Shown here in pieces: positions 1 through 64,000 of a stretch of DNA of 64,000 nt. Origin of the DNA: Acetobacteraceae bacterium. GTDB taxonomy: Bacteria; Pseudomonadota; Alphaproteobacteria; Acetobacterales; Acetobacteraceae. Positions within the stretch are counted from its first letter, which is position 1. Each line of letters starts with the position of its first letter. A program made the position numbers and the translations under genes. The stretch is taken from contig JAIYDD010000270.1 in NCBI GenBank assembly GCA_027487675.1, positions 1 to 64,000 on the forward strand. The letters are read 5' to 3'. The notes below the pieces were generated by a model that saw only the letters and a program-made list of their open reading frames with translations, was not told where the DNA came from and did no database searches.

Positions 1-97
1 CGATCGCTATGCGCTTAAGCTCCATCGCGGACGGCTCCTGGTTGGTGTCTCGACAACCCAACCGTGGCACAAGATGCCGTGGGGCCGTCCACACCAA

Positions 98-151
98 CAA
101 GGGGCCGCTGCCCCTTGGCAAGGGGGCTACGGGGGGAACAGCGTTCCCCCC
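98..151 (-). terminator. Two hairpins downstream of the hyuA-like gene
   Basis: The 163 bases left of the HyuA-like stop codon hold no gene that I can support. Two perfect stems stand out: 98-117 (8-bp arms, 4-nt loop) and 131-151 (9-bp arms GGGGGGAAC/GTTCCCCCC, 3-nt loop). Neither is followed by a clear T-run. They could be factor-independent terminators of the GC-rich type closing the seven-gene minus-strand operon, or REP-like repeats. The role is inferred. Confidence 0.4.
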
Positions 152-163
152 GGGCCGGTGGCG

Positions 164-1708
164 CTACGCGGCCGCGATCTCCCCCACCACGCGCGCCCGC
201 ACCCGCAGCGCCCCGCCCGGCAGGTAGGCCAGCGGCAGGTCCTCGATGTCCACCAGCGCCAGGCTGTCGCGATCCGCGCCCGAGGTCACGGCGCGGTCGC
301 GGGCGATGCGCTCGGCCTCCGCCATCGCCTCGGCGCGGGAGAGGCCCTGGAAGACCTGGTCGGCCTCGCCGCTGACCTGGGCGATGGCCGCACCCACGGC
401 GTTGGCGACGGCCGCGTTGGCGGGGCGCAGCACCTCCGACACGCCCGCCAGCCGGTCCGGCACGAGGAAGGCGCCGCCGCCGACGGCGAGAAGGGGCACG
501 GCGGCGGCCTCGGTCTTCATGCGGTCCACCGATTCCTCCAGCATGCGGGCCGCCTCGGCCAGCACGGCGTCGCGGAAGGCGCGGTCGAGATCGGCGACGC
601 GGTCGGCATCGCCCAGCGCCAGCAGCCCGGCGGCGACGGCGACGTCGCTGGTGGTCAGGTCGGGGCCGCCGAAGATGCGGGCGAGCTCGGGCAGGCGGAA
701 GCCGACGCTGTCCGGCCCGATGGCGATGCGGCCATGGCCCGGCGTGCGGACGCGCGAGCCGCCGCCGAGGCCGAAGCTGTGCAGGTCCGGCATGCGGAAC
801 AGCGTGCGCACGCCGCCCACCTGCACGACCGCGTTCGCCTCCCGCGGGAAGCCCGCCTTCAGCGCGCCGACATCGCTGGTGGTGCCGCCGACATCCACCA
901 CCAGCGCGTCCTTCACGCCGGTGAGGAAGGCCGCGCCGCGCATGGAATTGGTGGGGCCGGAGGCGAAGGACAGCACGGGGAAGCGCGCGGCGAGTTCCGC
1001 CCGGATCACCGTGCCGTCGTTCTGCGTGATGAAGAGGGGGGCTTCGACGCCGGCCTGCTTCAGCGCTTCCTCGAAGGCCGCGACGGTGTGGCGGGCGAGC
1101 GGGGCCAGCGCCGCGTTCATCAGCGCCACGTTCTCCCGCTCCAGCAGGCCGATGCGGCCGAGGTCGCGCGAGAGGGTGATGGCGGCGTCGGGGATCTCCT
1201 GGCGCACGATCTCGGCGGCGCGCGATTCCATCGCGGGGTCGAGGGGGGAGAAGACGGAGGCGATGGCGATGCAGCCGATGCCGTCCGCGCGCATCGCGCG
1301 CGCCGCGGCGGCGACGGCGCGTTCGTCGAGCGGCATGATCGGGCGGCCATCGTAGTCGTGCCCGCCTTCGACCATGTGCACCTGGCCGCGGGCGAGTGCG
1401 GCCAGGTCTTCCGGCCAGTCGCAGAAGGGCGGCAGGGACCGCGCGGCGGGCAGGCCGATGCGCAGCGCGCCGACGCGCGCCAGGTCCCGCCGCTGCACCA
1501 CCGCATTCACGAAATGCGTGGTGCCGATCATCACGGCCTGCACGCCTTCCGGGCCGACGCTGGGTGCCACGCCGGCGAGTGCGAGGCGCACGCCGGTCAT
1601 GACATCCGCGGTGGTGGGGGTCTTGACCGCGTGCAGCACGCGGTCGCCTTCGAGAAGGACCGCGTCGGTGTTGGTGCCGCCGACGTCGATGCCGATCCGC
1701 CGCCTCAT
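164..1708 (-). CDS. Hydantoinase/oxoprolinase family protein (HyuA-type ATPase)
   Basis: This 514-residue protein has the acetate-kinase-like ATP-binding fold of the HyuA family. Phosphate motif 1 (IDVGGTNTD) is at residues 7-15 and a second one (VDVGGTTSD) at 271-279. Family members use ATP to open five-membered cyclic imides or amides such as 5-oxoproline or hydantoins. It is shorter than the roughly 650-700-residue HyuA subunits that pair with HyuB, and no HyuB is nearby. It is the last gene of a minus-strand operon with a polyamine-type importer, AroM and a DUF917 protein, which suggests a cytoplasmic step acting on the imported compound. The start at 1708 lacks a strong ribosome-binding site. 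Family assignment is firm and substrate unknown. Confidence 0.85.
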   Translation of the reverse strand: MRRRIGIDVGGTNTDAVLLEGDRVLHAVKTPTTADVMTGVRLALAGVAPSVGPEGVQAVMIGTTHFVNAVVQRRDLARVGALRIGLPAARSLPPFCDWPEDLAALARGQVHMVEGGHDYDGRPIMPLDERAVAAAARAMRADGIGCIAIASVFSPLDPAMESRAAEIVRQEIPDAAITLSRDLGRIGLLERENVALMNAALAPLARHTVAAFEEALKQAGVEAPLFITQNDGTVIRAELAARFPVLSFASGPTNSMRGAAFLTGVKDALVVDVGGTTSDVGALKAGFPREANAVVQVGGVRTLFRMPDLHSFGLGGGSRVRTPGHGRIAIGPDSVGFRLPELARIFGGPDLTTSDVAVAAGLLALGDADRVADLDRAFRDAVLAEAARMLEESVDRMKTEAAAVPLLAVGGGAFLVPDRLAGVSEVLRPANAAVANAVGAAIAQVSGEADQVFQGLSRAEAMAEAERIARDRAVTSGADRDSLALVDIEDLPLAYLPGGALRVRARVVGEIAAA

Positions 1709-1847
1709 CGTGGGCTGCGCCGATGCTGCGCATCGCCGCCCTCAATCGCCGGCGCGGCCATCCGGCCGCTTGGCTGCGCCGCAGGGGCGGCGGCCGCCAT
1801 TCGGCGGCTCGGCCGGCTTGGCCGGCCGCAGGTCGCGCGGACCAGCA

Positions 1848-2945
1848 TCAGCTGCACTCCTGGAAGACGCTGACGAAATCGAGGTCGTAGCCGAAGGCGC
1901 GCGGCCCGACGAAATCGAGGCCCCGCGGCGTCAGGAAGACCGGCGGGGCGCGCAGCGCGATCACCGTCACGCGCTGGCCGTAGCGCAGGGTTTCGGTGCC
2001 GATCGCCTCGCCGCTGACGGTGTCGAGGACGCAGATCAGGTCGGGGGTCATGACCTTCGCCACACCCTCCACCCAGCCGACGGCCCATTCGTTCTGGAAG
2101 GCGAGGTCCATCGCGCTGCCGCGCCATTCGTCCAGGCCCTCGACGCGGGTGGTGCCGCGCAGGAAGCCCTCGGTGGTGCGGCGGGCGATGTCGGAGACCT
2201 TGCCGCGGAACAGCAGGCGGCCGTCCTCGGCGTCCAGGATCGCCTGGATCGGGTCGCGATGCTCGCGCTGCGCGGCGCGGATGGCGCGGCCGAGGGCGAT
2301 GGCCTGGGTGGTGGTGCGCAATATGCCCCAGCGCTTGACCTCCGCGCCGGTGCGCGGGGCCTTGCAGGTGGCGGCGATGGAGCCGGTCTCCACGCACATC
2401 TTGCGCGAGAGCCGCTCCATCCATTTCCAGGTGGGGACGCGGGCGACGATGCCCTCCACGCCGCGCGGATCGACCAGCGTCAGCGGCCAGGGCTGCAGAT
2501 CGCCGACGGCGAAGGACGTCATCTGCGCTTCCGGGTAGGCGCGGCCCATCGCATCGGCGTCCACCACCGGCTTGCCCAGGTGCGCGGCCGCCATCAGCGG
2601 CTGGATGCCGTTGTTGCCGCCGATCTCCACGCTCATCACGCCGCGGAAGGATCGGCCGATATAGTCCTCCATCAGCGTCACGGCGCGGGCGATGTTGGCG
2701 CTGTCGGTCAGGCGTTCCTGGCCGACCAGCGGCGCGCCCATGTTCGACACCACGGCGACCATGTCGTCATCGGCCAGCGCATCGGGGTCGAGCAGCGAGA
2801 CGCGATGCCCCTCGGCGTAGAGCCGCCGCATGTTCAGCAGGCCGAGATAGGGCGAGCCGCCGCCGCCGGTGCCGAGCACCCAGGCGCCGACGGCCAGCGC
2901 CTCGATATCCTCGAGGTCGAGTTCGCGCAGATGGGGCTCGGGCAT
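1848..2945 (-). CDS. DUF917 family protein
   Basis: This 365-residue protein carries the glycine-rich GTGGGG signature at residues 25-30 and a conserved EIGGNNG segment, both typical of DUF917. The family is uncharacterised biochemically but is repeatedly encoded beside HyuA-type proteins, so it is usually thought to share a substrate with them. The ATG at 2945 lies two bases after the aroM stop codon, which indicates tight translational linkage. A 139-bp GC-rich stretch containing small palindromes separates it from the HyuA-like gene downstream. I see no signal peptide or membrane segment, so it should be cytoplasmic. Its reaction is unknown. Confidence 0.85.
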   Translation of the reverse strand: MPEPHLRELDLEDIEALAVGAWVLGTGGGGSPYLGLLNMRRLYAEGHRVSLLDPDALADDDMVAVVSNMGAPLVGQERLTDSANIARAVTLMEDYIGRSFRGVMSVEIGGNNGIQPLMAAAHLGKPVVDADAMGRAYPEAQMTSFAVGDLQPWPLTLVDPRGVEGIVARVPTWKWMERLSRKMCVETGSIAATCKAPRTGAEVKRWGILRTTTQAIALGRAIRAAQREHRDPIQAILDAEDGRLLFRGKVSDIARRTTEGFLRGTTRVEGLDEWRGSAMDLAFQNEWAVGWVEGVAKVMTPDLICVLDTVSGEAIGTETLRYGQRVTVIALRAPPVFLTPRGLDFVGPRAFGYDLDFVSVFQECS

Positions 2946-2947
2946 CG

Positions 2948-3600
2948 TCACTCCGGCAGCAGGCTGGCGGCGGCGCGGGCGGCGACCGCGACCGAGAGCA
3001 GGATGGGGCAGGCGATCGCGGCGGCGAAGGCGGCCTTGTCGGCGCGGGAATAGGAGATGCAGTCGAGGATCACGAGGTCCGGCCGCGCTTCCGCCAGTTG
3101 CGCCGCGGCGTCCCGGCGTTCCGCGTCCGTCGCGGCGGGGCGCAGCGCGACGGCGGCGATCTCGACGCCCGGGCGGGCGCGCTTGGCGGACAGGGTCGGG
3201 ATCTGTTCCGGGAAGGGCACTGCGATGCCGAGGCGCCCGCGCGGCAGCAGCGCTTCCGCCATGCCGTTCAGCACGGCGGAAGGCTGGATCAGGTCGATCC
3301 GGTCCGGCAGGCCGGCGAAGGCGCCGGTGCAGGCCAGCAGGACGGGGCCGTGGATGCCTTCGATCTTCGTGCGCAGCCGCGCCGTCACCGCCGCCTTGGA
3401 AACGCGCACGCCCTCGCCGGAGGGCAGCAGGGTGAACAGCGTGTCGGCGTCGGATTCCGGCGGCAGCGCCGCGATCTCGGCGCGCGACAGGCCGTCCAGC
3501 GCGCCTTCCAGCAGGATCGGCAGGCCGGGCGCGGCGGCGGCGATCTCGGCTTGCAGGTCCGGGCGCGGGGCCTGGCCGATGGTCAGCACGCGGAGCGTGG

Positions 3601-3604
<4 letters not shown>
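2948..3604 (-). CDS. aroM: AroM family protein
   Basis: This 218-residue protein begins with the AroM hallmark ([14 protein letters not shown]) and keeps the internal LLACTGAF and LDCISYS segments. AroM was named from an aroL-linked gene of E. coli, but its function is unknown; the fold is thought to relate to Asp/Glu/hydantoin racemases. Here it overlaps the upstream ATPase gene by four bases (ATGA) and is followed after two bases by the DUF917 gene. A link to shikimate metabolism is not supported by context. A racemase-like role on a hydantoin or amino-acid derivative fits the neighbours better, but that is inference. Confidence 0.8.
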
Positions 3605-4644
<1,040 letters not shown>

Positions 4645-4647
4645 GGA

Positions 4648-5676
4648 TCAGCCCCGGAAGATGCGGTTCACGCGGTCGTCGATGCGTTCCTTCTGGCCGT
4701 TGTACCACTGCCAGGGCATCTGGATCAGCGTGGCCACCTGCTCCGGCGTGGTCAGCAGCTTGCCGCGGTAGCGTTCGCCCAGCTGCATGTCGCGCCGGAC
4801 GGGGCTGAACCACAGCTCTTCCGCCATCAGCTTCTGTACCTCGGGCGAGAGCATGTGGTTGATCCAGGCATGGGCGAGTTCCGTCATCTGCGTGCCGCGC
4901 GTGACGGACAGCACCTGTTCGAGGGCCATGATGCCTTCGCGCGGCGCGGTGAATTCCAGCGCCACGCGTTCCTGGTGGCGATAGGTGGCGGTGTCGTGCA
5001 GCACGCCGATGGACAGCTCGCCGGCCAGCAGCGCGTTCTCCATCCCGCCGGTGAAGTCGAACAGGCGGATCGGGCGCAGGCGCTCCATCGCGCGGAAGGC
5101 GGCGTCGAGGTCGCGGTAGCCGCTGCCGAAGACGCGGCCGGCCATCATGAAGAGCTGCTGGCCGAGGCTGTTGGCCGGGATCAGGTAGCTGCCGCGCTGG
5201 TTGGCGAAGCGCGCATCCCACAGGTCGGCCCAGGAGACGGGGCCCTGCTGGATGCGGTCGCGCCGCCAGGCGAGGCCGACGGCGGAGGTGAACATGCAGA
5301 CGCCGACGATCTCCTCCGACGTCGCGTAGGGATAGATGGTCGCGGCGTTCGGCACCTGCGCCAGGTTCGGGCGGCGCTCGACGAGGCCCTGTTCGAAGAC
5401 GTTCCACTGCTCGTTGGAATTGGTGTGGAACACGTCATAGACCGGGCGGCCGCGCGGGCTGGCGAGCAGCTTGGGCACGAAGGGGAAGGCGGTGTCCACC
5501 TCGACGCGGCAGTTGAACTGGCGCTCGAAGGCCGGGATCACCTGCTGGCGCGACAACTCGCCCCAGCGGCCGCCCCAGCCGGTGATGCGCAGCGTGTTGG
5601 CCTGCTGCGCGCCGGTGATGGCGGGCATGGCGACGGTGCCGGCGGTGGCGGCCAGCAATGTGCGGCGGTTGAGCAT
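4648..5676 (-). CDS. Extracellular solute-binding protein (PotD/PotF type)
   Basis: This 342-residue protein starts with a twin-arginine-like leader (MLNRRTLLAATAG, cleavage probably near AITGA-QQ). It has the family-1 binding-protein pattern seen in PotD-like proteins (TGWGGRWGEL, YDVFHTNSNEQW, FDFTGGMENALL, and the C-terminal PEVQKLMAEELWFSPV). It should be exported to the periplasm and deliver ligand to the permeases encoded upstream. I chose ATG 5676 because a good ribosome-binding site (GAGGAGGG) sits about nine bases upstream; an in-frame ATG at 5694 would overlap that site. The polyamine-binding residues cannot be verified by eye, so the ligand is open. Confidence 0.88.
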   Translation of the reverse strand: MLNRRTLLAATAGTVAMPAITGAQQANTLRITGWGGRWGELSRQQVIPAFERQFNCRVEVDTAFPFVPKLLASPRGRPVYDVFHTNSNEQWNVFEQGLVERRPNLAQVPNAATIYPYATSEEIVGVCMFTSAVGLAWRRDRIQQGPVSWADLWDARFANQRGSYLIPANSLGQQLFMMAGRVFGSGYRDLDAAFRAMERLRPIRLFDFTGGMENALLAGELSIGVLHDTATYRHQERVALEFTAPREGIMALEQVLSVTRGTQMTELAHAWINHMLSPEVQKLMAEELWFSPVRRDMQLGERYRGKLLTTPEQVATLIQMPWQWYNGQKERIDDRVNRIFRG

Positions 5677-5701
5677 GCTTCGGTCCCTCCTCATTGGGTT
5701 G

Positions 5702-6481
5702 TCAGAGCTTCGCGTATTCCTGCAGGCCGATGGTGCGCTCGATGCCCAGCACGAGTGCCACCGCGAGCAGGATGGAGACGGTGCTGGCGGCGGCGATGGT
5801 GCCGTCGAAGTCGAAGCGCAGGTAGTTGAACATGGCGATCGGCAGCGTCTCGTTGCCCGGCGAGACGAGGAAGAGGCTCACCGGGAACTGGTCGAAGCTG
5901 ACGATGAAGGCGAAGAGGCAGCCGGCGATGACGCCGGGGCGGATCAGCGGCAGCGTCACTTCCCGGAAGGCCTGCGCGGGCGTCGCACCCAGGCCGCGCG
6001 CCGCTTCTTCCAGCGAGCGGTCGAAATTGGCCAGCACGGCCAGCACCGTGCGCATCACGTAGGGGGTCGCCACCACGACGTGGCCGGCCAGCAGGATCCA
6101 GGGGTTGCGGCCGACGCCGCTCACCATCGCCAGCTGGAACAGCGCGAAGCCGGTCAGGATGGTGGGCAGCACGATGGGCGACAGGAAGAGGCCCGTCAAC
6201 GCGCGGCGCCCCGGCAGGCTGGAGCGCAGCAGCGCGAGCGAGGCCAGCGTGCCCATGGTGCCCGCGATCAGCACGGTGGCGACGCCGAGCGTCAGCGAAA
6301 GCCCGAAGGCCGCCATGAAGTCGCGGCTGGTGACGAACTTCACGAACCAGCGCGTCGAGACGCCGGAGGGCGGGAAGGCCAGGAAGGGATCGGGGTTCAC
6401 CGCGAAGCACAGCACGATCAGCACCGGCAGCAGCAGGAAGGCCAGCACCAGGCCGCAGACGGACAGGAAGGCCGCGCGCAT
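5702..6481 (-). CDS. Polyamine-type ABC transporter permease (PotC-like)
   Basis: This 259-residue integral membrane protein has about six hydrophobic segments and the EAA loop typical of importer permeases (EEAARGLGATPAQAFREVTLP, around residues 165-185). It would form the translocation pore with the upstream PotB-like permease and couple to the PotA-like ATPase. It is unusual that a 105-bp palindromic element, rather than the usual overlap, separates it from potB; the start codon at 6481 lies only four bases beyond that element. Family assignment is firm and substrate unknown. Confidence 0.9.
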   Translation of the reverse strand: MRAAFLSVCGLVLAFLLLPVLIVLCFAVNPDPFLAFPPSGVSTRWFVKFVTSRDFMAAFGLSLTLGVATVLIAGTMGTLASLALLRSSLPGRRALTGLFLSPIVLPTILTGFALFQLAMVSGVGRNPWILLAGHVVVATPYVMRTVLAVLANFDRSLEEAARGLGATPAQAFREVTLPLIRPGVIAGCLFAFIVSFDQFPVSLFLVSPGNETLPIAMFNYLRFDFDGTIAAASTVSILLAVALVLGIERTIGLQEYAKL

Positions 6482-6484
6482 CGG

Positions 6485-6589
6485 TCAGACCTTCCGGGAA
6501 AATCGGGCGTGGGCGTTCATGCCCGGGGATGTCTCCGGCCTGCTTCCCGCAATGCGGCGCTGTCGGGCATGGATGCACACGCTCTCAGA
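6485..6589 (-). repeat. Palindromic ~105-bp element, copy A
   Basis: This stretch separates the two permease genes. It contains a 21-bp imperfect inverted repeat (6505-6525 with 6564-6584, perfect over CATGCCCG/CGGGCATG). On the minus strand the second arm is followed by GATTTTCC. It aligns end to end with a second copy at 14679-14784: both begin (minus strand) with TGAGAGC..TGTG, continue into ATGCCCGA.AGCGCCG, and end in TCTGA. The leading TGA is the stop codon of the PotB-like gene. It may act as a partial terminator or mRNA-processing site inside the operon. Confidence 0.6.
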
Positions 6590-7442
6590 CCGCCCCGCGC
6601 GCGACGCGGCCCATGGCGCGGCCATAGGCCACCACCAGCACCAGCGCGACCACCAGCAGCACCACGCCGAGCGCTGCCGCGAAGCCCAGGTTGAAGGTCG
6701 CCGAGACCTGCTGGAAGATCAGCATCGGCAGGGTCTGCACCTCGAAGCCGCCGATGACGATGGGCGTGACATAGGCGCTGATGGCAAGCGCGAAGACCAG
6801 CAGCGACCCGGCCAGGATCCCGGGCGCGGAGAGCGGCAGCGTCACCTGCAGGAAGGCCGAAACCCGCGTGGCGCCGAGCCCGCGCGCCGCTTCCTCCAGC
6901 CGCGGATCGATGCGCGCGATCACGCCGGTCAGCGTCAGGATCATGAAGGGCACGTAGATGTGGCAGAGCGCGATGACGACCGCGGTCTCGGTGCCCAGGA
7001 ACTGCAGCGGCTCCTCGATCAGGCCCATGCCCATCAGCGTGCCGTTGATGACGCCGCGGTTCGAGAACATGCCGAGCCAGGCATAGGTGCGCACCACGAG
7101 GCCCATCACCATCGGCGCGATGACCGCCATCAGCAGCAGCGTGCGCGCGGTGGCGCTGCCCGTGCGCGCCAGCAGGAAGGCCAGCGGATAGCCGAGCAGC
7201 AGCGACAGGAAGGTGGTCAGCAGGCCGAGCCGCAGCGTCTGCCACAGCACCTCGTAGTAGTAGATGTCGCCCGCCATGCGTTCGTAGTGGCGCAGCGTGA
7301 AGGCGGCGTCGGGGCGGACGAGCGGGTTGGCCGTCAGCAGGCTCATCGTCGCCATGACGGCGAAGGGCACGGCGAAGAACAGCAGGAAGACGACGCCGGC
7401 GGGCGCCAGCATCAGCGCGGCGGTGCCGCGCGCCGTGACCAT
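6585..7442 (-). CDS. Polyamine-type ABC transporter permease (PotB-like)
   Basis: This 285-residue inner-membrane permease has six predicted hydrophobic segments and an EAA loop (EEAARGLGATRVSAFLQVTLP). It is the first gene of the minus-strand operon potB-potC-potD-potA-aroM-DUF917-hyuA. I chose ATG 7442 because GGGGAG lies seven bases upstream; in-frame ATGs at 7469 and 7502 have no such site. Its TGA stop lies in the end of the palindromic element described at 6485-6589. No promoter is evident in the 148 bases before it. Confidence 0.88.
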   Translation of the reverse strand: MVTARGTAALMLAPAGVVFLLFFAVPFAVMATMSLLTANPLVRPDAAFTLRHYERMAGDIYYYEVLWQTLRLGLLTTFLSLLLGYPLAFLLARTGSATARTLLLMAVIAPMVMGLVVRTYAWLGMFSNRGVINGTLMGMGLIEEPLQFLGTETAVVIALCHIYVPFMILTLTGVIARIDPRLEEAARGLGATRVSAFLQVTLPLSAPGILAGSLLVFALAISAYVTPIVIGGFEVQTLPMLIFQQVSATFNLGFAAALGVVLLVVALVLVVAYGRAMGRVARGAV

Positions 7443-7590
7443 CGCGATGCTCCCCGGAATACGAAGCATGCTGAGCGTATGGGACGGCGCGTGGCGCGCC
7501 AAGCCGGCAAGGCGCGGCGCCGCGCGGCTTTTCCGCCAGCACTGCCCGGATGCGGCGCAGCGCTGGCGCGTCGGCGGGCAGCCAGGCGCT

Positions 7591-8118
7591 TCAGGCGGGC
7601 TGGCGGTTCCAGGGCAGGGCCGCGAGGGCGCGCTGCACCGGGCAGGTGCCGGTCAGGCCGGTGACCAGCAGCCACCCGCCGACCAGCGCCGCCAGCGCGT
7701 GGAAGGCCGGATCGACCAGCGCGCCCGCCACCACGCCGCCCAGCGCCAGGCCGCCCGCCATGACCTGCGCCTGGCGAATCACCTGCCAGGGGCAGGCAGG
7801 GCCGGCGACGACCGGCGCGCCGGCGCGCCGCAGCCCCTCCAGCCCGCCGGCGACGATGTAGGCTTCGGCCTCGCGCGCCAGGCTGGCCAGCGCGCCGGCG
7901 GCCGCCGCGGTGCGCGTGCCGTTGACGCAGTGGAAGATCACCGGGCGGTCGGCGGGCAGCGGAAGCCGCGCCTGGGCAAGGCGCGTCAGCGGCAGATGCT
8001 CGGAGCCGGGAACGAAGAGCGCCGCGCGCTCCGTCGCCTCGCGGACGTCGATGAGCAGCGCGTCGTCGCCCTGCATCATCGCCACGGCCTGCTCGGCGGT
8101 GATGGTGTGGAGGCTCAT
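7591..8118 (-). CDS. Rhodanese-like/DUF2892 membrane protein (YgaP type)
   Basis: This 175-residue protein has an N-terminal rhodanese domain (LLIDVREATE at 21-30; active-site loop HCVNGTRTA with Cys64). It is followed by a C-terminal DUF2892 hairpin of two membrane segments (about 112-160) ending in TGTCPVQRALAALPW. The layout matches E. coli YgaP, an inner-membrane sulfurtransferase that carries persulfide sulfur on its cysteine. A strong ribosome-binding site (GGGAGG) precedes ATG 8118. It appears monocistronic, and its relation to the downstream transporter operon is unclear. Confidence 0.87.
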   Translation of the reverse strand: MSLHTITAEQAVAMMQGDDALLIDVREATERAALFVPGSEHLPLTRLAQARLPLPADRPVIFHCVNGTRTAAAAGALASLAREAEAYIVAGGLEGLRRAGAPVVAGPACPWQVIRQAQVMAGGLALGGVVAGALVDPAFHALAALVGGWLLVTGLTGTCPVQRALAALPWNRQPA

Positions 8119-8476
8119 GCCTCCCTCCCTTTTTGCAACCTTCGGTAGAGGATCTGGGGAGTGCTTCCTTAAACTCCAACGTGATTATGCTGGCTTGCCG
8201 AGCGCGGCCTGCATGGCCGGGCTGCGCCCTGAGCGGGTCCCGCGCGGCCGGCCGGGCGCGGCGCGCGCCTGCCCCCGGCCTGGCCTTCGGGCGGAAGGCG
8301 ACGCCGGAACAGGGGCTTGGCACGGTTCGGCGCGGTGCTGGACCCGGGGCGGGGCCAGGCCCCGACCGCCGGGTCGAAGCGGCGGTGGCGGGCGCCAAGG
8401 CACCATGGCCATGCGGTTGTGCCGTGGCATGCCGGTGCAACCTTGCGGGCGCCGGCCTCGTGCCGCGCGACTCGCT
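8119..8476. other. Intergenic region, 358 bp
   Basis: I see no gene here. The stretch holds the upstream region of the rhodanese gene (an AT-richer patch at about 8160-8195) and the 3' flank of the hydrolase gene. Imperfect inverted repeats around 8395-8450 might form a terminator for the hydrolase transcript. No promoter matches a consensus well. Confidence 0.4.
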
Positions 8477-9466
8477 TCAGGCCTGCGGACCGGCCGGCGT
8501 TCCGCCCGCGCCCAAGGCCAGCACGCGCCGCGCCCAGGCCCCGGCTTCCTGCACCGATCGGCGCGCCGCGGCGACATGCGGGGTGGCGCGCAGGAAGCCA
8601 TGCGCCAGGCCGGGGAAGACCTCGCACGCCACCTCGACCCCCGCCTCCCGCAGGCGGGCGGCCATGGCCAGGTTCTCGTCGGCCAGCACGTCGAGTTCCG
8701 CCACATGCAGCAGCGTCGGCGGCAGGCCGCGCAGGTCGGCGCGCAGCGGCGCGGCCAGCGGGTTCAGCCGGTCGGCCGGGCGCGGGCAGTAGCAGTCCCA
8801 GTAGAAGCGCATCTTCTCGCGCGTCAGGAAGTAGCCCTCGGCGAAGGCGCCGTAGCTCGCGCGGTCGAAGGTGGCGTCGAAGACGCCGTAGTGCAGCAGC
8901 AGTCCGTCGATGCGCAGGCCCGGGTCGGTCTCGCGCAGCAGCAGCGCGGTGGCCATGGCGAGGTTCGCCCCGGCGCTGTCGCCGGCCAGGATGATGCGCG
9001 CGGGATCGAGGCCCCATCCCGCGCCCTCGCGCGCGATCCGGCGGACCACGGCGGCGCATTCCTCGATGGCCTGCGGGAAGGCGGCCTCCGGGCTCAGCGC
9101 ATAGTCGGGGCCGAGCACGGCGCAGCCGGACGCCGCCGCCACCTCCCGCATCGGACGGTCATGGGTGTCGAGGCTCATCCACACCCAGCCGCCGCCATGG
9201 ATCCAGACGATGACGGGCAGCGTGCCCGCCGCCGGGCGGTGCAGCCGGCAGGCGAGCCGCCGGCCGCGGACCGGCAGCCAGCGGTCGCTGCTCTCGGCCA
9301 TGGCGGGGCCGCCCTCGGACAGCGGGGTGGTCAGCGCCTCGGTCAGCGCGCGGGCGCCGTCGAGCGGCAGGTCGAGCGTGATGGGCGGCAGGGCGGCGGC
9401 GCGCGCATCCATCATCCGGTTGAAGGCCAGCATCTCGGGGTCCCAGCGCGGATCGTCCTGGCTCAT
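8477..9466 (-). CDS. Alpha/beta hydrolase, hormone-sensitive lipase family (esterase family IV)
   Basis: This 329-residue protein has the oxyanion-hole motif HGGGW and the nucleophile elbow GDSAGANLA. The likely catalytic Asp is in AELDVLADE and the likely His in GLAHGFLR. This full triad in order is diagnostic of the HSL (family IV) carboxylesterases, which hydrolyse short-chain esters. ATG 9466 was chosen because AGGAGG lies about eight bases upstream; longer in-frame starts would read back across the intergenic region. It has no signal peptide and should be cytoplasmic. It is divergent from the acetyltransferase gene across 152 bp, which probably carries both promoters. Confidence 0.9.
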   Translation of the reverse strand: MSQDDPRWDPEMLAFNRMMDARAAALPPITLDLPLDGARALTEALTTPLSEGGPAMAESSDRWLPVRGRRLACRLHRPAAGTLPVIVWIHGGGWVWMSLDTHDRPMREVAAASGCAVLGPDYALSPEAAFPQAIEECAAVVRRIAREGAGWGLDPARIILAGDSAGANLAMATALLLRETDPGLRIDGLLLHYGVFDATFDRASYGAFAEGYFLTREKMRFYWDCYCPRPADRLNPLAAPLRADLRGLPPTLLHVAELDVLADENLAMAARLREAGVEVACEVFPGLAHGFLRATPHVAAARRSVQEAGAWARRVLALGAGGTPAGPQA

Positions 9467-9618
9467 GCGGCGTGCCTCCTGCCAACGGCCATCGGAAGCG
9501 GCGCGGCGACGCCGCGCAAGGGGGGCCAGGGACGTGTTCGCCCGGCCCCGCGACGCGGAAGCGTCATGCAATGCCCGGCCGGCCCGGCGCATGTTGCGGC
9601 GATCTCCGCCGCCGGAGC

Positions 9619-12279
9619 ATGCTGCGCCGCACCATGACCACCAAGCCCCTGCCCACCATCCGCTCCCGCTCCCGCCTGCGGGAGGAAGCGCTGTACCACC
9701 CCGACCATGTCGTGCTGGTCGCCGACCCGACGCTGCCGATGGCGCATCTGCTGGCCGCGAACCTCGCCGCCGGCGGCTTCGCGGGCCGGCTTTCCGTCGT
9801 GGGGATGGCGGCGGCGGGGCTCGAACAGGCGGCCTCGGTCGAGGCGCTGCCGGCGGCCCCCGATCTCGGCGTGCTGGCGCTGCCGCCGGAGGCGCTGGAG
9901 CCGGCGATGGCCGCGCTCGCCGCGCGCGGCTGCCAGGCGGCGCTGGTGCCCGGCGCGGCGCCCGATCTCGGCGCCATCTGCGCGCGGACCGGGCTGCGGG
10001 CGCTCGGCCAGGGCAGCTTCGGGATCTGCGTGCCGGGCATCGGGCTCAACGCCTCGCTGTCGCACCTGGCGCCCCGGCGCGGGCGGCTGGCGCTGGTCGG
10101 GCAATCCTCGGCGCTGGCGCGTGCCGTGCTGGACTGGGCCGAGGCCGAGAGCGTCGGCTTCAGCCATGTCATCGGCATCGGCGGCAATGCCGACCTCGGC
10201 TTCGCGCATGCGCTGGACTGGCTGTCGCGCGACCCGGGCACGGGCGCGGTGCTGCTCGACCTCCGGCGGATCAAGAACCGGCGGCTCTTCGTCTCGGCGG
10301 CCAAGGCGGCGGCGCGCACGCGCCCGGTGGTCGCGATCCGCGCCGGCGCGCGGCTGGAGGACGGGTCGGGCACGCCGGATGCCGTGATGGAAGCGGCGCT
10401 GCGCCGCGCCGGCGTGCTGCACGTGCAGGGGCTGGACGACCTGCTCTCCGCCGCCGAGACGCTGGCGCGGGTCAAGCTTTCGCCGCGCGGCGGGGCGGGG
10501 GACCGCATTGCCATCGTCTCCAACGCCAGCGGGCTGGCGCAGCTGGCGGCCGATGCGGTGCTGGGCGGCGGCGCGCGGCTGGCCACCCTGCCGGAGGAGG
10601 CGCTGGCCTCCCTCAAGGTCGGCCTGCCCGCCGGCTGGGCGGGGCGGAACCCGATCACCCTCGGCCCGCTGACCGGCACCGCGCTCGGCGAGGCGGCGGC
10701 GATGCTGGCCGCGCTGCCGCAGGTGGACACCGTGGTCGCGCTGCACGCCCCGGTCGCCGGCGAGAACCCGGAGACCATCGCCGCCTCGCTTTCCGCCGCC
10801 GCCAAGGCGACGCGCGCCGCGCCGGTCCTGGTCTGCTGGGCGGGCCAGGCGACCGCCGGCCCGCAGCGCGCCGCGCTGGCGCGCGCCGGGCTTGCCGTCT
10901 TCGCGACCCCCGAGGCCGCGGTGCGCGGCGCGCTGCACCTGTGGCACGACCGGCGCAACCGCGCGGCGGCGGCGGAACTGCCGGGGCGGCAGGTGCTGGC
11001 GCTGACGCCGGACCGCGACGCGGTGGCCGCGCTGTTCGCCCGCGTGCGCGCCGACGGACGGCTGAGCCTGACGGAGGACGAGGCGCTGTCGGTGCTGGCC
11101 GCCTATGGCATGCCGGTGGTGCCGGGGCGCATCGCGGCCGATGGCGCGGCGGCGGCCGCGGCGGCGGAGGCGCTGGGCTTCCCCGTCGTGCTGAAGCTCC
11201 GCAGCCCGGACATCGAGCGCAAGACGGAATTGGGCGGCGTCGCGCTCGGCCTGCGCAGCGCGGCCGCGGTGCGGGAAGCCGCGGTCTGGATGCTGGACGC
11301 CGCGACCCGCGCGCGGCCCGGGGCGCGGCTGGAGGGCTTCCTGGTGCAGCGCGAAGCCCCGCGCGGCCAGGAATTGCGCCTGCGCCTCGACGAGGATGCG
11401 ATGTTCGGCCCCTTCATCGGCTTCGGCCTGGGCGGCACCGCGGCCGATTTGCTGGGCGACGAGCAGGTGGATTTGCCGCCGCTGAACCGCACGCTGGCCC
11501 TCGACCTGATCGGCCGCACCCGCGCCGCGCGGCTGCTGCGCGGCTGGCGCGACCACCGCGCCGCCGACATCGAGGCGGTGGCCGAGGCGCTGGTCCGGCT
11601 GTCCCAGGTCGCGGTGGACTTCCCCGAGATCGCGGCCTTCGGGGTGAACCCCCTCTTCGCCGGGCCGGAGGGCGTGCTGGCGGTGGACGCGGCCTGCACG
11701 CTGCGCCCGGAAGGCCAGCGCGCGCTGCTCGCCATCCCGCCCTATCCCGAGGAATGGGTGGGCAGCTTCGCGACCAGGTCCGGCGAGGTGCTGGCCATCC
11801 GCCCGATCCGCCCCGAGGACGCCGAGGAGCACGGCGCCTTCGTCCGCCGCCTGTCGCCCGAGGACATACGCTGGCGCTTCTTCAGCCAGATCCGCGAATT
11901 GCCGCCGCAGCAGATCGCCCGCATGACGCAGCTCGATTACGACCGGGAGATGGCCTTCTGCGCCATCCGCCGCCATGCCGACGGCCGCGAGGAGCTGCTC
12001 GGCGTCTCCCGCCTGATCCGGGAGAATGACGGCGAGACCGGCGAATTCGCCGTGGTTGTGGACCGGCGGATGAAGGGGCAGGGGCTCGGCAAGCACCTGA
12101 TGCAGCGGCTGTTCGCCTGGGGCAAGGCGAACGGCATCCGCACCATCGCCGGCCAGGTGCTGGCGGACAACGCGCCGATGCTGGCCTTCGCGAAGGGGCT
12201 CGGCTTCGTGCTGAAGCGCAGCGCGGAGGATGAGGAGGTGTTCGACGTGCGCCGGCCGACGGTGCTGCCGGCGGGATAG
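9619..12279 (+). CDS. patZ: Acyl-CoA synthetase (NDP-forming)-like/GNAT acetyltransferase, PatZ type
   Basis: The protein has 886 residues, with an N-terminal CoA-binding and succinyl-CoA-synthetase-like part (about 1-450), an ATP-grasp domain (about 470-690) and a C-terminal GNAT domain (about 715-870) with the acetyl-CoA loop [11 protein letters not shown]. Both domain order and length match the E. coli protein lysine acetyltransferase PatZ, in which the ligase part is regulatory and the GNAT part acetylates lysines (for example of acetyl-CoA synthetase). An active acetate-CoA ligase cannot be excluded by eye. The start is ATG 9619 (GGAG just upstream) or ATG 9634. It is a single gene, divergent from the esterase. 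Confidence 0.87.
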
Positions 12280-12378
12280 AGCGTGATCGCCGAAGGGCGG
12301 AACGCCCGAAGGCGTGAATCACGCGGCATAACAATAGGCTGGACCATGATCGGCGATTCACTCCTCGCCGCTCGTGGT

Positions 12379-12605
12379 CTAGCAGGCTGCGGAAATTCGC
12401 CGGCTGAAGAAGGCAGCGGGAGGGCGCTGCCCTCCCGCACCCACCCGCCAGGAAACTGAGTTTCCTGGACCTTCCAGAAATTAACCAGATATATCAATAA
12501 CTAAGGGGAGGTGCAGGAACATCAGGTTCCTGCCGGGGTGCTCGAGGGGCGGAGCCCCTCGACCTTTCCCTTTGCGTCCCAGGGCGAATTTCCGCAGCCT
12601 GCTAG
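12379..12605. mobile_element. MITE-like element with 23-bp terminal inverted repeats
   Basis: The 410 bp between patZ and the XRE gene hold no gene. Positions 12379-12401 and 12583-12605 are perfect 23-bp inverted repeats whose outermost four bases read CTAG. The 227-bp element contains nested hairpins: GGGAGGGC/GCCCTCCC near 12418-12437, CAGGAAACT/AGTTTCCTG at about 12450-12469, GCAGGAAC/GTTCCTGC near 12512-12532, and CGAGGGGC/GCCCCTCG near 12542-12561. An AT-rich core lies at about 12475-12508. No coding potential is seen. This is the structure of a non-autonomous transposable element; CTAG could be a target duplication. To its left, 12280-12378 hold another imperfect palindrome (GCGTGAT..ATCACGC). 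Confidence 0.6.
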
Positions 12606-12689
12606 GCGGCGGGGCCGGGCGGGGGGGCGCCTCGCCCTGACCCTCTTCCCCCGACTTGGCTGGCGAGGGGAGCGGCGGCGGCCGGCGGG

Positions 12690-13562
12690 TCAGCCCGCCG
12701 CCTTGATCATCTCCCGGATCCGGGCGGCGGCGGCGGCGCCCTTCAGCGCGTCGCGCCAGGCGCCTTCCGCCACGCGCTGGTGGGCGGCCACCGCCTCATC
12801 CGCCGCGGTGATGGAGGCGACGCCGATGCCGCCATGCGGGGGCGTGTCCGGCGCGAAGGGGCCGGCGATGACATGCGCGCGGTCGCGGCCGCGCAGCACC
12901 ATGAAGGGGCAGGCGGGCTCGACCCCGGCGGCGAGCCCGATCTGCAGGCCGATGGGCACGCTCTCGGCCAGGTTGGCCAGCTGCTCCGCCTCGGTCCGCG
13001 CGGCGGCGAGGCAGCGCTGGCGGGTGCGTTCGGGCACCGGCAGGCCGGCGGCGACACCTTCGGAGAGGAAGCGCGTCAGCGCGCCCTCGCCCAGGATGGC
13101 GATGATGTTCGGCCGGCGGGAGGCGTGCAGCTTCTTCCGCGCGACGAGCAGGCCGAGCGCCTGGTCGGTGACGGCGCGGGCGGAGACGCGTTCCTGCGAC
13201 GAATCGGCCGCTTCGGTCCAGGCCTCGGCCAGCGCGCCGTCGAAGGCGTCGGAGGTGGTCTGGTAGCAGGTGGCGCCGCCGACGAGCAGGATCTGGTCGG
13301 CCTGTTCCTCGACCTGGCGCAGGCGCTCGATGAAGGCGATGGGGCGGCTGAAATACTCCACGCCGATCCCGAGCAGCGACAGGGGGGAGATCTTCAGCAG
13401 CTCCGCCAGTCGCCGGATGGTGTCCAGCTTGATGACCTCGCCCTTCTCGTAGCGGTAGAGCGCGGCGCGGGAGACGCCGAGCCGGGCGGCGATCTCCTCC
13501 GCGCGCAGTCCCGATTCGAGCCGGTAGGCGCGCAACTGCTGACCGATATCGGCGAAGCGCAT
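12690..13562 (-). CDS. XRE-family transcriptional regulator
   Basis: This 290-residue protein has an N-terminal Cro/C1-type helix-turn-helix (about residues 7-60, with LRAEEIAARLGVSRAALYRY and GEVIKLDTIRRLAELL). A long C-terminal region lacks any domain I recognise and may be a ligand-sensing part. It is encoded in the same direction as, and downstream of, garR across 192 bp. That makes it a candidate regulator of the glycerate-forming genes garR and hyi, though this rests only on position. A perfect small palindrome at 13608-13620 lies about 46 bases before its start and could be its own operator. Confidence 0.8.
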   Translation of the reverse strand: MRFADIGQQLRAYRLESGLRAEEIAARLGVSRAALYRYEKGEVIKLDTIRRLAELLKISPLSLLGIGVEYFSRPIAFIERLRQVEEQADQILLVGGATCYQTTSDAFDGALAEAWTEAADSSQERVSARAVTDQALGLLVARKKLHASRRPNIIAILGEGALTRFLSEGVAAGLPVPERTRQRCLAAARTEAEQLANLAESVPIGLQIGLAAGVEPACPFMVLRGRDRAHVIAGPFAPDTPPHGGIGVASITAADEAVAAHQRVAEGAWRDALKGAAAAARIREMIKAAG

Positions 13563-13607
13563 GCAACCCCCTGGCAGTGTCCACTCGTGGCTTCAACCCA
13601 GCTTCGG

Positions 13608-13620
13608 GAGACGGTGTCTC
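13608..13620. promoter_or_regulatory. Palindrome GAGACGGTGTCTC upstream of the XRE gene
   Basis: This is a perfect 5-bp inverted repeat with a 3-bp centre, placed 46-58 bases before the XRE start codon. It is short enough to occur by chance. As an autoregulatory operator it is only a proposal. Confidence 0.3.
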
Positions 13621-13701
13621 ATCCGCTGGTCCAGGAGTGTTTTTGCGCGACCGCGCGCGGCAAATCAACAGTGAAATGGCACTCCCGATCGGCGGGAGGG
13701 T

Positions 13702-13742
13702 CGCCGCACCGCACGACCCCAGGTTGTGAGGGCCGTGCGGCG
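13702..13742 (-). terminator. Possible hairpin downstream of garR
   Basis: CGCCGCAC (13702-13709) and GTGCGGCG (13735-13742) form an 8-bp inverted repeat just past the garR stop codon. The 25-nt loop is long and no T-run follows, so terminator activity is uncertain. Confidence 0.3.
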
Positions 13743-13754
13743 CGGACGACGTGC

Positions 13755-14645
13755 TCAGGCGTCGGGCGCCACCTTGTGCGCGGCCATCGCCTCCAGCGCC
13801 TTGACCATGCCGGAATGGTCCCAGCCCTTGCCGCCCAGCGCCGCGCAGGCGGCGAAGATCTGCTGGGTGGAGGCGGTGTTGGGCAGCGCGACGCCCAGTT
13901 CCCGCCCGGCCTGGAGGGCCAGGTTCAGGTCCTTCTGGTGCAGCTCGATCCGGAAGCCGGGGTTGAAGGTGCGCTTGATCATGCGCTCCCCGTGCAGTTC
14001 CAGGATGCGGCTGGTGGCGAGGCCGCCCATCAGCGCCTGGCGGACCTTGGCGGGGTCGGCGCCGGCCTTGGAGGCGAAGACCAGCGCCTCGGCCACCGCC
14101 TCGATCGTCAGCGCCACGATGATCTGGTTGGCGACCTTGCAGGTCTGGCCGGCGCCGTTCTCGGTGCCGACGAGGGTGATGTTCTTGCCCATCTTCTCGA
14201 AGACCGGCAGCGCCCGGTCGAAGGCCGCCTGCGGGCCGCCGACCATGATGGTCAGCGCGGCGTTCTTCGCGCCGACCTCGCCGCCGGAGACGGGGGCGTC
14301 GAGGTAGTCGCAGCCCAGCGCGTTGATCTTCTGGGCAAAAGCCTTTGTGGCGGTCGGGCTGATCGAGGACATGTCGATCACCAGCTTGCCGGGCGAGAGG
14401 CCCTCCGCCACGCCGGCCGTGCCGAACAGCACGGCTTCGACATCGGGGGTGTCGGGGACCATGGTGATGACGATGTCGGTCGCGGCGGCGACGGCGGCGG
14501 CGGTGGGGGCCACGGCGAAATTCGCGCGGTCCTCCGGCGTGAGGGAGGCGCGTTCGACGACGGTGACCTCGTGGCCGGCCGCCTTGAGATGGCCGGCCAT
14601 GGGGCGGCCCATGATGCCGAGGCCGATGAAGCCGATCTTGGACAT
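13755..14645 (-). CDS. garR: 2-hydroxy-3-oxopropionate (tartronate semialdehyde) reductase
   Basis: This 296-residue member of the beta-hydroxyacid dehydrogenase family has the Rossmann motif GFIGLGIMGRPMAGHL (5-20), the substrate motif DAPVSGG (116-122) and the catalytic Lys170 in GAGQTCKVANQ. It reduces tartronate semialdehyde to D-glycerate with NAD(P)H. With the hydroxypyruvate isomerase encoded about 1 kb upstream on the same strand it completes a route from hydroxypyruvate or glyoxylate-derived C3 units to glycerate; glyoxylate carboligase is not in the window. The two genes are separated by a toxin-antitoxin pair. Length and motifs match GarR/GlxR well. Confidence 0.92.
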   Translation of the reverse strand: MSKIGFIGLGIMGRPMAGHLKAAGHEVTVVERASLTPEDRANFAVAPTAAAVAAATDIVITMVPDTPDVEAVLFGTAGVAEGLSPGKLVIDMSSISPTATKAFAQKINALGCDYLDAPVSGGEVGAKNAALTIMVGGPQAAFDRALPVFEKMGKNITLVGTENGAGQTCKVANQIIVALTIEAVAEALVFASKAGADPAKVRQALMGGLATSRILELHGERMIKRTFNPGFRIELHQKDLNLALQAGRELGVALPNTASTQQIFAACAALGGKGWDHSGMVKALEAMAAHKVAPDA

Positions 14646-14678
14646 GGTTGTGGTTCCTTCCTGGGGAGGGCGGGCGGC

Positions 14679-14784
14679 TCAGAGGCTGTGAAAAAATCGA
14701 GCTTGAGCACGAATGCCCGTTGATATCGCGGGCGTTTTCCTGGCGGGTTCGGCGCTTTCGGGCATTCGTTCACAAGCTCTCAGG
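14679..14784 (-). repeat. Palindromic ~105-bp element, copy B, terminator-like
   Basis: A 21-bp inverted repeat (14699-14719 with 14759-14779, three mismatches, perfect over CGAATGCCCG/CGGGCATTCG) is followed on the minus strand by GATTTTTTC, so it resembles an intrinsic terminator behind the toxin gene. It is homologous along its whole length to the element at 6485-6589. The toxin's TGA stop (14780-14782) is the first triplet of the element, exactly as for the PotB-like gene in copy A. Confidence 0.65.
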
Positions 14785-15205
14785 CGGCGCGCCAGGGGTT
14801 GATGAGGGGCAGGCCGCAGCCTGCGAAGCCGTCGGTGTCCCGCGTCGCGATGGCGGCGGCGCCGGCCGCGCGGGCGGCGGCGGCGATCATCGCATCGGGC
14901 ATGGAGGCGGCGCGGCCGGCCGCGCGGCGGGCGGCGAGGAAGGTGGCATAGTGCGGCGCGGCGGTGCTGCCGAAGGGCAGGATGCGGTCGGCGAAGCGCT
15001 TGGCGAAGACGGCCTCCACCGACGCGGCCAGGTCGTCGCGGCGCTTTCCCTGCGGCATCCGCGCGACGCCGAAGCGCATCTCCGCCTCCGTCACGGTTGT
15101 GGTCACGAAGCTGTCGTCCGGCACCGTCGCGGCCCAGGCGAGCAGCGTCGGGTCGGGGGTGGCGCGCAACAATTCGGACAGCACGTTGGTGTCCAGCACG
15201 ATCAT
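14780..15205 (-). CDS. fitB: PIN-domain toxin (VapC/FitB type)
   Basis: This 141-residue PIN-domain ribonuclease has its acidic residues in place: Asp5 (VLDTN), Glu40/Glu42 (TEAEMRFG), Asp104 (MPDAMIAA) and Asp123/Asp125 (TRDTDGF). These form the Mg-binding site of VapC-type RNases. It overlaps the antitoxin gene by four bases (ATGA), the usual translational coupling in type II modules. The protein lies closest in appearance to FitB. No truncation is evident, so the toxin should be functional. Targets are unknown; tRNA or rRNA cleavage is typical of the family. Confidence 0.9.
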   Translation of the reverse strand: MIVLDTNVLSELLRATPDPTLLAWAATVPDDSFVTTTVTEAEMRFGVARMPQGKRRDDLAASVEAVFAKRFADRILPFGSTAAPHYATFLAARRAAGRAASMPDAMIAAAARAAGAAAIATRDTDGFAGCGLPLINPWRAA

Positions 15206-15498
15206 CGCGGCGGCTCGGCATCCGGGCCGTCGAACGCCGCGAAATCGGGGCCGGTGAAGTCCGGCGGCTCGCGCGTGGGTTCGCGCGGCGGCAGGTCGAT
15301 GTCGATGGGGCCGAACTCCTCGACGAAGCTGCGCATCGCCTCGGCAAGGCTCTGGCCCGGGGCCGGCGATTCGGCGGTGAGGGCGCCGCGCAGGATCACC
15401 CGCGCCTCCTCCTCCATGGACCTGCCGTGGCGGGCGGCGCGCAGGCGCAGCGACGCCTTCAGCCGGTCGTCGAGGTTGCGGATGGTCAGGCTGCCCAT
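15202..15498 (-). CDS. fitA: FitA-like ribbon-helix-helix antitoxin
   Basis: This 98-residue protein has an N-terminal ribbon-helix-helix of the FitA kind (SLTIRNLDDRLKASLRLRAA, then HGRSMEEEARVIL). Its acidic, proline-rich C-terminus would bind the toxin groove. The chosen ATG at 15498 starts directly at the RHH fold; an earlier in-frame ATG at 15549 lies beyond the operator palindrome and is unlikely. FitA proteins bind inverted repeats in their own promoter. The perfect palindrome at 15532-15565, 34 bases upstream, fits that role. Confidence 0.88.
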   Translation of the reverse strand: MGSLTIRNLDDRLKASLRLRAARHGRSMEEEARVILRGALTAESPAPGQSLAEAMRSFVEEFGPIDIDLPPREPTREPPDFTGPDFAAFDGPDAEPPR

Positions 15499-15531
15499 GG
15501 TCTGCTCCGCCGGGACCCGGAAGATGGGCCG

Positions 15532-15565
15532 GCGATGCATGCAATGCAATCAATGCATGCATCGC
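15532..15565. promoter_or_regulatory. Probable FitA operator, 12-bp perfect inverted repeat
   Basis: GCGATGCATGCA (15532-15543) and TGCATGCATCGC (15554-15565) are perfect inverted arms around a 10-bp spacer that itself repeats TGCA. The site sits between the hyi stop (15580) and the fitA start (15498), where an autoregulating antitoxin would bind. RHH antitoxins recognise such repeats; the assignment is by position and symmetry. Confidence 0.65.
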
Positions 15566-15579
15566 GCCTTCCGCCGCTA

Positions 15580-16359
15580 TCAGCCCTTGTAGGGCGCGAA
15601 CCAGCCGAGGCCGGCCACCGTCTCGCCGGCCGGCTTGTATTCGCAGCCGATCCAGCCGCGGAAGCCGAGCGCGTCGATCCTGCCGAAGACGAAGGGCCAG
15701 TTGACCTCGCCGGTGCCGGGCTCGTTGCGGCCGGGATTGTCGGCGACCTGCATGTGGGCGATCAGCGGCAGGTGCTTCTCGACGCGCTTGACCAGGTCGC
15801 CCTCGGTGATCTGGCAGTGATACAGGTCGAACTGCATGCCGACCTTCTCGGGGCCGACCGCGTTGATGATGGCCGCGGCCTGGTCGGTGGTGTTCAGGAA
15901 GAAGCCCGGGATGTCGCGGTGGTTGATCGGCTCGATCACGCACTTCACCCCGGCCTGCATGGCGAGTTCGCCCGCCCAGGCCAGGTTCTCGGCCAGCACC
16001 GCCGTCATGGTGTCGTGCGCCGCGCCGGCGGGCTTCAGGCCGGACATGACATGGATGCGCGGGCAGGACAGCGCCGCGGCGTAGTCCAGCGCCTTGCGGA
16101 AGCCTTCGCGGAATTCCGCCTGGCGGCCGGGCAGGGCGGCGTTGCCGCGCTCGCCGGCCGCCCAGTCGCCGGGGGGCGCGTTGAACAGCACCTGCGACAG
16201 GCCGTGGTCCTTCAGGCGGGTCGCGATCTCAGCGGCGGGGAAGTCGTAGGGGAAGAGGAACTCCACGGCCTTGAAGCCGGCGGAGGCGGCCGCGCCGAAG
16301 CGGTCGAGGAAGGGCATCTCGGTGAACATCATCGAGATGTTGGCGGCGAAGCGCGGCAT
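15580..16359 (-). CDS. hyi: Hydroxypyruvate isomerase
   Basis: This 259-residue TIM-barrel protein of the AP-endonuclease-2/xylose-isomerase superfamily has the Hyi motifs EFLFPYDFPAAEI, GERGNAALPGRQ, EPINHRDIPGFFL (metal-binding Glu) and QFDLYHCQ..EGD. Its length equals E. coli Hyi. It interconverts hydroxypyruvate and tartronate semialdehyde, the substrate of GarR encoded downstream. It is first in the minus-strand series hyi-fitA-fitB-garR. The 103 bp before its start separate it from the divergent AI-2E gene and probably contain its promoter. Confidence 0.92.
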   Translation of the reverse strand: MPRFAANISMMFTEMPFLDRFGAAASAGFKAVEFLFPYDFPAAEIATRLKDHGLSQVLFNAPPGDWAAGERGNAALPGRQAEFREGFRKALDYAAALSCPRIHVMSGLKPAGAAHDTMTAVLAENLAWAGELAMQAGVKCVIEPINHRDIPGFFLNTTDQAAAIINAVGPEKVGMQFDLYHCQITEGDLVKRVEKHLPLIAHMQVADNPGRNEPGTGEVNWPFVFGRIDALGFRGWIGCEYKPAGETVAGLGWFAPYKG

Positions 16360-16462
16360 GCTGGGTGGTCTCCGTCCCTGGTTGCGGGCGTGATGCCCCG
16401 TGGCGCCGGGCCCGGCAAGGGTGGCGTGCGCCGGCCCGGCCGTTGCGCTAGGCTTCGCGCAG

Positions 16463-17536
16463 ATGGATGCCGATCCCCTCCGCCCCGCCCGGGTGCTCGG
16501 GCTGACCGCGCTGGCGCTGCTGGCGGCGGGCTGCTTCCTGGTGCTGCGGCCCTTCGTCTCGGCGCTGCTCTGGGCGGGGATCCTGGCCTTCACCACCTGG
16601 CCGGCCTTCCGCCTGCTGCGGGAGAGGCTGGGGATGTCGCCCGGCTGGGCCGCCTTCGTCATGGTGCTGGCCGAGTTCCTGCTGATCGGCCTGCCGATCG
16701 CCTTCGCCGCCCCGATCAGCCGGGAGGACGTGGAGGCGCTGCGGGCGGGGGTGGAGGGCATGCTGACCTCCGGCATGCCGAACCTGGCCGCCTTCCTGGG
16801 CGGGCTGCCGGTGGTCGGGCCCTGGCTCGGCGACTGGGCGGCCGGGTTCGACGCGACGGTGGAGGGGCTGACCGCCGCGATCCGGCCCTATGCGGGGACC
16901 ATCGCGCAGAACCTGCTGGCGATCCTGCTGGCGGTGCTGTCCGGCATCGCGGAGCTGCTGCTGGCGATCTTCCTGGCCTTCTTCTTCTACCGCGACGGCC
17001 CGCGCATGGCGCAGGTGGCCGAGCAGGCGATGGAGCGGCTGGCCGGCCCGCGGGCGCGGCGGCTGCTGGTGCTGACCGGCAACGTCACGCGCGGCGTGGT
17101 CTATGGGCTGCTGGGCACGGCCATCGTGCAGGGGGCGATGACGGCCTTCGGCCTGTGGATCGTCGGCATCCCGCAGCCGGTGCTGCTGGGCGTGGTGGCG
17201 GGCGTCATCTCCATCCTGCCCGTCGGTGCGCCGGTGGTCTGGATTCCCGCCACGATCTGGCTGTTCGCGCAGGGCGAATGGGGGTGGGGGATCTTCATGG
17301 GGCTCTACGGGGCCTTCGGGATCTCCTCGGTCGACAACGTCATCCGGCCCTGGCTGATCAGCCGCGGCGCGGACCTGCCGCTGCTGCTGACGCTGCTGGG
17401 CGCCATCGGCGGCGTGCTGGCCTTCGGCTTCCTCGGCCTGTTCCTTGGGCCGGTGCTGCTCGCGGTGGGCTACACGCTGCTCAGGGACTGGGCGACGGAG
17501 GCGCCGAAGCCGCCGGCGCCGGGGCAGGGAGCCTGA
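16463..17536 (+). CDS. AI-2E family transporter
   Basis: This 357-residue polytopic membrane protein has two N-terminal hydrophobic segments, a central hydrophilic stretch (about 80-140) and a cluster of C-terminal membrane segments with motifs such as FFYRDGPRM and SSVDNVIRPWLIS. These are typical of the AI-2E/YhhT/PerM family. Members export autoinducer-2 or act in Na+(K+)/H+ exchange, so the substrate is not predictable. ATG 16463 starts just before the first membrane segment. A decayed relative lies at 43354-43985. Confidence 0.88.
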   Translation: MDADPLRPARVLGLTALALLAAGCFLVLRPFVSALLWAGILAFTTWPAFRLLRERLGMSPGWAAFVMVLAEFLLIGLPIAFAAPISREDVEALRAGVEGMLTSGMPNLAAFLGGLPVVGPWLGDWAAGFDATVEGLTAAIRPYAGTIAQNLLAILLAVLSGIAELLLAIFLAFFFYRDGPRMAQVAEQAMERLAGPRARRLLVLTGNVTRGVVYGLLGTAIVQGAMTAFGLWIVGIPQPVLLGVVAGVISILPVGAPVVWIPATIWLFAQGEWGWGIFMGLYGAFGISSVDNVIRPWLISRGADLPLLLTLLGAIGGVLAFGFLGLFLGPVLLAVGYTLLRDWATEAPKPPAPGQGA

Positions 17537-17590
17537 ATCGCGGGCTTTCCCGACCGGGCAGGCCGGGATATTGCAGCCTGGCGACGGGGA

Positions 17591-17608
17591 GGCGGGCAGA
17601 GACCCGCC
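17591..17608 (+). promoter_or_regulatory. Hairpin in the leader of the first dipeptide-type ABC operon
   Basis: GGCGGG/CCCGCC forms a 6-bp stem with a 6-nt loop in the 94 bp between the AI-2E gene and the binding-protein gene. It could end the first transcript or structure the leader of the second. Confidence 0.3.
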
Positions 17609-17630
17609 GGCGATCGGGAGATCACCGAAG

Positions 17631-19226
17631 ATGCTGATGCGAAGGGTGGGTCTGGCCGCCGCGGCGGCGCTGTTGTCCCTCGGGCTGGGTGTCGCGGAGG
17701 CGCGGACGGTGCGCTGGGCGGCCGCGGGCGATCCGAACACCATGGATCCGCACAGCCAGAACGTCGGCACCGTCACCATGGTGCTGCAGCAGGTCTATGA
17801 CGCGCTGATCGCGCGCAACCCGGACCTGTCGCTGCGGCCGGGGCTGGCGACCGCATGGACGCAGGTGGCCCCCGACCGCTGGCGCTTCACCCTGCGCCCC
17901 GGCGTGCGCTTCCACGAAGGCGAGGCCTTCACCGCGGATGACGTGGTGTTCTCCATCACCCGCGCGCTGCAGCCGACCTCCAACTACGGGATCTTCGTCG
18001 ACACCGTCGACCGCGCCGAGAAGGTGGACGAGCTGACGGTCGACATCGTCACCAGGACGCCGGACCCGATCCTGCCCAACAAGTTCGCCAGCGTCTTCAT
18101 GATGTCGAAGTCCTGGGCCGAGCGGCACAACGCGACCCGCCCGCAGAACACCCGCGCGCGGGAGGAGATGCACACCGTCCGCAACGCCAATGGCACCGGC
18201 GCCTTCCGCCTGGCGCTGCGCGAGCCGGACGTGCGCACCGTGCTGCGCCGGAACGAGGCCTGGTATGGCTGGCAGGAAGCCTCGCCGCTGCCGGCCGGCA
18301 ACGTGACGGAGATCGTCTTCCGCCCGATCGCGTCCGACCCCACGCGGGTGGCAGCGCTGCTGTCGAACGAGATCGACTTCGTGCTCGATCCGCCGCTGCA
18401 GGACCTGAACCGGCTGCGCGCCGCGGGCAACATCCGCGTGCTGGAAGGGCCGGAGGTGCGGACCCTGTTCCTCGCCTTCGACACGCATCGCGACGAGCTG
18501 CTGTATTCCGACCTGCGCGGCCGCAACCCGTTCCGCGACGTGCGGGTGCGCCAGGCGCTGTACCACGCGATCGACATCCAGGCGATCCACCGCACCACCA
18601 TGCGCGGCCAGTCCATCGTGACCGGCACGCTGTTCCCCGAGCAGGTGAACGGCTTCGTGCGGGAGGAGGATGTGCGCCTGCCCTACGACCCCGCCCGCGC
18701 CCGCGCGCTGCTGGCGGAGGCGGGGCTGCCCAACGGCTTCGGCGTGACGCTGGATTGCTCCAACAACCGCTACGTGAACGACGAGCAGATCTGCCAGGCG
18801 ATCGCGGCGATGTGGACGCGCATCGGCGTGCGCACCCAGCTGAAGGCGCAGCCGCTCGGCCCCTTCTTCGCGCAGATCCAGCGCGACGACACATCCGTCT
18901 ACATGCTGGGCTGGGGCGTGCCGACGCTGGACGCGCTGTATTCCTTCCAGTCGCTGCTGGCGACGCGCAACGGCGCGCAGGGCGACGGCATCTGGAACTA
19001 CGGGCGCTATTCCAACCCGGCAATGGACGCGCTGATCCAGCGGATGAAGGTGGAGACCGGCGCGCAGCGCGCCGAGACCATCCGGGAAGCGCTGCGGCTG
19101 TACCGCGAGGATGTGCCGCACATCCCGCTGCACCACCAGATGATCCCCTGGGCGATGCGGTCCAACGTGACGATCCCGCATGCGGCGAACAACCAGCCCT
19201 ATTTCCGCTGGATGGTGGTGAATTGA
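17631..19226 (+). CDS. Dipeptide/nickel-type ABC transporter substrate-binding protein (family 5)
   Basis: This 531-residue protein has a Sec signal peptide (about 1-25) and the SBP family-5 pattern: MDPHSQNVGT near the N-terminus, YDALIARNPDLSLRPGLATAW, FTADDVVFSITRAL, RQALYHAIDIQAI and the C-terminal IPLHHQMIPWAM. It binds a peptide or other ligand in the periplasm for the permeases and ATPases encoded directly downstream. The start ATG 17631 has GGGAG ten bases upstream. The ligand cannot be told from sequence by eye; DppA, OppA and glutathione- or opine-type systems share this pattern. Confidence 0.9.
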   Translation: MLMRRVGLAAAAALLSLGLGVAEARTVRWAAAGDPNTMDPHSQNVGTVTMVLQQVYDALIARNPDLSLRPGLATAWTQVAPDRWRFTLRPGVRFHEGEAFTADDVVFSITRALQPTSNYGIFVDTVDRAEKVDELTVDIVTRTPDPILPNKFASVFMMSKSWAERHNATRPQNTRAREEMHTVRNANGTGAFRLALREPDVRTVLRRNEAWYGWQEASPLPAGNVTEIVFRPIASDPTRVAALLSNEIDFVLDPPLQDLNRLRAAGNIRVLEGPEVRTLFLAFDTHRDELLYSDLRGRNPFRDVRVRQALYHAIDIQAIHRTTMRGQSIVTGTLFPEQVNGFVREEDVRLPYDPARARALLAEAGLPNGFGVTLDCSNNRYVNDEQICQAIAAMWTRIGVRTQLKAQPLGPFFAQIQRDDTSVYMLGWGVPTLDALYSFQSLLATRNGAQGDGIWNYGRYSNPAMDALIQRMKVETGAQRAETIREALRLYREDVPHIPLHHQMIPWAMRSNVTIPHAANNQPYFRWMVVN

Positions 19227-19277
19227 GGATCCGGGCGTTGCCGGCGGCGTCGCCGTTGCGCGGGGGGCCGTAGGCTC

Positions 19278-20261
19278 ATGTTCGCCTTCATCGTCTCCCG
19301 CATCCTGCAGGCGCTGCCGGTGATGCTGGCGGTCGCGCTGATCTCGTTTGCCATGTTCGCCTATGTGGGCGACCCGGTGGCGATCATGCTCGGCCAGGAT
19401 TTCACGGAAGCGCAGCGACAGGCGCTGATCCGTGATCTTGGATTGGACCAGCCCTTCTTCGTGCAGTTCGGCAAGTTCGTGCTGAACGCGGCGCAGGGGG
19501 AATTCGGGCTGTCCTACCGGCTGTCGCGGCCGGTGCTCGACCTCATCATCGAACGCGCGCCGGCGACGCTGGAGCTGGCCCTGACGGCCGCGGCGCTGGC
19601 GCTGCTGATCGGCGTGCCGATGGGGGTCTATACGGGGCTCTACCGCAATTCCTGGCTGAGCCGGGTGTTCCTGACCTTCAGCCTGGTCGGCGTGTCGCTG
19701 CCCACCTTCCTGATCGGCATCCTGCTGATCCTGACCTTCTCCGTCTGGCTCGGCTGGCTGCCGAGCTTCGGGCGCGGCGAGACGGTGAAGATCGGCGGGT
19801 GGTCCACCGGGTATCTCACCTGGGGCGGCATCAAGGCGCTGATCCTGCCGTCCATCACGCTCGGCCTGTTCCAGCTGACGCTGATCATGCGCCTGGTGCG
19901 GGCCGAGATGCTGGAGGTGCTGCGCACCGACTACATCAAGTTCGCCCGCGCCCGCGGGCTGACCAACCGGGCGGTGCATTTCGGGCATGCGCTGAAGAAC
20001 ACGCTGGTGCCGGTGATCACCATCACGGGCCTGCAGCTCGGCGCCATCATCGCCTTTGCCATCGTGACGGAGACGGTGTTCCAGTGGCCGGGCATGGGGC
20101 TGCTGTTCATCCAGTCCGTCGGCGCGGCGGACATCCCCGTCATGGCGGCCTACCTGATGCTGATCGCGGCGCTGTTCGTCACCATCAACCTGATCGTCGA
20201 CCTGCTCTACTACGCGGTGGACCCGCGCCTGCGCATCGGCGGCGGCAAGGGAGGGCACTGA
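19278..20261 (+). CDS. Dipeptide-type ABC transporter permease (DppB-like)
   Basis: This 327-residue inner-membrane permease has the N-terminal segment and large first periplasmic loop of DppB proteins (DLGLDQPFFVQF). Its binding-protein-dependent transport domain contains the signature around RARGLTNRAVHFGHALKNTLVPVI. It forms the pore with the next gene product. It follows the binding-protein gene by 51 bp in the same operon. Confidence 0.92.
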   Translation: MFAFIVSRILQALPVMLAVALISFAMFAYVGDPVAIMLGQDFTEAQRQALIRDLGLDQPFFVQFGKFVLNAAQGEFGLSYRLSRPVLDLIIERAPATLELALTAAALALLIGVPMGVYTGLYRNSWLSRVFLTFSLVGVSLPTFLIGILLILTFSVWLGWLPSFGRGETVKIGGWSTGYLTWGGIKALILPSITLGLFQLTLIMRLVRAEMLEVLRTDYIKFARARGLTNRAVHFGHALKNTLVPVITITGLQLGAIIAFAIVTETVFQWPGMGLLFIQSVGAADIPVMAAYLMLIAALFVTINLIVDLLYYAVDPRLRIGGGKGGH

Positions 20262-20262
20262 G

Positions 20263-21177
20263 ATGGTCGCCGCCGTCCAGCGCTTCTTCGACAGCGACAT
20301 CTGGTGGTCCTTCACGCGGTCGCCGGTGACGGTGATCTCCGCCATCGTCGCCTTCGTCTGCATCGCGGGCGCGGTGCTGGCGCCGGTCATCGCGCCGCAC
20401 AACCCCTTCGACCTGGCGTCGCTGCAACTGCTCGATGCCTTCAAGCCGCCGGCGTGGTCGGAGGAAGGCGAGCCCACCTACCTTCTCGGCACCGACGACC
20501 AGGGGCGGGACATGCTGTCCGCCATCATGTATGGCGCGCGCGTCTCGCTGCTGGTGGGGTTCTGCGCGGTGGTGATGTCGGTCCTGCTCGGCGTCTCGGC
20601 GGGGCTGGCGGCGGGATACCTGGGCGGGACGGTGGATGCGGTGCTGATGCGCATCGCCGACATCAAGCTGACCTTCCCGACCATCCTGATCGCGCTGCTG
20701 ATCGACGGCATCACGCGGGCCGCGCTGCCGCGCGACGTGCACGACCAGGTCGCGATCTATGTCGTGATCTTCGCCATCGGCTTCTCCAACTGGCCGAGCT
20801 TCGCGCGCACCGTGCGGGGCAGCACGATGGTCGAGCGCAACAAGGAATACGTGCAGGCGGCCCGCGTGATCGGCCTGTCGCGCGGGCGCATCATGGTCAG
20901 CCACGTGCTGCCCAACGTGCTGGGGCCGGTGCTGGTGATCGCGACGCTGCAGCTCGGCTTCGCGATCCTGGCGGAGGCGACGCTTTCGTTCCTGGGCGTC
21001 GGCGTGCCGCCGACGCAGCCCTCGCTGGGCACGCTCATCCGCATCGGCAACGACTTCCTGTTCTCGGGCGAGTGGTGGATCACCATCTTCCCCGGCATCG
21101 CGCTGATCGTGCTCGTGCTGTCCGTAAACCTTCTGGGCGACTGGCTGCGCGACGCCCTCAATCCGAAGCTGCGGTAG
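20263..21177 (+). CDS. Dipeptide-type ABC transporter permease (DppC-like)
   Basis: This 304-residue permease has the DppC hallmarks LLGTDDQGRDMLSAIMYGARVSLL and ARVIGLSRGRIMVSHVLPNVL (EAA loop) and ends in LGDWLRDALNPKL. It pairs with the DppB-like protein. The start codon lies one base after the upstream stop, so the two are translationally coupled. Confidence 0.93.
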   Translation: MVAAVQRFFDSDIWWSFTRSPVTVISAIVAFVCIAGAVLAPVIAPHNPFDLASLQLLDAFKPPAWSEEGEPTYLLGTDDQGRDMLSAIMYGARVSLLVGFCAVVMSVLLGVSAGLAAGYLGGTVDAVLMRIADIKLTFPTILIALLIDGITRAALPRDVHDQVAIYVVIFAIGFSNWPSFARTVRGSTMVERNKEYVQAARVIGLSRGRIMVSHVLPNVLGPVLVIATLQLGFAILAEATLSFLGVGVPPTQPSLGTLIRIGNDFLFSGEWWITIFPGIALIVLVLSVNLLGDWLRDALNPKLR

Positions 21178-21178
21178 C

Positions 21179-22210
21179 ATGTCCAACACCCTGCCCCTGC
21201 TCGAGGTGCGGAACCTCCGCGTGGAGTTCCCCACGCGGCGCGGCATCCTGACCGCGCTGGACGACGTGTCCTTCGACATCCATCCGGGCGAGGTGCTCGG
21301 CGTGGTCGGCGAATCGGGCGCCGGCAAGTCGATGACCGGCGCCGCGATCATCGGCCTGCTGGAACCGCCGGGGCGGATCGCCGGCGGCAGCATCAGCCTC
21401 GGCGGGCGGCGCATCGACAACCTGCCCGCCAAGGAGATGCGCACGGTCCGCGGGCGGGAGATCGGCGCGATCTTCCAGGACCCGCTGACCACGCTGAACC
21501 CGCTCTACACGGTCGGCCGGCAGCTGGTGGAGACGATGACCACCCACCTGCCGCTGAACCCCGCGGAAGCACGGCGGAAGGCGGTCGAGTGGCTGGAGCT
21601 GGTGGGCATCCCCGCCGCCGCGCAGCGCATCGACAGCTACCCGCATGAATTCTCGGGCGGGATGCGGCAGCGCGTGGTGATCGCGCTGGCGCTCTGCGCC
21701 GAGCCGAAGCTGATCGTGGCGGACGAACCCACCACCGCGCTCGATGTCAGCATCCAGGCGCAGGTGATCGCGCTGCTGAAGCGCCTGGCGCGGGAGAAGG
21801 GGACGGCGATGATGCTCGTCACCCACGACATGGGCGTGATCGCGGAGACCGCCGACCGCGTCGCCGTGATGTATGCCGGCCGCATCGCGGAGATCGGCGC
21901 GGTGCGCCAGGTGGTGAAGCACCCGGCGCATCCCTACACGATCGGGCTGATGGGCTCGATCCCGCCGATCAGCCACCGCATGCCGCGCCTGTTGCAAATC
22001 GAGGGCGCGATGCCGAGGCTGTCCTCGATCCCGCGCGGCTGCGCCTACAACCCGCGCTGCCCGCGCGTCTTCGACCGCTGCCGCCAGGACCGCCCGGACC
22101 TGCTGGATGCCGGCGACACGCGCGCCGCCTGCTGGCTCTACGACGGCGCCGACAAGGACGCGGCGCATGCGGCCGCGGAGTCGGGCTACACGGAGGTGCG
22201 GCGTGGCTGA
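21179..22210 (+). CDS. Dipeptide-type ABC transporter ATP-binding protein (DppD-like)
   Basis: This 343-residue ATPase has Walker A GESGAGKSM, signature FSGGMRQR, Walker B LIVADEPT, and the C-terminal oligopeptide domain with its cysteine cluster (RGCAYNPRCPRVFDRC), which in related proteins can bind an iron-sulfur cluster. It is the first of two ATPases of the importer. The start lies one base after the permease stop. The last nine bases overlap the start of the next gene. Confidence 0.93.
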   Translation: MSNTLPLLEVRNLRVEFPTRRGILTALDDVSFDIHPGEVLGVVGESGAGKSMTGAAIIGLLEPPGRIAGGSISLGGRRIDNLPAKEMRTVRGREIGAIFQDPLTTLNPLYTVGRQLVETMTTHLPLNPAEARRKAVEWLELVGIPAAAQRIDSYPHEFSGGMRQRVVIALALCAEPKLIVADEPTTALDVSIQAQVIALLKRLAREKGTAMMLVTHDMGVIAETADRVAVMYAGRIAEIGAVRQVVKHPAHPYTIGLMGSIPPISHRMPRLLQIEGAMPRLSSIPRGCAYNPRCPRVFDRCRQDRPDLLDAGDTRAACWLYDGADKDAAHAAAESGYTEVRRG

Positions 22211-23258
22211 CGACCTGATGCTCCGCACCGAGGACGTCGCACGGCACTTCGACGTCTCCCGACCCCTGATCCAGCGCATGATCGCGCGCGAGGGAAGGCG
22301 GACGCTGCGCGCCGTGGATGGCGTGTCCTTCGACATCCCGAAGGGAACCACGCTGTCGCTGGTGGGTGAATCCGGCTGCGGCAAGTCCACCGTGGCGCGC
22401 CTGGTCGTCGGCCTCTACGCGCCGACGCGCGGCCGCGTGGTGTTCGACGGGCGGGACCTGGCGGAGGCGCGGTCGGACGCGGCGCAGCGACGCCGGATGC
22501 AGATGATCTTCCAGGACCCCTATGCCAGCCTCAACCCGCGCTGGCGCGTGCGCGACATCATCGCCGAGCCGATCCGCGCCTTCGGGCTGACGCGCAGCAA
22601 CGCGGAGACGGTGGAGCGCGTGGGCCAGCTGCTGACGCAGGTCGGGCTGGCGCCGGCGGATGGCCAGAAATTCCCGCACGAATTCTCGGGCGGGCAGCGC
22701 CAGCGCATCTCCATCGCGCGCGCCCTGTCCTCCAACCCGGAATTCCTGGTCTGCGACGAACCGACCAGCGCGCTCGATGTCTCCGTCCAGGCGCAGATCC
22801 TGAACCTGATGAAGGACCTCCAGGCGCGGCTCGGGCTCACCTACCTGTTCATCAGCCACAACCTCGCGGTGGTGCGCCAGGTCAGCGACCGCGTGGGCGT
22901 GATGTATCTGGGGCGCATCGTGGAGCTCGCGCCCGCCGAAACGCTGTTCACCACGCCGCGCCATCCCTACACGCGCGCGCTGATGGAGGCGATCCCGGAC
23001 CTCGACATGACCGGGCGCCAGCGCATCCCGGTGGGCGGGGAGGTGCCGAGCCCGATCACCCCGCCATCGGGCTGCCCCTTCCACCCGCGCTGCGCGCTGG
23101 CGAACGATCGCTGCAAGGCGGAATTGCCGCCGATGCTGCCGGCGCGCGGCACGCCGGCGGCGAAGGTCGCCTGCCATGCGGTCGAGGAAGGGCGCGATGG
23201 CGGGCCGCAGGCGGCCGTGCGGGTGGCGGAACGGGGCGGGATGCTCGCCGCATCCTGA
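22203..23258 (+). CDS. Dipeptide-type ABC transporter ATP-binding protein (DppF-like)
   Basis: This 351-residue ATPase has Walker [10 protein letters not shown], signature FSGGQRQR, Walker B FLVCDEPT and the cysteine-containing C-terminal domain (SGCPFHPRCALANDRC). I place the start at GTG 22203, overlapping the previous gene by eight bases, because GGAGG lies six bases upstream. An ATG at 22218 is the alternative. A short insertion between residues about 15 and 35 (RPLIQRMIAREGRRT) is common in DppF proteins. It closes the five-gene operon. Confidence 0.92.
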   Translation: MADDLMLRTEDVARHFDVSRPLIQRMIAREGRRTLRAVDGVSFDIPKGTTLSLVGESGCGKSTVARLVVGLYAPTRGRVVFDGRDLAEARSDAAQRRRMQMIFQDPYASLNPRWRVRDIIAEPIRAFGLTRSNAETVERVGQLLTQVGLAPADGQKFPHEFSGGQRQRISIARALSSNPEFLVCDEPTSALDVSVQAQILNLMKDLQARLGLTYLFISHNLAVVRQVSDRVGVMYLGRIVELAPAETLFTTPRHPYTRALMEAIPDLDMTGRQRIPVGGEVPSPITPPSGCPFHPRCALANDRCKAELPPMLPARGTPAAKVACHAVEEGRDGGPQAAVRVAERGGMLAAS

Positions 23259-23329
23259 CCGCGCGGCGGTTCGACCCGCCCGGCGCCGGGACGTTGCAGG
23301 GCCGGCCGGGTGGAGGAGAGGGGCAGGCG

Positions 23330-24145
23330 ATGGGGCGGGATGCGCGTGACGGGGTGCCGGTGGCCCATCTGCGGCGGCGGCGCCTGTTCCTGCTGCCGGT
23401 GGGCTTCGTGCCCGCCCTCTGCGCCTGCGGCGCGCAGCACCGCCTGCCGGAACCGCCGCGCAGCGCGCTCTCGGCCGCCGAGCAATCCATCGCAGCGGCC
23501 GGCCCGTTGCAGCGGCTGAACCGGTCGGATGCGGAGCAGGCCGAGATGCTGCGCCGCGTCGCCACCCGCATCGCCAGCGCGTCCGATCCGATCTGCCGCG
23601 CCTACCTGGACCAGGGCTGCCGCTTCCGCATCGCCCTGCAACGCGCGCCGGAGGTCAACGCCTTCGCCACCGATGCCGACCTGGTCGGCGTCACCTCCGG
23701 CATGCTGCAGGTGGTCCGCAGCGATGCGGAGCTGGCCGCCGTGGTGGCGCATGAATTCGGCCACCACCTGGCGCGGCACCTGGAACGGGCGGGCACGCGC
23801 ACGCAGCTGGGCGCGCTGGCCGGCGCGCTGCTGGGTGCCTATCTGGGCGGCGGGCAGCTGGCGGAGACCGGGGCGCAGCTCGGCGGCGGCGCCGCGCGGC
23901 TGGTCTACAGCCAGGAGGAGGAGCGGGAAGCCGACTACCTCGCCGCCTTCATGGTGAACCGCGCCGGCTACGATCTGGACGAGGCGGGGCGGATCTGGCT
24001 GCGCCTGGCCCAGGCGGCGGGCGGGCGGCAGCAGCCGCAGCTGCTCTCCACCCACCCGACCGGGCCGCAGCGCCTGGCGGCGTGGCAGCAGACGGTGGCC
24101 GAGATTCGCGCCGCCGGGCCGGCGGCGATGCCGCGCCGGGCCTGA
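23330..24145 (+). CDS. M48 family metalloprotease, probable lipoprotein
   Basis: This 271-residue protein has an N-terminal signal with a lipobox (LCAC, lipidated Cys33) and a zinc-protease core: HEFGH at 141-145 and EREAD at 198-202, the latter supplying the third ligand. This is the organisation of LoiP/BepA/YcaL-like periplasmic M48 proteases, which take part in outer-membrane protein quality control. It lacks the TPR repeats of BepA, so it resembles LoiP or YcaL more. A strong ribosome-binding site (GGAGGAGAGGGG) precedes ATG 23330. Confidence 0.88.
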   Translation: MGRDARDGVPVAHLRRRRLFLLPVGFVPALCACGAQHRLPEPPRSALSAAEQSIAAAGPLQRLNRSDAEQAEMLRRVATRIASASDPICRAYLDQGCRFRIALQRAPEVNAFATDADLVGVTSGMLQVVRSDAELAAVVAHEFGHHLARHLERAGTRTQLGALAGALLGAYLGGGQLAETGAQLGGGAARLVYSQEEEREADYLAAFMVNRAGYDLDEAGRIWLRLAQAAGGRQQPQLLSTHPTGPQRLAAWQQTVAEIRAAGPAAMPRRA

Positions 24146-24185
24146 TCCCGCCCGCCGGATCGGGGCCGGCGGCGCCGGTCCGGGC

Positions 24186-24210
24186 CGGGACGGGCGGTTT
24201 TCGCGTCCCG
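24186..24210 (+). terminator. Hairpin after the M48 protease gene
   Basis: CGGGACG (24186-24192) pairs with CGTCCCG (24204-24210) around an 11-nt loop containing GTTTTC, 40 bases past the protease stop codon. It is a plausible terminator, but no T-run follows. The rest of 24146-24366 shows no gene. Confidence 0.35.
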
Positions 24211-24366
24211 CCGCACACACCCGCGCGGCAAAATCGACATCGAAGCGCCACGAGGGCTGCAACCGGCTTGCGGTCGTGCCACCCAATGTCCGCGGGCGCG
24301 TTGGCGCCTCGATTCGGGCCGCTCCCGCCGGGGGTGGCCAGCGCGACGACAGGGTGGAGGACCGCG

Positions 24367-24705
24367 ATGGCGACGGAGAAGCCGAAGAAGACCGCGACGA
24401 AGGCCGAGCCGAAGGGTGCCGCGAAGGCCGCCCCGAAGGTCGCGCCCCCGAAGGAAGGCGCCAAGGCGAACGCCCTGCAGCAGCCGCTGAAGCCATCGGC
24501 CGAGCTGGCCGCGGTGATCGGCGACGGGCCGATGCCGCGCGGCGAGGCGGTGAGCAAGATCTGGGACTACATCAAGTCCAAGAACCTGCAGAACCCGAAG
24601 GACCGGCGCGAGATCCTGGCCGATGCCGCGCTGCAGAAGGTGTTCGGCAAGGACAAGGTGACGATGTTCGAGATGAACAAGCACCTGGCCCGCCACCTGT
24701 CCTGA
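24367..24705 (+). CDS. SWIB/MDM2 domain protein
   Basis: This 112-residue protein has a Lys/Ala/Pro-rich N-terminal tail (about 1-38) and a single SWIB domain (about 40-112; PSAELAAVIGDGPMPRGEAV, SKIWDYIKSKNLQNPKDRR, then FGKDKVTMFEMNKHL). Stand-alone bacterial SWIB proteins are small and the basic tail suggests DNA binding; their role is not established outside chlamydiae, where they are linked to chromatin condensation. The start ATG 24367 has GGAGG six bases upstream. The gene seems to stand alone. Confidence 0.9.
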   Translation: MATEKPKKTATKAEPKGAAKAAPKVAPPKEGAKANALQQPLKPSAELAAVIGDGPMPRGEAVSKIWDYIKSKNLQNPKDRREILADAALQKVFGKDKVTMFEMNKHLARHLS

Positions 24706-24825
24706 CCCGCGCGGCGGGCGGCCCGGGCCTGGCGCCCCGGTCGCCCGCCCGGGGTTCGTTGCGCCCGGGCCTGCATCTCGCCTCCGTGGTTTCGCATCCC
24801 CGCACCTTGCCGCTACCGTAGGCGC

Positions 24826-26709
24826 ATGGGGCGGCGATGCGCCGCCCGGCAGGAGAGGCTGCGGTTGGTGCTGCATCGGGCGGTCGCGCCCAAGCCAGCG
24901 GCGGAAGCCCCGTCGCGCCGGTCGGCTGCCTTCTGGCAGCTGTGGCTGGCGGCGGCGCTGCTGCCGCTGCTCGCCTTCGCCATCGGCGCCGCCCTGTCCT
25001 GGCGGCAGGTCCAGGCGGAGACCGCGGCCCGCATCTCCCGCACCGTCCAGATGCTCGAGGAGCACGCGCTGCGCGCCTTCGAGACGCAGGAGGCGGTGCT
25101 GACCGCCGTCGCCAGCGCCGCCGACGGGCTGTCCTGGGACGAGATCGCGTCGAGCGAGGCGCTGCATGCCCTGCTGCGGTCGCTGGACCGGCGGACCTCC
25201 GCGCTCAGCGGCATCGGGCTGGTGCGGCCGGACGGGATGATGGTGGCCACCGCAAGCGCCTTCCCCACCCGCCCGGTCGATGTCTCCGACCGCGAATACT
25301 TCCGCGCCAACCGCGACGGGCACGCGCCGCTCCGCAACGCCTTCGTCGGCGAGGTGGTGGTCAGCCGCCCGCGCGACACGCCGGTCTTCTCGATGAGCCG
25401 CGCCCGGCTGGATGCCACGGGCGGTTTCGACGGGGTGATCGTGACGGCCTTCGACCCCGACTACTTCGCCGGCTTCTACCGGCAGGTGGAGGAATCGCCG
25501 GGCGACGCGGTGGTGCTGACGCGGCTCGACGCGAAGCTGCTCGCGCGGTCGCCGCCGGTGACGGATTGGCGGGTGGCCTTCGAGGGGCCGCTGACCGACC
25601 TCGCGCGCGGGCCGGGGCGGGGGGTGCTGCGGCACGCCTCCGCGGTGGACGGGCGGCACCGGATCTATGCGGTGCGGCGGCTGCGCGACTATCCGGTGGC
25701 GGTCGCCTATGGGCTCGACATGGCGGTGCCCCGCGCGGCCTGGCTGCGGCAGCTGGCGACCATCGGCGCGATCTCCGGCCTCGCCGCCGCGCTGCTGCTG
25801 GGACTGACGGCGCGGGCGGCGCGGGCCGTGCGGCGGGAAGCCGCGGCCGCCGACCGGGTGCGGGTGGAGGCGGAACGGCGCGCGGAGGCCGAGGCCGCGC
25901 GCGCCGATGCCGAAGCCGCGCTGCGCCACGGCCAGCGGCTGGAGGCGCTGGGCCAGGTGGTCGCCGGCGTCGCGCATGATTTCCGCAACACCGTCCACGC
26001 CGTGCAGGGCGGCGCGCGGCTGATCCGCCAGGCGCTGGAGGCCGGCGACACCGACCGCGCCGCGAGGGCGGCGGCGCTGGTCGCCGATGCGGCCGGGCGG
26101 GGGGAGGCGCTGACCGAGCGCATGCTGGCCGTGGCCCGCCCGGGGGGTGGCACAGCGCGCGTCATCCGCGGCCCGGCCCGGGCGCTGCGCGAAGCCTGCG
26201 CGCTGCTGCGCCCGACGCTGGGGCCCGGCATCCGGCTCGACTGCGCCGTCCCCGAGGACCTGCCGCCGGTGGTGCGCGGCGACCCCGCGGAGCTGGAGGC
26301 GGCGGTCATCAACCTGGTCGTCAATGCCCGGGACGCCATGCCGGGCGGGGGCGACCTGACCGTTTCGGCGCGCGCGCAGATCGTCGGGCCGGGGGCGCCC
26401 GGGCCCGCGCAGCTGCCGCCCGGGCGCTACCTGCGGCTGAGCATCGCCGACACCGGCACGGGGATGGACGCGGCGACGCTGGAACGCGCGACGGAAGCCT
26501 TCTTCACCACCAAGGCGCCGGGCCGCGGCACCGGGCTCGGGCTTGCCACCGCGCGCGCCTTCGCCGAGGCCGCGGGGGGCGCCCTGCTGATCGACAGCAG
26601 CCAGGGCCGCGGCACCACCGTCACGCTGCTGCTGCCCGAGGCGGCGGAAGGGGCGGGCGGGCCCGCCGCGGTCACGCCGCCGCCGGGCGCGCCCGTCCTG
26701 CCCGGCTGA
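24826..26709 (+). CDS. Membrane sensor histidine kinase with periplasmic cache (PDC) domain
   Basis: This 627-residue protein has a membrane segment at about 37-60, a periplasmic PDC/cache sensor (about 65-300, with VDVSDREYFRANRDG) and a second membrane segment at about 305-325. A coiled linker follows, then a phosphoacceptor helix (VVAGVAHDFRNTVHAV) and an HATPase domain (NLVVNARDAM, ADTGTGMD, GTGLGLATARAFAE). The AHDFRN H-box places it among kinases related to DctB/NtrB-like and hybrid AHDFNN types. No response regulator or receiver domain is encoded nearby, so it is an orphan kinase. It converges with the RND gene and overlaps its 3' end by 38 bases. Confidence 0.9.
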   Translation: MGRRCAARQERLRLVLHRAVAPKPAAEAPSRRSAAFWQLWLAAALLPLLAFAIGAALSWRQVQAETAARISRTVQMLEEHALRAFETQEAVLTAVASAADGLSWDEIASSEALHALLRSLDRRTSALSGIGLVRPDGMMVATASAFPTRPVDVSDREYFRANRDGHAPLRNAFVGEVVVSRPRDTPVFSMSRARLDATGGFDGVIVTAFDPDYFAGFYRQVEESPGDAVVLTRLDAKLLARSPPVTDWRVAFEGPLTDLARGPGRGVLRHASAVDGRHRIYAVRRLRDYPVAVAYGLDMAVPRAAWLRQLATIGAISGLAAALLLGLTARAARAVRREAAAADRVRVEAERRAEAEAARADAEAALRHGQRLEALGQVVAGVAHDFRNTVHAVQGGARLIRQALEAGDTDRAARAAALVADAAGRGEALTERMLAVARPGGGTARVIRGPARALREACALLRPTLGPGIRLDCAVPEDLPPVVRGDPAELEAAVINLVVNARDAMPGGGDLTVSARAQIVGPGAPGPAQLPPGRYLRLSIADTGTGMDAATLERATEAFFTTKAPGRGTGLGLATARAFAEAAGGALLIDSSQGRGTTVTLLLPEAAEGAGGPAAVTPPPGAPVLPG

Positions 26710-29700
26710 AGCGCCGCGCCAGCCATTCGCCGAGATCGTCGAGCAGCAGGTAGATCGCCGGCACCACCACCAGGCTGAGCAGGGTGGAGGTGACGAGCCC
26801 GCCGATCACCACCAGCGCCATCGGCGCGCGGAATTCCGCATCCGCCCCGAGGCCGGCGGCGATGTGCGCCATGCCCGCGGTCATCGCGATGGTGGTCATC
26901 ACGATCGGCCGCGCCCGCTTGCGCGCCGCCTGTTCGAGCGCGGCCATCCGATCCAGGCCCGCGCGCCGCGCCTCGATCGCGTATTCCACCAGCAGGATCG
27001 AGTTCTTGGCGACGATGCCCATCAGCATCAGCACGCCGATCACCGCCGAGATGCCGAGCGCCTTCTGCGCCAGCAGCAGCGCCATCAGCGCGCCGCCCAG
27101 CGAAAGCGGCAGCGCCGACATGATGGTCAGCGGCTGCAGCACGCCGCCGAACAGCAGCACCAGCACCAGGTAGACGAGGCCGATGCCGGTCGCGAGCGCG
27201 ACGACGAAGCTGGAGAACAGCTCGCCCATCACCTCGGCATCGCCGGCCGGGCGTTCGCGCACGCCGGCGGGCAGGTTGCGCATGGCCGACAGCTGCGCGA
27301 CCAGCCGCGTCGCGTCGCCGAGCGCCGTGCCGTTCAGCTCCGCCTCCACCGTCGCCTTGCGCACGCGGTCCAGCCGGTCGATCTGCGCCGGCCCCGCGCC
27401 GTGGCGGATCTCGGCCACCGTGCCGAGCGGCACGGCAAGCCCGCCGCGCCCTTCGACGCGCAGCGCCCGCAGCGCATCCAGCTCGCCGCGCGCATCCTGC
27501 GCCAGCATCACGCGGATCGGGATCTGCCGGTCGGGCAGGTTGAAGCGCGCCAGGTTCTGGTCGACATCGCCGGTCGTGGCGATGCGCGCCGTGCTGGCGA
27601 GCGCGGCGGAGGAGACGCCGAGCTCCGCCGCCCGCGCGCCCATCGGCACGATCTGCAGCTCCGGCCGGACGAGGGAGGCGGTGGAGCGCACCCCCGCGAA
27701 CTGCGGGATGGCGCGCATCTGCCGCTCCAGCTCCGCCACCGCCCCGGCCAGCGCCGCCTGGTCTTCCGAGACCAGGGTGACGGCGAATTTCGCGCCGGAC
27801 TGGCCATCGGCGCCGAAGCGCAGCAGCACGCCGGGGATGCGTTCCAGCTCCGGCCGTACCGCCGCCTCGAAGCGCTGCTGGCTCAGCGCGCGTTCGTTGC
27901 GCGGCACCAGGGTGACGATCAGGCTGGCCAGCCGCGGCTCGCCTTCCCGCGTGGTGCTGCCGAGCGCCGGGCCGCCGCCGCCGGTGGTGCGCGTGCCGAG
28001 CGAGGCGAAGACCGAGACGACCTCCGGCCGCGCCTTCAGGATGCGGGTGGCCTGCTGCACCACCGCTTCCGTCTCGGCCAGCGTCGCACCCGGCGCCAGC
28101 TCGATCGCCAGCGAGGAGCGGCCGCGGTCGGCGGCGGGGACGAAATCCTGCGGGATCATCGGCACCAGCGCGACGGAGGCAGCGAAGAAGGCGCCGGCAC
28201 CCGCCAGCGTGATCCAGCGGTGGCGCATGCACCAGCCCAGCAGGCCGAGATAGCGCCGGCCGACCGGGCCATCCCCCACTTCCTGCGAGCCGGCATGCGG
28301 CCGCGCCTTCAGCAGCCAGGCCCCCATCAGCGGCGTCAGCAGCCGCGCGACCACCAGCGAGAAGAACACCGCCACCGCGACGGTCAGCCCGAACTGGCGG
28401 AAGAACTGGCCGGGGATGCCGGGCATGAAGGCGACGGGGACGAAGACCGCCAGGATCGTCGCCGTCGTCGCCACCACCGCCAGCCCGATCTCGGCCGAGG
28501 CGTCGAGCGCGGCCTTGAAGGCATCGCCATCGCCGCGTTCGCGCAGGTGCCGGACGATGTTCTCGATCTCGACGATCGCATCGTCCACCAGCACGCCGAC
28601 CACCAGCGTCAGCCCGAGCAGCGTGACGTTGTTGAGCGAGAAGCCCATCCACTGCATCGCGAAGAAGGTCGGGATCAGCGACAGCGGCATGGCGAGCGAG
28701 GCGATGGCGGTGGCCCGCCAGTCGCGCAGGAAGGCCCAGACCACCAGCACGGCGAGCGCCGCGCCGACCAGCAGCGCCTCGATCGCGCCATGGTAGCTGG
28801 CCTGCACGAAGCCGACGGTCGATGCCACGCGCGTGATCTGCACGCCCGGATGCGCGGCGACCAGCGCATCCACCTGGCGCTGCACGCCGGCGGCGACCGA
28901 GACCTCGGAGCTGTCGCGGGTGCGCTGCACCTCGAAGGCGACGACGGGCCGGCCATCGAGGCGCGCGCCGCTGCGCACCTCGGCGGTCGCATCCGTCACC
29001 TCCGCCAGGTCGGCCAGCCGGGCGCTGCGGCCGCCGGGCAGGATGATCGGGCGCTCGCGCAGCGCGTCCACGCTGGTGGCCGAGCCCAGCGTGCGGATCG
29101 CCTGCTCGGCCTCGCCCAGATTGCCGCGGCCGCCGGGCAGGTTGACGTTCAGCGCGCGCAGCTGGTCGTTGACCTGCGCGGCGGTGATGCCGAGCGCCAG
29201 CAGCCGGTCGGGGCGCAGCGCCACGCGGATCTCCCGCTGCACGCCACCGATGCGGTTGATCTGCGCGACGCCGCGGACCGAGAGCAGCGCGCGCGCCACC
29301 GTGTCCTCGACGAACCAGGACAGCTCCTCCTCCGCCATGCGCGGCGCGGCGACGGTGTAGGTCAGGATCGCGCCGCCGGTGGCTTCCACCCGGGTGACGA
29401 CGGGTTCGCGGATGCCGGCGGGCAGGTCGGGGCGGGTCTGGGCGACCTTGTCGCGCACGTCGTTGGCGGCGCGGTCGATGTTGCGGCCGATCTCGAACTC
29501 GATGGCGGTGGTCGACGCGCCGTCCACCACGATGGAGGTGGTGCGCTTGACGCCGCCGAGGCCGGAGACCGCGTCCTCGATCCGCCGGGTCACCTGCGTC
29601 TCCAGCTCGGACGGCGCGGCGCCGGGCTGCGCCACGGTGACGATGACGGCGGGCAGGTCGATGTCGGGGGTGGTGTTGACGCGCAGCTGCGGGAAGGCGA

Positions 29701-29809
29701 GCAGCCCGGCGGCGGTCAGCACGACGAACAGCACCAGCGTCGCGACCGGGTTGCGGATCGCCCAGGCGGAGACGTTGCGGTGGTCGGCGGAGGAAAGTGT
29801 CTGGACCAT
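26672..29809 (-). CDS. RND efflux permease, HAE1 type (first system)
   Basis: This 1045-residue inner-membrane pump has twelve membrane segments and two large periplasmic domains. The proton-relay Asp pair is in LVVGVLVDDAIVEIENIV and the TM10 Lys is present in MGIVAKNSILLVEYA, so it should be active. It would form a tripartite pump with the MFP encoded 13 bp upstream; an outer-membrane TolC-type partner is not in the window. ATG 29809 was chosen over longer starts that overlap the MFP gene. Substrates are probably organic toxins or antibiotics, inferred from the HAE1 family and the adjacent TetR gene. Confidence 0.92.
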   Translation of the reverse strand: MVQTLSSADHRNVSAWAIRNPVATLVLFVVLTAAGLLAFPQLRVNTTPDIDLPAVIVTVAQPGAAPSELETQVTRRIEDAVSGLGGVKRTTSIVVDGASTTAIEFEIGRNIDRAANDVRDKVAQTRPDLPAGIREPVVTRVEATGGAILTYTVAAPRMAEEELSWFVEDTVARALLSVRGVAQINRIGGVQREIRVALRPDRLLALGITAAQVNDQLRALNVNLPGGRGNLGEAEQAIRTLGSATSVDALRERPIILPGGRSARLADLAEVTDATAEVRSGARLDGRPVVAFEVQRTRDSSEVSVAAGVQRQVDALVAAHPGVQITRVASTVGFVQASYHGAIEALLVGAALAVLVVWAFLRDWRATAIASLAMPLSLIPTFFAMQWMGFSLNNVTLLGLTLVVGVLVDDAIVEIENIVRHLRERGDGDAFKAALDASAEIGLAVVATTATILAVFVPVAFMPGIPGQFFRQFGLTVAVAVFFSLVVARLLTPLMGAWLLKARPHAGSQEVGDGPVGRRYLGLLGWCMRHRWITLAGAGAFFAASVALVPMIPQDFVPAADRGRSSLAIELAPGATLAETEAVVQQATRILKARPEVVSVFASLGTRTTGGGGPALGSTTREGEPRLASLIVTLVPRNERALSQQRFEAAVRPELERIPGVLLRFGADGQSGAKFAVTLVSEDQAALAGAVAELERQMRAIPQFAGVRSTASLVRPELQIVPMGARAAELGVSSAALASTARIATTGDVDQNLARFNLPDRQIPIRVMLAQDARGELDALRALRVEGRGGLAVPLGTVAEIRHGAGPAQIDRLDRVRKATVEAELNGTALGDATRLVAQLSAMRNLPAGVRERPAGDAEVMGELFSSFVVALATGIGLVYLVLVLLFGGVLQPLTIMSALPLSLGGALMALLLAQKALGISAVIGVLMLMGIVAKNSILLVEYAIEARRAGLDRMAALEQAARKRARPIVMTTIAMTAGMAHIAAGLGADAEFRAPMALVVIGGLVTSTLLSLVVVPAIYLLLDDLGEWLARRFSRAGRARPAAA

Positions 29810-29822
29810 GCGCGCCGCCCGC

Positions 29823-31010
29823 TCAGCGCGCGGCCACGGGGGCGGGTGCGACGCGCACGCGGTCGCCATCGGCCAGGAAGCCGCCGCCCGAGACCACCAC
29901 CTGCTCGCCGGCCGCGAGCCCCTGCGTCACCTCCACCACGCCGTCCTGGCGGCGGCCGGCGGCGACGGGGCGCAGCGCGACGCGGTCGCCCTGCACCACC
30001 AGCACGGCCGGGCGGCCTTCGCGGAACAGCAGCGCCGATTGCGGCACGGTCAGCGCCGCCGCGTCCCCGGCCTGGATCTCGGCGCGGGCGAACATGCCAG
30101 GGCGCAGCCCGGCGCCGGGCGGCAGCGCGACATGCACGATGCCGAGCCGCGTCTCGGCCGAGACGATGGGCGCGATGGCGCGCACCTCGCCCAGGATGGC
30201 GCGCTCGCCATGGATCACGCGGACCGGCTGGCCGGGCCGGATCGCGGCCAGATCGAGCTCCGGCACGCGGGCGTCCAGCTCCACCCTGCCGTCGCGGATG
30301 ATGCGCAGCATCTCCTGCCCCGGCTGGGTGACGCCGCCGGGCAGCGCGACGCGGCGCGAGACGATGCCATCCGCCGGCGCCAGGATGCGCGCCTGGGCGA
30401 GGCGCGCCGCGGCCTCGTCGCGGCGGGACTGGGCGGAGGCGAGGCGCGCCTCGGCCTGGGCGGCCGTCGCCTCCCGCTGTTCCAGGGTCTGGCGCGGCAT
30501 GCTCTGGGTGCGGGCGAGGTCCACGGCGCGGGCGAGGTCCTGGCGGGCGATGCGCAGCGCCGCCTCGGCCTCGGCGATCGCGGCCTCGGCCTGGCCGAGC
30601 TGCGCGGCGAGCAGCGCATCCTCCATCCGCACCAGCGGCTGGCCGGCGGAGACGCGGCTGCCTTCGTCGACCAGCACCTCGATCACGCGCAGGCCGCCGG
30701 CCTCGGCGCCGATCACGAGTTCCTGCCAGGCGACGACCGAGCCGTCGCCGGCGATGCGGCGGGCCATCGGGCGCGGCGTGGCGGGGGCGGTGGCGACGGT
30801 CAGCGCGACCGGCGGCGGGGGCGGGGCGGGCGCGGTGGCGGCCGGCGGTGCGGGCGCGCCGGGCAGGCCGGATGCGATCTCGCCGCGCATCAGCCAGCCG
30901 GCGCCGGCCAGCGCCAGCGCGACCGCGACGGGCAGCACCCAGCGCCGCCGCCGGGGCGGCGCGGCGGCGGCCCCCACGGGGCGGGGCGGCGGCATCGGGT
31001 GGTCGGGCAT
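29823..31010 (-). CDS. RND efflux periplasmic adaptor (MFP/HlyD family, first system)
   Basis: This 395-residue protein is anchored by an N-terminal membrane segment (about 24-42) rather than a lipid. It then has a Pro/Ala linker, a lipoyl half (GLRVIEVLVDEGSRVSAGQPL), an alpha-helical hairpin (about 135-215), the second lipoyl half (ILAPADGIVSRR) and beta-barrel/MP domains. This is the AcrA/MexA adaptor plan. It is first in the operon MFP-RND and is transcribed divergently from a TetR gene across a 212-bp region holding two operator-like palindromes. Confidence 0.9.
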   Translation of the reverse strand: MPDHPMPPPRPVGAAAAPPRRRRWVLPVAVALALAGAGWLMRGEIASGLPGAPAPPAATAPAPPPPPVALTVATAPATPRPMARRIAGDGSVVAWQELVIGAEAGGLRVIEVLVDEGSRVSAGQPLVRMEDALLAAQLGQAEAAIAEAEAALRIARQDLARAVDLARTQSMPRQTLEQREATAAQAEARLASAQSRRDEAAARLAQARILAPADGIVSRRVALPGGVTQPGQEMLRIIRDGRVELDARVPELDLAAIRPGQPVRVIHGERAILGEVRAIAPIVSAETRLGIVHVALPPGAGLRPGMFARAEIQAGDAAALTVPQSALLFREGRPAVLVVQGDRVALRPVAAGRRQDGVVEVTQGLAAGEQVVVSGGGFLADGDRVRVAPAPVAAR

Positions 31011-31122
31011 GCGTGCTGGCGGCCTTCCTCGTGGCGTGCCGGGCGGCGTCCGGTCGGATGGGGCGCATCCGACCCGGCATGGCCCTCTGGTTGCGGCCCT
31101 GGGCGGCGGGCCAGGGACTTGT

Positions 31123-31144
31123 CTATCGACCAGCCGGTCAATAG
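31123..31144. promoter_or_regulatory. TetR-type operator 1
   Basis: CTATCGACC(AGCC)GGTCAATAG is a 22-bp near-perfect palindrome with one mismatch. It shares the GACC-N4-GGTC core with the second site at 31163-31180, and the centres are 38 bp apart. Both lie between the divergent MFP-RND operon and the TetR gene, the normal place for autoregulated TetR control. Confidence 0.65.
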
Positions 31145-31162
31145 CTAAAAGGATGTGGCTTC

Positions 31163-31180
31163 GTTGACCGGGCGGTCAAC
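31163..31180. promoter_or_regulatory. TetR-type operator 2
   Basis: GTTGACCGGGCGGTCAAC is a perfect palindrome (7-bp arms, 4-bp centre) with the same GACC-N4-GGTC core as site 1. It lies about 43 bases before the preferred TetR start, so binding would block the TetR promoter, while site 1 is closer to the efflux operon. Confidence 0.7.
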
Positions 31181-31222
31181 AGGCTTCCGTGCAACGACGT
31201 GAAACGGCGGAGGGAGAGGCGC

Positions 31223-31891
31223 TTGGCGGCTGGGCCCGGGCAGGGCGCGGGGGTGGCGCGGCGCCGGCTGGGCGCGGCGGAGCGCATGCCGCAGATCCTG
31301 GACGCGGCGCTGGCCGAATTCGCCGAGCGCGGCTATGGCGGCGCGAGCATGGCCGGGGCGGCGGCCCGGGCCGGCATCGCCAAGGGGCTGATCTACCACT
31401 ACTTTCCCGGCAAGTCGGAGCTGTTCAAGGCGGTGGTGCGGTCCTTCGTGCAGCCCGCCTTCGCGGAAGCCGAGCGGCTGCTGGCCGGCTTCCCCGGCAG
31501 CCGGGCGGAGCTGCTGCGGCAGATGATCGGGCGCGGGCATGGGCATCTGGCGGCGGCGCGGCGGGAGATCCTGCTGTTCCGCCTGCTGCTGGCCGAGGCG
31601 CACCGCTTCCCCGAACTGGCCGCCTTCTACCGCGACGAGGTGCTGGCCCGCGAGATCGCGCTGGTGCGGGCGGTGCTGCGCGCCGGCGTGGCCAGCGGCG
31701 AGTTCCGGCCGGAGGCGGCCGAGGACCCGGGCATGGCGGCGGTGCTGATGGCGCCGATCGGCATGGCGGCGGTGTGGCGCATGATGCTGGGCGAAGACCT
31801 GCCGGCGGAGGCGGTGGGCGCGGAGCTGGCGGCGATGCGGGAGGCGCACCTGGCGCTGGCCCTGCGCGGGCTGCTGCGGCAGCCGGGCTGA
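31223..31891 (+). CDS. TetR/AcrR family regulator of the first RND system
   Basis: This 222-residue protein has an N-terminal HTH (ILDAALAEFAERGYGGASMA, then AGIAKGLIYHYFPGKSELF) and a C-terminal ligand-binding helix bundle with a TetR_C-like pattern (LLFRLLLAEAHRFPELAAFY). I prefer TTG 31223 as the start because GGAGGG lies eight bases upstream; GTG 31199 would add eight residues. It is divergent from the MFP-RND operon and probably represses both directions through the two palindromes at 31123 and 31163, with release by a pump substrate. Repression is inferred from the family. Confidence 0.85.
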   Translation: MAAGPGQGAGVARRRLGAAERMPQILDAALAEFAERGYGGASMAGAAARAGIAKGLIYHYFPGKSELFKAVVRSFVQPAFAEAERLLAGFPGSRAELLRQMIGRGHGHLAAARREILLFRLLLAEAHRFPELAAFYRDEVLAREIALVRAVLRAGVASGEFRPEAAEDPGMAAVLMAPIGMAAVWRMMLGEDLPAEAVGAELAAMREAHLALALRGLLRQPG

Positions 31892-32012
31892 CGCGCCCCG
31901 ATCGGCCGCGCGCCGCCCGGCCCGGCGGTCCGCACCGGGGCGGCGCAGACGCGACGCGCCCCGATGGCCGGCGCGCCGCCCGGCCGGGCGGTCCGCATCG
32001 GGGCGGCGGGGA
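31891..32012. repeat. Tandem direct repeat, about 63-bp period, two copies
   Basis: Copy 1 begins at 31891 and copy 2 at 31954, both starting ACGCGCCCCGAT. Each copy is itself palindromic: in copy 2 CGCCCCGATG (31957-31966) pairs perfectly with CATCGGGGCG (31996-32005). The first base is the last base of the TetR stop codon. It may serve as a double terminator between the TetR gene and the convergent small gene at 32028. Confidence 0.6.
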
Positions 32013-32027
32013 TGCAGCGCCGGTTCC

Positions 32028-32330
32028 TCAGCCAGGCGCCGGCGGGTCGGCGCGGAAGGCGATGGCGTTGCGCAGCGCATGGGCCAGCGCTTCCATCCGC
32101 CGCTCGAAACCCTGCGCCGCGTCGGGGCGGCCGAGCGCCTCGGCGCCGACCACGCCGCGCAGCACGGCGCCTTCGAGAGCGCGGGCCATCTCCTCCATCG
32201 CGGCGATCGCGGCCGGAGTGCCGCCGCCGGCGACGGCGGCGCGCAGCACCGCCAGCTCCCCGAAGGCCGCCGCCAGCGCGGTTTCCAGCGCGACGATCTC
32301 GCCGCGCAGCTGTTCGATCTCATCGGCCAT
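32028..32330 (-). CDS. Hypothetical coiled-coil protein, 100 residues
   Basis: I do not recognise this protein. It starts MADEIEQLRGEIVALETALAA, a strongly heptad-like helix, and is Ala/Glu/Arg-rich throughout with no Cys and no membrane segment. It is probably a small cytoplasmic helical protein that oligomerises. It is encoded on the minus strand, 60 bases downstream of another small unknown gene, so the two could be cotranscribed. Codon use is like its neighbours. Confidence 0.55.
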   Translation of the reverse strand: MADEIEQLRGEIVALETALAAAFGELAVLRAAVAGGGTPAAIAAMEEMARALEGAVLRGVVGAEALGRPDAAQGFERRMEALAHALRNAIAFRADPPAPG

Positions 32331-32390
32331 GGCGGGCTCCGGGCTCCCCCGCGCGACCCTGGCCGATCCGGGCGGGGGCGGGCAAGGCGG

Positions 32391-32660
32391 TCAGCCCGGC
32401 GGGGCAGGGTCGGTCCGGGCGCCGCCATCCGCGAGGCCGGCCCCGGGCGGGGCGCGATCGGCGGCGGCTTCGGGGGGGCGGATCTGAGCCTCCTCGGCGA
32501 CCGTCCAGCCTTGCCCGGCCAGGCGCTCGAGCAGTTCGTCATGGCGGTCGGTGCCGTGCTGGCCGAGGGAGAGGCCCGCGGCATCGGTCAGCTCGGTGCC
32601 GGCATCGCCGGTGCGCAGCACCAGGCGCTCCGCGCCGCGGGAGAGGGCTGTGTGGCGCAT
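32391..32660 (-). CDS. Hypothetical protein, 89 residues
   Basis: I do not recognise this protein. ATG 32660 has GAGGAG about six bases upstream, which supports a real gene. The N-terminal half (LSRGAERLVLRTGDAGTEL, then LLERLAGQGWTVAEEAQIR) looks folded. The C-terminal third is Pro/Ala/Asp-rich and probably disordered. It is divergent from the gene at 32758 across 97 bp. Confidence 0.5.
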   Translation of the reverse strand: MRHTALSRGAERLVLRTGDAGTELTDAAGLSLGQHGTDRHDELLERLAGQGWTVAEEAQIRPPEAAADRAPPGAGLADGGARTDPAPPG

Positions 32661-32757
32661 GCGGGGCTCCTCGGCCGGACGGCGGTGCGGGGTTGCGGCC
32701 ACGGCGCGAAGGCGGGAGTATCCTGCACGCCAGGGTTGCAATCGGGGAGGAAGCGGA

Positions 32758-33279
32758 ATGACCATCACGGCCGAGCAGATGACCGCGCTGTCGCACCACC
32801 AGAAGATCTGGGCGGGGCGCTGGAACGAGCAGATCACCGCCTGGCACGCGACGGTAGGGCCGGTGATGCAGCGCCAGCTCAACAAGATGGTGACCGACAA
32901 GGACCTGGCGCTGGTCGCCGCCCTGACCGACATCGTGCGGATCATCCGCGGCGAGGCGCCGATGTCGTCCGGCCAGGGCTACAACACCAGCACCGGCACC
33001 GGCGGGATCGGCGGCGAGAAGATCGCCACCATGACCTTCAAGGAACCGACCGGCGACGTGAATGCCAGGACGGGCGAGCCGGTCACGGTCAGCCAGACGC
33101 CGATCTGGTCCTACCGCTTTCCCTACCTGAACAAGACCCGGCTGGGGTCGAGTGCGGACGGGCTGTGGCGGCTGATCCTCGACGATGCGCGGGCGCGCGT
33201 GCTCGGCATCGTCGATTATCACGGCGCGGGGCTGAAGCCCTGGAACGGGCAGGGGATCACGAAGAACACGGCCAGCTGA
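32758..33279 (+). CDS. Hypothetical protein, 173 residues
   Basis: I do not recognise this protein. A strong ribosome-binding site (GGGGAGGAAG) precedes ATG 32758. The protein has no signal peptide or membrane segment. It contains a Gly/Thr/Ser-rich linker (SSGQGYNTSTGTGGIGG, about 80-96) between an N-terminal helical part (WAGRWNEQITAWHATVGPVM) and a C-terminal part with aromatic clusters (TPIWSYRFPYLNKTRL, VLGIVDYHG). Neighbours on both sides are also unknown. Confidence 0.6.
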   Translation: MTITAEQMTALSHHQKIWAGRWNEQITAWHATVGPVMQRQLNKMVTDKDLALVAALTDIVRIIRGEAPMSSGQGYNTSTGTGGIGGEKIATMTFKEPTGDVNARTGEPVTVSQTPIWSYRFPYLNKTRLGSSADGLWRLILDDARARVLGIVDYHGAGLKPWNGQGITKNTAS

Positions 33280-33320
33280 GGCCGGCCGCGCCGCCGCGGT
33301 CCGCGCCCGGCGCCGCGCGC

Positions 33321-34010
33321 TCAGCCCTGGTCCGCCGGGCTCTGCGCCTCGCGCCCGTGCAGCGTCTCCTCCAGCCGGTCGGCCCAGCGGGTGGGGGCGG
33401 GCGGCCGGGCCGGGCCGATGTCGCAGAGCCGGTCGAGCAGGCCGATCGCCATGTCCCAGTGCCAGGCGGCCTCGCCAGGGTCCCGGGCCTCCTGCGCGGC
33501 GCGGGCGATCAGGCGGCCGATGCTGCCGGCGGCGGCCACCGCGCGGGCGGCGCTGGCCGGTTCCTCCGGCAGCAGGCTGTCTTCCAGCATCCACACCACC
33601 TGCCGTTCCAGCCGCCGCCGCCCGAGCCGGCCGAGCATGCGCCAGACCGGGCCGGCGAAGCGGCGCGGCCCGGGGATGTCGCGGCCGGTGCCGGCGCGCG
33701 GCAGGATCCGCTCGGCCAGCGCCTGGCGCAGGATCACGATGCGCTGCGCGTCCAGCCCGTCATTGGTGCCGATGATGCGCGGCGCGAAGGGCTTCAGGCG
33801 CTGGCGCGCCTCGGCCGGCATGTTGTCGTTGATCGGGATGGCGAAGGCGCGGATCAGCGGCGAGGCGCAGGCCGGCCGGTCGGTGTGGCCTTCCGCCGCC
33901 AGGCAGGCGACCAGCGACATGACGCACATCCTCCCGGTGCTCGGCGTGCCGAGGCCGGTGACGAGCTCCACGCGGTCCAGCGCCCGCGAGAGCCGGAGAT
34001 CCTGATGCAT
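33321..34010 (-). CDS. Conserved protein of unknown function, 229 residues
   Basis: ATG 34010 has AGGGAGG about eight bases upstream. The N-terminal half contains GRMCVMSLVACLAAEGHTDR, PACASPLIRAFAI, LNDN-like INDNMP and LKPFAPRIIGTNDG. I recall a similar arrangement (CxME.VA.LAGE..SD.P.C..P.I..F...ND) in uncharacterised actinobacterial proteins, but cannot name a family. The C-terminal half is Ala/Arg-rich and helical. No signal peptide is seen. It lies downstream of, and in the same direction as, the second RND operon across a hairpin. Confidence 0.6.
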   Translation of the reverse strand: MHQDLRLSRALDRVELVTGLGTPSTGRMCVMSLVACLAAEGHTDRPACASPLIRAFAIPINDNMPAEARQRLKPFAPRIIGTNDGLDAQRIVILRQALAERILPRAGTGRDIPGPRRFAGPVWRMLGRLGRRRLERQVVWMLEDSLLPEEPASAARAVAAAGSIGRLIARAAQEARDPGEAAWHWDMAIGLLDRLCDIGPARPPAPTRWADRLEETLHGREAQSPADQG

Positions 34011-34214
34011 CCCACTAGCCTCCCTCTGCCTTGGCGGAGCGCCGGCCCCCGCGCGCTGCCGTCGCGGCGGGGGGGCGGCCGGCTCTGCGCCGGGGTGACG
34101 CGGGGAGATCGCGCGGGGGGTGGGGTTCGTTCCCGCGGAAAACGCGTGCGGGGTGCGATGCGGGCGTGCGGGCGGGCAGCGGGGCGTTCGTCCGGCGATG
34201 CCACCCCGCCGCGG

Positions 34215-34243
34215 CCCTCTCCCCCCGTCGGGGAGGGAGAGGG
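34215..34243 (-). terminator. C/G-rich hairpin after the second RND operon
   Basis: CCCTCTCCC (34215-34223) pairs with GGGAGAGGG (34235-34243), just past the RND stop codon. It belongs to the same palindrome family as 54993-55018, 55091-55117 and 62239-62262. It may terminate the TetR-MFP-RND transcript. The rest of 34011-34254 has no gene. Confidence 0.5.
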
Positions 34244-34254
34244 CGGGCGCGGGT

Positions 34255-37200
34255 TCAGCGCGTCTCCGGGCCGACACGGACGGGCGTGGGGAGCAGGGCG
34301 CGCAGCGGCGGGCCGGCGGCGGCGGGCTCGGCCGACGGCACCGCCGCCACCGCACGGCCGCCCCGCAGCGCCAGCGCGTGCAGCGCCGGCACCACCAGCA
34401 GCGTCGCCAGCGTGCCCAGCGTCAGCCCGCCGATCATCGCCACCGCCATCGGCCCCCAGAAGACCGAAAGCGTCAGCGGCACGAAGGCCAGCACCGCGGC
34501 CAGCGCCGTCAGCAGCACCGGCCGCGCCCGGCGGACGGAGCTTTCGATGATCGCCTCCCGCAGCGGCACCCCGGCTTCCGTGTCCTGGCGCACCTGGTCC
34601 ACCAGGATCAGCGTGTTGCGCATCACCATCCCGGCGAGTGCGATCACGCCGAGCAGCGCCACGAAGCCGAAGGGCTGGCCCATCAGCAGCAGCGCCGCCG
34701 CCGCGCCGGGGATGCCGAGGGGTGCGGTGGCCACCACCAGCGCGGTGCGGCCGAAATGGCGCAGCTGCACCATCAGGATCAGCAGCATCACCGCGATCAT
34801 CGCCGGGAACAGGGCGAAGAGGCTGGCATTGGCCTTGCCGCTTTCCTCGGCCGCGCCGCCGGCCTCGATGCGCAGGCCGATGGGCAGCGTCGCCTGCACC
34901 GCCTGGATGCGCGGCAGGGCGGCCGCCGTGACGTCGGGCGCCTGCAGGCCGGGCGCGATCTCGGCGCGCACCGTCAGGAAGGCCTCGCGGTTGCGGCGCC
35001 AGAGGATCGGCTCCTCCATCTCCGGCACCAGGCGGGCCACCTGCGCCAGCGGCACCGGGCCGGCGGCGGTGACCAGCGTCAGGTCGCCGAGGTCGGAGAG
35101 CGCCCGGCGTTCGGCGGCCGGGGCGCGCAGCACCACCTCGACCAGGCGTTCGCCTTCCCGCAGCTGCGTCGCGGTGGCGCCGGAGAGCAGCGCCTGGATG
35201 CCGCGCGCGACCTCGGCCGGGGAGAGGCCGAGCTGGGCGACGCGGTCCTCGTCCAGCGCCAGGCGCAGGCTCGGCGCGCGCTCGCCCCAGGCGAGCTGCA
35301 CGTCGCGCGTGCCGGGCGTGGCGCGCAGCGCGTCCTGCACGCGGTCGGCGGCCTCGCGCAGCTGGTCGGGCGTGCCGCCGACCACGCGGAACTGCACGGG
35401 GAAGCCGACCGGCGGGCCGAAATCGAGGCGGCTGACGCGCACCCGTGCTTCCGCCACCGCGCCGGAGGCCGCGTGGTCCATCAGCTTCGCGCGCAGCCTT
35501 TCGCGGGCCGGCACGTCGCGGGACTGGATGACGAGCTTGCCGAAGCTTTCGTTCGGCAGGTCCGGGTTGAGAGCGAGGAAGAACCGCGGCGCGCCGGCGC
35601 CGACATAGGCGGTCCAGGTCACCGCATCCTCGTCGTTGGCGATGGTGGCGGCGATGCGTTCCACCGCCGCGCGGGTCTCGGCGAAGCCGGCGCCCTGGCG
35701 CAGGTTCACGTCCACCAGCAGCTCGAGCCGCGCGGAGGTGGGGAAGAACTGCTTGCGCGTGGCGGCCATGCCCGCGAAGCCCGCGACCAGCATGACCAGC
35801 CCGAGGCCCAGCACGACGAAGCGCCGGTCCACGCACCAGGTCACCACGCGCCGCAGCGCGCGGTAGAAGCGCGTGTCGTAGAGCGCATCGTGATGCACCA
35901 CGCGCTTCGGCGTCGGCAGCAGCTTCACGCCGAGCCAGGGCGTGAACCACACGGCGACGAGCCAGGAGGCGATCAGCGCGGCACCCACCACCCAGAAGAT
36001 GCCGCCCGCATATTCGCCGGCGGTGGAGGCGGCGAAGCCCACGGGGATGAAGCCCGCCACCGTCACCAGCGTGCCGGACAGCATCGGCCCCGCGGTGCTG
36101 CCCCAGGCGAAGGCGGCGGCGCGGACGCGGTCCCAGCCTTCCTCCAGCTTCACGACCATCGCCTCGATCGCGATGATCGCGTCGTCCACCAGCAGGCCCA
36201 GCGCCAGGATCAGCGCGCCGAGGCTGATGCGCTCCAGCTCCATCCCCCAGGCCAGCATGAGCATGAAGACGGCGGCCAGCGTCAGCGGCACCGACAGCGC
36301 CACGATGACGCCGGCCCGCAGGCCGAGCGAGAGGAAGGAGATCACCAGCACGACCGCCAGCGCGGCCACGAATTTCTGGAGGAATTCGCCGACGCTTTCC
36401 GCGACGATCTGCGGCTGGTCGGCGATGGCATCCAGGCCGAGGCCCGCGGGCAGGTCGCGGCGGATGGCGGCCAGCTCCGTGCGCAGGCTCTCGCCCAGCG
36501 TCAGCACGTTGAAGCCAGGCTGCTTCGCGACGGCCAGCAGCACCGCCCCGCGCCCTTCGTGGAAGATGGCGGAGGCGGGCGGGTCGGCGAGGCCGCGGCG
36601 GACCTCCGCGATGTCGCCGAGGCGGATCGTGCGGCCATCGGCGCCCGGCACCGGCACGGCGCGGATCGCGGCGAGGCCGTCGATGCCGCCGCCGACGCGC
36701 AGATGCACCCGCGTCGAGCCGGTCTCCACCACGCCTGCGGGCTGCACCGGGTTGTGGCGCGCCAGCGCGTCCAGGATGGCGGTGGGCTGGATGCCGAGCG
36801 TGGCGAGGCGGCCATGCGCGACCTCGACGAAGATGCGCTGCTCGATCTCGCCCTGGATCGCCACCTTCTCGACGCCGGTGATGCGCAGCAGCCGCAGGCG
36901 CAGCGCCTCCGCCTGGCGGACCAGCTCGGCATTGTCGGCGCCGGTCAGCGCCAGGACGGCGGAATAGACATCGGAGTATTCGTCGTTGAAGAAGGGGCCG
37001 CGCACGCCGGCGGGCAGGGTGCCGGCGATGTCGCCGACCTTCTTGCGCACCTGGTACCACAACCGCTGCACCTCGCGCGGCGGGGTGGTGTCGCGCAGCA
37101 CGACGGTGGTGGTGGCGACCCCGGGGCGGACATAGGTCTCGACGCGGTCGAGCCAGGGCAGGTCCTGCAGCCGGCTCTCGATGCGGTCGGCGACCTGCGC

Positions 37201-37422
37201 CTGCATCTCGGCGGCCGTGGCACCCGGCCAGGCGGCGCTGACCACCATGACCTTGAGCGTGAAGGAGGGGTCCTCCGCCCGGCCGAGCTTGAGATAGGCG
37301 CCGCCGCCCAGCACGGCCAGCAGCAGCATGGCGAAGAGCGTCAGCGCGCCGTTGCGCACGCCCCAGGCCGAGAGGTTGAAGCCCGACGCCTTGCCGCCGC
37401 CGGAGGGGGTGTAGCCGTCCAT
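34255..37422 (-). CDS. RND efflux permease (second system)
   Basis: This 1055-residue RND pump has twelve membrane segments and two periplasmic porter domains. The TM4 acidic pair is kept (LGLLVDDAIIAIEAMV). In TM10 the usual relay Lys of AcrB-type pumps appears as Arg (GMVMRNTLILVDQV), a variant that I associate with a subgroup of RND proteins rather than a defect. It follows its adaptor gene by 14 bp and would need an outer-membrane channel encoded elsewhere. The substrate is unknown. Confidence 0.9.
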   Translation of the reverse strand: MDGYTPSGGGKASGFNLSAWGVRNGALTLFAMLLLAVLGGGAYLKLGRAEDPSFTLKVMVVSAAWPGATAAEMQAQVADRIESRLQDLPWLDRVETYVRPGVATTTVVLRDTTPPREVQRLWYQVRKKVGDIAGTLPAGVRGPFFNDEYSDVYSAVLALTGADNAELVRQAEALRLRLLRITGVEKVAIQGEIEQRIFVEVAHGRLATLGIQPTAILDALARHNPVQPAGVVETGSTRVHLRVGGGIDGLAAIRAVPVPGADGRTIRLGDIAEVRRGLADPPASAIFHEGRGAVLLAVAKQPGFNVLTLGESLRTELAAIRRDLPAGLGLDAIADQPQIVAESVGEFLQKFVAALAVVLVISFLSLGLRAGVIVALSVPLTLAAVFMLMLAWGMELERISLGALILALGLLVDDAIIAIEAMVVKLEEGWDRVRAAAFAWGSTAGPMLSGTLVTVAGFIPVGFAASTAGEYAGGIFWVVGAALIASWLVAVWFTPWLGVKLLPTPKRVVHHDALYDTRFYRALRRVVTWCVDRRFVVLGLGLVMLVAGFAGMAATRKQFFPTSARLELLVDVNLRQGAGFAETRAAVERIAATIANDEDAVTWTAYVGAGAPRFFLALNPDLPNESFGKLVIQSRDVPARERLRAKLMDHAASGAVAEARVRVSRLDFGPPVGFPVQFRVVGGTPDQLREAADRVQDALRATPGTRDVQLAWGERAPSLRLALDEDRVAQLGLSPAEVARGIQALLSGATATQLREGERLVEVVLRAPAAERRALSDLGDLTLVTAAGPVPLAQVARLVPEMEEPILWRRNREAFLTVRAEIAPGLQAPDVTAAALPRIQAVQATLPIGLRIEAGGAAEESGKANASLFALFPAMIAVMLLILMVQLRHFGRTALVVATAPLGIPGAAAALLLMGQPFGFVALLGVIALAGMVMRNTLILVDQVRQDTEAGVPLREAIIESSVRRARPVLLTALAAVLAFVPLTLSVFWGPMAVAMIGGLTLGTLATLLVVPALHALALRGGRAVAAVPSAEPAAAGPPLRALLPTPVRVGPETR

Positions 37423-37436
37423 CGTCGCGTCCCCCT

Positions 37437-38525
37437 TCAGCGCAGCGTCGCGGCGAGCCGCGTCGAGACCACGCGCACCTGCTGCCCGGGGTCCAGCAAT
37501 TGCGGGCCGAGCGCCACCACCCGGTCGCCGGGCGAGAGCGCGCCGGTGACCTGCACGACCTGCTCGCCGAGGCTGGTCACGGCCACCGGCACCGCCTCGA
37601 TCCGCCCGCTCTCGACGACGCGCCAGACCATCGGGCCGCGGCCGCGGTCATGCAGCGCGGAGAGCGGCAGGGTGGCGACCGGCGCCGCCTCCCGCGCCAG
37701 GCGCACCGTGCCGGTCATGCCGAGCGCCACCCAGTCGGGCGCCGCGGGCAGGGCGAAGCGGACGGCATAGGTGCGGAGGTTCGCATCCGCCTGGGGCTGC
37801 ACCTCGCGCAGCGTGGCGGGCAGGGCGGCTTCGGGGCGGGCCCAGAAGCGCGCCTCGGCGGCGGCCTCGCGCAGCGCGGGCAGGGCGGCTTCGGGCACGC
37901 GGACCAGCAATTCGCGCTCGGACGGGTCGGCGAGCCGCAGCACGGCCTGGCCTTCCGGCACCACCTGGCCGGCCTCGGCGAGCAGGGCGGTGACGATGCC
38001 GGCGGAGGGCGCGCGCAGCGTGGCGTAGGACAGCCGGTTGCGTGCAAGCTCCAGCGCGGCGCGGGCGGAGGCCACCCGTTCCGCGGCGGCGCGGGCGCCG
38101 GCCTGGCGCTGGTCGTCGAAGGCGGCCGAGACATGGCCGGCGGCCAGCAGGGTGCGCGACCGCGCGGCCTCGTTCGCCGCCTGCCGGGACTGCGCCTCGG
38201 CGGAGGCGAGGTCGGCTTCCGCCGCGCGGACCGACAGCGCCAGGTCGGCGGGATCGAGCCGGGCGAGGTCCTGGCCGGCCGCCACCGTCTCGCCGACCTC
38301 GACCAGGCGGGCGGCGATGCGGCCGCCGGTGCGGAAGCCGAGATCGACCTCCCGCCGGGCGCGGACCACGCCGGTGTAGGCGCTGTTCGCCTCAGCGGCG
38401 GCGATCGCGACCTCGGCGACCTGGACGGCGCGCGGCGGGGGCGGCGCCTCGGCCTGGGCGGCGGGCTCGCCGCGGCAGGCGGCCAGCGCGGGGAGGAGGA
38501 GCAGGGGCAGGGCGGCACGGCGCAT
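37437..38525 (-). CDS. RND efflux periplasmic adaptor, lipoprotein (second system)
   Basis: This 362-residue adaptor has a lipoprotein signal (LLLLPALAAC, lipidated Cys near 17). Two lipoyl halves flank a helical hairpin (RLVEVGETVAAGQDLARL to LRAPSAGIVTALLAEAGQVV), followed by beta-barrel and MP domains. ATG 38525 is preferred because GAGG lies eight bases upstream; a GTG at 38534 is in frame. The gene follows its TetR gene in the same direction across 77 bp containing TGAC-type half-sites. Confidence 0.9.
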   Translation of the reverse strand: MRRAALPLLLLPALAACRGEPAAQAEAPPPPRAVQVAEVAIAAAEANSAYTGVVRARREVDLGFRTGGRIAARLVEVGETVAAGQDLARLDPADLALSVRAAEADLASAEAQSRQAANEAARSRTLLAAGHVSAAFDDQRQAGARAAAERVASARAALELARNRLSYATLRAPSAGIVTALLAEAGQVVPEGQAVLRLADPSERELLVRVPEAALPALREAAAEARFWARPEAALPATLREVQPQADANLRTYAVRFALPAAPDWVALGMTGTVRLAREAAPVATLPLSALHDRGRGPMVWRVVESGRIEAVPVAVTSLGEQVVQVTGALSPGDRVVALGPQLLDPGQQVRVVSTRLAATLR

Positions 38526-38569
38526 GGGGGGCACCTCGGGGGTCGTCTGCCCCTATGATGCCCGTTGGA

Positions 38570-38591
38570 TGACGAAAGTCAATAATCGTCA
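38570..38591. promoter_or_regulatory. Possible TetR operator upstream of the second efflux operon
   Basis: TGACGA (38570-38575) and TCGTCA (38586-38591) are perfect inverted half-sites with a 10-bp spacer, and TGAC/GTCA also forms a tighter pair at 38570-38581. The site lies 45-66 bases before the adaptor start in an AT-richer patch. Further TGAC motifs occur before the TetR gene (39240-39260). Assignment is by position. Confidence 0.45.
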
Positions 38592-38602
38592 GTCGGCATT
38601 TC

Positions 38603-39238
38603 TCAGCGCCGGAGGGCGGCCAGGATGAAGTCCGTCATCTCCGCCGCCTGCGCGCGCAGCTCCTCCACCGTCTGGCCCTTGCGGGCGATGCAGGTCTCGA
38701 TCAGGGCGGGGTGGTTCCAGGCGACCATGGCGTGACTGGCGAGCGCGGCCAGGCGGTCGGGGTCGCCCGGGCGGAAGTCGCCGGCGGCGATGCCGTCGCG
38801 GATGATGCGGGCGACGGCGCGGCGGACGCCGGCGATGTAGTCGGCGACGACGGCCCAGCTTTCCTCCATCGCCGCGATCACCATGTCGTGCAGGCGGCGT
38901 TCCTGGAAGAAGTGGATCAGCTTCAGTTCGAACAGCCGGCTGTAGAGGCGGCGCAGGCGCTCGGGCGCGGTGCCCGGGCCGTCGGCGATGGCGTCGATCT
39001 CGGCGCGCATCGCATCGAGAGTGCGGGCGGCGATGGCTTCGTTGATGGCGGATTTCGAGGCGAAGAAGCGGTAGACATTGGCGGGCGACATGCCGAGTTC
39101 GCGGGCGATGTCGGCGACCGCGGTCTTCTGGTAGCCCATGGTGCGGAACAGCCGGTCGGCGGTGTCCTCGATCCGGCGGCGGGTGTCCTCCGGCGCGGCG
39201 CCGCGGCGCGGGGGGCTTTCGGTGCTGCTGGCGCTCAT
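38603..39238 (-). CDS. TetR/AcrR family regulator of the second RND system
   Basis: This 211-residue protein has an N-terminal HTH (IEDTADRLFRTMGYQKTAVA, then IARELGMSPANVYRFFASKS) and a C-terminal domain (LHDMVIAAMEESWAVVADYI, MVAWNHPALIETCIARKG). ATGs at 39250 and 39256 are possible longer starts, and none has a clear ribosome-binding site. Unlike the first system it is encoded in the same direction as its pump genes, upstream of them, so the three genes may form one autoregulated transcript. Confidence 0.82.
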   Translation of the reverse strand: MSASSTESPPRRGAAPEDTRRRIEDTADRLFRTMGYQKTAVADIARELGMSPANVYRFFASKSAINEAIAARTLDAMRAEIDAIADGPGTAPERLRRLYSRLFELKLIHFFQERRLHDMVIAAMEESWAVVADYIAGVRRAVARIIRDGIAAGDFRPGDPDRLAALASHAMVAWNHPALIETCIARKGQTVEELRAQAAEMTDFILAALRR

Positions 39239-39373
39239 GACGGGTGACATAAGCATTCAGCCGTCAGCTTGCAAAGCGCGACCTTGCGCGGCCGGCCACG
39301 CCGCCGTGATTTCCGCTTCCCGGCGAAGGCCGCCCCGTGTCATGGATGAGACGCTTCGACCGAGGACCTCCCT

Positions 39374-39937
39374 TTGGGTGAATTCTGGGCCGAGTGGGGC
39401 ATGCTGGCCTATGCGGCTGCCGCACTCTGGGCGTTCTTCGAGGGGGAGACCTTCGTCCTGGCCGCCGCCGCCGTCGGCGCGGTGGCGGGCGGCATCGATC
39501 CCTGGATCCTGATGGTCTGCGTCTGGCTCGGCTCCTTCGCCGGGGACCAGACCTGGTTCACGCTCGGCCGCCGGTTCGGGCCCGGCGCGCTGCGGCGCTT
39601 CCCGAAGGCGGAGCCGCGGGTGGCGCAGGCCAGCCGCATGCTGGAACGCTACGGCACGCTCTTCGTGCTGAGTTTCCGCTTCCTGTACGGCATCCGCAAC
39701 GTCGCGGCGGCCACCTGCGGCCTGGCGGGCATGGATCGGCGGCGCTTCGCGGCGCTCAACTTCGTCGCCGCCGGGATCTGGGCGGGCAGCTTCGTCGCCG
39801 CGGGCTGGTTCCTGGGCGCCTGGCTGGGGCCGGAGAGGCTGTTCTTCGCCATCGCCGCCCTGGCGCTGGGGCTGGCGCTGGTGTTCCTGGGGCGCCATCT
39901 GATCCGGCGGCGGCGCCTGGCGGTGGCGCGGGGCTGA
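39374..39937 (+). CDS. DedA family (SNARE-associated) membrane protein
   Basis: This 187-residue protein has four to five hydrophobic segments and the DedA features FFEGETFVLAAAAVGAVAGG, GSFAGDQTWFTLGRRFG and FVLSFRFLYGIRNVAAATCGL, the last with the conserved Arg/Gly region. DedA proteins act in membrane homeostasis and include undecaprenyl-phosphate and phospholipid flippases. I place the start at TTG 39374 (GAGG seven bases upstream) because no ATG precedes the first membrane segment; ATG about 39400 would cut into it. Confidence 0.85.
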   Translation: MGEFWAEWGMLAYAAAALWAFFEGETFVLAAAAVGAVAGGIDPWILMVCVWLGSFAGDQTWFTLGRRFGPGALRRFPKAEPRVAQASRMLERYGTLFVLSFRFLYGIRNVAAATCGLAGMDRRRFAALNFVAAGIWAGSFVAAGWFLGAWLGPERLFFAIAALALGLALVFLGRHLIRRRRLAVARG

Positions 39938-40178
39938 TGGGCCGGCGCGCCGCGCGCCCCGCCTGGCCTTCCGGATGCTCGCGGCGACGTGACCTGCCCT
40001 CGCCCCGACCCGCTTCCGGCGCGCCCCGCGCCCGTCGTGACCCGCTTCCGTGGCGAACCGCGCCTGTCGTGACCCGCGGATGTCATGTGCGCCCCGTTCA
40101 CGCTCGCCGGATCGTTTGTTCCCGGTCAACCACTCCCGCCCCATGCAGGACTTCCCGACAGGATGGAGGGAAGGCGGC

Positions 40179-40841
40179 GTGCAGGCTCCTGGCTTGGCCA
40201 TGGTCGTGTTGTGTTGCGCCACGCTGGTGGCCGAGGCCGGGGCGAACGGCCGGGCCGAGCCGAGGCCGCCGGAACCGACACGGGCCCAGGCCGTGGGGCC
40301 CTGGGCGGCCTGCGGGCGCCTGATCGACCGCGCGGAACGCGAGCATGGCATCCCGCGCGGCCTGCTGCGCGCCATCGCCCTGGTCGAGAGCGGGCGCCGC
40401 AACCCGGCCACCGGCGCGCTGGAGCCCTGGCCCTGGTCGTTCAACCATCGCGGCGAGCCGCATGTGTTCGGCAACCGGGCGGAGGCTGTCGAGGCGGCCG
40501 GGGCGCTGCTCGGGCAGGGCGAGCGCTCCATCGATGTCGGCTGCATGCAGGTGAACCTGCATTTCCACGGTGCCGCCTTCGCCTCGATGGAGGAGGCGTT
40601 CGACCCGGCGGCGAATGTCGCCTATGCGGCGCGGATGCTGGTCGGGCTGCGGCGGCGGATGGGCGGCTGGGTGGCGGCGGCGGCGCATTACCACTCCGCG
40701 ACGCCGCGGCGGCAGGACGTCTACCTGGCCAGGCTGCTGGCGGCCTGGGCGGCGGGCGGCCCGCAGGGACCGGGGGACGCGGCGCTGCCCGGGCCCGCCC
40801 CGCGGGGGGCCGTGCGGGAACTGGCCGAGGCGCCGCCCTGA
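40179..40841 (+). CDS. Lytic transglycosylase (SLT domain) with signal peptide
   Basis: This 220-residue exported protein has a signal peptide (about 1-22), then an SLT-like domain with the catalytic Glu in IALVESGRRNP, the DVGCMQVNLHFHG substrate-groove segment and AAHYHSATPRR. It cleaves peptidoglycan between MurNAc and GlcNAc. I prefer GTG 40179 because GGAGGGAAGG lies just upstream and the protein then begins with the signal peptide. ATG 40143 would add twelve residues. The stretch 39938-40178 shows no gene. Such enzymes often serve envelope-spanning machines, but none is encoded nearby. Confidence 0.82.
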   Translation: MQAPGLAMVVLCCATLVAEAGANGRAEPRPPEPTRAQAVGPWAACGRLIDRAEREHGIPRGLLRAIALVESGRRNPATGALEPWPWSFNHRGEPHVFGNRAEAVEAAGALLGQGERSIDVGCMQVNLHFHGAAFASMEEAFDPAANVAYAARMLVGLRRRMGGWVAAAAHYHSATPRRQDVYLARLLAAWAAGGPQGPGDAALPGPAPRGAVRELAEAPP

Positions 40842-40877
40842 AGGCGAGCCTGTCACGCCCCTGCCACGGCTGCATGG

Positions 40878-40908
40878 CAGCCTTGCCCAACAAGACAGGC
40901 AAGGGCTG
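40878..40908 (+). terminator. Hairpin after the transglycosylase gene
   Basis: CAGCCTTGCC (40878-40887) pairs with GGCAAGGGCTG (40898-40908) with one bulged G. It lies 36 bases past the stop codon and is not followed by a T-run. The rest of 40842-41139 is the long leader of the sigma-factor gene. A weak RpoH-like match (CTTAGC near 40931, CCCATAT near 40940) is too poor to call. Confidence 0.4.
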
Positions 40909-41139
40909 TCCAAGACCTGTCACACTCCCTTAGCCGATCCCATATGAGGCACGTCGCGCCGCGTGCGGTGCGGTCCCCCTGACCTGTCGCGCATGTGCCG
41001 GGCCCTCTCGGAAGGGCAAGGCGCACGCGACGGGCACGCAGGCGTCCCCGACGGGCGCCGCAGGGTGGGGCCGCGGCCGCGCGAAGGCGTGGCGCCCGGG
41101 CCGGGCTGGGCCCGGACGGCAAGGAGGCGCTGGTTACGC

Positions 41140-42969
41140 ATGGACGGGATGCTCGCAGCGAAGCTCGCGCGGCGCGATGACGCGCCGACCGACGACGACC
41201 TGCCGATCGAGGCCGGGCTTGCCCTTGCGTTGCAAGGGCATGCGGCCAATGACGCCTTCGCGCCCGCGCTGCTGCCCGGCCTCGTCGTCGACGACGCCGA
41301 CGAGACGGAGGTCGGGGCGGCCGATCCGGCCGAGGAGCCCGCCGAGGCGGAGGAGGCGGAGGAATCCGACGCCGCCGAGGCGCCCGTCGCCCGCACCGGC
41401 AATGTCGCCGCCGACCGCACCGATGATCCGCTGCGGCTGTTCCTGCGCGATGTCGGCGCCGCCGAGCCGCTGCCGCGCGAGCAGGAAGTGGCCGTCGCCC
41501 AGCGCATCGAGGCCGGGCGCGACGCCATGCTGTCCGCGCTCTGCGAAAGCCCCGTCGTGGTCGCCGCCTTCACCGGCTGGCGCGACGGCGTGCGCGACGG
41601 CACGCTTCCGCTGCGCGACCTGATCGAGGTGGAGGCGCTGGCCGCCGCCGAGGCGTCCCCCGAGGAGGTCGAGGAGGGCGCCGAGGGCCCGCACGTCACC
41701 CTCGACAGCCGCCTGCGCCCCGAGACGCTGGAGGCGCTGGAGGTGATCGTCGCCGGCCTTGCCGGCGCGGAAGGGCGTGCCGGCCTTGCCGGCGCGGAAG
41801 GACGCTCCGGCCTCGCCGGCGCGGAAGGACGCTCCGGCCTTGCCGGCGCGGAAGGGCGTGCCGGTGTCGGCCGCGCCGAGGGGCGCGTGGACGTCATCGC
41901 CCGGATCAATGCGCTGAGGCTGCGCCCGGCGCGGATCGAGGATTTGCTGGCCCGGCTGCGCGACAGCCAGCGCCGGCTGACCGCGCTGGAAGGCCGGCTG
42001 CTGCGCGTCGCCGAGGGCGCCGGCGTGAAGCGCGAGGAGATGCTGAAGCTTTGGCAGGCCGGCGCCGAAGGCGGGCTGGAGCGCATCGCGCGCGCCATCG
42101 CCAAGCGCCCCAAGGCCGCCGCCGCGCGCGACGAGATGGCCGCGCTGCGCGCCGATTTCCTGCGCCTGGAGCAGGAAACCGGCCTGCCCGCCGCCGCGCT
42201 GAAGCGCGTCGCCGCCGAGGCCGCCCGCGGCGAGCGCGAGATGCGCCGCGCCAAGGAAGAGCTGATGCGCGCCAATCTGCGCCTGGTGCTGCACCTGGCG
42301 CGCAAGTACCGCGAGCGCGGGCTGATGCTCGGCGACCTGGTGCAGGAGGGCAATATCGGCCTGATGCGCGCGGTCGAGAAGTTCGACTGGCGGCGCGGCT
42401 TCAAGTTCTCGACCTACGCGACCTGGTGGATCCGCCAGGCGATCGCGCGCGCCATCGCCGACCAGGGCCGCACCATCCGCGTCCCCGTCCACATGGCCGA
42501 GACCGCCGGCAAGGTGGTGCGCGTGGCGCGCCGCATGGCGCAGGAACGCGGCCGCGAGCCGACGCCCGAGGAACTCGCCGCCCGCCTCGGCCTGCCGGCC
42601 GAGAAGGTGCGCACCGCGCTCGGCCTGGCGCGCGAGCCCGTCAGCCTCGAGACCCCGATCGGCGAGGAGGGCGATGCCTGCCTCGGCGATCTGGTCGAGG
42701 ACCGCGACGCGGTGCTGCCCTTCGACGCCGCGGCGCGGGCCGGGCTGCGGGAAGCCGCCTGCCAGGTGCTGTCCGGCCTGACCCCGCGCGAGGAGCGCAT
42801 CCTGCGCATGCGCTTCGGCATCGGCTCCTCGACCGAGCACACGCTGGAGGAAGTCGGCAAGACCTTCGGCGTGACGCGCGAGCGGATCCGCCAGATCGAG
42901 GCGAAGGCGCTGCGCAAGCTGCGCATGTCGGTGCGCGGCAAGGCGCTGCGCAGCTTCCTGGAAGCCTGA
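41140..42969 (+). CDS. Divergent RpoD-type (sigma-70) sigma factor
   Basis: This 609-residue protein has an acidic N-terminus in place of a recognisable region 1.1, region 1.2 ([20 protein letters not shown], from about 95) and a non-conserved region. Regions 2.1-2.4 follow (about 372-445; [40 protein letters not shown]), then region 3 ([15 protein letters not shown]) and region 4 ([20 protein letters not shown]). Region 2.4 residues are close to RpoD, so it may read similar -10 elements. An in-frame 9-residue unit is repeated five times at 205-249. It is not beside dnaG, as housekeeping rpoD often is, and its region 2 differs from typical alphaproteobacterial RpoD ([12 protein letters not shown]). 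A second, RpoD-like factor is my preferred view. Confidence 0.85.
41752..41886 (+). repeat. Five in-frame 27-bp tandem repeats in the sigma-factor gene
   Basis: The unit encodes (A/S)GLAGAEGR. Copies 1-4 are nearly identical in DNA and the fifth is diverged (AGVGRAEGR). The 27-bp length keeps the frame, so copy number can change without inactivating the gene. It lies in the non-conserved region between sigma regions 1.2 and 2. Confidence 0.9.
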
Positions 42970-43353
42970 CCCGGCTTCCCGGGGCGGGGCTGGCGAGTGC
43001 CGCCCCGCCTCCCGGCCTGGTCGCGCGCCGCCGTCCCCCGGCCGGTGCACGTCTCGCGGCACGCCCGGACCGCGCGCCGCCCGCCGCGTCTCGGCAGCGC
43101 GGCCCCGCTGCCGCGCCCGGCGCGGAGGCACGCGGACATGTCGCACACCAATGCGATCTTCCTGCCAGGCCGCCCCGCACGCCCTCTCGGCCCGCGGCTG
43201 GAGGACAATTGGGTGAGGGCGGCGTCGCCGAGGATAAGCCGCCCCCGCCTCCCTCCGTGTCACGCCCGCGCGACCGGGCGCGGCCTCGGCTGGCGGGGGG
43301 CCGTCGTCCATGCCGCCGGCCGCCCCGGCCCGGGCGCAACAGGCAAAGCGCCG
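42970..43353. other. Non-coding stretch, 384 bp
   Basis: It holds no gene that I can support. A short reading frame from ATG 43138 (MSHTNAIFLPGRP) runs on into the degraded transporter but resembles nothing I know. The GC content is extreme and there are no clear promoter or terminator signals. Confidence 0.4.
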
Positions 43354-43985
43354 ATGGCTGACCTGCCCGCGGGCGCTGCGGCGCGCCCCAACCCCCCGTC
43401 GGGGCGCGACGCGGACAGCCGCTTCCTGCGCCGCGCGCTGATCGCCGGCGCCGTCTTCGCGCTGGCGCTGGCGGCCTCGCGGATGCGCGGCAGCGCTGCT
43501 GCCGGTCTTCGCCGGCGTGGTGGTGGCCACGCTGTGGCTCGCGGTCGCGGCGCTGCTGGAACTTCGGCTGCGCCTCTCGCGGCGCTGGTTGGCAGCGAGC
43601 TTCTCGACCAGGCGGCGCACAGCTCGCCGGGCGCGCGCCGGCGGCGGCGGCGGCGCTGGAAGGCCGCTTCGGCCTCGACCCCCACGGCCCGGCCGGGCCG
43701 TCGCGCGAGGCGGGGCAGGGCATGGGCGGCGGTGCCGGGCTCGATCTCGCCCGGCAGCTTGCCTCCGGCATCGCGGGCATCGGCGCGGCGGCGGTGGGTG
43801 CCGGCACTGGCCTGGTTGTCGCCATCGTCGGCGGCATCTTCCTGGCGGCCGATCCGGGGGACTATCGCTGCGGCCAGGTGCTTCGCGGCCCGAGCCCGCG
43901 CGACCTGGCCGAGGCCGCGCTGCGCGATGCCGGCCGGGCGCAGTCGCTGCAGGCGCACGTGATCTGCATGGCGGTGGTCGGACGC
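43354..43985 (+). pseudogene. Decayed AI-2E family transporter gene
   Basis: Pieces of one AI-2E protein appear in order in three reading frames: FLRRALIAGAVFALALAA (frame of ATG 43354), then LLPVFAGVVVATLWLAVAAL from about 43496, then LVGSELLDQAAHSSPG near 43585, then ALEGRFGLDPHGPAG and ASGIAGIGAAAVGAGTGLVV with LAADPGDYRCGQVLR at about 43640-43890, and finally LRDLAEAALRDAG-like and ICMAVVG fragments. The C-terminal half of the family is missing. At least three frameshifts and the 3' loss mean no functional product. The reading of frames is direct; the boundaries are approximate. Confidence 0.7.
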
Positions 43986-44152
43986 CGGCGATCGCCTGCG
44001 GGGGCCGCGCCTCGCCGCCGATCTTCCCGCGACGCGGCGGACCAAGCGCCACCCGGCCCGGGACGCCGTCCGGGCAGCATGCCGCGGCGATCCGCGCCAG
44101 GGGGGGCCGGGGGGGTCCACGGGCCACCGGCGCCGGCCGGCTGGCGCGGCGT

Positions 44153-44434
44153 TCAGCCCATGACGAAGCCGCGGAAGGTGGGCGGCGGCATGGCCGGGCC
44201 GGGCGGGCTGATCACCGGGACTTCCGGCAGCGAAGGCGGCATGCCGGGCACCTCGGCCGGGCCGCCGGGCGGTGCCTCCGGCACGGGGGGCAGGCCGGGC
44301 AGTTCGGGGCCGGGCGCGGGCGGCGGGGCGACGGGGCCTGGCGCCGGCGGGTTCACCGGCGGCAGGCCGGGCAGTTCCGGCGGGGGCGGCTCGGCCGGGG
44401 GCGGGGGATCGGAGGGGGGGCTGGCGTGCTGCAT
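44153..44434 (-). CDS. Proline-rich hypothetical protein, 93 residues
   Basis: From ATG 44434 the frame encodes a protein of which over 40% is proline (ASPPSDPPPPAEPPPPELPG, with PELPGLPPV occurring twice). It contains no hydrophobic segment, so it would be an extended disordered peptide. Similar Pro-rich ORFs are often annotated in GC-rich alphaproteobacteria, but no ribosome-binding site is visible here. It may be only a GC-rich open frame next to decayed sequence. Confidence 0.3.
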   Translation of the reverse strand: MQHASPPSDPPPPAEPPPPELPGLPPVNPPAPGPVAPPPAPGPELPGLPPVPEAPPGGPAEVPGMPPSLPEVPVISPPGPAMPPPTFRGFVMG

Positions 44435-44776
44435 GTCAGCGCAACGCGTGGCGCGGCCGGTGGTGGCGCGCGGCCGGTCGGCGCGGCTGCGCCCTGCGAT
44501 CGCCGCCTTGCATGCCGCGCGGCAGGATCGGCGGCGTCGTGCCGGCACGCGGCACCGGGACAGGTGCCTGGATGCCGCGATCGACATGGCCTCGCCGCTG
44601 GCGCCCCGGCGCCCGGGCTGCACGCCCGAAGGGGTCGAGCCCGCCACCGCCGCGCTGGCTTGCCGCGGCCGCGGTTGGGGGCGGATCCGCACCCCAAGAA
44701 TGCCTGGCGCGCCGCATCGCTTGCGCCGGCGAAGCTTCGCGGCGGGATCCGCGCCGTGTCCGGCGCGGCGCCCGGT
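44435..44776. other. Non-coding or decayed stretch, 342 bp
   Basis: It lies between carD and the proline-rich frame. Short protein-like pieces (for example RCLDAAIDMASPLAP and PQECLARRIACAGEA) occur in different frames of the plus strand. That would fit a second degraded gene, but I cannot match it to a family. Confidence 0.35.
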
Positions 44777-45361
44777 TCAGGCCGCGGCCGGCACCGATGA
44801 GGATGAGACGGGCAGGCGTTCGGTGATCTTCTGCGTCGCGGCCTCGCGCGTGATGTTCTCCACCGCCGCGATCTCGACCGACAGGCGCTCCAGCGCCGCC
44901 TCGAAGATCTGCCGTTCGGAAAAGCTGCGCTCGGGGTTGTGCACGTTGCGGCCGAGGTCGCGCAGCACTTCCGCGACCTTGCGCGGGTCGCCGCTGTTCA
45001 GCTTGGCCTGCAGTTCCTGCGCGCGGCGCGCCCAGGTGACGCCGCGGGCGGCGCCGCGCGGGGTGGAGCCGAGCACGTCCAGCGCCTCGGCGATCAGCGC
45101 GCCGCCGGCCAGGCGACGGATGCCGTTGGAGGCGAGCTTGGCGCGCGGCACGCGCACCAGCAGCTTGCCCTCGCCGAAGGCGAAATGGACGAGGTCGAGC
45201 CGCTCGCCGCTGACGACGAAGGTCGATTCGCCGGTCACGCGGCCGACGCCATGGGCCGGGTGCATGACCGCATCGCCGACCGCGAAGCTGGCCTGCGCCG
45301 CGCCCGGCTGGGCGAGGGGTGCACGGGCGTCGTCGGTCTTCGGCATGGCGGCCGGCTCCAT
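44777..45361 (-). CDS. CarD/CdnL family transcription regulator
   Basis: This 194-residue protein has an N-terminal CarD-type RNA-polymerase-interacting (Tudor-like) domain at about 25-85 (FAVGDAVMHPAHGVGRVTGE, VRVPRAKLASNGIRRL) and a C-terminal helical DNA-binding domain (WARRAQELQAKLNSGDPRKV, LRDLGRN, FSERQIFEAALERLSVEIAA). CarD proteins bind the RNA polymerase beta subunit and stabilise open complexes at rRNA and other promoters. The start ATG 45361 has GGAG ten bases upstream. It is separated from the sigma-factor gene by decayed DNA. Confidence 0.9.
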   Translation of the reverse strand: MEPAAMPKTDDARAPLAQPGAAQASFAVGDAVMHPAHGVGRVTGESTFVVSGERLDLVHFAFGEGKLLVRVPRAKLASNGIRRLAGGALIAEALDVLGSTPRGAARGVTWARRAQELQAKLNSGDPRKVAEVLRDLGRNVHNPERSFSERQIFEAALERLSVEIAAVENITREAATQKITERLPVSSSSVPAAA

Positions 45362-45784
45362 GGGGCGTGATCTCCGGGTGAAGTCGAACAGGTGAGGCGC
45401 GGTTGCGCAGCAATCAAGCGCGCGTGACGCAAAGCCACATGCGCGGGGCATGCATCATGCCATCGGCTGCCCGCCGCGTGCCAGCGATTCGCGTCATGCC
45501 TGCCGTGCGCGATGCAGCATCGCGGCGGGCCTGCGCCGCCATCGGCCCCGACACGCAGTCCGGCGCCGGGTGCCAGGCGGGGACGCGACCCGCCGGCCCT
45601 GCCGCAGGCTTCCCAGAACGTCGCCCCGGCGACGGGCTTGCGTCCTGCGACGGGTGCGATCATGAATGCCGCCAACACATGCCGGGCATGTGCGCCGGGC
45701 AGGGCCGCCGGCGCCGCGCGGGCATGCGTGGTGTCCCGGTGCGTGCCGGGGCGGCAACGAAACAGGGGCGGGAGGCGTCCGGGG
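45362..45784. other. Divergent intergenic region, 423 bp
   Basis: This is the region between carD and livG. It should contain both promoters. I see no gene; an open frame upstream of livG lacks protein-like character. Small palindromes such as GCATGCATCATGC near 45450 occur. Confidence 0.4.
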
Positions 45785-46554
45785 GTGTCCGACACGATCC
45801 TCGAGACCGAGGGGCTCACGAAGGAATTCCGCGGCTTCGTCGCGGTGTCCGACGTGCGGCTGCAGGTCCGGCGCGGCAGCATCCACGGGCTGATCGGCCC
45901 GAACGGCGCGGGCAAGACCACCTGCTTCAACCTGCTGACCAAGTTCCTGCCGCCGACGCGGGGCGCCATCCGCTACGACGGGCGCGACATCACGGGGATG
46001 AAGCCGGCCGAGGTGGCGCGGCTCGGCCTGGTGCGCAGCTTCCAGATCTCGGCGGTCTTCCCGCACCTGACGGTGCTCGAGAATGTGCGCGTCGCCCTGC
46101 AGCGGCATCGCGGCGGCAGCTTCGACTTCTGGCGCGCCGAATCGGTGCTGAAGAGCCTGGACGGCCGCGCGATGGAACTGCTCGAGGATGTCGGGCTGAC
46201 CGGCTATGCGAAGGTCAATGCGGGCGAGCTGCCCTATGGCCGCAAGCGCGCGCTGGAGATCGCGACGACGCTCGCCCTCGACCCCGTGATGCTGCTGCTG
46301 GACGAGCCGACGGCGGGCATGACGCATGAGGACGTGGACCGCATCATCTCACTGGTGAAGCGCGTGGCGCAGGGCCGCACCGTGCTGCTGGTGGAGCACA
46401 ACCTGAAGGTCGTCTCCGGCCTGTGCGACACCATCACCGTGCTGGCGCGCGGCGCTGTGCTGGCCGAGGGCGACTACGCCGCCGTCAGCGCCAACCCGGA
46501 CGTCCAGGCCGCCTATCTCGGCACGGATCCCGGCATCGCGGGGGGAGGGCACTG

Positions 46555-46555
<1 letters not shown>
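45785..46555 (+). CDS. livG: Branched-chain amino acid-type ABC transporter ATPase (LivG)
   Basis: This 256-residue ATPase has Walker A GPNGAGKTT, the signature-like segment LPYGRKRALEIA (degenerate in LivG proteins), Walker B VMLLLDEPTAG and an H-loop in LLVEHNLKVV. The start is GTG 45785, with GGAGG nine bases upstream. It is first in livG-livF-livK-livH-livM. These high-affinity importers take amino acids but also amides and aromatic acids, so the cargo is open. Confidence 0.92.
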
Positions 46556-47298
<743 letters not shown>

Positions 47299-47368
47299 CC
47301 GGGCGCGGGGCGGGGAAGGCCGGGCCGGGCCGGCCTGGGATTGCAAACGACAGGAGAGGAACACGCAG

Positions 47369-48616
47369 ATGACACTCGATCGCCGCACGCTGATCACCGG
47401 CGCCGCCGCCGGCGCCACCCTGGGCGGCCTGCCCTTCCAGAGCCGCCAGGCCCGCGCCCAGGCCGCCAACACCATCCGGATCGGCGTGCTGAACGACCAG
47501 TCCGGCCTGTATCGCGACCTCTCCGGCCCGGGCTCGACCCATGCGGTGCGCCTGGCGATCCAGGAGAGCGGCATCACCCAGCGCGGCATCAACGTGGAGG
47601 TCGTGCAGGCCGACCACCAGAACCGCCCCGATGTCGGCTCCACCGTCGTGCGCCAGTGGATCGACCGCGACGGCATCGACGTGGTGATGGACATCCCGAC
47701 TTCCTCCGTCGCGCTGGCGGTCAACACGCTGGTGCGAGAGCGGAACAAGATCTTCCTCGCCTCCGGCCCCGCGACCTCCGACCTGACCGGCGCGCAGTGC
47801 TCGCCGAACACCATCCACTGGACCTACGACACCTACATGCTGGCGCGCTCCACCGGCGGCGCGCTGGTGGCGGCCGGCGGGCGTTCCTGGTTCTTCGTCA
47901 CCGCCGACTACGCCTTCGGCCACGCGCTGGAGCGCGACGTGTCGAACTTCGTGCGCGGCCAGGGCGGCACCGTCGTGGGTTCGGTCCGCACGCCCTTCCC
48001 GGGCACCACCGACTTCTCCTCCTTCCTCCAGCAGGCGCAGCGCTCGCGCGCGCAGGTGATCGGCCTGGCGAATGCCGGCGGCGACACCATCAACTCCATC
48101 AAGCAGGCGGCCGAGTTCCGCATCACGCGCGGCGGCACGCGGCTGGCCGGGCTGCTGGTGTTCCTGACGGACGTCGACAGCCTCGGCCTCGAAGTGGCGC
48201 AGGGCCTCGTGCTGTCGGAGACCTTCTACTGGGATCTCAACGACCGCACGCGGAACTTCACCCAGCGCCTCGGCCAGATGCCGGGCAATGTCCGCCCCTC
48301 CATGGTGCAGGCCGGCTGCTACGCGGCGGCGCTGCACTACTTCAAGGCGGTGATGGACATGGGCGTGGCGGCCGCCAAGGCCTCGGGCGTGGAGGCGGTG
48401 AACCGCATGAAGGCGATGCCGACCTCGGACGACGCCTTCGGCGAAGGCCGCATCCGCCGCGACGGCCGCAAGCTGCACCCCTGCTACCTGTTCCAGGTGA
48501 AGACCCCGCAGGAGAGCAGCGGCCGCTGGGACTACTACAAGCTGCTGAACACCGTCCCCGGCGAGGAAGCCTTCCGCGCCGAGAACGCCGGCGGCTGCGC
48601 GCTGGTGCAGTCCTGA
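47369..48616 (+). CDS. livK: Branched-chain amino acid-type ABC transporter binding protein (LivK type)
   Basis: This 415-residue periplasmic protein has a twin-arginine-like leader (LDRRTLITGAAAGATLGG) and the type I periplasmic fold: IRIGVLNDQSGLYRDLSGPG, VVMDIPTSSVALAVN, WFFVTADYAFGHALERDVSN. The sequence is closer in appearance to amide/urea or aromatic-compound receptors than to LivJ, so leucine is not assured. Strong ribosome-binding site AGGAGAGGA. Confidence 0.88.
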   Translation: MTLDRRTLITGAAAGATLGGLPFQSRQARAQAANTIRIGVLNDQSGLYRDLSGPGSTHAVRLAIQESGITQRGINVEVVQADHQNRPDVGSTVVRQWIDRDGIDVVMDIPTSSVALAVNTLVRERNKIFLASGPATSDLTGAQCSPNTIHWTYDTYMLARSTGGALVAAGGRSWFFVTADYAFGHALERDVSNFVRGQGGTVVGSVRTPFPGTTDFSSFLQQAQRSRAQVIGLANAGGDTINSIKQAAEFRITRGGTRLAGLLVFLTDVDSLGLEVAQGLVLSETFYWDLNDRTRNFTQRLGQMPGNVRPSMVQAGCYAAALHYFKAVMDMGVAAAKASGVEAVNRMKAMPTSDDAFGEGRIRRDGRKLHPCYLFQVKTPQESSGRWDYYKLLNTVPGEEAFRAENAGGCALVQS

Positions 48617-48687
48617 GTTGAGCCCATCGGGCCGGGCGGGAGCTTCCCGCCCGGCCCACGCGCGCCACCCCGAGGTCGCCCGACATC

Positions 48688-49569
48688 ATGGAAAGCCTGA
48701 TCTTCTTCCTGGAAGACGCCGCGCCGCTGCTGGTGCTCGGCCTGGTGAACGGCGCCTTCTACGCGCTGCTCTCGCTCGGCCTCGCGGTGATCTTCGGCAT
48801 GCTGAACGTGATCAACTTCACGCATGGCGCGCAGTTCATGATGGGCGCCTTCGTCGCCTGGATGCTGCTGAGCTGGGCCGGCATCGGCTATTGGGGCGCG
48901 CTGATCCTGGCGCCGCTGATCGTGGGCGCGGTCGGCGTGCTGATCGAGAAGACGATGATCTCCCGCCTCTACAAGCTGGACCACCTCTACGGCCTGCTGC
49001 TGACCTTCGGCTGCGCCCTGGTGATCGAGGGGCTGTTCCGCAACAATTTCGGCGTCTCCGGCCTGCCCTACGCGGTGCCGGCGGAGCTGCGCGGCGGCAT
49101 CGACCTGGGCTTCATGTTCCTGCCGACCTATCGCGGCTGGGTGGTGCTGATGGCCGTCGTGATGTGCCTGCTGACCTGGTACGTGATCGAGAAGACCAAG
49201 GTCGGCAGCTACCTGCGCGCCGCGACGGAGCGCCCGCAGCTGGTGCAGGCCTTCGGCGTGAACGTGCCGCGCATGATGACGCTGACCTACGGCGCGGGCG
49301 TGGCGCTGGCCGCCTTCGCCGGCGTGCTGGCGGCGCCGATCTACTCCGTCCGCCCCGACATGGGGGCGAGCTTCATCATCACCGTCTTCGCGGTGGTCGT
49401 GATCGGCGGGATGGGATCGATCATGGGCTCGATCGTCACCGGCTTCATGCTGGGCTTCGTCCAGGGCGTGACGGAGCTGATCTACCCGCCCTTCGCCCAG
49501 ACCGTCGTGTTCTTCATCATGGCGATCGTGCTGCTGACGCGGCCGGCCGGCCTGTTCGGGAGGGCCTGA
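48688..49569 (+). CDS. livH: Branched-chain amino acid-type ABC transporter permease (LivH)
   Basis: This 293-residue permease has about eight hydrophobic segments. LivH motifs include LGLAVIFGMLNVINFTHGAQ, RAATERPQLVQAFGVNVPRM and GVALAAFAGVLAAPI. It forms the membrane pore with LivM. It is separated from livK by 71 bp and from livM by three bases. Confidence 0.92.
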   Translation: MESLIFFLEDAAPLLVLGLVNGAFYALLSLGLAVIFGMLNVINFTHGAQFMMGAFVAWMLLSWAGIGYWGALILAPLIVGAVGVLIEKTMISRLYKLDHLYGLLLTFGCALVIEGLFRNNFGVSGLPYAVPAELRGGIDLGFMFLPTYRGWVVLMAVVMCLLTWYVIEKTKVGSYLRAATERPQLVQAFGVNVPRMMTLTYGAGVALAAFAGVLAAPIYSVRPDMGASFIITVFAVVVIGGMGSIMGSIVTGFMLGFVQGVTELIYPPFAQTVVFFIMAIVLLTRPAGLFGRA

Positions 49570-49572
49570 TCC

Positions 49573-50562
49573 ATGGCCGGTGAGACCATCGCCTCCGCGG
49601 CGATCCGCCCCGACACCGACATCCAGGGGTTCTTCGGCTTCAGCCGCCCGCAGGCCATCGCCTTCCTGGTGCTGGTCGCCGTCGTGGCCGTCAGCCCCTT
49701 CCTGCTCTACCCGGTCTTCCTGATGAAGATCCTCTGCTTCGCGCTGTTCGCCTGCGCCTTCAACCTGCTGATCGGGTATGTCGGCCTGCTCAGCTTCGGC
49801 CACGCCGCCTATTTCGGCATGGGCGCCTACATCGCCGGCTACACCGCCAAGGCCTGGGGCTTCCCGCCGGAGGTGTCGATCCTGCTCGGCGGCGCGGTCG
49901 GCGCCGCGCTCGGCCTGCCCTTCGGCTGGCTGGCGATCCGCCGCGCCGGCATCTACTTCGCCATGATCACGCTCGCGCTCGCGCAGATGGTCTACTTCTT
50001 CTGCCTGCAGGCGCCCTTCACCGGCGGCGAGGACGGCATCCAGGCCATCCCGCGCGGCACGCTGCTCGGCATCTTCGATCTCTCCTCCGACATGGCGATG
50101 TACTGGCTGACGGCCTTCGTCTTCCTGGCCGGCTTCCTGCTGATCCACCGCATCGTGCATTCGCCCTTCGGCCAAGTGCTGAAGGCGATCCGCGACAACG
50201 AGCCGCGCGCCATCTCGCTCGGCTACCGGGTGGAGAACTACAAGCTGGTGGCCTTCGTGCTCTCCGCCGGGCTGGCCGGCATCGCGGGCGGCACCAAGGC
50301 GCTGGTCTTCAACATCGCGACCCTGACCGACGTGCACTGGTCGATGTCCGGCGAGGTGGTGCTGATGAGCCTGGTCGGCGGGCTCGGCACCGTCTTCGGC
50401 CCGGTGGTGGGTGCCGCGGTGATCATCACCATGCAGAACTACCTGGCGGAATTCGGCGCCTGGGTGCTGGTGATCCAGGGCGCGATCTTCATCGCCTGCG
50501 TGCTGGCCTTCCGCCGCGGCGTGCTCGGCGAGATCGCCCATGCGCTGAAGGTGAAGCTGTAG
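49573..50562 (+). CDS. livM: Branched-chain amino acid-type ABC transporter permease (LivM)
   Basis: This 329-residue permease carries NLLIGYVGLLSFGHAAYFGM and AIRDNEPRAISLGYRVENYK (the ATPase-coupling loop). LivM proteins are often longer or fused to an ATPase domain; this one is the stand-alone form. It is the last gene of the liv operon. A 136-bp gap with no feature that I can name separates it from the DUF1028 gene. Confidence 0.92.
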   Translation: MAGETIASAAIRPDTDIQGFFGFSRPQAIAFLVLVAVVAVSPFLLYPVFLMKILCFALFACAFNLLIGYVGLLSFGHAAYFGMGAYIAGYTAKAWGFPPEVSILLGGAVGAALGLPFGWLAIRRAGIYFAMITLALAQMVYFFCLQAPFTGGEDGIQAIPRGTLLGIFDLSSDMAMYWLTAFVFLAGFLLIHRIVHSPFGQVLKAIRDNEPRAISLGYRVENYKLVAFVLSAGLAGIAGGTKALVFNIATLTDVHWSMSGEVVLMSLVGGLGTVFGPVVGAAVIITMQNYLAEFGAWVLVIQGAIFIACVLAFRRGVLGEIAHALKVKL

Positions 50563-50698
50563 GCGCGGTGCGGCGAGCGGCGCGCTGCCCGCAAGCGCGG
50601 CAGCGCCCGCCGAGAGGCTGGGCAATCGCGTGCCGCGCGGCCGTGTCACAAGCCCGTGGGCGTCTTGCGCCTGCGCGCCGGCCGCGGTTGATGCGCGC

Positions 50699-51405
50699 AT
50701 GACCTGGTCCATCCTGGCGAGAGACGCGGCGACCGGCGAGCTTGGCGCAGCCGTCGCCAGCCGCTTCCTGGCGGCCGGCGCGCTGTGCCCGCGCGTCGAG
50801 GGCGGCGTGGGCGCGGTGTCCACCCAGGCGCTGGTCAATCCCTTCATCGCGCCCGATGCGCTGGCCGGGCTGCGCGGCGGCGGCGCGCCGGAGGACGTGC
50901 TGGCGGCGCTGCTGGCGGCGGACCCTGGGCGCGCGGTGCGCCAGGCGCATCTGCTGGCGGCCGATGGGCGGTCGGCGCGGCACACGGGTGCCGAATGCGT
51001 CGGCTGGTGCGGGCATCTGGAAGGCCCCGATGTCTCGGTCGCGGGCAACATGCTGGCGGGGCCGGAGGTGCTGGCGGCGACGCGGGATGCCTTCCTGGCC
51101 ACCGCCGGCCTTCCGCTGGCCGAACGGCTGCTGGCGGCGATGCAGGCCGGCGAGGATGCGGGCGGCGACAGGCGCGGCCGGCAATCGGCGGCGATCCAGG
51201 TGGCCTCGGCGGACGCCTATCCGGACCTCGACCTGCGCGTGGACGACCATCCCGATCCGCTGGCCGAGCTGCGGCGGCTGCATGCCGTCTGGCGCGGCTA
51301 CCTGCGCCACTTCCGCCGCTTCCTGCCGGGCCGCGACCATCCGGGCGTCTTCGACCGCGCGGTGATCCAGGCCGCCATCGCCGCCGCGCAGGACCGGGGC
51401 GCGTG

Positions 51406-51406
<1 letters not shown>
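50699..51406 (+). CDS. DUF1028 family protein (Ntn-hydrolase-like)
   Basis: This 235-residue protein begins [20 protein letters not shown] and contains [14 protein letters not shown], the DUF1028 signature. The family belongs to the Ntn-hydrolase superfamily; removal of Met1 would expose Thr2 as a possible nucleophile. The gene heads, and overlaps by one base, a dipeptide-type ABC operon, an association seen in other bacteria. It may therefore hydrolyse a peptide or gamma-glutamyl compound taken up by that system. There is no signal peptide, so it is cytoplasmic. Confidence 0.85.
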
Positions 51407-52388
<982 letters not shown>

Positions 52389-52392
<4 letters not shown>

Positions 52393-53465
52393 GCGAGCCG
52401 ATCCTCGAGCTGCGCGACGTCGCGCGCGCCTTCCCGGTGCGCGATGCGCTGGGCCGCGCGCGCGGCGCGGTGCGGGCGGTGGATGGCGTGAGCCTTTCCG
52501 TGCCCGAGGGCAGCGTGCTGGCCATCGTCGGCGAGAGCGGCTGCGGCAAGTCCACGCTCGGCCGCCTGATGCTGCGGCTGATCGAGCCCGACCGCGGCGC
52601 GATCCGCTTCATGGGGGAGGATCTGCGCGCGCTGTCGCCCGCCGCGCTGCGCCGGCGCCGGCGCGACATGCAGCTGATCTTCCAGGACCCCTTCGCCAGC
52701 CTCGATCCGCGCATGACGGTGGAGCAGGCGGTGGCGGAGCCGCTGCGGCTGCACGGCATCGTGCCGCGCGCGCAGGAAGCGGCGCGCGTCGCCGAATTGC
52801 TGGCGCGCGTCGGGCTGCGGCCCGAACAGGCGCGGCGCTGGCCGCACGAATTCAGCGGCGGGCAGCGCCAGCGCATCGCCATCGCGCGCGCGCTGGCCAG
52901 CCGGCCGCGGCTGATCGTCGGCGACGAGCCCGTCAGCGCGCTGGATGTCTCCGTGCAGGCGCAGGTGGTGAACCTGCTGCAGGACCTGATCGCGGAGCTC
53001 GGCCTCACCTTCGTGCTGATCAGCCACGACCTCGGCGTGGTGCGGCATGTCGCGGACCGCGTCGCCGTGATGTATCTCGGCCGCATCGTGGAGGACGGGC
53101 CGACCGAGGCCGTCTTCGCCGCGCCGCGGCATCCCTATACGCGGGCGCTGCTGGCCTCCGTGCCTGGCCAGGGCGGCCCAGGCGGCGGCAAGGTCGCGGT
53201 GCTGGAAGGCGACATCCCGAGCCCGATCGACCCGCCCTCGGGCTGCCGCTTCCGCACGCGCTGCCCGCATGCCGTGCCGCTCTGCGCGGAGACGACGCCC
53301 GAGCTGGAAGGCGCCGCGCACCGCGTCGCCTGCCATCTTGCCGACAGCCTGTCGCCCGCCACCCCGCCGCGCGAGCGCGACGCCGGTGGCGAAAGGCTGC
53401 GCCGCCTGCAAGGCTTCTTCACCGACCGGGCCAACCCGGCACCATCCACGGGAGACAGGGCATGA
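52389..53465 (+). CDS. Dipeptide-type ABC transporter ATP-binding protein (DppF-like, second system)
   Basis: This 358-residue ATPase has Walker [10 protein letters not shown], signature FSGGQRQR, Walker B LIVGDEPV and the cysteine-bearing C-terminal domain (SGCRFRTRCPHAVPLC). It overlaps the upstream gene by four bases (ATGA) and the downstream binding-protein gene by four bases. Confidence 0.93.
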
Positions 53466-54973
53466 TCCGCAAGACCATCGCCGCCGGGCTGCTGGCCATC
53501 GGCGCGCTGGCCGCGCCGCAGGCCGAGGCGCAGCATCTGCGCATCGCGCTGCGCGAGGACCCGGACATCCTCGACCCCACCCTGTCGCGCACCTATGTCG
53601 GCCGCATCGTCTACATGGGCCTCTGCGACAAGCTGATGGACATCAACGAGCGGCTGGAGCCGATCCCGCAGCTCGCCACCGCCTGGCGCTGGGCCGATCC
53701 GACGACGCTCGACATCACCATCCGCCAGGGCGTGCGCTTCCACGACGGCGAGGTGATGGACGCCGAAGCGGTCCGTTATTCGCTGAACCGCCACCTGACG
53801 ATGCAGGGCAGCTTCCGGCGCAGCGAGATGGGCGGCGTGACCGCCATCGAGATCGTGGATCCGCAGACCGTGCGCATCCGCCTCGACCGCCCGAACGCCG
53901 CCTTCCTGGCGACGCTGACCGACCGCGCCGGCATGATCGTCAGCCCCCGCGCCGCCGAAGCCGCCGGCCGCAACTTCGGCACGCGCCCGGTCTGCGCCGG
54001 CCCGATGCGCTTCGTGGAACGCGTGGCGCAGGAACGCATCGTGCTGGACCGCTTCCCGGAATACTGGGATGCGGCGCGCATCCATCTCAGCCGCGTCACC
54101 TACCTGCCGATCCCCGACAACACGGTGCGGCTGGCCAATCTGCAATCCGGCGCGGTGGAGTTCGGGGAGCGGATGGAGCCCGACGACCTGCGTTCCATCC
54201 AGCGCAACCGCAACCTGCGCGGCGTGCCGGTGGACGAGCTGGGCTACCAGGGCCTGACGATCAACATCGGCAACGGCGCGCGCGCGAACACGCCGATGGG
54301 CCGCGATGCACGGGTGCGCCAGGCCTTCGAGCTGTCGCTCGACCGCGCCGCCATCAACCAGGTGGTCTATGAGGGGATGTACACGCCGACGCGCCAGCCG
54401 GTGCCGCCGGCCTCGCCCTTCCACCTGCGCGACTTCCAGCCGGAGCCGCGCAACGTGCCGCGCGCGCGCGAATTGCTGCGCGCCGCCGGCCACACCGGCC
54501 CGGTGCCGGTGGAGCTGCTGGTGCCGAACAACCCCGACCTGCGCCAGGTGGGCGAGGTGATCCAGGCGATGGCGCGCGAAAGCGGCTTCGAGGTGACGAT
54601 CCGCGCCAGCGAATTCGCCTCCGCCCTGCAAGGCGCGGTGCGCGGCGAGTTCGAGGTGTTCCTGCTCGGCTGGTCGGGGCGCACCGATCCGGACGGCAAC
54701 ATCTTCGCCTTCACCCATTCGACCGGCGGGCAGAACGACGGCCGCTATTCCAACCCCGAGGTGGACCGGCTGCTGGAACAGGCCCGCGCGGAAGGCGACG
54801 TGGAGCGCCGCCGCGCGCTCTATCGCCAGGTGGCGGAGATCTCGCTGGCGCAGGACCGGCACCGCATCTACCTGTGGCACCGCAAGAACGTGATGATCCA
54901 CTCGACGCGGCTGACCGGCTACCAGCCCAACCCGGATGGCATGATCCGGCTGCAGGGCATGAGGCTGAACTGA
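53462..54973 (+). CDS. Dipeptide-type ABC transporter substrate-binding protein (second system)
   Basis: This 503-residue protein has a Sec signal peptide (cleavage near QAEA-QH) and the SBP family-5 pattern (DPDILDPTLSRTYVGRIVYM, QGVRFHDGEVMDAEAVRYSL, RQAFELSLDRAAINQVVYEG). The ligand is unknown. It is translated by coupling to the ATPase gene, while the permease genes lie beyond a strong double palindrome (54993-55117). Confidence 0.92.
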   Translation: MIRKTIAAGLLAIGALAAPQAEAQHLRIALREDPDILDPTLSRTYVGRIVYMGLCDKLMDINERLEPIPQLATAWRWADPTTLDITIRQGVRFHDGEVMDAEAVRYSLNRHLTMQGSFRRSEMGGVTAIEIVDPQTVRIRLDRPNAAFLATLTDRAGMIVSPRAAEAAGRNFGTRPVCAGPMRFVERVAQERIVLDRFPEYWDAARIHLSRVTYLPIPDNTVRLANLQSGAVEFGERMEPDDLRSIQRNRNLRGVPVDELGYQGLTINIGNGARANTPMGRDARVRQAFELSLDRAAINQVVYEGMYTPTRQPVPPASPFHLRDFQPEPRNVPRARELLRAAGHTGPVPVELLVPNNPDLRQVGEVIQAMARESGFEVTIRASEFASALQGAVRGEFEVFLLGWSGRTDPDGNIFAFTHSTGGQNDGRYSNPEVDRLLEQARAEGDVERRRALYRQVAEISLAQDRHRIYLWHRKNVMIHSTRLTGYQPNPDGMIRLQGMRLN

Positions 54974-54992
54974 TGGCGGGCGGCGCGCTTCT

Positions 54993-55117
54993 CCCTCTCC
55001 CGCCTGGGCGGGAGAGGGTCGGGGTGAGGGTGGGGCGCGCCGCGCGTGGCCGGACGGCGTGCGCGCATCCGGGAAGCCCGCCTCACCCCGCCCTCTCCCT
55101 CCGTCGGGGGGAGAGGG
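54993..55117. repeat. Double C/G-rich palindrome between binding-protein and permease genes
   Basis: CCCTCTCCCGCC (54993-55004) and GGCGGGAGAGGG (55007-55018) form a perfect 12-bp stem with a 2-nt loop. A second stem, CCCTCTCC/GGAGAGGG (55091-55098, 55110-55117), and outer arms GGGGTGAGG/CCTCACCCC enclose the stretch. No gene is present. Related stems occur at 34215 and 62239. The 3' arm supplies the G-rich ribosome-binding site of the next gene. It may protect the upstream mRNA or lower permease expression. Confidence 0.7.
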
Positions 55118-55133
55118 GGAAGGGGGCGGCGCC

Positions 55134-56081
55134 ATGATGGGGTGGCTGCTGCGGCGGCTCGGGCAGATCCTGCCGACGCTGCTGATCCTCTCCTTCCTGA
55201 TCTTCGGCCTGCAGCAGCTGATGCCCGGCGACCCGGCCATCATCCTGGCCGGGGAGGAGCGCGGCGATCCGCAGGTGCTGGCGCAGATCCGGGCCGAGTT
55301 GCGGCTGGATCGCCCGATCTGGGAACAATACCTGCACTGGATGGGCAATGTGCTCGCCGGGGATTTCGGCTTCTCCTGGCGCATCCGCGTGCCGGTGTCG
55401 GAGCTGATCCTGCAGAAGCTGCCGGTCACCGCGCAGCTCGCCACCATGGCCTTCATCATCGGCGTGGTCATCGGCGTGCCGGCCGGCATCCTTTCCGCCA
55501 CGCGGCGCGACACGCCGGCCGACTGGGCGGCGAACGGCGTCGCGCTGTTCGGCATCTCCACGCCGAATTTCTGGCTCGGGATCATGATGATCCTGCTGTT
55601 CAGCGTGCATCTCGGCTGGCTGCCGCCCTCGGGCTACGTGCCGCTGTGGGAGGACCCGGTGCAGTCGCTGGCCACCACCATCATGCCCGCCTTCGTGCTG
55701 GGCACCGGCGTCGCCGGCGTGCTGATGCGCCACACGCGCGCGGCGATGCTGACCGCGCTGTCCCAGGACTATGTCCGCACGGCGCGCGCGAAAGGCCTGC
55801 CGGAGCGGGTGGTGGTGAACCGCCATGCGCTGCGCAACGCGCTGGTGCCGGTGGTGACACTCGGCACCATCGAGTTCGGCCGGCTGCTGGCGGGTGCGGT
55901 GCTGACCGAGCAGATCTTCACCATCCCCGGCTTCGGCAAGCTGGTGGTGGATGCGGTGTTCAACCGCGACTATCCGGTGGTGCAGGGCGTGGTGCTGGCC
56001 ACCGCGCTGATCTTCGTGGTGCTGAGCCTGGTGGCCGACATCCTCTACATGCTGATCAACCCGCGGCTGAGGCAGGCCTGA
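55134..56081 (+). CDS. Dipeptide-type ABC transporter permease (DppB-like, second system)
   Basis: This 315-residue permease has the DppB pattern (LRLDRPIWEQYLHWMGNVLA, GISTPNFWLGIMMIL, RTARAKGLPERVVVNRHALR) and ends LYMLINPRLRQA. The start is ATG 55134 or 55137; the G-rich end of the palindromic element serves as ribosome-binding site. Confidence 0.92.
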   Translation: MMGWLLRRLGQILPTLLILSFLIFGLQQLMPGDPAIILAGEERGDPQVLAQIRAELRLDRPIWEQYLHWMGNVLAGDFGFSWRIRVPVSELILQKLPVTAQLATMAFIIGVVIGVPAGILSATRRDTPADWAANGVALFGISTPNFWLGIMMILLFSVHLGWLPPSGYVPLWEDPVQSLATTIMPAFVLGTGVAGVLMRHTRAAMLTALSQDYVRTARAKGLPERVVVNRHALRNALVPVVTLGTIEFGRLLAGAVLTEQIFTIPGFGKLVVDAVFNRDYPVVQGVVLATALIFVVLSLVADILYMLINPRLRQA

Positions 56082-56083
56082 GC

Positions 56084-56968
56084 ATGTCCGCCGCGACCGG
56101 CCCCGCCGTGACCGCATCCGCCGGCGAAAGCCCCGGCCGCCGCGCGCTGCGGCGCTTCCTGCGCCATCGGCTCGCCGTCTTCGGCGCCGTGGTCGTGCTG
56201 GCCTTCGTGCTGGTGGCGCTGCTGGCGCCCTGGATCGCGCCCTACGACCCGATCGAGACCAGCTGGGCCCGCATCCGCCGCCCGCCGTCGGAGGCGCATT
56301 GGTTCGGCACGGACGAGAACGGGCGCGACGTGCTGTCGCGGCTGATCTGGGGGGCGCGGGCGTCGCTGATGGCGGGCGTCGTCTCCGTGCTGGGGGCGGT
56401 GCTGATCGGCGTGCCGATCGGGCTGCTGGCGGGGCTCGCCGGCGGCTGGGTGGATACGGTGATCTCCCGCATCGCCGATGCGATGCTGTCGGTGCCCTTC
56501 CTGATCCTGGCGATCGCGCTGGCGGCCTTCCTCGGCCCGGCGCTCGAGAACGCGATGCTCGCCATCGCCATCACCGCCAGCCCGATCTTCGTGCGCCTGG
56601 CGCGGGGGATGGCGCTGGACGCGGCGTCGACGGATTGGGTGGAGGCGGCGCGCAGCCTCGGCAACCCGCCCTGGCGGACGGCGCTGGTGCATGTGCTGCC
56701 GAACATCGTGCCGCCCTTGCTGGTGCAGTCCACGCTGGCGATCGCGGAGGCGATCATCGCGGAAGCCTCGCTGAGCTTCCTCGGCCTCGGCCAGCAGCCG
56801 CCGGCGCCGAGCTGGGGCAGCATGCTGAACAGCGCCCAGCGCTTCCTGGAAACCGCGCCCTGGCTCGCCATCGCGCCGGGGGCGGCGATCTTCGTCGTGG
56901 TGCTGGCCTTCAACCTGATGGGCGACGGGTTGCGCGACGCGCTGGATCCGCGCGGCACGCGGCGCTGA
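56084..56968 (+). CDS. Dipeptide-type ABC transporter permease (DppC-like, second system)
   Basis: This 294-residue permease has the DppC pattern (HWFGTDENGRDVLSRLIWGA, EAARSLGNPPWRTALVHVLP, MGDGLRDALDPRGTRR). It begins two bases after the dppB stop and ends 13 bases from the convergent hybrid-kinase gene. It completes the second importer. Confidence 0.93.
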   Translation: MSAATGPAVTASAGESPGRRALRRFLRHRLAVFGAVVVLAFVLVALLAPWIAPYDPIETSWARIRRPPSEAHWFGTDENGRDVLSRLIWGARASLMAGVVSVLGAVLIGVPIGLLAGLAGGWVDTVISRIADAMLSVPFLILAIALAAFLGPALENAMLAIAITASPIFVRLARGMALDAASTDWVEAARSLGNPPWRTALVHVLPNIVPPLLVQSTLAIAEAIIAEASLSFLGLGQQPPAPSWGSMLNSAQRFLETAPWLAIAPGAAIFVVVLAFNLMGDGLRDALDPRGTRR

Positions 56969-56981
56969 AGCCGGCGCCCCG

Positions 56982-58898
56982 TCAGGCCTTCGCCGCCACC
57001 GCGTCCAGCAGCGCCGCCTGCAGGTCGAGCGGCCGCACCGGCTTCGGCACCACGCCGGCCAGCCCCGCGCGCCGGAAGCGCGCCTGGTCTTCCGCCGCGG
57101 CGCTGCCGGAATAGGCCAGCACGGGCACGCCGCCGTTGGGGTCGGGCAGGGCGCGGATGCGGCGCAGCGTGGCCTCCGCGCCCGCCTCGCCCATCTCCAT
57201 GTCGAGCAGCACCGCGTCGAAGCGGCCCTCCCGCAGCGCGGCCAGCGCGGCCTCCGCGTCGCCCACCGCCACGACCTCATGGCCCAGGCGGCGCAGGAAG
57301 GTGGCGGTGGCGCTGCGCATGGCGGGGATCTCCTCGGCCACCAGCACGCGCAGGCTGGCGGGCGGGGCCTCGGCATTGGCGGGGACCGGCAGGGGCAGCT
57401 CGAACCAGAACAGGCTGCCCTGGCCGAGCTGGCTCTCGAAGCCGATCTCGCCCCCCATCAGCCGCACCAGCTGGCGGGAGATGGCAAGCCCCAGCCCGGC
57501 CCCGCCATGGCGCCGCCGCAGCGAGGCATCCACCTGGGTGAAGCGCTCGAACAGCCGCGGGAAGGCCTCCGGCGCGATGCCGACGCCGCTGTCGCGCACC
57601 TCCACGCGCAGCCGCCCGCCCTCGGCGCCCGCGATCCAGCGCGCGGCGATGGCGACCTCGCCGCGCTCGGTGAACTTCAGCGCGTTGCCCGCCAGGTTGA
57701 GCAGCACCTGCGCCACCCGGGTGCGGTCGGCGACCACCTGCGCCGGCAGGCCGGGCGCCAGCTCGACCCGCCAGCCGAGGCCGCGCCGCGCCGCGTCGGC
57801 CGCCAGCGGCGCCAGCGGCAGGGCGAGCAGCGCGCGGGTCTCGACCGGCTGCGGGCGCAGCTCCAGCCCGCCTTCCTCCAGCCGGGAGAAATCCAGGATG
57901 TCGTTGATCAGCGCCAGCAGCAGCCGGCCGGAATCGACGATCACCTCCACCGCCTCGCGGTCGGCCGGGGTCAGGTCGCTGTCGCGCAGCACCTGCGCCA
58001 TGCCGATGATGCCGTTGAGCGGCGTGCGCACCTCGTGGCTCATGTTCGCCAGGAACTGGCCCTTGGCGCGGGTGCCGGCCTCGGCGCGGTCCTTCGCCTC
58101 GCGCAGCTGCACCTCGCGCAGCATCGCCTGCTCGACCAGCGCGCGCTGCGTCGCCTCGCTGGCGGCCAGCGCCCGCAGCCGGCCTTCCAGCGTCTCGGCC
58201 ATGTCGAGGAAGGCGGCGGTGAGGCGGGAGATGTCGGCATCGCGCGGTCGCCCGGCCTCGCGGTCCGGCAGCTCCGCGCGGATCGCGATCGCCTCCTCGT
58301 AGCTGCCGTCGCGCAGCGCATCGACGGCGCGTTCCAGCCTCCGCAGCGGGCGGAACAGCAGGCGGGAGCCGATCTCCACCAGCGGCACGGCCAGGACCAG
58401 CGAGATCAGCGCGGCGGCGAGCCCGAGCATCAGCAGCTGGCGATGCGCGCTCTCCACCGGTTCGCAGGACAGGCCGAACAGCACGGCGCCGAGCGGCTGG
58501 CCGGCGAGTTCCAGCGGCACGCGGCCGAGCAGCCTTTCCTCGCCGCTGCGCATGCGCATGCGCGGCACGTCGGCATGCGGCGGCCCGTCGATGGCGGCCC
58601 AGCCGACCGACAGCACCGGCTCCCCGCGCGGATCGAGCAGCACCAGATGGGCGAAGCTGCCGGATTCCACGCTCTCCCGCAGCACGGCCTCCAGGGTCGC
58701 GAAGTCGCGCTCCGCCACGGCGCCGGTCAGCGCCGCCTGCAGGATCGGCTTGGCGGCCAACGCCTGCGACTGCAGCTGCGCGCCGAGCGCGCGCAGCATC
58801 ATGCGGTCGAACATCGTCGTCAGCCCGCCCGCCACCAGCACCAGCGCGCTGGCGGCCAGCGCGATGAGCTTCAGGCGGAGGGTCAGGCGGCGGAACAT
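56982..58898 (-). CDS. Hybrid sensor histidine kinase with receiver domain
   Basis: This 638-residue protein has two membrane segments (about 8-28 and 155-175) around a periplasmic domain of about 125 residues, then HAMP and a coiled coil. HisKA follows (FLANMSHEVRTPLNGIIGMA, phospho-His in MSHEV), then HATPase (NLAGNALKFTE, DSGVGIAPEAFPRLF, GAGLGLAISRQL) and a C-terminal receiver with phospho-Asp in AVLLDMEMGEAG and Lys in VPKPVRP. The usual acidic pair of the receiver is Glu-Glu. No output protein is adjacent. A PhnD-like periplasmic protein encoded 106 bp upstream on the same strand may be its ligand-binding partner. Confidence 0.9.
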   Translation of the reverse strand: MFRRLTLRLKLIALAASALVLVAGGLTTMFDRMMLRALGAQLQSQALAAKPILQAALTGAVAERDFATLEAVLRESVESGSFAHLVLLDPRGEPVLSVGWAAIDGPPHADVPRMRMRSGEERLLGRVPLELAGQPLGAVLFGLSCEPVESAHRQLLMLGLAAALISLVLAVPLVEIGSRLLFRPLRRLERAVDALRDGSYEEAIAIRAELPDREAGRPRDADISRLTAAFLDMAETLEGRLRALAASEATQRALVEQAMLREVQLREAKDRAEAGTRAKGQFLANMSHEVRTPLNGIIGMAQVLRDSDLTPADREAVEVIVDSGRLLLALINDILDFSRLEEGGLELRPQPVETRALLALPLAPLAADAARRGLGWRVELAPGLPAQVVADRTRVAQVLLNLAGNALKFTERGEVAIAARWIAGAEGGRLRVEVRDSGVGIAPEAFPRLFERFTQVDASLRRRHGGAGLGLAISRQLVRLMGGEIGFESQLGQGSLFWFELPLPVPANAEAPPASLRVLVAEEIPAMRSATATFLRRLGHEVVAVGDAEAALAALREGRFDAVLLDMEMGEAGAEATLRRIRALPDPNGGVPVLAYSGSAAAEDQARFRRAGLAGVVPKPVRPLDLQAALLDAVAAKA

Positions 58899-59004
58899 GC
58901 GTGGGCTCGGCCTCGGCGCCCCGGGACGAAGCCGCCGCGCCGGGCCAGGCTGGGCGGGGCCCCGGAAGGTCGGGCGGCGGGGCAGGGCATGGCGGCGCGC
59001 CTCC

Positions 59005-59856
59005 TCAGCCGGCGCGCAGGAGCTGGCGGGTTTCCTCGACGACGGGGTCGAGCTCCGCCAGCTCGTCCGGGCGCACCGCGCGGATGTCGCGGAAGCCGGT
59101 GGCGGCGAAGAACTGGCGCCCGGGCTCGCTGGCGGGGAAGCGCAGCAGCGCGGCGCGGATCGCCGCGCCCTCCGCCGGCGGGACATGGGCGCCGAGCAGC
59201 ACCAGGAAGCCCGGCACCTGCTCGAACTCCCGCCACACCAGCAGCGTGTCGCGGATGTCCTGGCGGATCGCGTTCAGCTCGCCGCGGCTCATCACCGCGA
59301 GCGGCGTGTCCGGCCCGGTCAGCAGCTGCGCAAGGCTGTCCTCGTTGCGCGCATGCAGCGGCGTCACGTCCCGGCCGACCTCCAGCCCGGTCTCCCGCCG
59401 CAGCCAATGGGTGAAGCGCAGCGCGACCAGGGATTGCGGGTTGGTCATCGCCACCTGGCGGCCGCGCAGCGCCGCGGCCGACGCCAGCGGGCGGTCGCGG
59501 TGGCAGATCAGCAGGCCGGGGATGCGCGGCTCGTAGATCGCGATCGGGGCGAGGCCGGCATCCAGCTGCCCGACGCGGCCGAGATTGGCGGCGGTGACCA
59601 TGATGTCATAGGCGCCGGTGACGCTGCGCTCATGGAAGGGGCGCAGGCCGGGCGCCGTCACGATCTCCACGCCCCGGCTGAGCTCCTGCTCCAGGAAGCT
59701 GCGGAAGGGCTGGTACTGGCCGATCAGGATGCGCGCGCTGACATTCGGCAGGACGCCGAACTGCAGGGGGGCGGGTTGCGCAAGGCTGCGCCCCGGCGCT
59801 GCCAGCGCGCCGAGCGCGGCCGCCGCGACGGCGCGGCGTGGAAGGCGAGGGGCCAA
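59005..59856 (-). CDS. PhnD-like periplasmic binding protein (phosphate/phosphonate family)
   Basis: This 283-residue protein has a signal peptide (RRAVAAAALGALAAPGRSLA) and the PhnD/SsuA-like pattern QFGVLPNVSARILIGQYQPF, GAYDIMVTAANLGRV, LRGRQVAMTNPQSLVALRF. I place the start at TTG 59856 because AGGAGG lies about eight bases upstream and no ATG precedes the signal peptide. No ABC permease or ATPase is nearby. Being encoded directly upstream of a hybrid kinase, it is more likely a sensory partner (as TorT is to TorS) than a transport receptor. Confidence 0.78.
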   Translation of the reverse strand: MAPRLPRRAVAAAALGALAAPGRSLAQPAPLQFGVLPNVSARILIGQYQPFRSFLEQELSRGVEIVTAPGLRPFHERSVTGAYDIMVTAANLGRVGQLDAGLAPIAIYEPRIPGLLICHRDRPLASAAALRGRQVAMTNPQSLVALRFTHWLRRETGLEVGRDVTPLHARNEDSLAQLLTGPDTPLAVMSRGELNAIRQDIRDTLLVWREFEQVPGFLVLLGAHVPPAEGAAIRAALLRFPASEPGRQFFAATGFRDIRAVRPDELAELDPVVEETRQLLRAG

Positions 59857-60019
59857 GGCAGGTTCCTCCTGGCGCTCAAACTTTTGAAGCTTGTGACACG
59901 AATTGGTTCGGCGCGCAGCATTCCACGACGTTGCTTCCGTGTCGCCTGTGTCGGTGGGCAGGCGCGCGGCCGCGCGCGGGCTTGATGCGGCCCCCCGGCG
60001 GGGCGATCTGAGGGGCATC

Positions 60020-60151
60020 ATGTCGCCCCGCCGCCCCGTCCCCGTCCGCCCGCTCCTGGAACAGCTGCCCGCGCCGGTGCGCCGCGCGGCCGGGGCGGTG
60101 CTGCTCGGGCTCACCGTCTGGATGGCCGCCATCGTGGCCCTGTTCGCCTGA
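60020..60151 (+). CDS. Small single-pass membrane protein, 43 residues
   Basis: It has a basic, Pro-rich N-terminus followed by one membrane segment (AAGAVLLGLTVWMAAIVALF, about 23-42). GAGGGG lies just upstream of ATG 60020, and its TGA overlaps the next ATG (TGATG), so translation is coupled to xpaC. I do not recognise a family. The context suggests an accessory to the XpaC-TelA pair. Confidence 0.6.
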   Translation: MSPRRPVPVRPLLEQLPAPVRRAAGAVLLGLTVWMAAIVALFA

Positions 60152-60990
60152 TGCAGCGCCGTCCCTGGCAGCCTTCGCCGCCGCCGCCCTGGGGCGCCGG
60201 CGGCCCGTCCGGCCCCGGCCCGGCCGCGCCGCCGCCGGGCGGCCCGCCCCCCGACCCGTGGGAGGAGGCGCGCGGCCGGCTGGAAGCGGGCTATTCCCGG
60301 CTGCGCGCCGGCACGCGCGGGCTGATGCTGCCGATGTTCACCTGGCCGCTGCTGCCGGACGCGATGTGGGAGATCGGCAGCGGCGACACGCTCGGCACGC
60401 TGGCGGCGCTGGTCGGGCTCGGCCTGCCGATCCTGGCGGTGCGCAAGCTGCGCCGCGGCCTGAAGGGGGATACCAACCGCGCGGCGCTGCTGACGGCGGG
60501 CGGCACGGCGACGGTGGCGCTGCTGGGGGCCGGGATGAACCCGCTGCTGGCGGCGCTGCTGGCCGGCGGCGCCTGGCTCGGCACGCGGCTGCTCTACGAC
60601 GGCGCGGTGCAGGAGGTGGCGCCCCCCGAGCCGCCGCCCCCGCCATCCCCGATCGAGGAGGCGCGCGGCCGCCTGGCGCGCATCGCGGCCGAGCCCCGGC
60701 TGGTCGGCGTGGCCGGGGCCATGGCCGGCGTGCTCGACGACCTGTCGGAGCGGCCGGAACGCCTGACCGAGGCGCGGCGCTTCCTGGCCGTGCACCTCGA
60801 CGGGCTGGACCGCATCCGGGAGAGGCTGGAGGCCGGCGCCGAGCCGCCCCCCGGCCTGCCGCGGCTGCTGGAGGACCTGACCTCCGCCGCCGACGAACTA
60901 CGCGACAAGATCCGCGCGGAGGAAAGCGCCGCGCTCGACATCCAGGTGAAGGTGCTGTCCGAGCGGCTGCGCCAGGAGGGCTATGCGTGA
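60151..60990 (+). CDS. xpaC: XpaC-like protein (5-bromo-4-chloroindolyl phosphate hydrolysis family)
   Basis: This 279-residue protein has a Pro/Gly-rich N-terminus, two or three hydrophobic segments at about 65-150 and a helical C-terminal domain (LDDLSERPERLTEARRFLAV, LEDLTSAADELRDKIRAEES). The arrangement, and the TelA gene directly after it, match the XpaC family, whose name comes from an old X-phosphate phenotype in Bacillus; its true function is unknown. It is probably membrane-bound with the helical domain in the cytoplasm. It overlaps telA by four bases. Confidence 0.78.
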   Translation: MQRRPWQPSPPPPWGAGGPSGPGPAAPPPGGPPPDPWEEARGRLEAGYSRLRAGTRGLMLPMFTWPLLPDAMWEIGSGDTLGTLAALVGLGLPILAVRKLRRGLKGDTNRAALLTAGGTATVALLGAGMNPLLAALLAGGAWLGTRLLYDGAVQEVAPPEPPPPPSPIEEARGRLARIAAEPRLVGVAGAMAGVLDDLSERPERLTEARRFLAVHLDGLDRIRERLEAGAEPPPGLPRLLEDLTSAADELRDKIRAEESAALDIQVKVLSERLRQEGYA

Positions 60991-62207
60991 GCGACATCCG
61001 GATCACCTTCGGCGACGAACCCGCCCCGCGGCAGGACGCGCCGGCCGCCGCCCCGCAAGCCGCGCCGGAAATCCTGCCGGTGCCGGCCGCCGAGGCCGCG
61101 CCGGTGCGGCGCGAGGCGGTGCGCGCGGAGATCCTGAAGAACGAGGCCGAGCTGACGCCGGAGCACGCGGCGGCGATCCGCAGCCTGGCCCAGCAGATCG
61201 ACCTCTCCGACCCCGGCTCCATCCTGCGCTTCGGGCAGGAGGCGCAGACGCGCGCGCAATCGGCGGCGGACGCCATGCTCGGCAGCGCGCGCAACCAGGA
61301 GACGGGGGAGGCGGGGCGGACCTTGTCCTCCCTGCTGACCACGCTGCGCGGCTTCGACGTGACGCGGCTGGACGAGAAGCCGGGCTTCCTGGCGCGGATG
61401 TTCACCAAGGCGGGCGCCGAGGTGACCGGCATCATCCAGAAATACGAGAGCGTGAAGGGCCAGATCGAGACGATCGGCGACAGGCTCGACACCCATCGCA
61501 CCCGGCTGCTGGAGGATGTCGAGCGGCTGGAGCGGCTGTACCAGGCGACGCTGGAATGGTTCCACGCGCTCGGCGACCACATCGCGGCGGGCGAGGCGGT
61601 GCTGCGCCGCACCAACGAGCAGACCATCCCGGCGCTGGAAGCCCAGGTGGCGGCGACGCCCGCCGACGACCTGGCGCCGCAGCGGCTGCGCGACCTGCGC
61701 GGCGCGCGCGACGAGCTGGAACGCCGCGTGCACGATTTGCGGCTGACGCGCCAGGTGGCGATGCAGGCGCTGCCCTCGATCCGGCTGATCCAGGAGAACG
61801 ACAAGGCGCTGTCCTCCAAGATCCATTCGGTGCTGGCCAACACCGTGCCGCTGTGGCGCCAGCAGCTGGCCCAGGCGCTGGCCATCCATCGGATGCGGGA
61901 GGCGGGGGCTGCGGTGAAGCAGGCCACCGACCTGACCAACCGCCTGCTGACCGCCAATGCCGAGACGCTGCGGCGCGGCAACCAGGAGGCGCGGACCGAG
62001 CTGGAGCGCGGCGTCTTCGACCTGGAGGCGGTGCAGAAGGCGAACGCCGCGCTGGTCGCCACCATCGAGGACAGCCTGAAGATCGCCGACGAGGCGCGCG
62101 GCCAGCGCGCGCGGGCGGCGGAGGAGCTGGAGAAGCTGGAAGGCGACATCCGCCGCGTGCTGATGCAGGCGAAGTCCGGCGCGCCGTCCGGGGAAGGGCG
62201 GCGGTAG
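60987..62207 (+). CDS. telA: TelA/KlaA family toxic-anion resistance protein
   Basis: This 406-residue soluble, almost wholly helical protein has TelA hallmarks: FLARMFTKAGAEVTGIIQKY, GDRLDTHRTRLLEDVERLER, RQVAMQALPSIRLIQENDKA and VLANTVPLWRQQLAQALAIH. The family was named for tellurite resistance genes but many members also affect envelope stress, and the mechanism is unknown. The start is GTG 60987 with AGGAGGG six bases upstream, overlapping the xpaC stop. The XpaC-TelA pairing is conserved widely, so the two probably act as a membrane complex. Confidence 0.88.
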   Translation: MSDIRITFGDEPAPRQDAPAAAPQAAPEILPVPAAEAAPVRREAVRAEILKNEAELTPEHAAAIRSLAQQIDLSDPGSILRFGQEAQTRAQSAADAMLGSARNQETGEAGRTLSSLLTTLRGFDVTRLDEKPGFLARMFTKAGAEVTGIIQKYESVKGQIETIGDRLDTHRTRLLEDVERLERLYQATLEWFHALGDHIAAGEAVLRRTNEQTIPALEAQVAATPADDLAPQRLRDLRGARDELERRVHDLRLTRQVAMQALPSIRLIQENDKALSSKIHSVLANTVPLWRQQLAQALAIHRMREAGAAVKQATDLTNRLLTANAETLRRGNQEARTELERGVFDLEAVQKANAALVATIEDSLKIADEARGQRARAAEELEKLEGDIRRVLMQAKSGAPSGEGRR

Positions 62208-62238
62208 CGGGGCTCGGCGCCCCGGACCCCCACCCCGA

Positions 62239-62262
62239 CCCTCCCCCGCAGGCGGGGGAGGG
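62239..62262. repeat. C/G-rich palindrome after telA
   Basis: CCCTCCCCCGC/GCGGGGGAGGG is a perfect 11-bp stem with a 2-nt loop, flanked on the left by CACCCCGA. It matches the palindromes at 54993-55018 and 34215-34243. It may end the telA transcript. Confidence 0.6.
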
Positions 62263-62299
62263 GGTAAAGGGCGGGGCAAACCACGGGAGGACCGCAAGG

Positions 62300-63271
62300 A
62301 TGACCGCCACGACCCGACGCGCGCTGCTGGGCGCCGCCGCCGCCACGCTGGCCGCCCCGGCGCTGGCGCAGTCCCCCTGGCCGTCCGGCCCTATCCGCAT
62401 CGTCGCTCCCTTCCCGCCGGGGGGCTCGACCGACGCCATGGCGCGGCTGCTGCAACCCCAGCTCGCCCAGATCCTGGGCGTGCCGGTGGTGGTGGAGAAC
62501 CGCGCCGGCGCCTCGGGCGCGCTCGGCACCGCGCAGGTCGCCCGCGCCGCGCCGGACGGCAACACCTGGGTGCTGGTCTTCGACACCCATGCGGTGAACC
62601 CGGCGCTGATCCCCAACATCGGCTTCGACACCGAACGCGACCTGACGCCGCTGCTGCTGTTCGGCACCGCGCCGATGATGCTCTGCGTCTCCCGCAGCCG
62701 GCCCTGGCGCAGCTTCGCCGAGGTTGCGGCCGCCGCCCGGGCCCGGCGCGACACGCTGACCTACGGCACCATCGGCAACGGGTCCCTCGCGCACCTGACC
62801 ATGGCGCTGGTCGGCCGCGCGGCGGGGATCCAGCTGGTGCACGTGCCCTATCGCGGCGGCGGGCCGCTCGCCATCGCGGCCGCGGCGAACGAGACGGACA
62901 TGGCCATCGCGACCCGCCCGGCGATCGGCGGGCAGATCGATTCCGGCGCGATCATCGCCATCGCCCAGACCGGCGCCACGCGCTCCGCCGTCGCGCCCGA
63001 TGTGCCGACTCTGGCCGAGGCCGGCGTGCCCGGCATCGATGCCCGCGCCTTCTGGGGCTTCCTCGGCCCGGCCAACCTGCCGGCCGCCATCCGGCAGCGG
63101 ATGGAAGCGGCGCTGCGCACCGCGCTGGACCACGCCGAGACGCGGGCGCGGGTGGTCGGGCTCGGCCTCGACCTCGACCCGCAGGGGGAAGACGCCTTCG
63201 CCCGCTTCCTCTCCGCCCAGATCGCCACCTGGGGCCGCGTGGTGCGGGAGAACGGCATCCGCCCGGACTGA
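62300..63271 (+). CDS. Bug/TctC family tripartite tricarboxylate receptor
   Basis: This 323-residue periplasmic protein has a twin-arginine-like leader (TTRRALLGAAAATLAAPALA) and the Bug hallmarks WPSGPIRIVAPFPPGGSTDA, VVVENRAGASGALG and VPYRGGGPLAIAA. Such receptors feed TctAB permeases or act in sensing. No tctA or tctB is nearby, as is usual for the many orphan Bug proteins of Acetobacteraceae and Burkholderiales. The ligand is probably a carboxylate. GGGAGG precedes ATG 62300. Confidence 0.9.
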   Translation: MTATTRRALLGAAAATLAAPALAQSPWPSGPIRIVAPFPPGGSTDAMARLLQPQLAQILGVPVVVENRAGASGALGTAQVARAAPDGNTWVLVFDTHAVNPALIPNIGFDTERDLTPLLLFGTAPMMLCVSRSRPWRSFAEVAAAARARRDTLTYGTIGNGSLAHLTMALVGRAAGIQLVHVPYRGGGPLAIAAAANETDMAIATRPAIGGQIDSGAIIAIAQTGATRSAVAPDVPTLAEAGVPGIDARAFWGFLGPANLPAAIRQRMEAALRTALDHAETRARVVGLGLDLDPQGEDAFARFLSAQIATWGRVVRENGIRPD

Positions 63272-63331
63272 CCTTCGGGGGGCGATGGTTAAGCCCCCGC
63301 CATCATTCTGACGTGGCCGTCAAGACGGGCT

Positions 63332-63353
63332 TTATCCCCAATACTGTGGATAA
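63332..63353. promoter_or_regulatory. Pair of inverted DnaA-box-like sites
   Basis: TTATCCCCA (63332-63340) and TGTGGATAA (63345-63353; the exact inverted DnaA consensus) face each other across four bases. They lie in the 306-bp gap 63272-63577, which otherwise shows no gene. They could bind DnaA or be a chance AT-rich match; no other origin features are present. Confidence 0.45.
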
Positions 63354-63577
63354 ACCTGTGCGCAACCGGCGGGAAACCCGAAGCTGCGGCGCGAACCGGC
63401 TGGCGGAGCACCGCGGTTCCTGCGATGTTCCTGCGCATCCGCTTGTCACGCTTGACGGGCCGCTGGTGTGGCAATCCGACAACACCGCATAAGGCGCGAG
63501 CCCGGCGGCGCCGGTTGACCGGCACGCCGGGGTCCGGTCCGATGCCCCCCGGCCAAGCAACACACGGGGAGGGCACC

Positions 63578-64000
63578 ATGCGCGCCTGGGCGATCGTCGA
63601 GTCGAAGCAGCCGCTGCAGGAGATCGAACTGCCGACGCCGGAACCCACCGGCACCCAGGTCCTGCTGGAAGTCACCCATGCGGGCATCTGCCATTCCGAC
63701 ATCCACATCTGGGAAGGCGAATGGGACCTCGGCAGCCGCGGCAAGATGCGGCTGCTGGACCGCGGGGTGAAGCTGCCGCTGGCCATGGGCCACGAGATCG
63801 TCGGCCGTGTGGTGGCCTGGGGCCCGGATGCGGAAGGGCAGGGGCTCGCCGTCGGGCAGACGCGCATCGTCTTTCCCTGGGTCGGCTGCGGCACCTGCGC
63901 CCGCTGCAAGGCCGAGGAGGACAACATGTGCCTCGCCGGCAAGGCGCTCGGCGTCTTCCAGAACGGCGGCTACGCCACCCATGTCATCGCGCCCGAGCCG
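63578..64000 (+). CDS. Zinc-dependent alcohol dehydrogenase, 5' part (runs off the window)
   Basis: The first 141 residues of a medium-chain dehydrogenase are present. Cys38 (AGICHSD) and His72-Glu73 (GHEIVGRVV) are catalytic-zinc ligands, and Cys104, Cys107, Cys110 and Cys118 (CGTCARCKAEEDNMC) bind the structural zinc. The longer-than-usual spacing before GHE (WEGEWDLGSRGKMRLLDRG) resembles a subgroup seen in alphaproteobacterial alcohol dehydrogenases. The start ATG 63578 has GGGGAGGG just upstream. The coenzyme domain lies beyond the right edge. Confidence 0.9.
   Translation, partial: MRAWAIVESKQPLQEIELPTPEPTGTQVLLEVTHAGICHSDIHIWEGEWDLGSRGKMRLLDRGVKLPLAMGHEIVGRVVAWGPDAEGQGLAVGQTRIVFPWVGCGTCARCKAEEDNMCLAGKALGVFQNGGYATHVIAPEP

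Follow-up and report, generated by a model that had tools for sequence, protein, structure and literature searches.

The locus described here raises the question of what a PhnD-type periplasmic binding protein does when its gene stands next to that of a hybrid histidine kinase. Proteins of its family, PF12974, are routinely named phosphonate transporter subunits. The two genes lie in the window, i.e., the whole stretch of 64,000 nucleotides of an Acetobacteraceae contig that was analysed. In our reading, they very probably encode one bipartite receptor, in which an exported PhnD-fold protein docks on a Cache-like domain of the kinase and phosphate is passed to an unlinked regulator. The features of the locus are as follows.

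59005–59856, minus strand: PhnD-superfamily periplasmic binding protein, putative sensory subunit (283 aa, TTG start; PF12974, E=1.2e-25)
59779–59856, minus strand: likely signal peptide, residues 1–26 (...SLAQ/PAPLQ), predicted from sequence; residues 1–24 have pLDDT <50 in the model
59865–59870, minus strand: AGGAGG, resembling a ribosome-binding site, upstream of the binding-protein TTG (from sequence)
56982–58898, minus strand: hybrid histidine kinase, putative receptor and output (ATG at 58898, stop at 56982, 638 codons; HisKA, HATPase_c, Response_reg)
58425–58817, minus strand: predicted periplasmic sensor domain of the kinase, residues 28–158, Cache/PAS-like, flanked by two membrane helices (periplasmic-domain profile and structure model)
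57870–58067, minus strand: HisKA dimerisation/phosphoacceptor domain, residues 278–343 (domain search)
57387–57728, minus strand: HATPase_c domain, residues 391–504 (domain search)
57009–57347, minus strand: atypical receiver domain, residues 518–630 (PF00072, E=4e-15; acid pair E522/E523)

The binding-protein gene (TTG start at 59856, stop at 59005) lies upstream of the kinase gene on the same strand, with a gap of 106 nt between them, and its PF12974 match is above the family cut-off. In the kinase, HisKA, HATPase_c, and Response_reg exceed their cut-offs and HAMP stays below the Pfam cut-off; the phosphoacceptor is H288 and the receiver Asp is D566. The pair is flanked by a convergent oligopeptide permease gene (OppC/DppC type) and by divergent xpaC–telA, the TelA neighbour matching PF05816 with E=2.8e-98. 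Inspection of the neighbour genes revealed no PhnC/PhnE gene, ATPase, permease partner, or response regulator adjoining the pair, and no molybdoenzyme or regulator of the XSR-operon type beside it. The original prediction of a PhnD-like protein directly upstream of a hybrid kinase with a small periplasmic domain and a receiver, next to neither transporter genes nor an output regulator, is borne out by these data.

The pair occurs in 5 of the 15 genomes of its genus (the source genome and G004, G006, G012, and G013), and dppC and xpaC are adjacent in all eight examined genus genomes that lack it. It is a real unit, an optional two-gene cassette that is gained or lost together. The kinase gene is directly downstream of the binding-protein gene in 8/8 loci found in a collection of named genomes. 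A draw of 299 genomes of the family returned the source genome as its sole match at E≤1e-20, a count that is unusable as a family-wide frequency because four further carriers exist in the same genus. A plasmid search gave nine records, with a best identity of 32.7% and no close copy among them.

This distribution bears on the idea that the pair works for the TelA genes next to it by detecting tellurite or some other toxic anion, an idea that derives from the fact that divergent xpaC–telA adjoins the pair in the five genus genomes carrying it. We find the idea scarcely credible, since telA is present in 15 of 15 genomes of the genus, compared with five for the pair, and the order dppC–xpaC–telA is kept at sites without the pair. 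Moreover, telA was not found beside the pair in the stretches L020, L022–L024, and L044–L047. Because the pair sits at a different site in Roseococcus, TelA is regarded as a bystander, and the hint of an oxyanion that had been taken from it finds no support.

Related loci with flanking sequence were surveyed more widely. In 59 of 63, the binding protein is paired with a receptor bearing a similar small Cache-like sensor region, and in 57 the receptor gene follows immediately on the same strand. At L122, the gene order is reversed and the receptor is still paired; at L152, one ORF overlaps the binding-protein gene with its residues 52–349 and has the sensor region from residue 354 onwards, which places that region directly downstream as well. 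The four loci without a receptor partner are L088, which is a member with a PhnC/PhnE transporter, L121 and L123, where a LysR-type gene follows the binding protein, and L151, which has no partner. A profile built from just the periplasmic domain matched 43 of 57 partners at E≤1e-3, missing 14, and matched 31 of 45 once the 12 sequences used to build it were set aside; its sole further match among 2315 ORFs (overlapping frames included) was the L122 partner. Because the profile matches GGDEF receptors too, e.g., L081 (1.6e-23), L120, L126, and L122, the small periplasmic domain is common to kinase and GGDEF partners. No Pfam cut-off was reached by the sensor region of the scanned members.

The outputs of these receptors are either histidine kinases or GGDEF proteins. 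Counting the fewest changes, at least 11 exchanges between the two are needed on a binding-protein tree that was built quickly (21 of 62 forks open; L146, which has two binding domains, and PhnDtr_C100 left out) and whose output labels were assigned by hand from profile matches and reading, with L124, L156, and the partner-less loci unlabelled. Distances between binding proteins correlate with distances between sensor regions (Mantel r 0.83, whereas none of 2000 permutations exceeded 0.15; 59 loci, with L146 and L048 left out and L050 included), and r is 0.62 across pairs with different outputs. Correlated distances of this kind are also expected from joint inheritance.

It has to be considered whether the binding protein belongs, as an orphan subunit, to an ABC transporter whose other genes lie elsewhere, with the kinase adjacent by chance. 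The protein carries the transporter-family domain PF12974, distant relatives on plasmids bear the annotation "ABC transporter substrate-binding protein", and PhnC/PhnE-like genes are present elsewhere in the genome. However, the genome has two further PhnD-type proteins (L025 and L026), and those transporter genes sit with these, genes for ATPase, binding protein, and permease following one another as read by eye. Together with the gain or loss of the pair as one cassette, its adjacency in nearly all related loci, and scores far below the PhnD cut-offs, this makes an orphan transporter subunit highly unlikely. The conserved adjacency, the shared cassette, and the covariation of binding protein and sensor region uphold the proposal of a sensing pair. 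The narrower assignment as a PhnD phosphonate transporter subunit was rejected, with TIGR03431 reaching 19.2 of 261.1 bits, TIGR01098 reaching 22.4 of 112.05, and no PhnC/PhnE gene alongside, in contrast to L025, L026, and L088.

The AlphaFold model of the binding protein (pLDDT 87.2, pTM 0.81) has structural matches to PtxB, PhnD, ArrX, XAC2383, and AioX. The top Foldseek match is ArrX (E=1.9e-16); a second comparison, with VIA-align, gave PtxB (Z 25.6), PhnD1 (24.9), ArrX (24.1), and XAC2383 (23.1). The two methods disagree on the order of ArrX and PtxB, so no ligand was assigned from the ranking of folds. The model of the kinase sensor has pLDDT values of 82–91 in ten-residue blocks of residues 31–100 and 121–140, and of 65–75 between them. 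It matches the sensor domains of WalK, LapD CdgS9, LuxQ, DctB, and CitA, and, judged by this model, the periplasmic sensor is predicted to be Cache-like.

Based on the available text of PMC5908839, the AioX pocket contains Tyr88, Tyr131, Ser161, Ser163, and His192, and arsenite is bound by Cys106. The window residues aligned to the first five are L71, I112, S142, V144, and E172; only the first serine (S142) is kept, and four of the five coordinating positions common to AioX and PhnD are replaced. The Cys106 column holds A89. The pattern Y, Y, S, S, H occupies the pocket columns in the AioX ortholog of the same genome (L050), which also has the cysteine, in the transporter member L088, and in the genome's PhnD on C57. 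Judging from this alignment, the predicted pocket is neither AioX-like nor PhnD-like.

These positions weigh against the pair being an arsenic sensor of the AioX/ArxX/ArrX family, which would share its two-gene design and to which the Foldseek ranking of ArrX points, as does the best sequence match among solved structures, again ArrX, though not significantly (E=0.08). Against this stand the alanine at the Cys106 position and the replacement of both tyrosines, the second serine, and the histidine, the lack of any AioX chain among sequence matches to solved structures up to E=1, the lack of an XSR operon, the ranking of PtxB and PhnD1 above ArrX by VIA-align, and the presence of the separate AioX ortholog L050, which sits beside ACR3. 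An arsenic sensor is extremely unlikely on these grounds. The periplasmic-domain profile did not match the kinase partner of L050. On the tree, L050 joins two transporter PhnDs and is separated (support 99) from the 62 rows that include the window, although its row comprised only 183 residues and formed a long branch.

The proposal of an oxyanion ligand can be kept in part. With four of five coordinating positions replaced, phosphonate, phosphite, and arsenate, as well as phosphate, are probably not the ligand, and arsenite is very unlikely; an oxyanion of another kind may still fit. Sulfur-related genes lie near 9 of the 63 related loci, and these neighbours weakly suggest a sulfur compound as the leading guess. 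A control gave no matches to the sulfur-gene queries in eight empty-site loci and the window, the control not being lineage-matched and the queries having been chosen after the neighbours were seen. The source genome itself lends the sulfur reading no support, because a search of it for SoxB gave no match above the cut-off. The SoxB-like neighbours at the two loci scanned scored 183 and 156 bits against a cut-off of 550 bits and could be other proteins of the 5'-nucleotidase family; YeeE/TsuA-like neighbours were below the cut-off, and the TusA-like neighbours, named by eye from their sequences, had no NCBIfam match at 1e-10.

Alternatively, the binding protein might need no small ligand and keep the kinase off (or on) as its constitutive partner, the signal then coming from the amount of binding protein or from the state of the envelope. 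Most of the canonical anion-coordinating residues are gone, yet the stretches that once carried them are strongly conserved, which would suit such a role. The retention of NPQS and RN(E/D)DS in 12 of 13 members of the window clade points to a specific ligand and speaks against a dead cleft, and we consider a ligand-free protein unlikely.

For the bipartite receptor, the identity and adjacency of the genes, the joint inheritance of their products, the cassette behaviour, the exchanged outputs of relatives, and the altered pocket columns in the alignment are observations; export, docking, the ligand, the direction of its effect, and the downstream partner are inferred. After export, the soluble PhnD-fold protein would reside in the periplasm and, by docking on the Cache-like domain, would report whether it is bound or empty. 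The membrane helices would relay the change to the HisKA/HATPase core, and phosphate would then pass to an unlinked regulator, either directly or via the kinase's own receiver and a free-standing Hpt protein. The receiver has E522–E523 in the place of the acid pair (E followed by P, T, or A in four close orthologs) and is missing from 4 of the 13 kinases of the window clade, so that it is not a defining part of the pair. No response regulator was found linked to the pair within this clade. The suggested search for a partner phosphotransfer protein gave six Hpt matches in the source genome, of which two lie in short ORFs, on C223 (184 aa) and C56 (126 aa), and could be free phosphotransfer proteins.

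Taken more broadly, the same combination of antenna and receptor is seen across many bacteria, coupled to differing inner outputs, in a family whose surveyed members stand mostly beside a receptor gene instead of transporter genes. We regard it as doubtful, though conceivable, that two-gene receptors made of a PhnD-fold antenna and a Cache-like domain form a large superfamily, only loosely recognised, that reads mainly sulfur oxyanions or related sulfur compounds. One alphaproteobacterial branch, that of the window pair, would then have changed its specificity, with an acidic residue in place of the histidine that binds the anion, and evolution would freely combine one antenna–sensor block with kinases or with enzymes of c-di-GMP. 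Once such pairs are recognised, orphan kinases and diguanylate cyclases become accessible to testing through an antenna that can be purified and screened for its ligand directly. Relatives with swapped outputs supply chimera designs ready for use, sulfur genes close to a number of relatives offer a concrete ligand panel, and the AioX ortholog beside ACR3 is a useful contrast within the same genome.

Compared with known two-part receptors, the pair is best read as sharing the design of AioX–AioS, XAC2383–XAC2382, and LuxP–LuxQ, and not that of TorT–TorS, which the original prediction had favoured. It resembles TorT–TorS of Escherichia coli in combining a binding protein with a hybrid kinase; however, the kinase reached 343.3 of the 676.5 bits required by the TorS equivalog TIGR02956, over residues 266–634 only, i.e., the catalytic part, and its sensor is modelled as Cache-like. 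TorT is not known to belong to the PhnD family, and the TorS sensor domain is helical. TorS was absent from the sensor-model matches listed, an absence that argues neither way.

XAC2383–XAC2382 of Xanthomonas citri, like the window pair, joins a PhnD-fold protein to a membrane receptor in a two-gene unit, and XAC2383 (PDB 5ub3–5ub7) is the fold match with Z 23.1 mentioned above. Teixeira and coworkers reportedly described this PhnD-fold protein/receptor pair in 2018, in a study that is also said to discuss related operons. Relatives of the window protein are likewise paired with GGDEF receptors. The window pair shares this design yet is not an XAC2382 system, because its receptor is a histidine kinase rather than a diguanylate cyclase; the window family profile matches XAC2383 weakly (8.4e-7, with no stretch passing alone).

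A parallel is LuxP–LuxQ of Vibrio, where a hybrid kinase reads a soluble binding protein through its Cache-like periplasmic domain. The LuxQ domain matches the sensor model with Z 10.1 and an rmsd of 3.1 over 122 residues, alongside WalK, LapD CdgS9, and DctB, a likeness in fold. LuxP belongs to another class of binding proteins and senses AI-2. The kinases TtrS (tetrathionate) and ThsS (thiosulfate), in the available part of PMC5408782, use a PhnD-like domain as periplasmic sensor for sulfur oxyanions; there the domain lies inside the kinase, whereas in the window pair it is a separate protein. AioX–AioS–AioR, ArrX, and ArxX have a PhnD-fold periplasmic protein gene adjoining that of a membrane histidine kinase and serve sensing, not transport, according to the accessible portion of PMC5908839. 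The solved ArrX and AioX folds match the window model; the window pair differs in lacking an operon response regulator, an arsenic enzyme, and the arsenite cysteine, and in its pocket positions, and it shares with these systems the arrangement of a PhnD-fold protein beside its kinase.

The two window genes are arranged as follows:

59856 to 59005, minus strand: binding protein of 283 aa, with a TTG start and AGGAGG eight bases before it.
58898 to 56982, minus strand: kinase with an ATG start, with HisKA, HATPase_c, and Response_reg over cut-off.

The binding protein matches PF12974 (Phosphonate-bd) over cut-off (1.2e-25). The kinase has both the phosphoacceptor His288 and the receiver Asp566, and its hydrophobicity peaks indicate membrane helices around residues 5–30 and 153–178. 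Its HAMP match is below cut-off, and LapD_MoxY_N matches weakly in the periplasmic part. The pair is flanked by an oligopeptide permease gene and a divergent xpaC–telA, and no PhnC, PhnE, or regulator gene was found beside it. The original prediction of a PhnD-like protein with a hybrid kinase, and of no transporter or regulator alongside, was thus confirmed with exact coordinates. Short, GC-rich palindromic repeats of REP type (CCCTCTCCC..GGGAGAGGG) occur in several copies in the window (54977–55130, 62212–62262, and 34214–34247).

The structure model of the binding protein (pLDDT 87.2, pTM 0.81) resembles PtxB, PhnD, ArrX, XAC2383, and AioX (Z 22.5–25.6 over 241–255 residues), the best match being ArrX by Foldseek and PtxB in the other comparison. 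The model of the kinase's sensor region (pLDDT 76.9, pTM 0.50) comprises a long helix plus five strands, flanked by two membrane helices, and matches the Cache/PAS-type sensors WalK (Z 11.5), CdgS9 (10.7; a LapD ortholog), LuxQ (10.1), DctB (9.8), and CitA (9.3); Foldseek gave only two matches at E ≤ 0.001. The LuxQ sensor reads LuxP, a soluble binding protein. TorT–TorS type sensing, as originally proposed, was not borne out, judging by score.

Three genome sets were searched with binding-protein profiles (A1 and A3), giving matches in 8 of 385 genomes of the class (E ≤ 1e-20, own genome included), 22 of 398 of the phylum (1e-12), and 47 of 274 of the class of genome G880 (1e-18). Flanks were taken for five new loci from the class search (one further match was locus L023 again and one lay at a contig edge), for 10 of 34 listed places from the phylum search, and as 40 regions, mostly best-scoring, for 67 listed places from the G880-class search. 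Together with eight loci from named genomes, this gave 63 loci. In 57 of these, the next same-strand gene downstream bears a region resembling the sensor part of the window kinase, with gaps mostly of −4 to 37 nt, more negative values reflecting over-extended ORF starts. Counting L122, where the gene order is reversed, and L152, where one over-extended ORF holds the binding protein and, after it, the sensor region, the two are paired in 59 of 63 loci. Among the rest, L088 sits between PhnC- and PhnE-like genes, L121 and L123 are followed by a LysR-type gene, and no partner was found in the L151 flank. A stricter profile, built on just the periplasmic domain, matched 43 of the 57 partners (31 of 45 without the 12 used to build it), and its only other match among 2315 ORFs was the L122 partner; a profile that included membrane helices and HAMP had one match outside the partners, a second ORF in L152. 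In L146 (4197–5852), a tandem pair of binding-protein domains occupies one open frame ahead of the receptor gene.

Receptor outputs vary. One type comprises HisKA kinases with or without a receiver; others are HisKA_3-type kinases with an adjoining NarL-type regulator gene (L134 by Pfam; L132, L137, L141, and L150 by likeness), kinases beside sigma-54 regulators (L086, L145, L157, and L159), and GGDEF or GGDEF-EAL outputs (18 loci by profile; Pfam confirms L081 and L122). In a quickly built tree of 65 binding proteins, where 21 of 62 inner forks are unsupported, the label switches between kinase and GGDEF at least 11 times. The window is placed in a 13-row branch with a support of 97, made up of kinase-type pairs of its own class. 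Distances between binding proteins correlate with those between sensor regions (r = 0.83; permutation maximum 0.15), also when restricted to pairs with differing outputs (r = 0.62). This shows binding protein and sensor travelling together across output swaps; because joint inheritance alone would yield such a correlation, it does not imply contact of the two.

In the eight named loci (Falsiroseomonas, Roseomonas ponticola, Roseococcus, and metagenome-assembled relatives; 50–69% identical), the kinase always lies directly downstream of the binding protein (8/8). A close copy of the pair occurs in 5 of 15 same-genus genomes: the own genome and G004, G006, G012, and G013, which we equate with loci L021, L018, L017, and L019 from identical binding-protein match ranges and identities. 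Eight of the ten pair-less genomes were checked (all but G005 and G014); in all eight, dppC and xpaC–telA adjoin with 0.2 to 0.9 kb between them, and the 12 kb fetched from each gave no match to either pair gene. The pair is therefore a single unit, a two-gene cassette that is optional within surroundings that otherwise stay constant. In L189, the gap between dppC and xpaC–telA contains a predicted 212-aa ORF. In L019 (8774–9648), genes for an ArsR-type regulator and an AHSA1-domain protein separate kinase and dppC; reading by eye showed a similar AHSA1 frame in L017 and L021, and none in the window. The TelA operon had been offered as a ligand clue. This idea loses weight, since TelA is present in 15 of 15 genus genomes versus 5 of 15 for the pair, and pairs elsewhere have other surroundings: a GtrA-like gene, read by eye, in the Roseococcus-type loci L020, L022, and L024, and cysD–cysNC, behind which the pair is placed, in L023.

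The own genome also carries the following stretch on another contig:

C172, 56000–66857 (locus L050): AioX ortholog, kinase, and sigma-54 regulator.

Here the binding protein, which has a 2e-84 match to NT-26 AioX and contains the WICGYPF cysteine, is followed by the kinase and regulator; an ACR3 (arsenite efflux) gene is divergent (393 bits versus a cut-off of 283), and a SorT/SoxC-like molybdoenzyme gene, matching below cut-off, lies behind. The genome thus possesses a genuine AioX-type system, distinct from the window pair. An AioX/ArrX identity of the pair is very unlikely from pocket and operon, and that of a PhnD transporter subunit is very unlikely from gene context and score.

According to the AioX study (PMC5908839), Tyr88, Tyr131, Ser161, Ser163, and His192 are common to AioX and PhnD, and AioX Cys106 is the arsenite ligand. 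In our alignment, the five residues are kept in L050, the transporter member L088, and the own PhnD on contig C57, and the window protein has L71, I112, S142, V144, and E172. Among the 13 branch members, Leu or Phe fills the first column. The second holds Ile, except for Phe in L047, and the fourth Val, except for Leu in L045; in the fifth, Glu gives way to Asp in L023 and L044 and to Ala in L047. At the Cys106 position they have Ala, apart from Thr in L047. Three sampled cousins (L081, L120, and L132) keep the histidine without the tyrosines and serines, so the pocket of the window's branch, read from alignment columns and not from superposition, appears altered in another way, with the first serine retained and the histidine lost. 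On this alignment, arsenite is a very unlikely ligand; arsenate and simple phosph(on)ates are unlikely too.

Sulfur-related genes occur in the fetched flanks of 9 of 63 loci: SoxB-like in L134, L137, L141, L145, and L150; YeeE/TsuA-like with TusA-like in L150, L157, and L159; and the sulfate adenylyltransferase genes cysD–cysN, directly upstream, in the distant relatives L023 and L089. Of the nine, L023 alone is a member of the window's branch; the SoxB-like and TsuA-like proteins score below their respective cut-offs, and no SoxB over cut-off was found in the own genome. TtrS, with a PhnD-like sensing domain, is reported to bind tetrathionate (PMC5408782). Among candidate ligands for the window pair, we rank sulfur oxyanions and other compounds of sulfur first, at low odds. 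Besides their sulfur-type neighbors, L134, L137, L141, L145, L150, L157, and L159 have a linked NarL-type or sigma-54 regulator.

The window kinase's receiver has E522–E523 in place of the usual acid pair; in L017, L018, L019, and L021 the pair is E followed by P, T, or A. The kinases of L020, L022, L024, and L044 have no receiver, and that of L047 has a receiver and Hpt. Since the receiver is absent or variant across these loci, it can be dispensed with in the window pair's family, and it may be decaying. A search for a partner phosphotransfer protein gave two small Hpt-bearing frames in the genome as candidates, and no regulator lies beside the pair. Taken together, the window pair is best read as a kinase-type bipartite PhnD-fold receptor that has an altered pocket and an orphan output, and its working design is like that of AioX–AioS, XAC2383–XAC2382, and LuxP–LuxQ.
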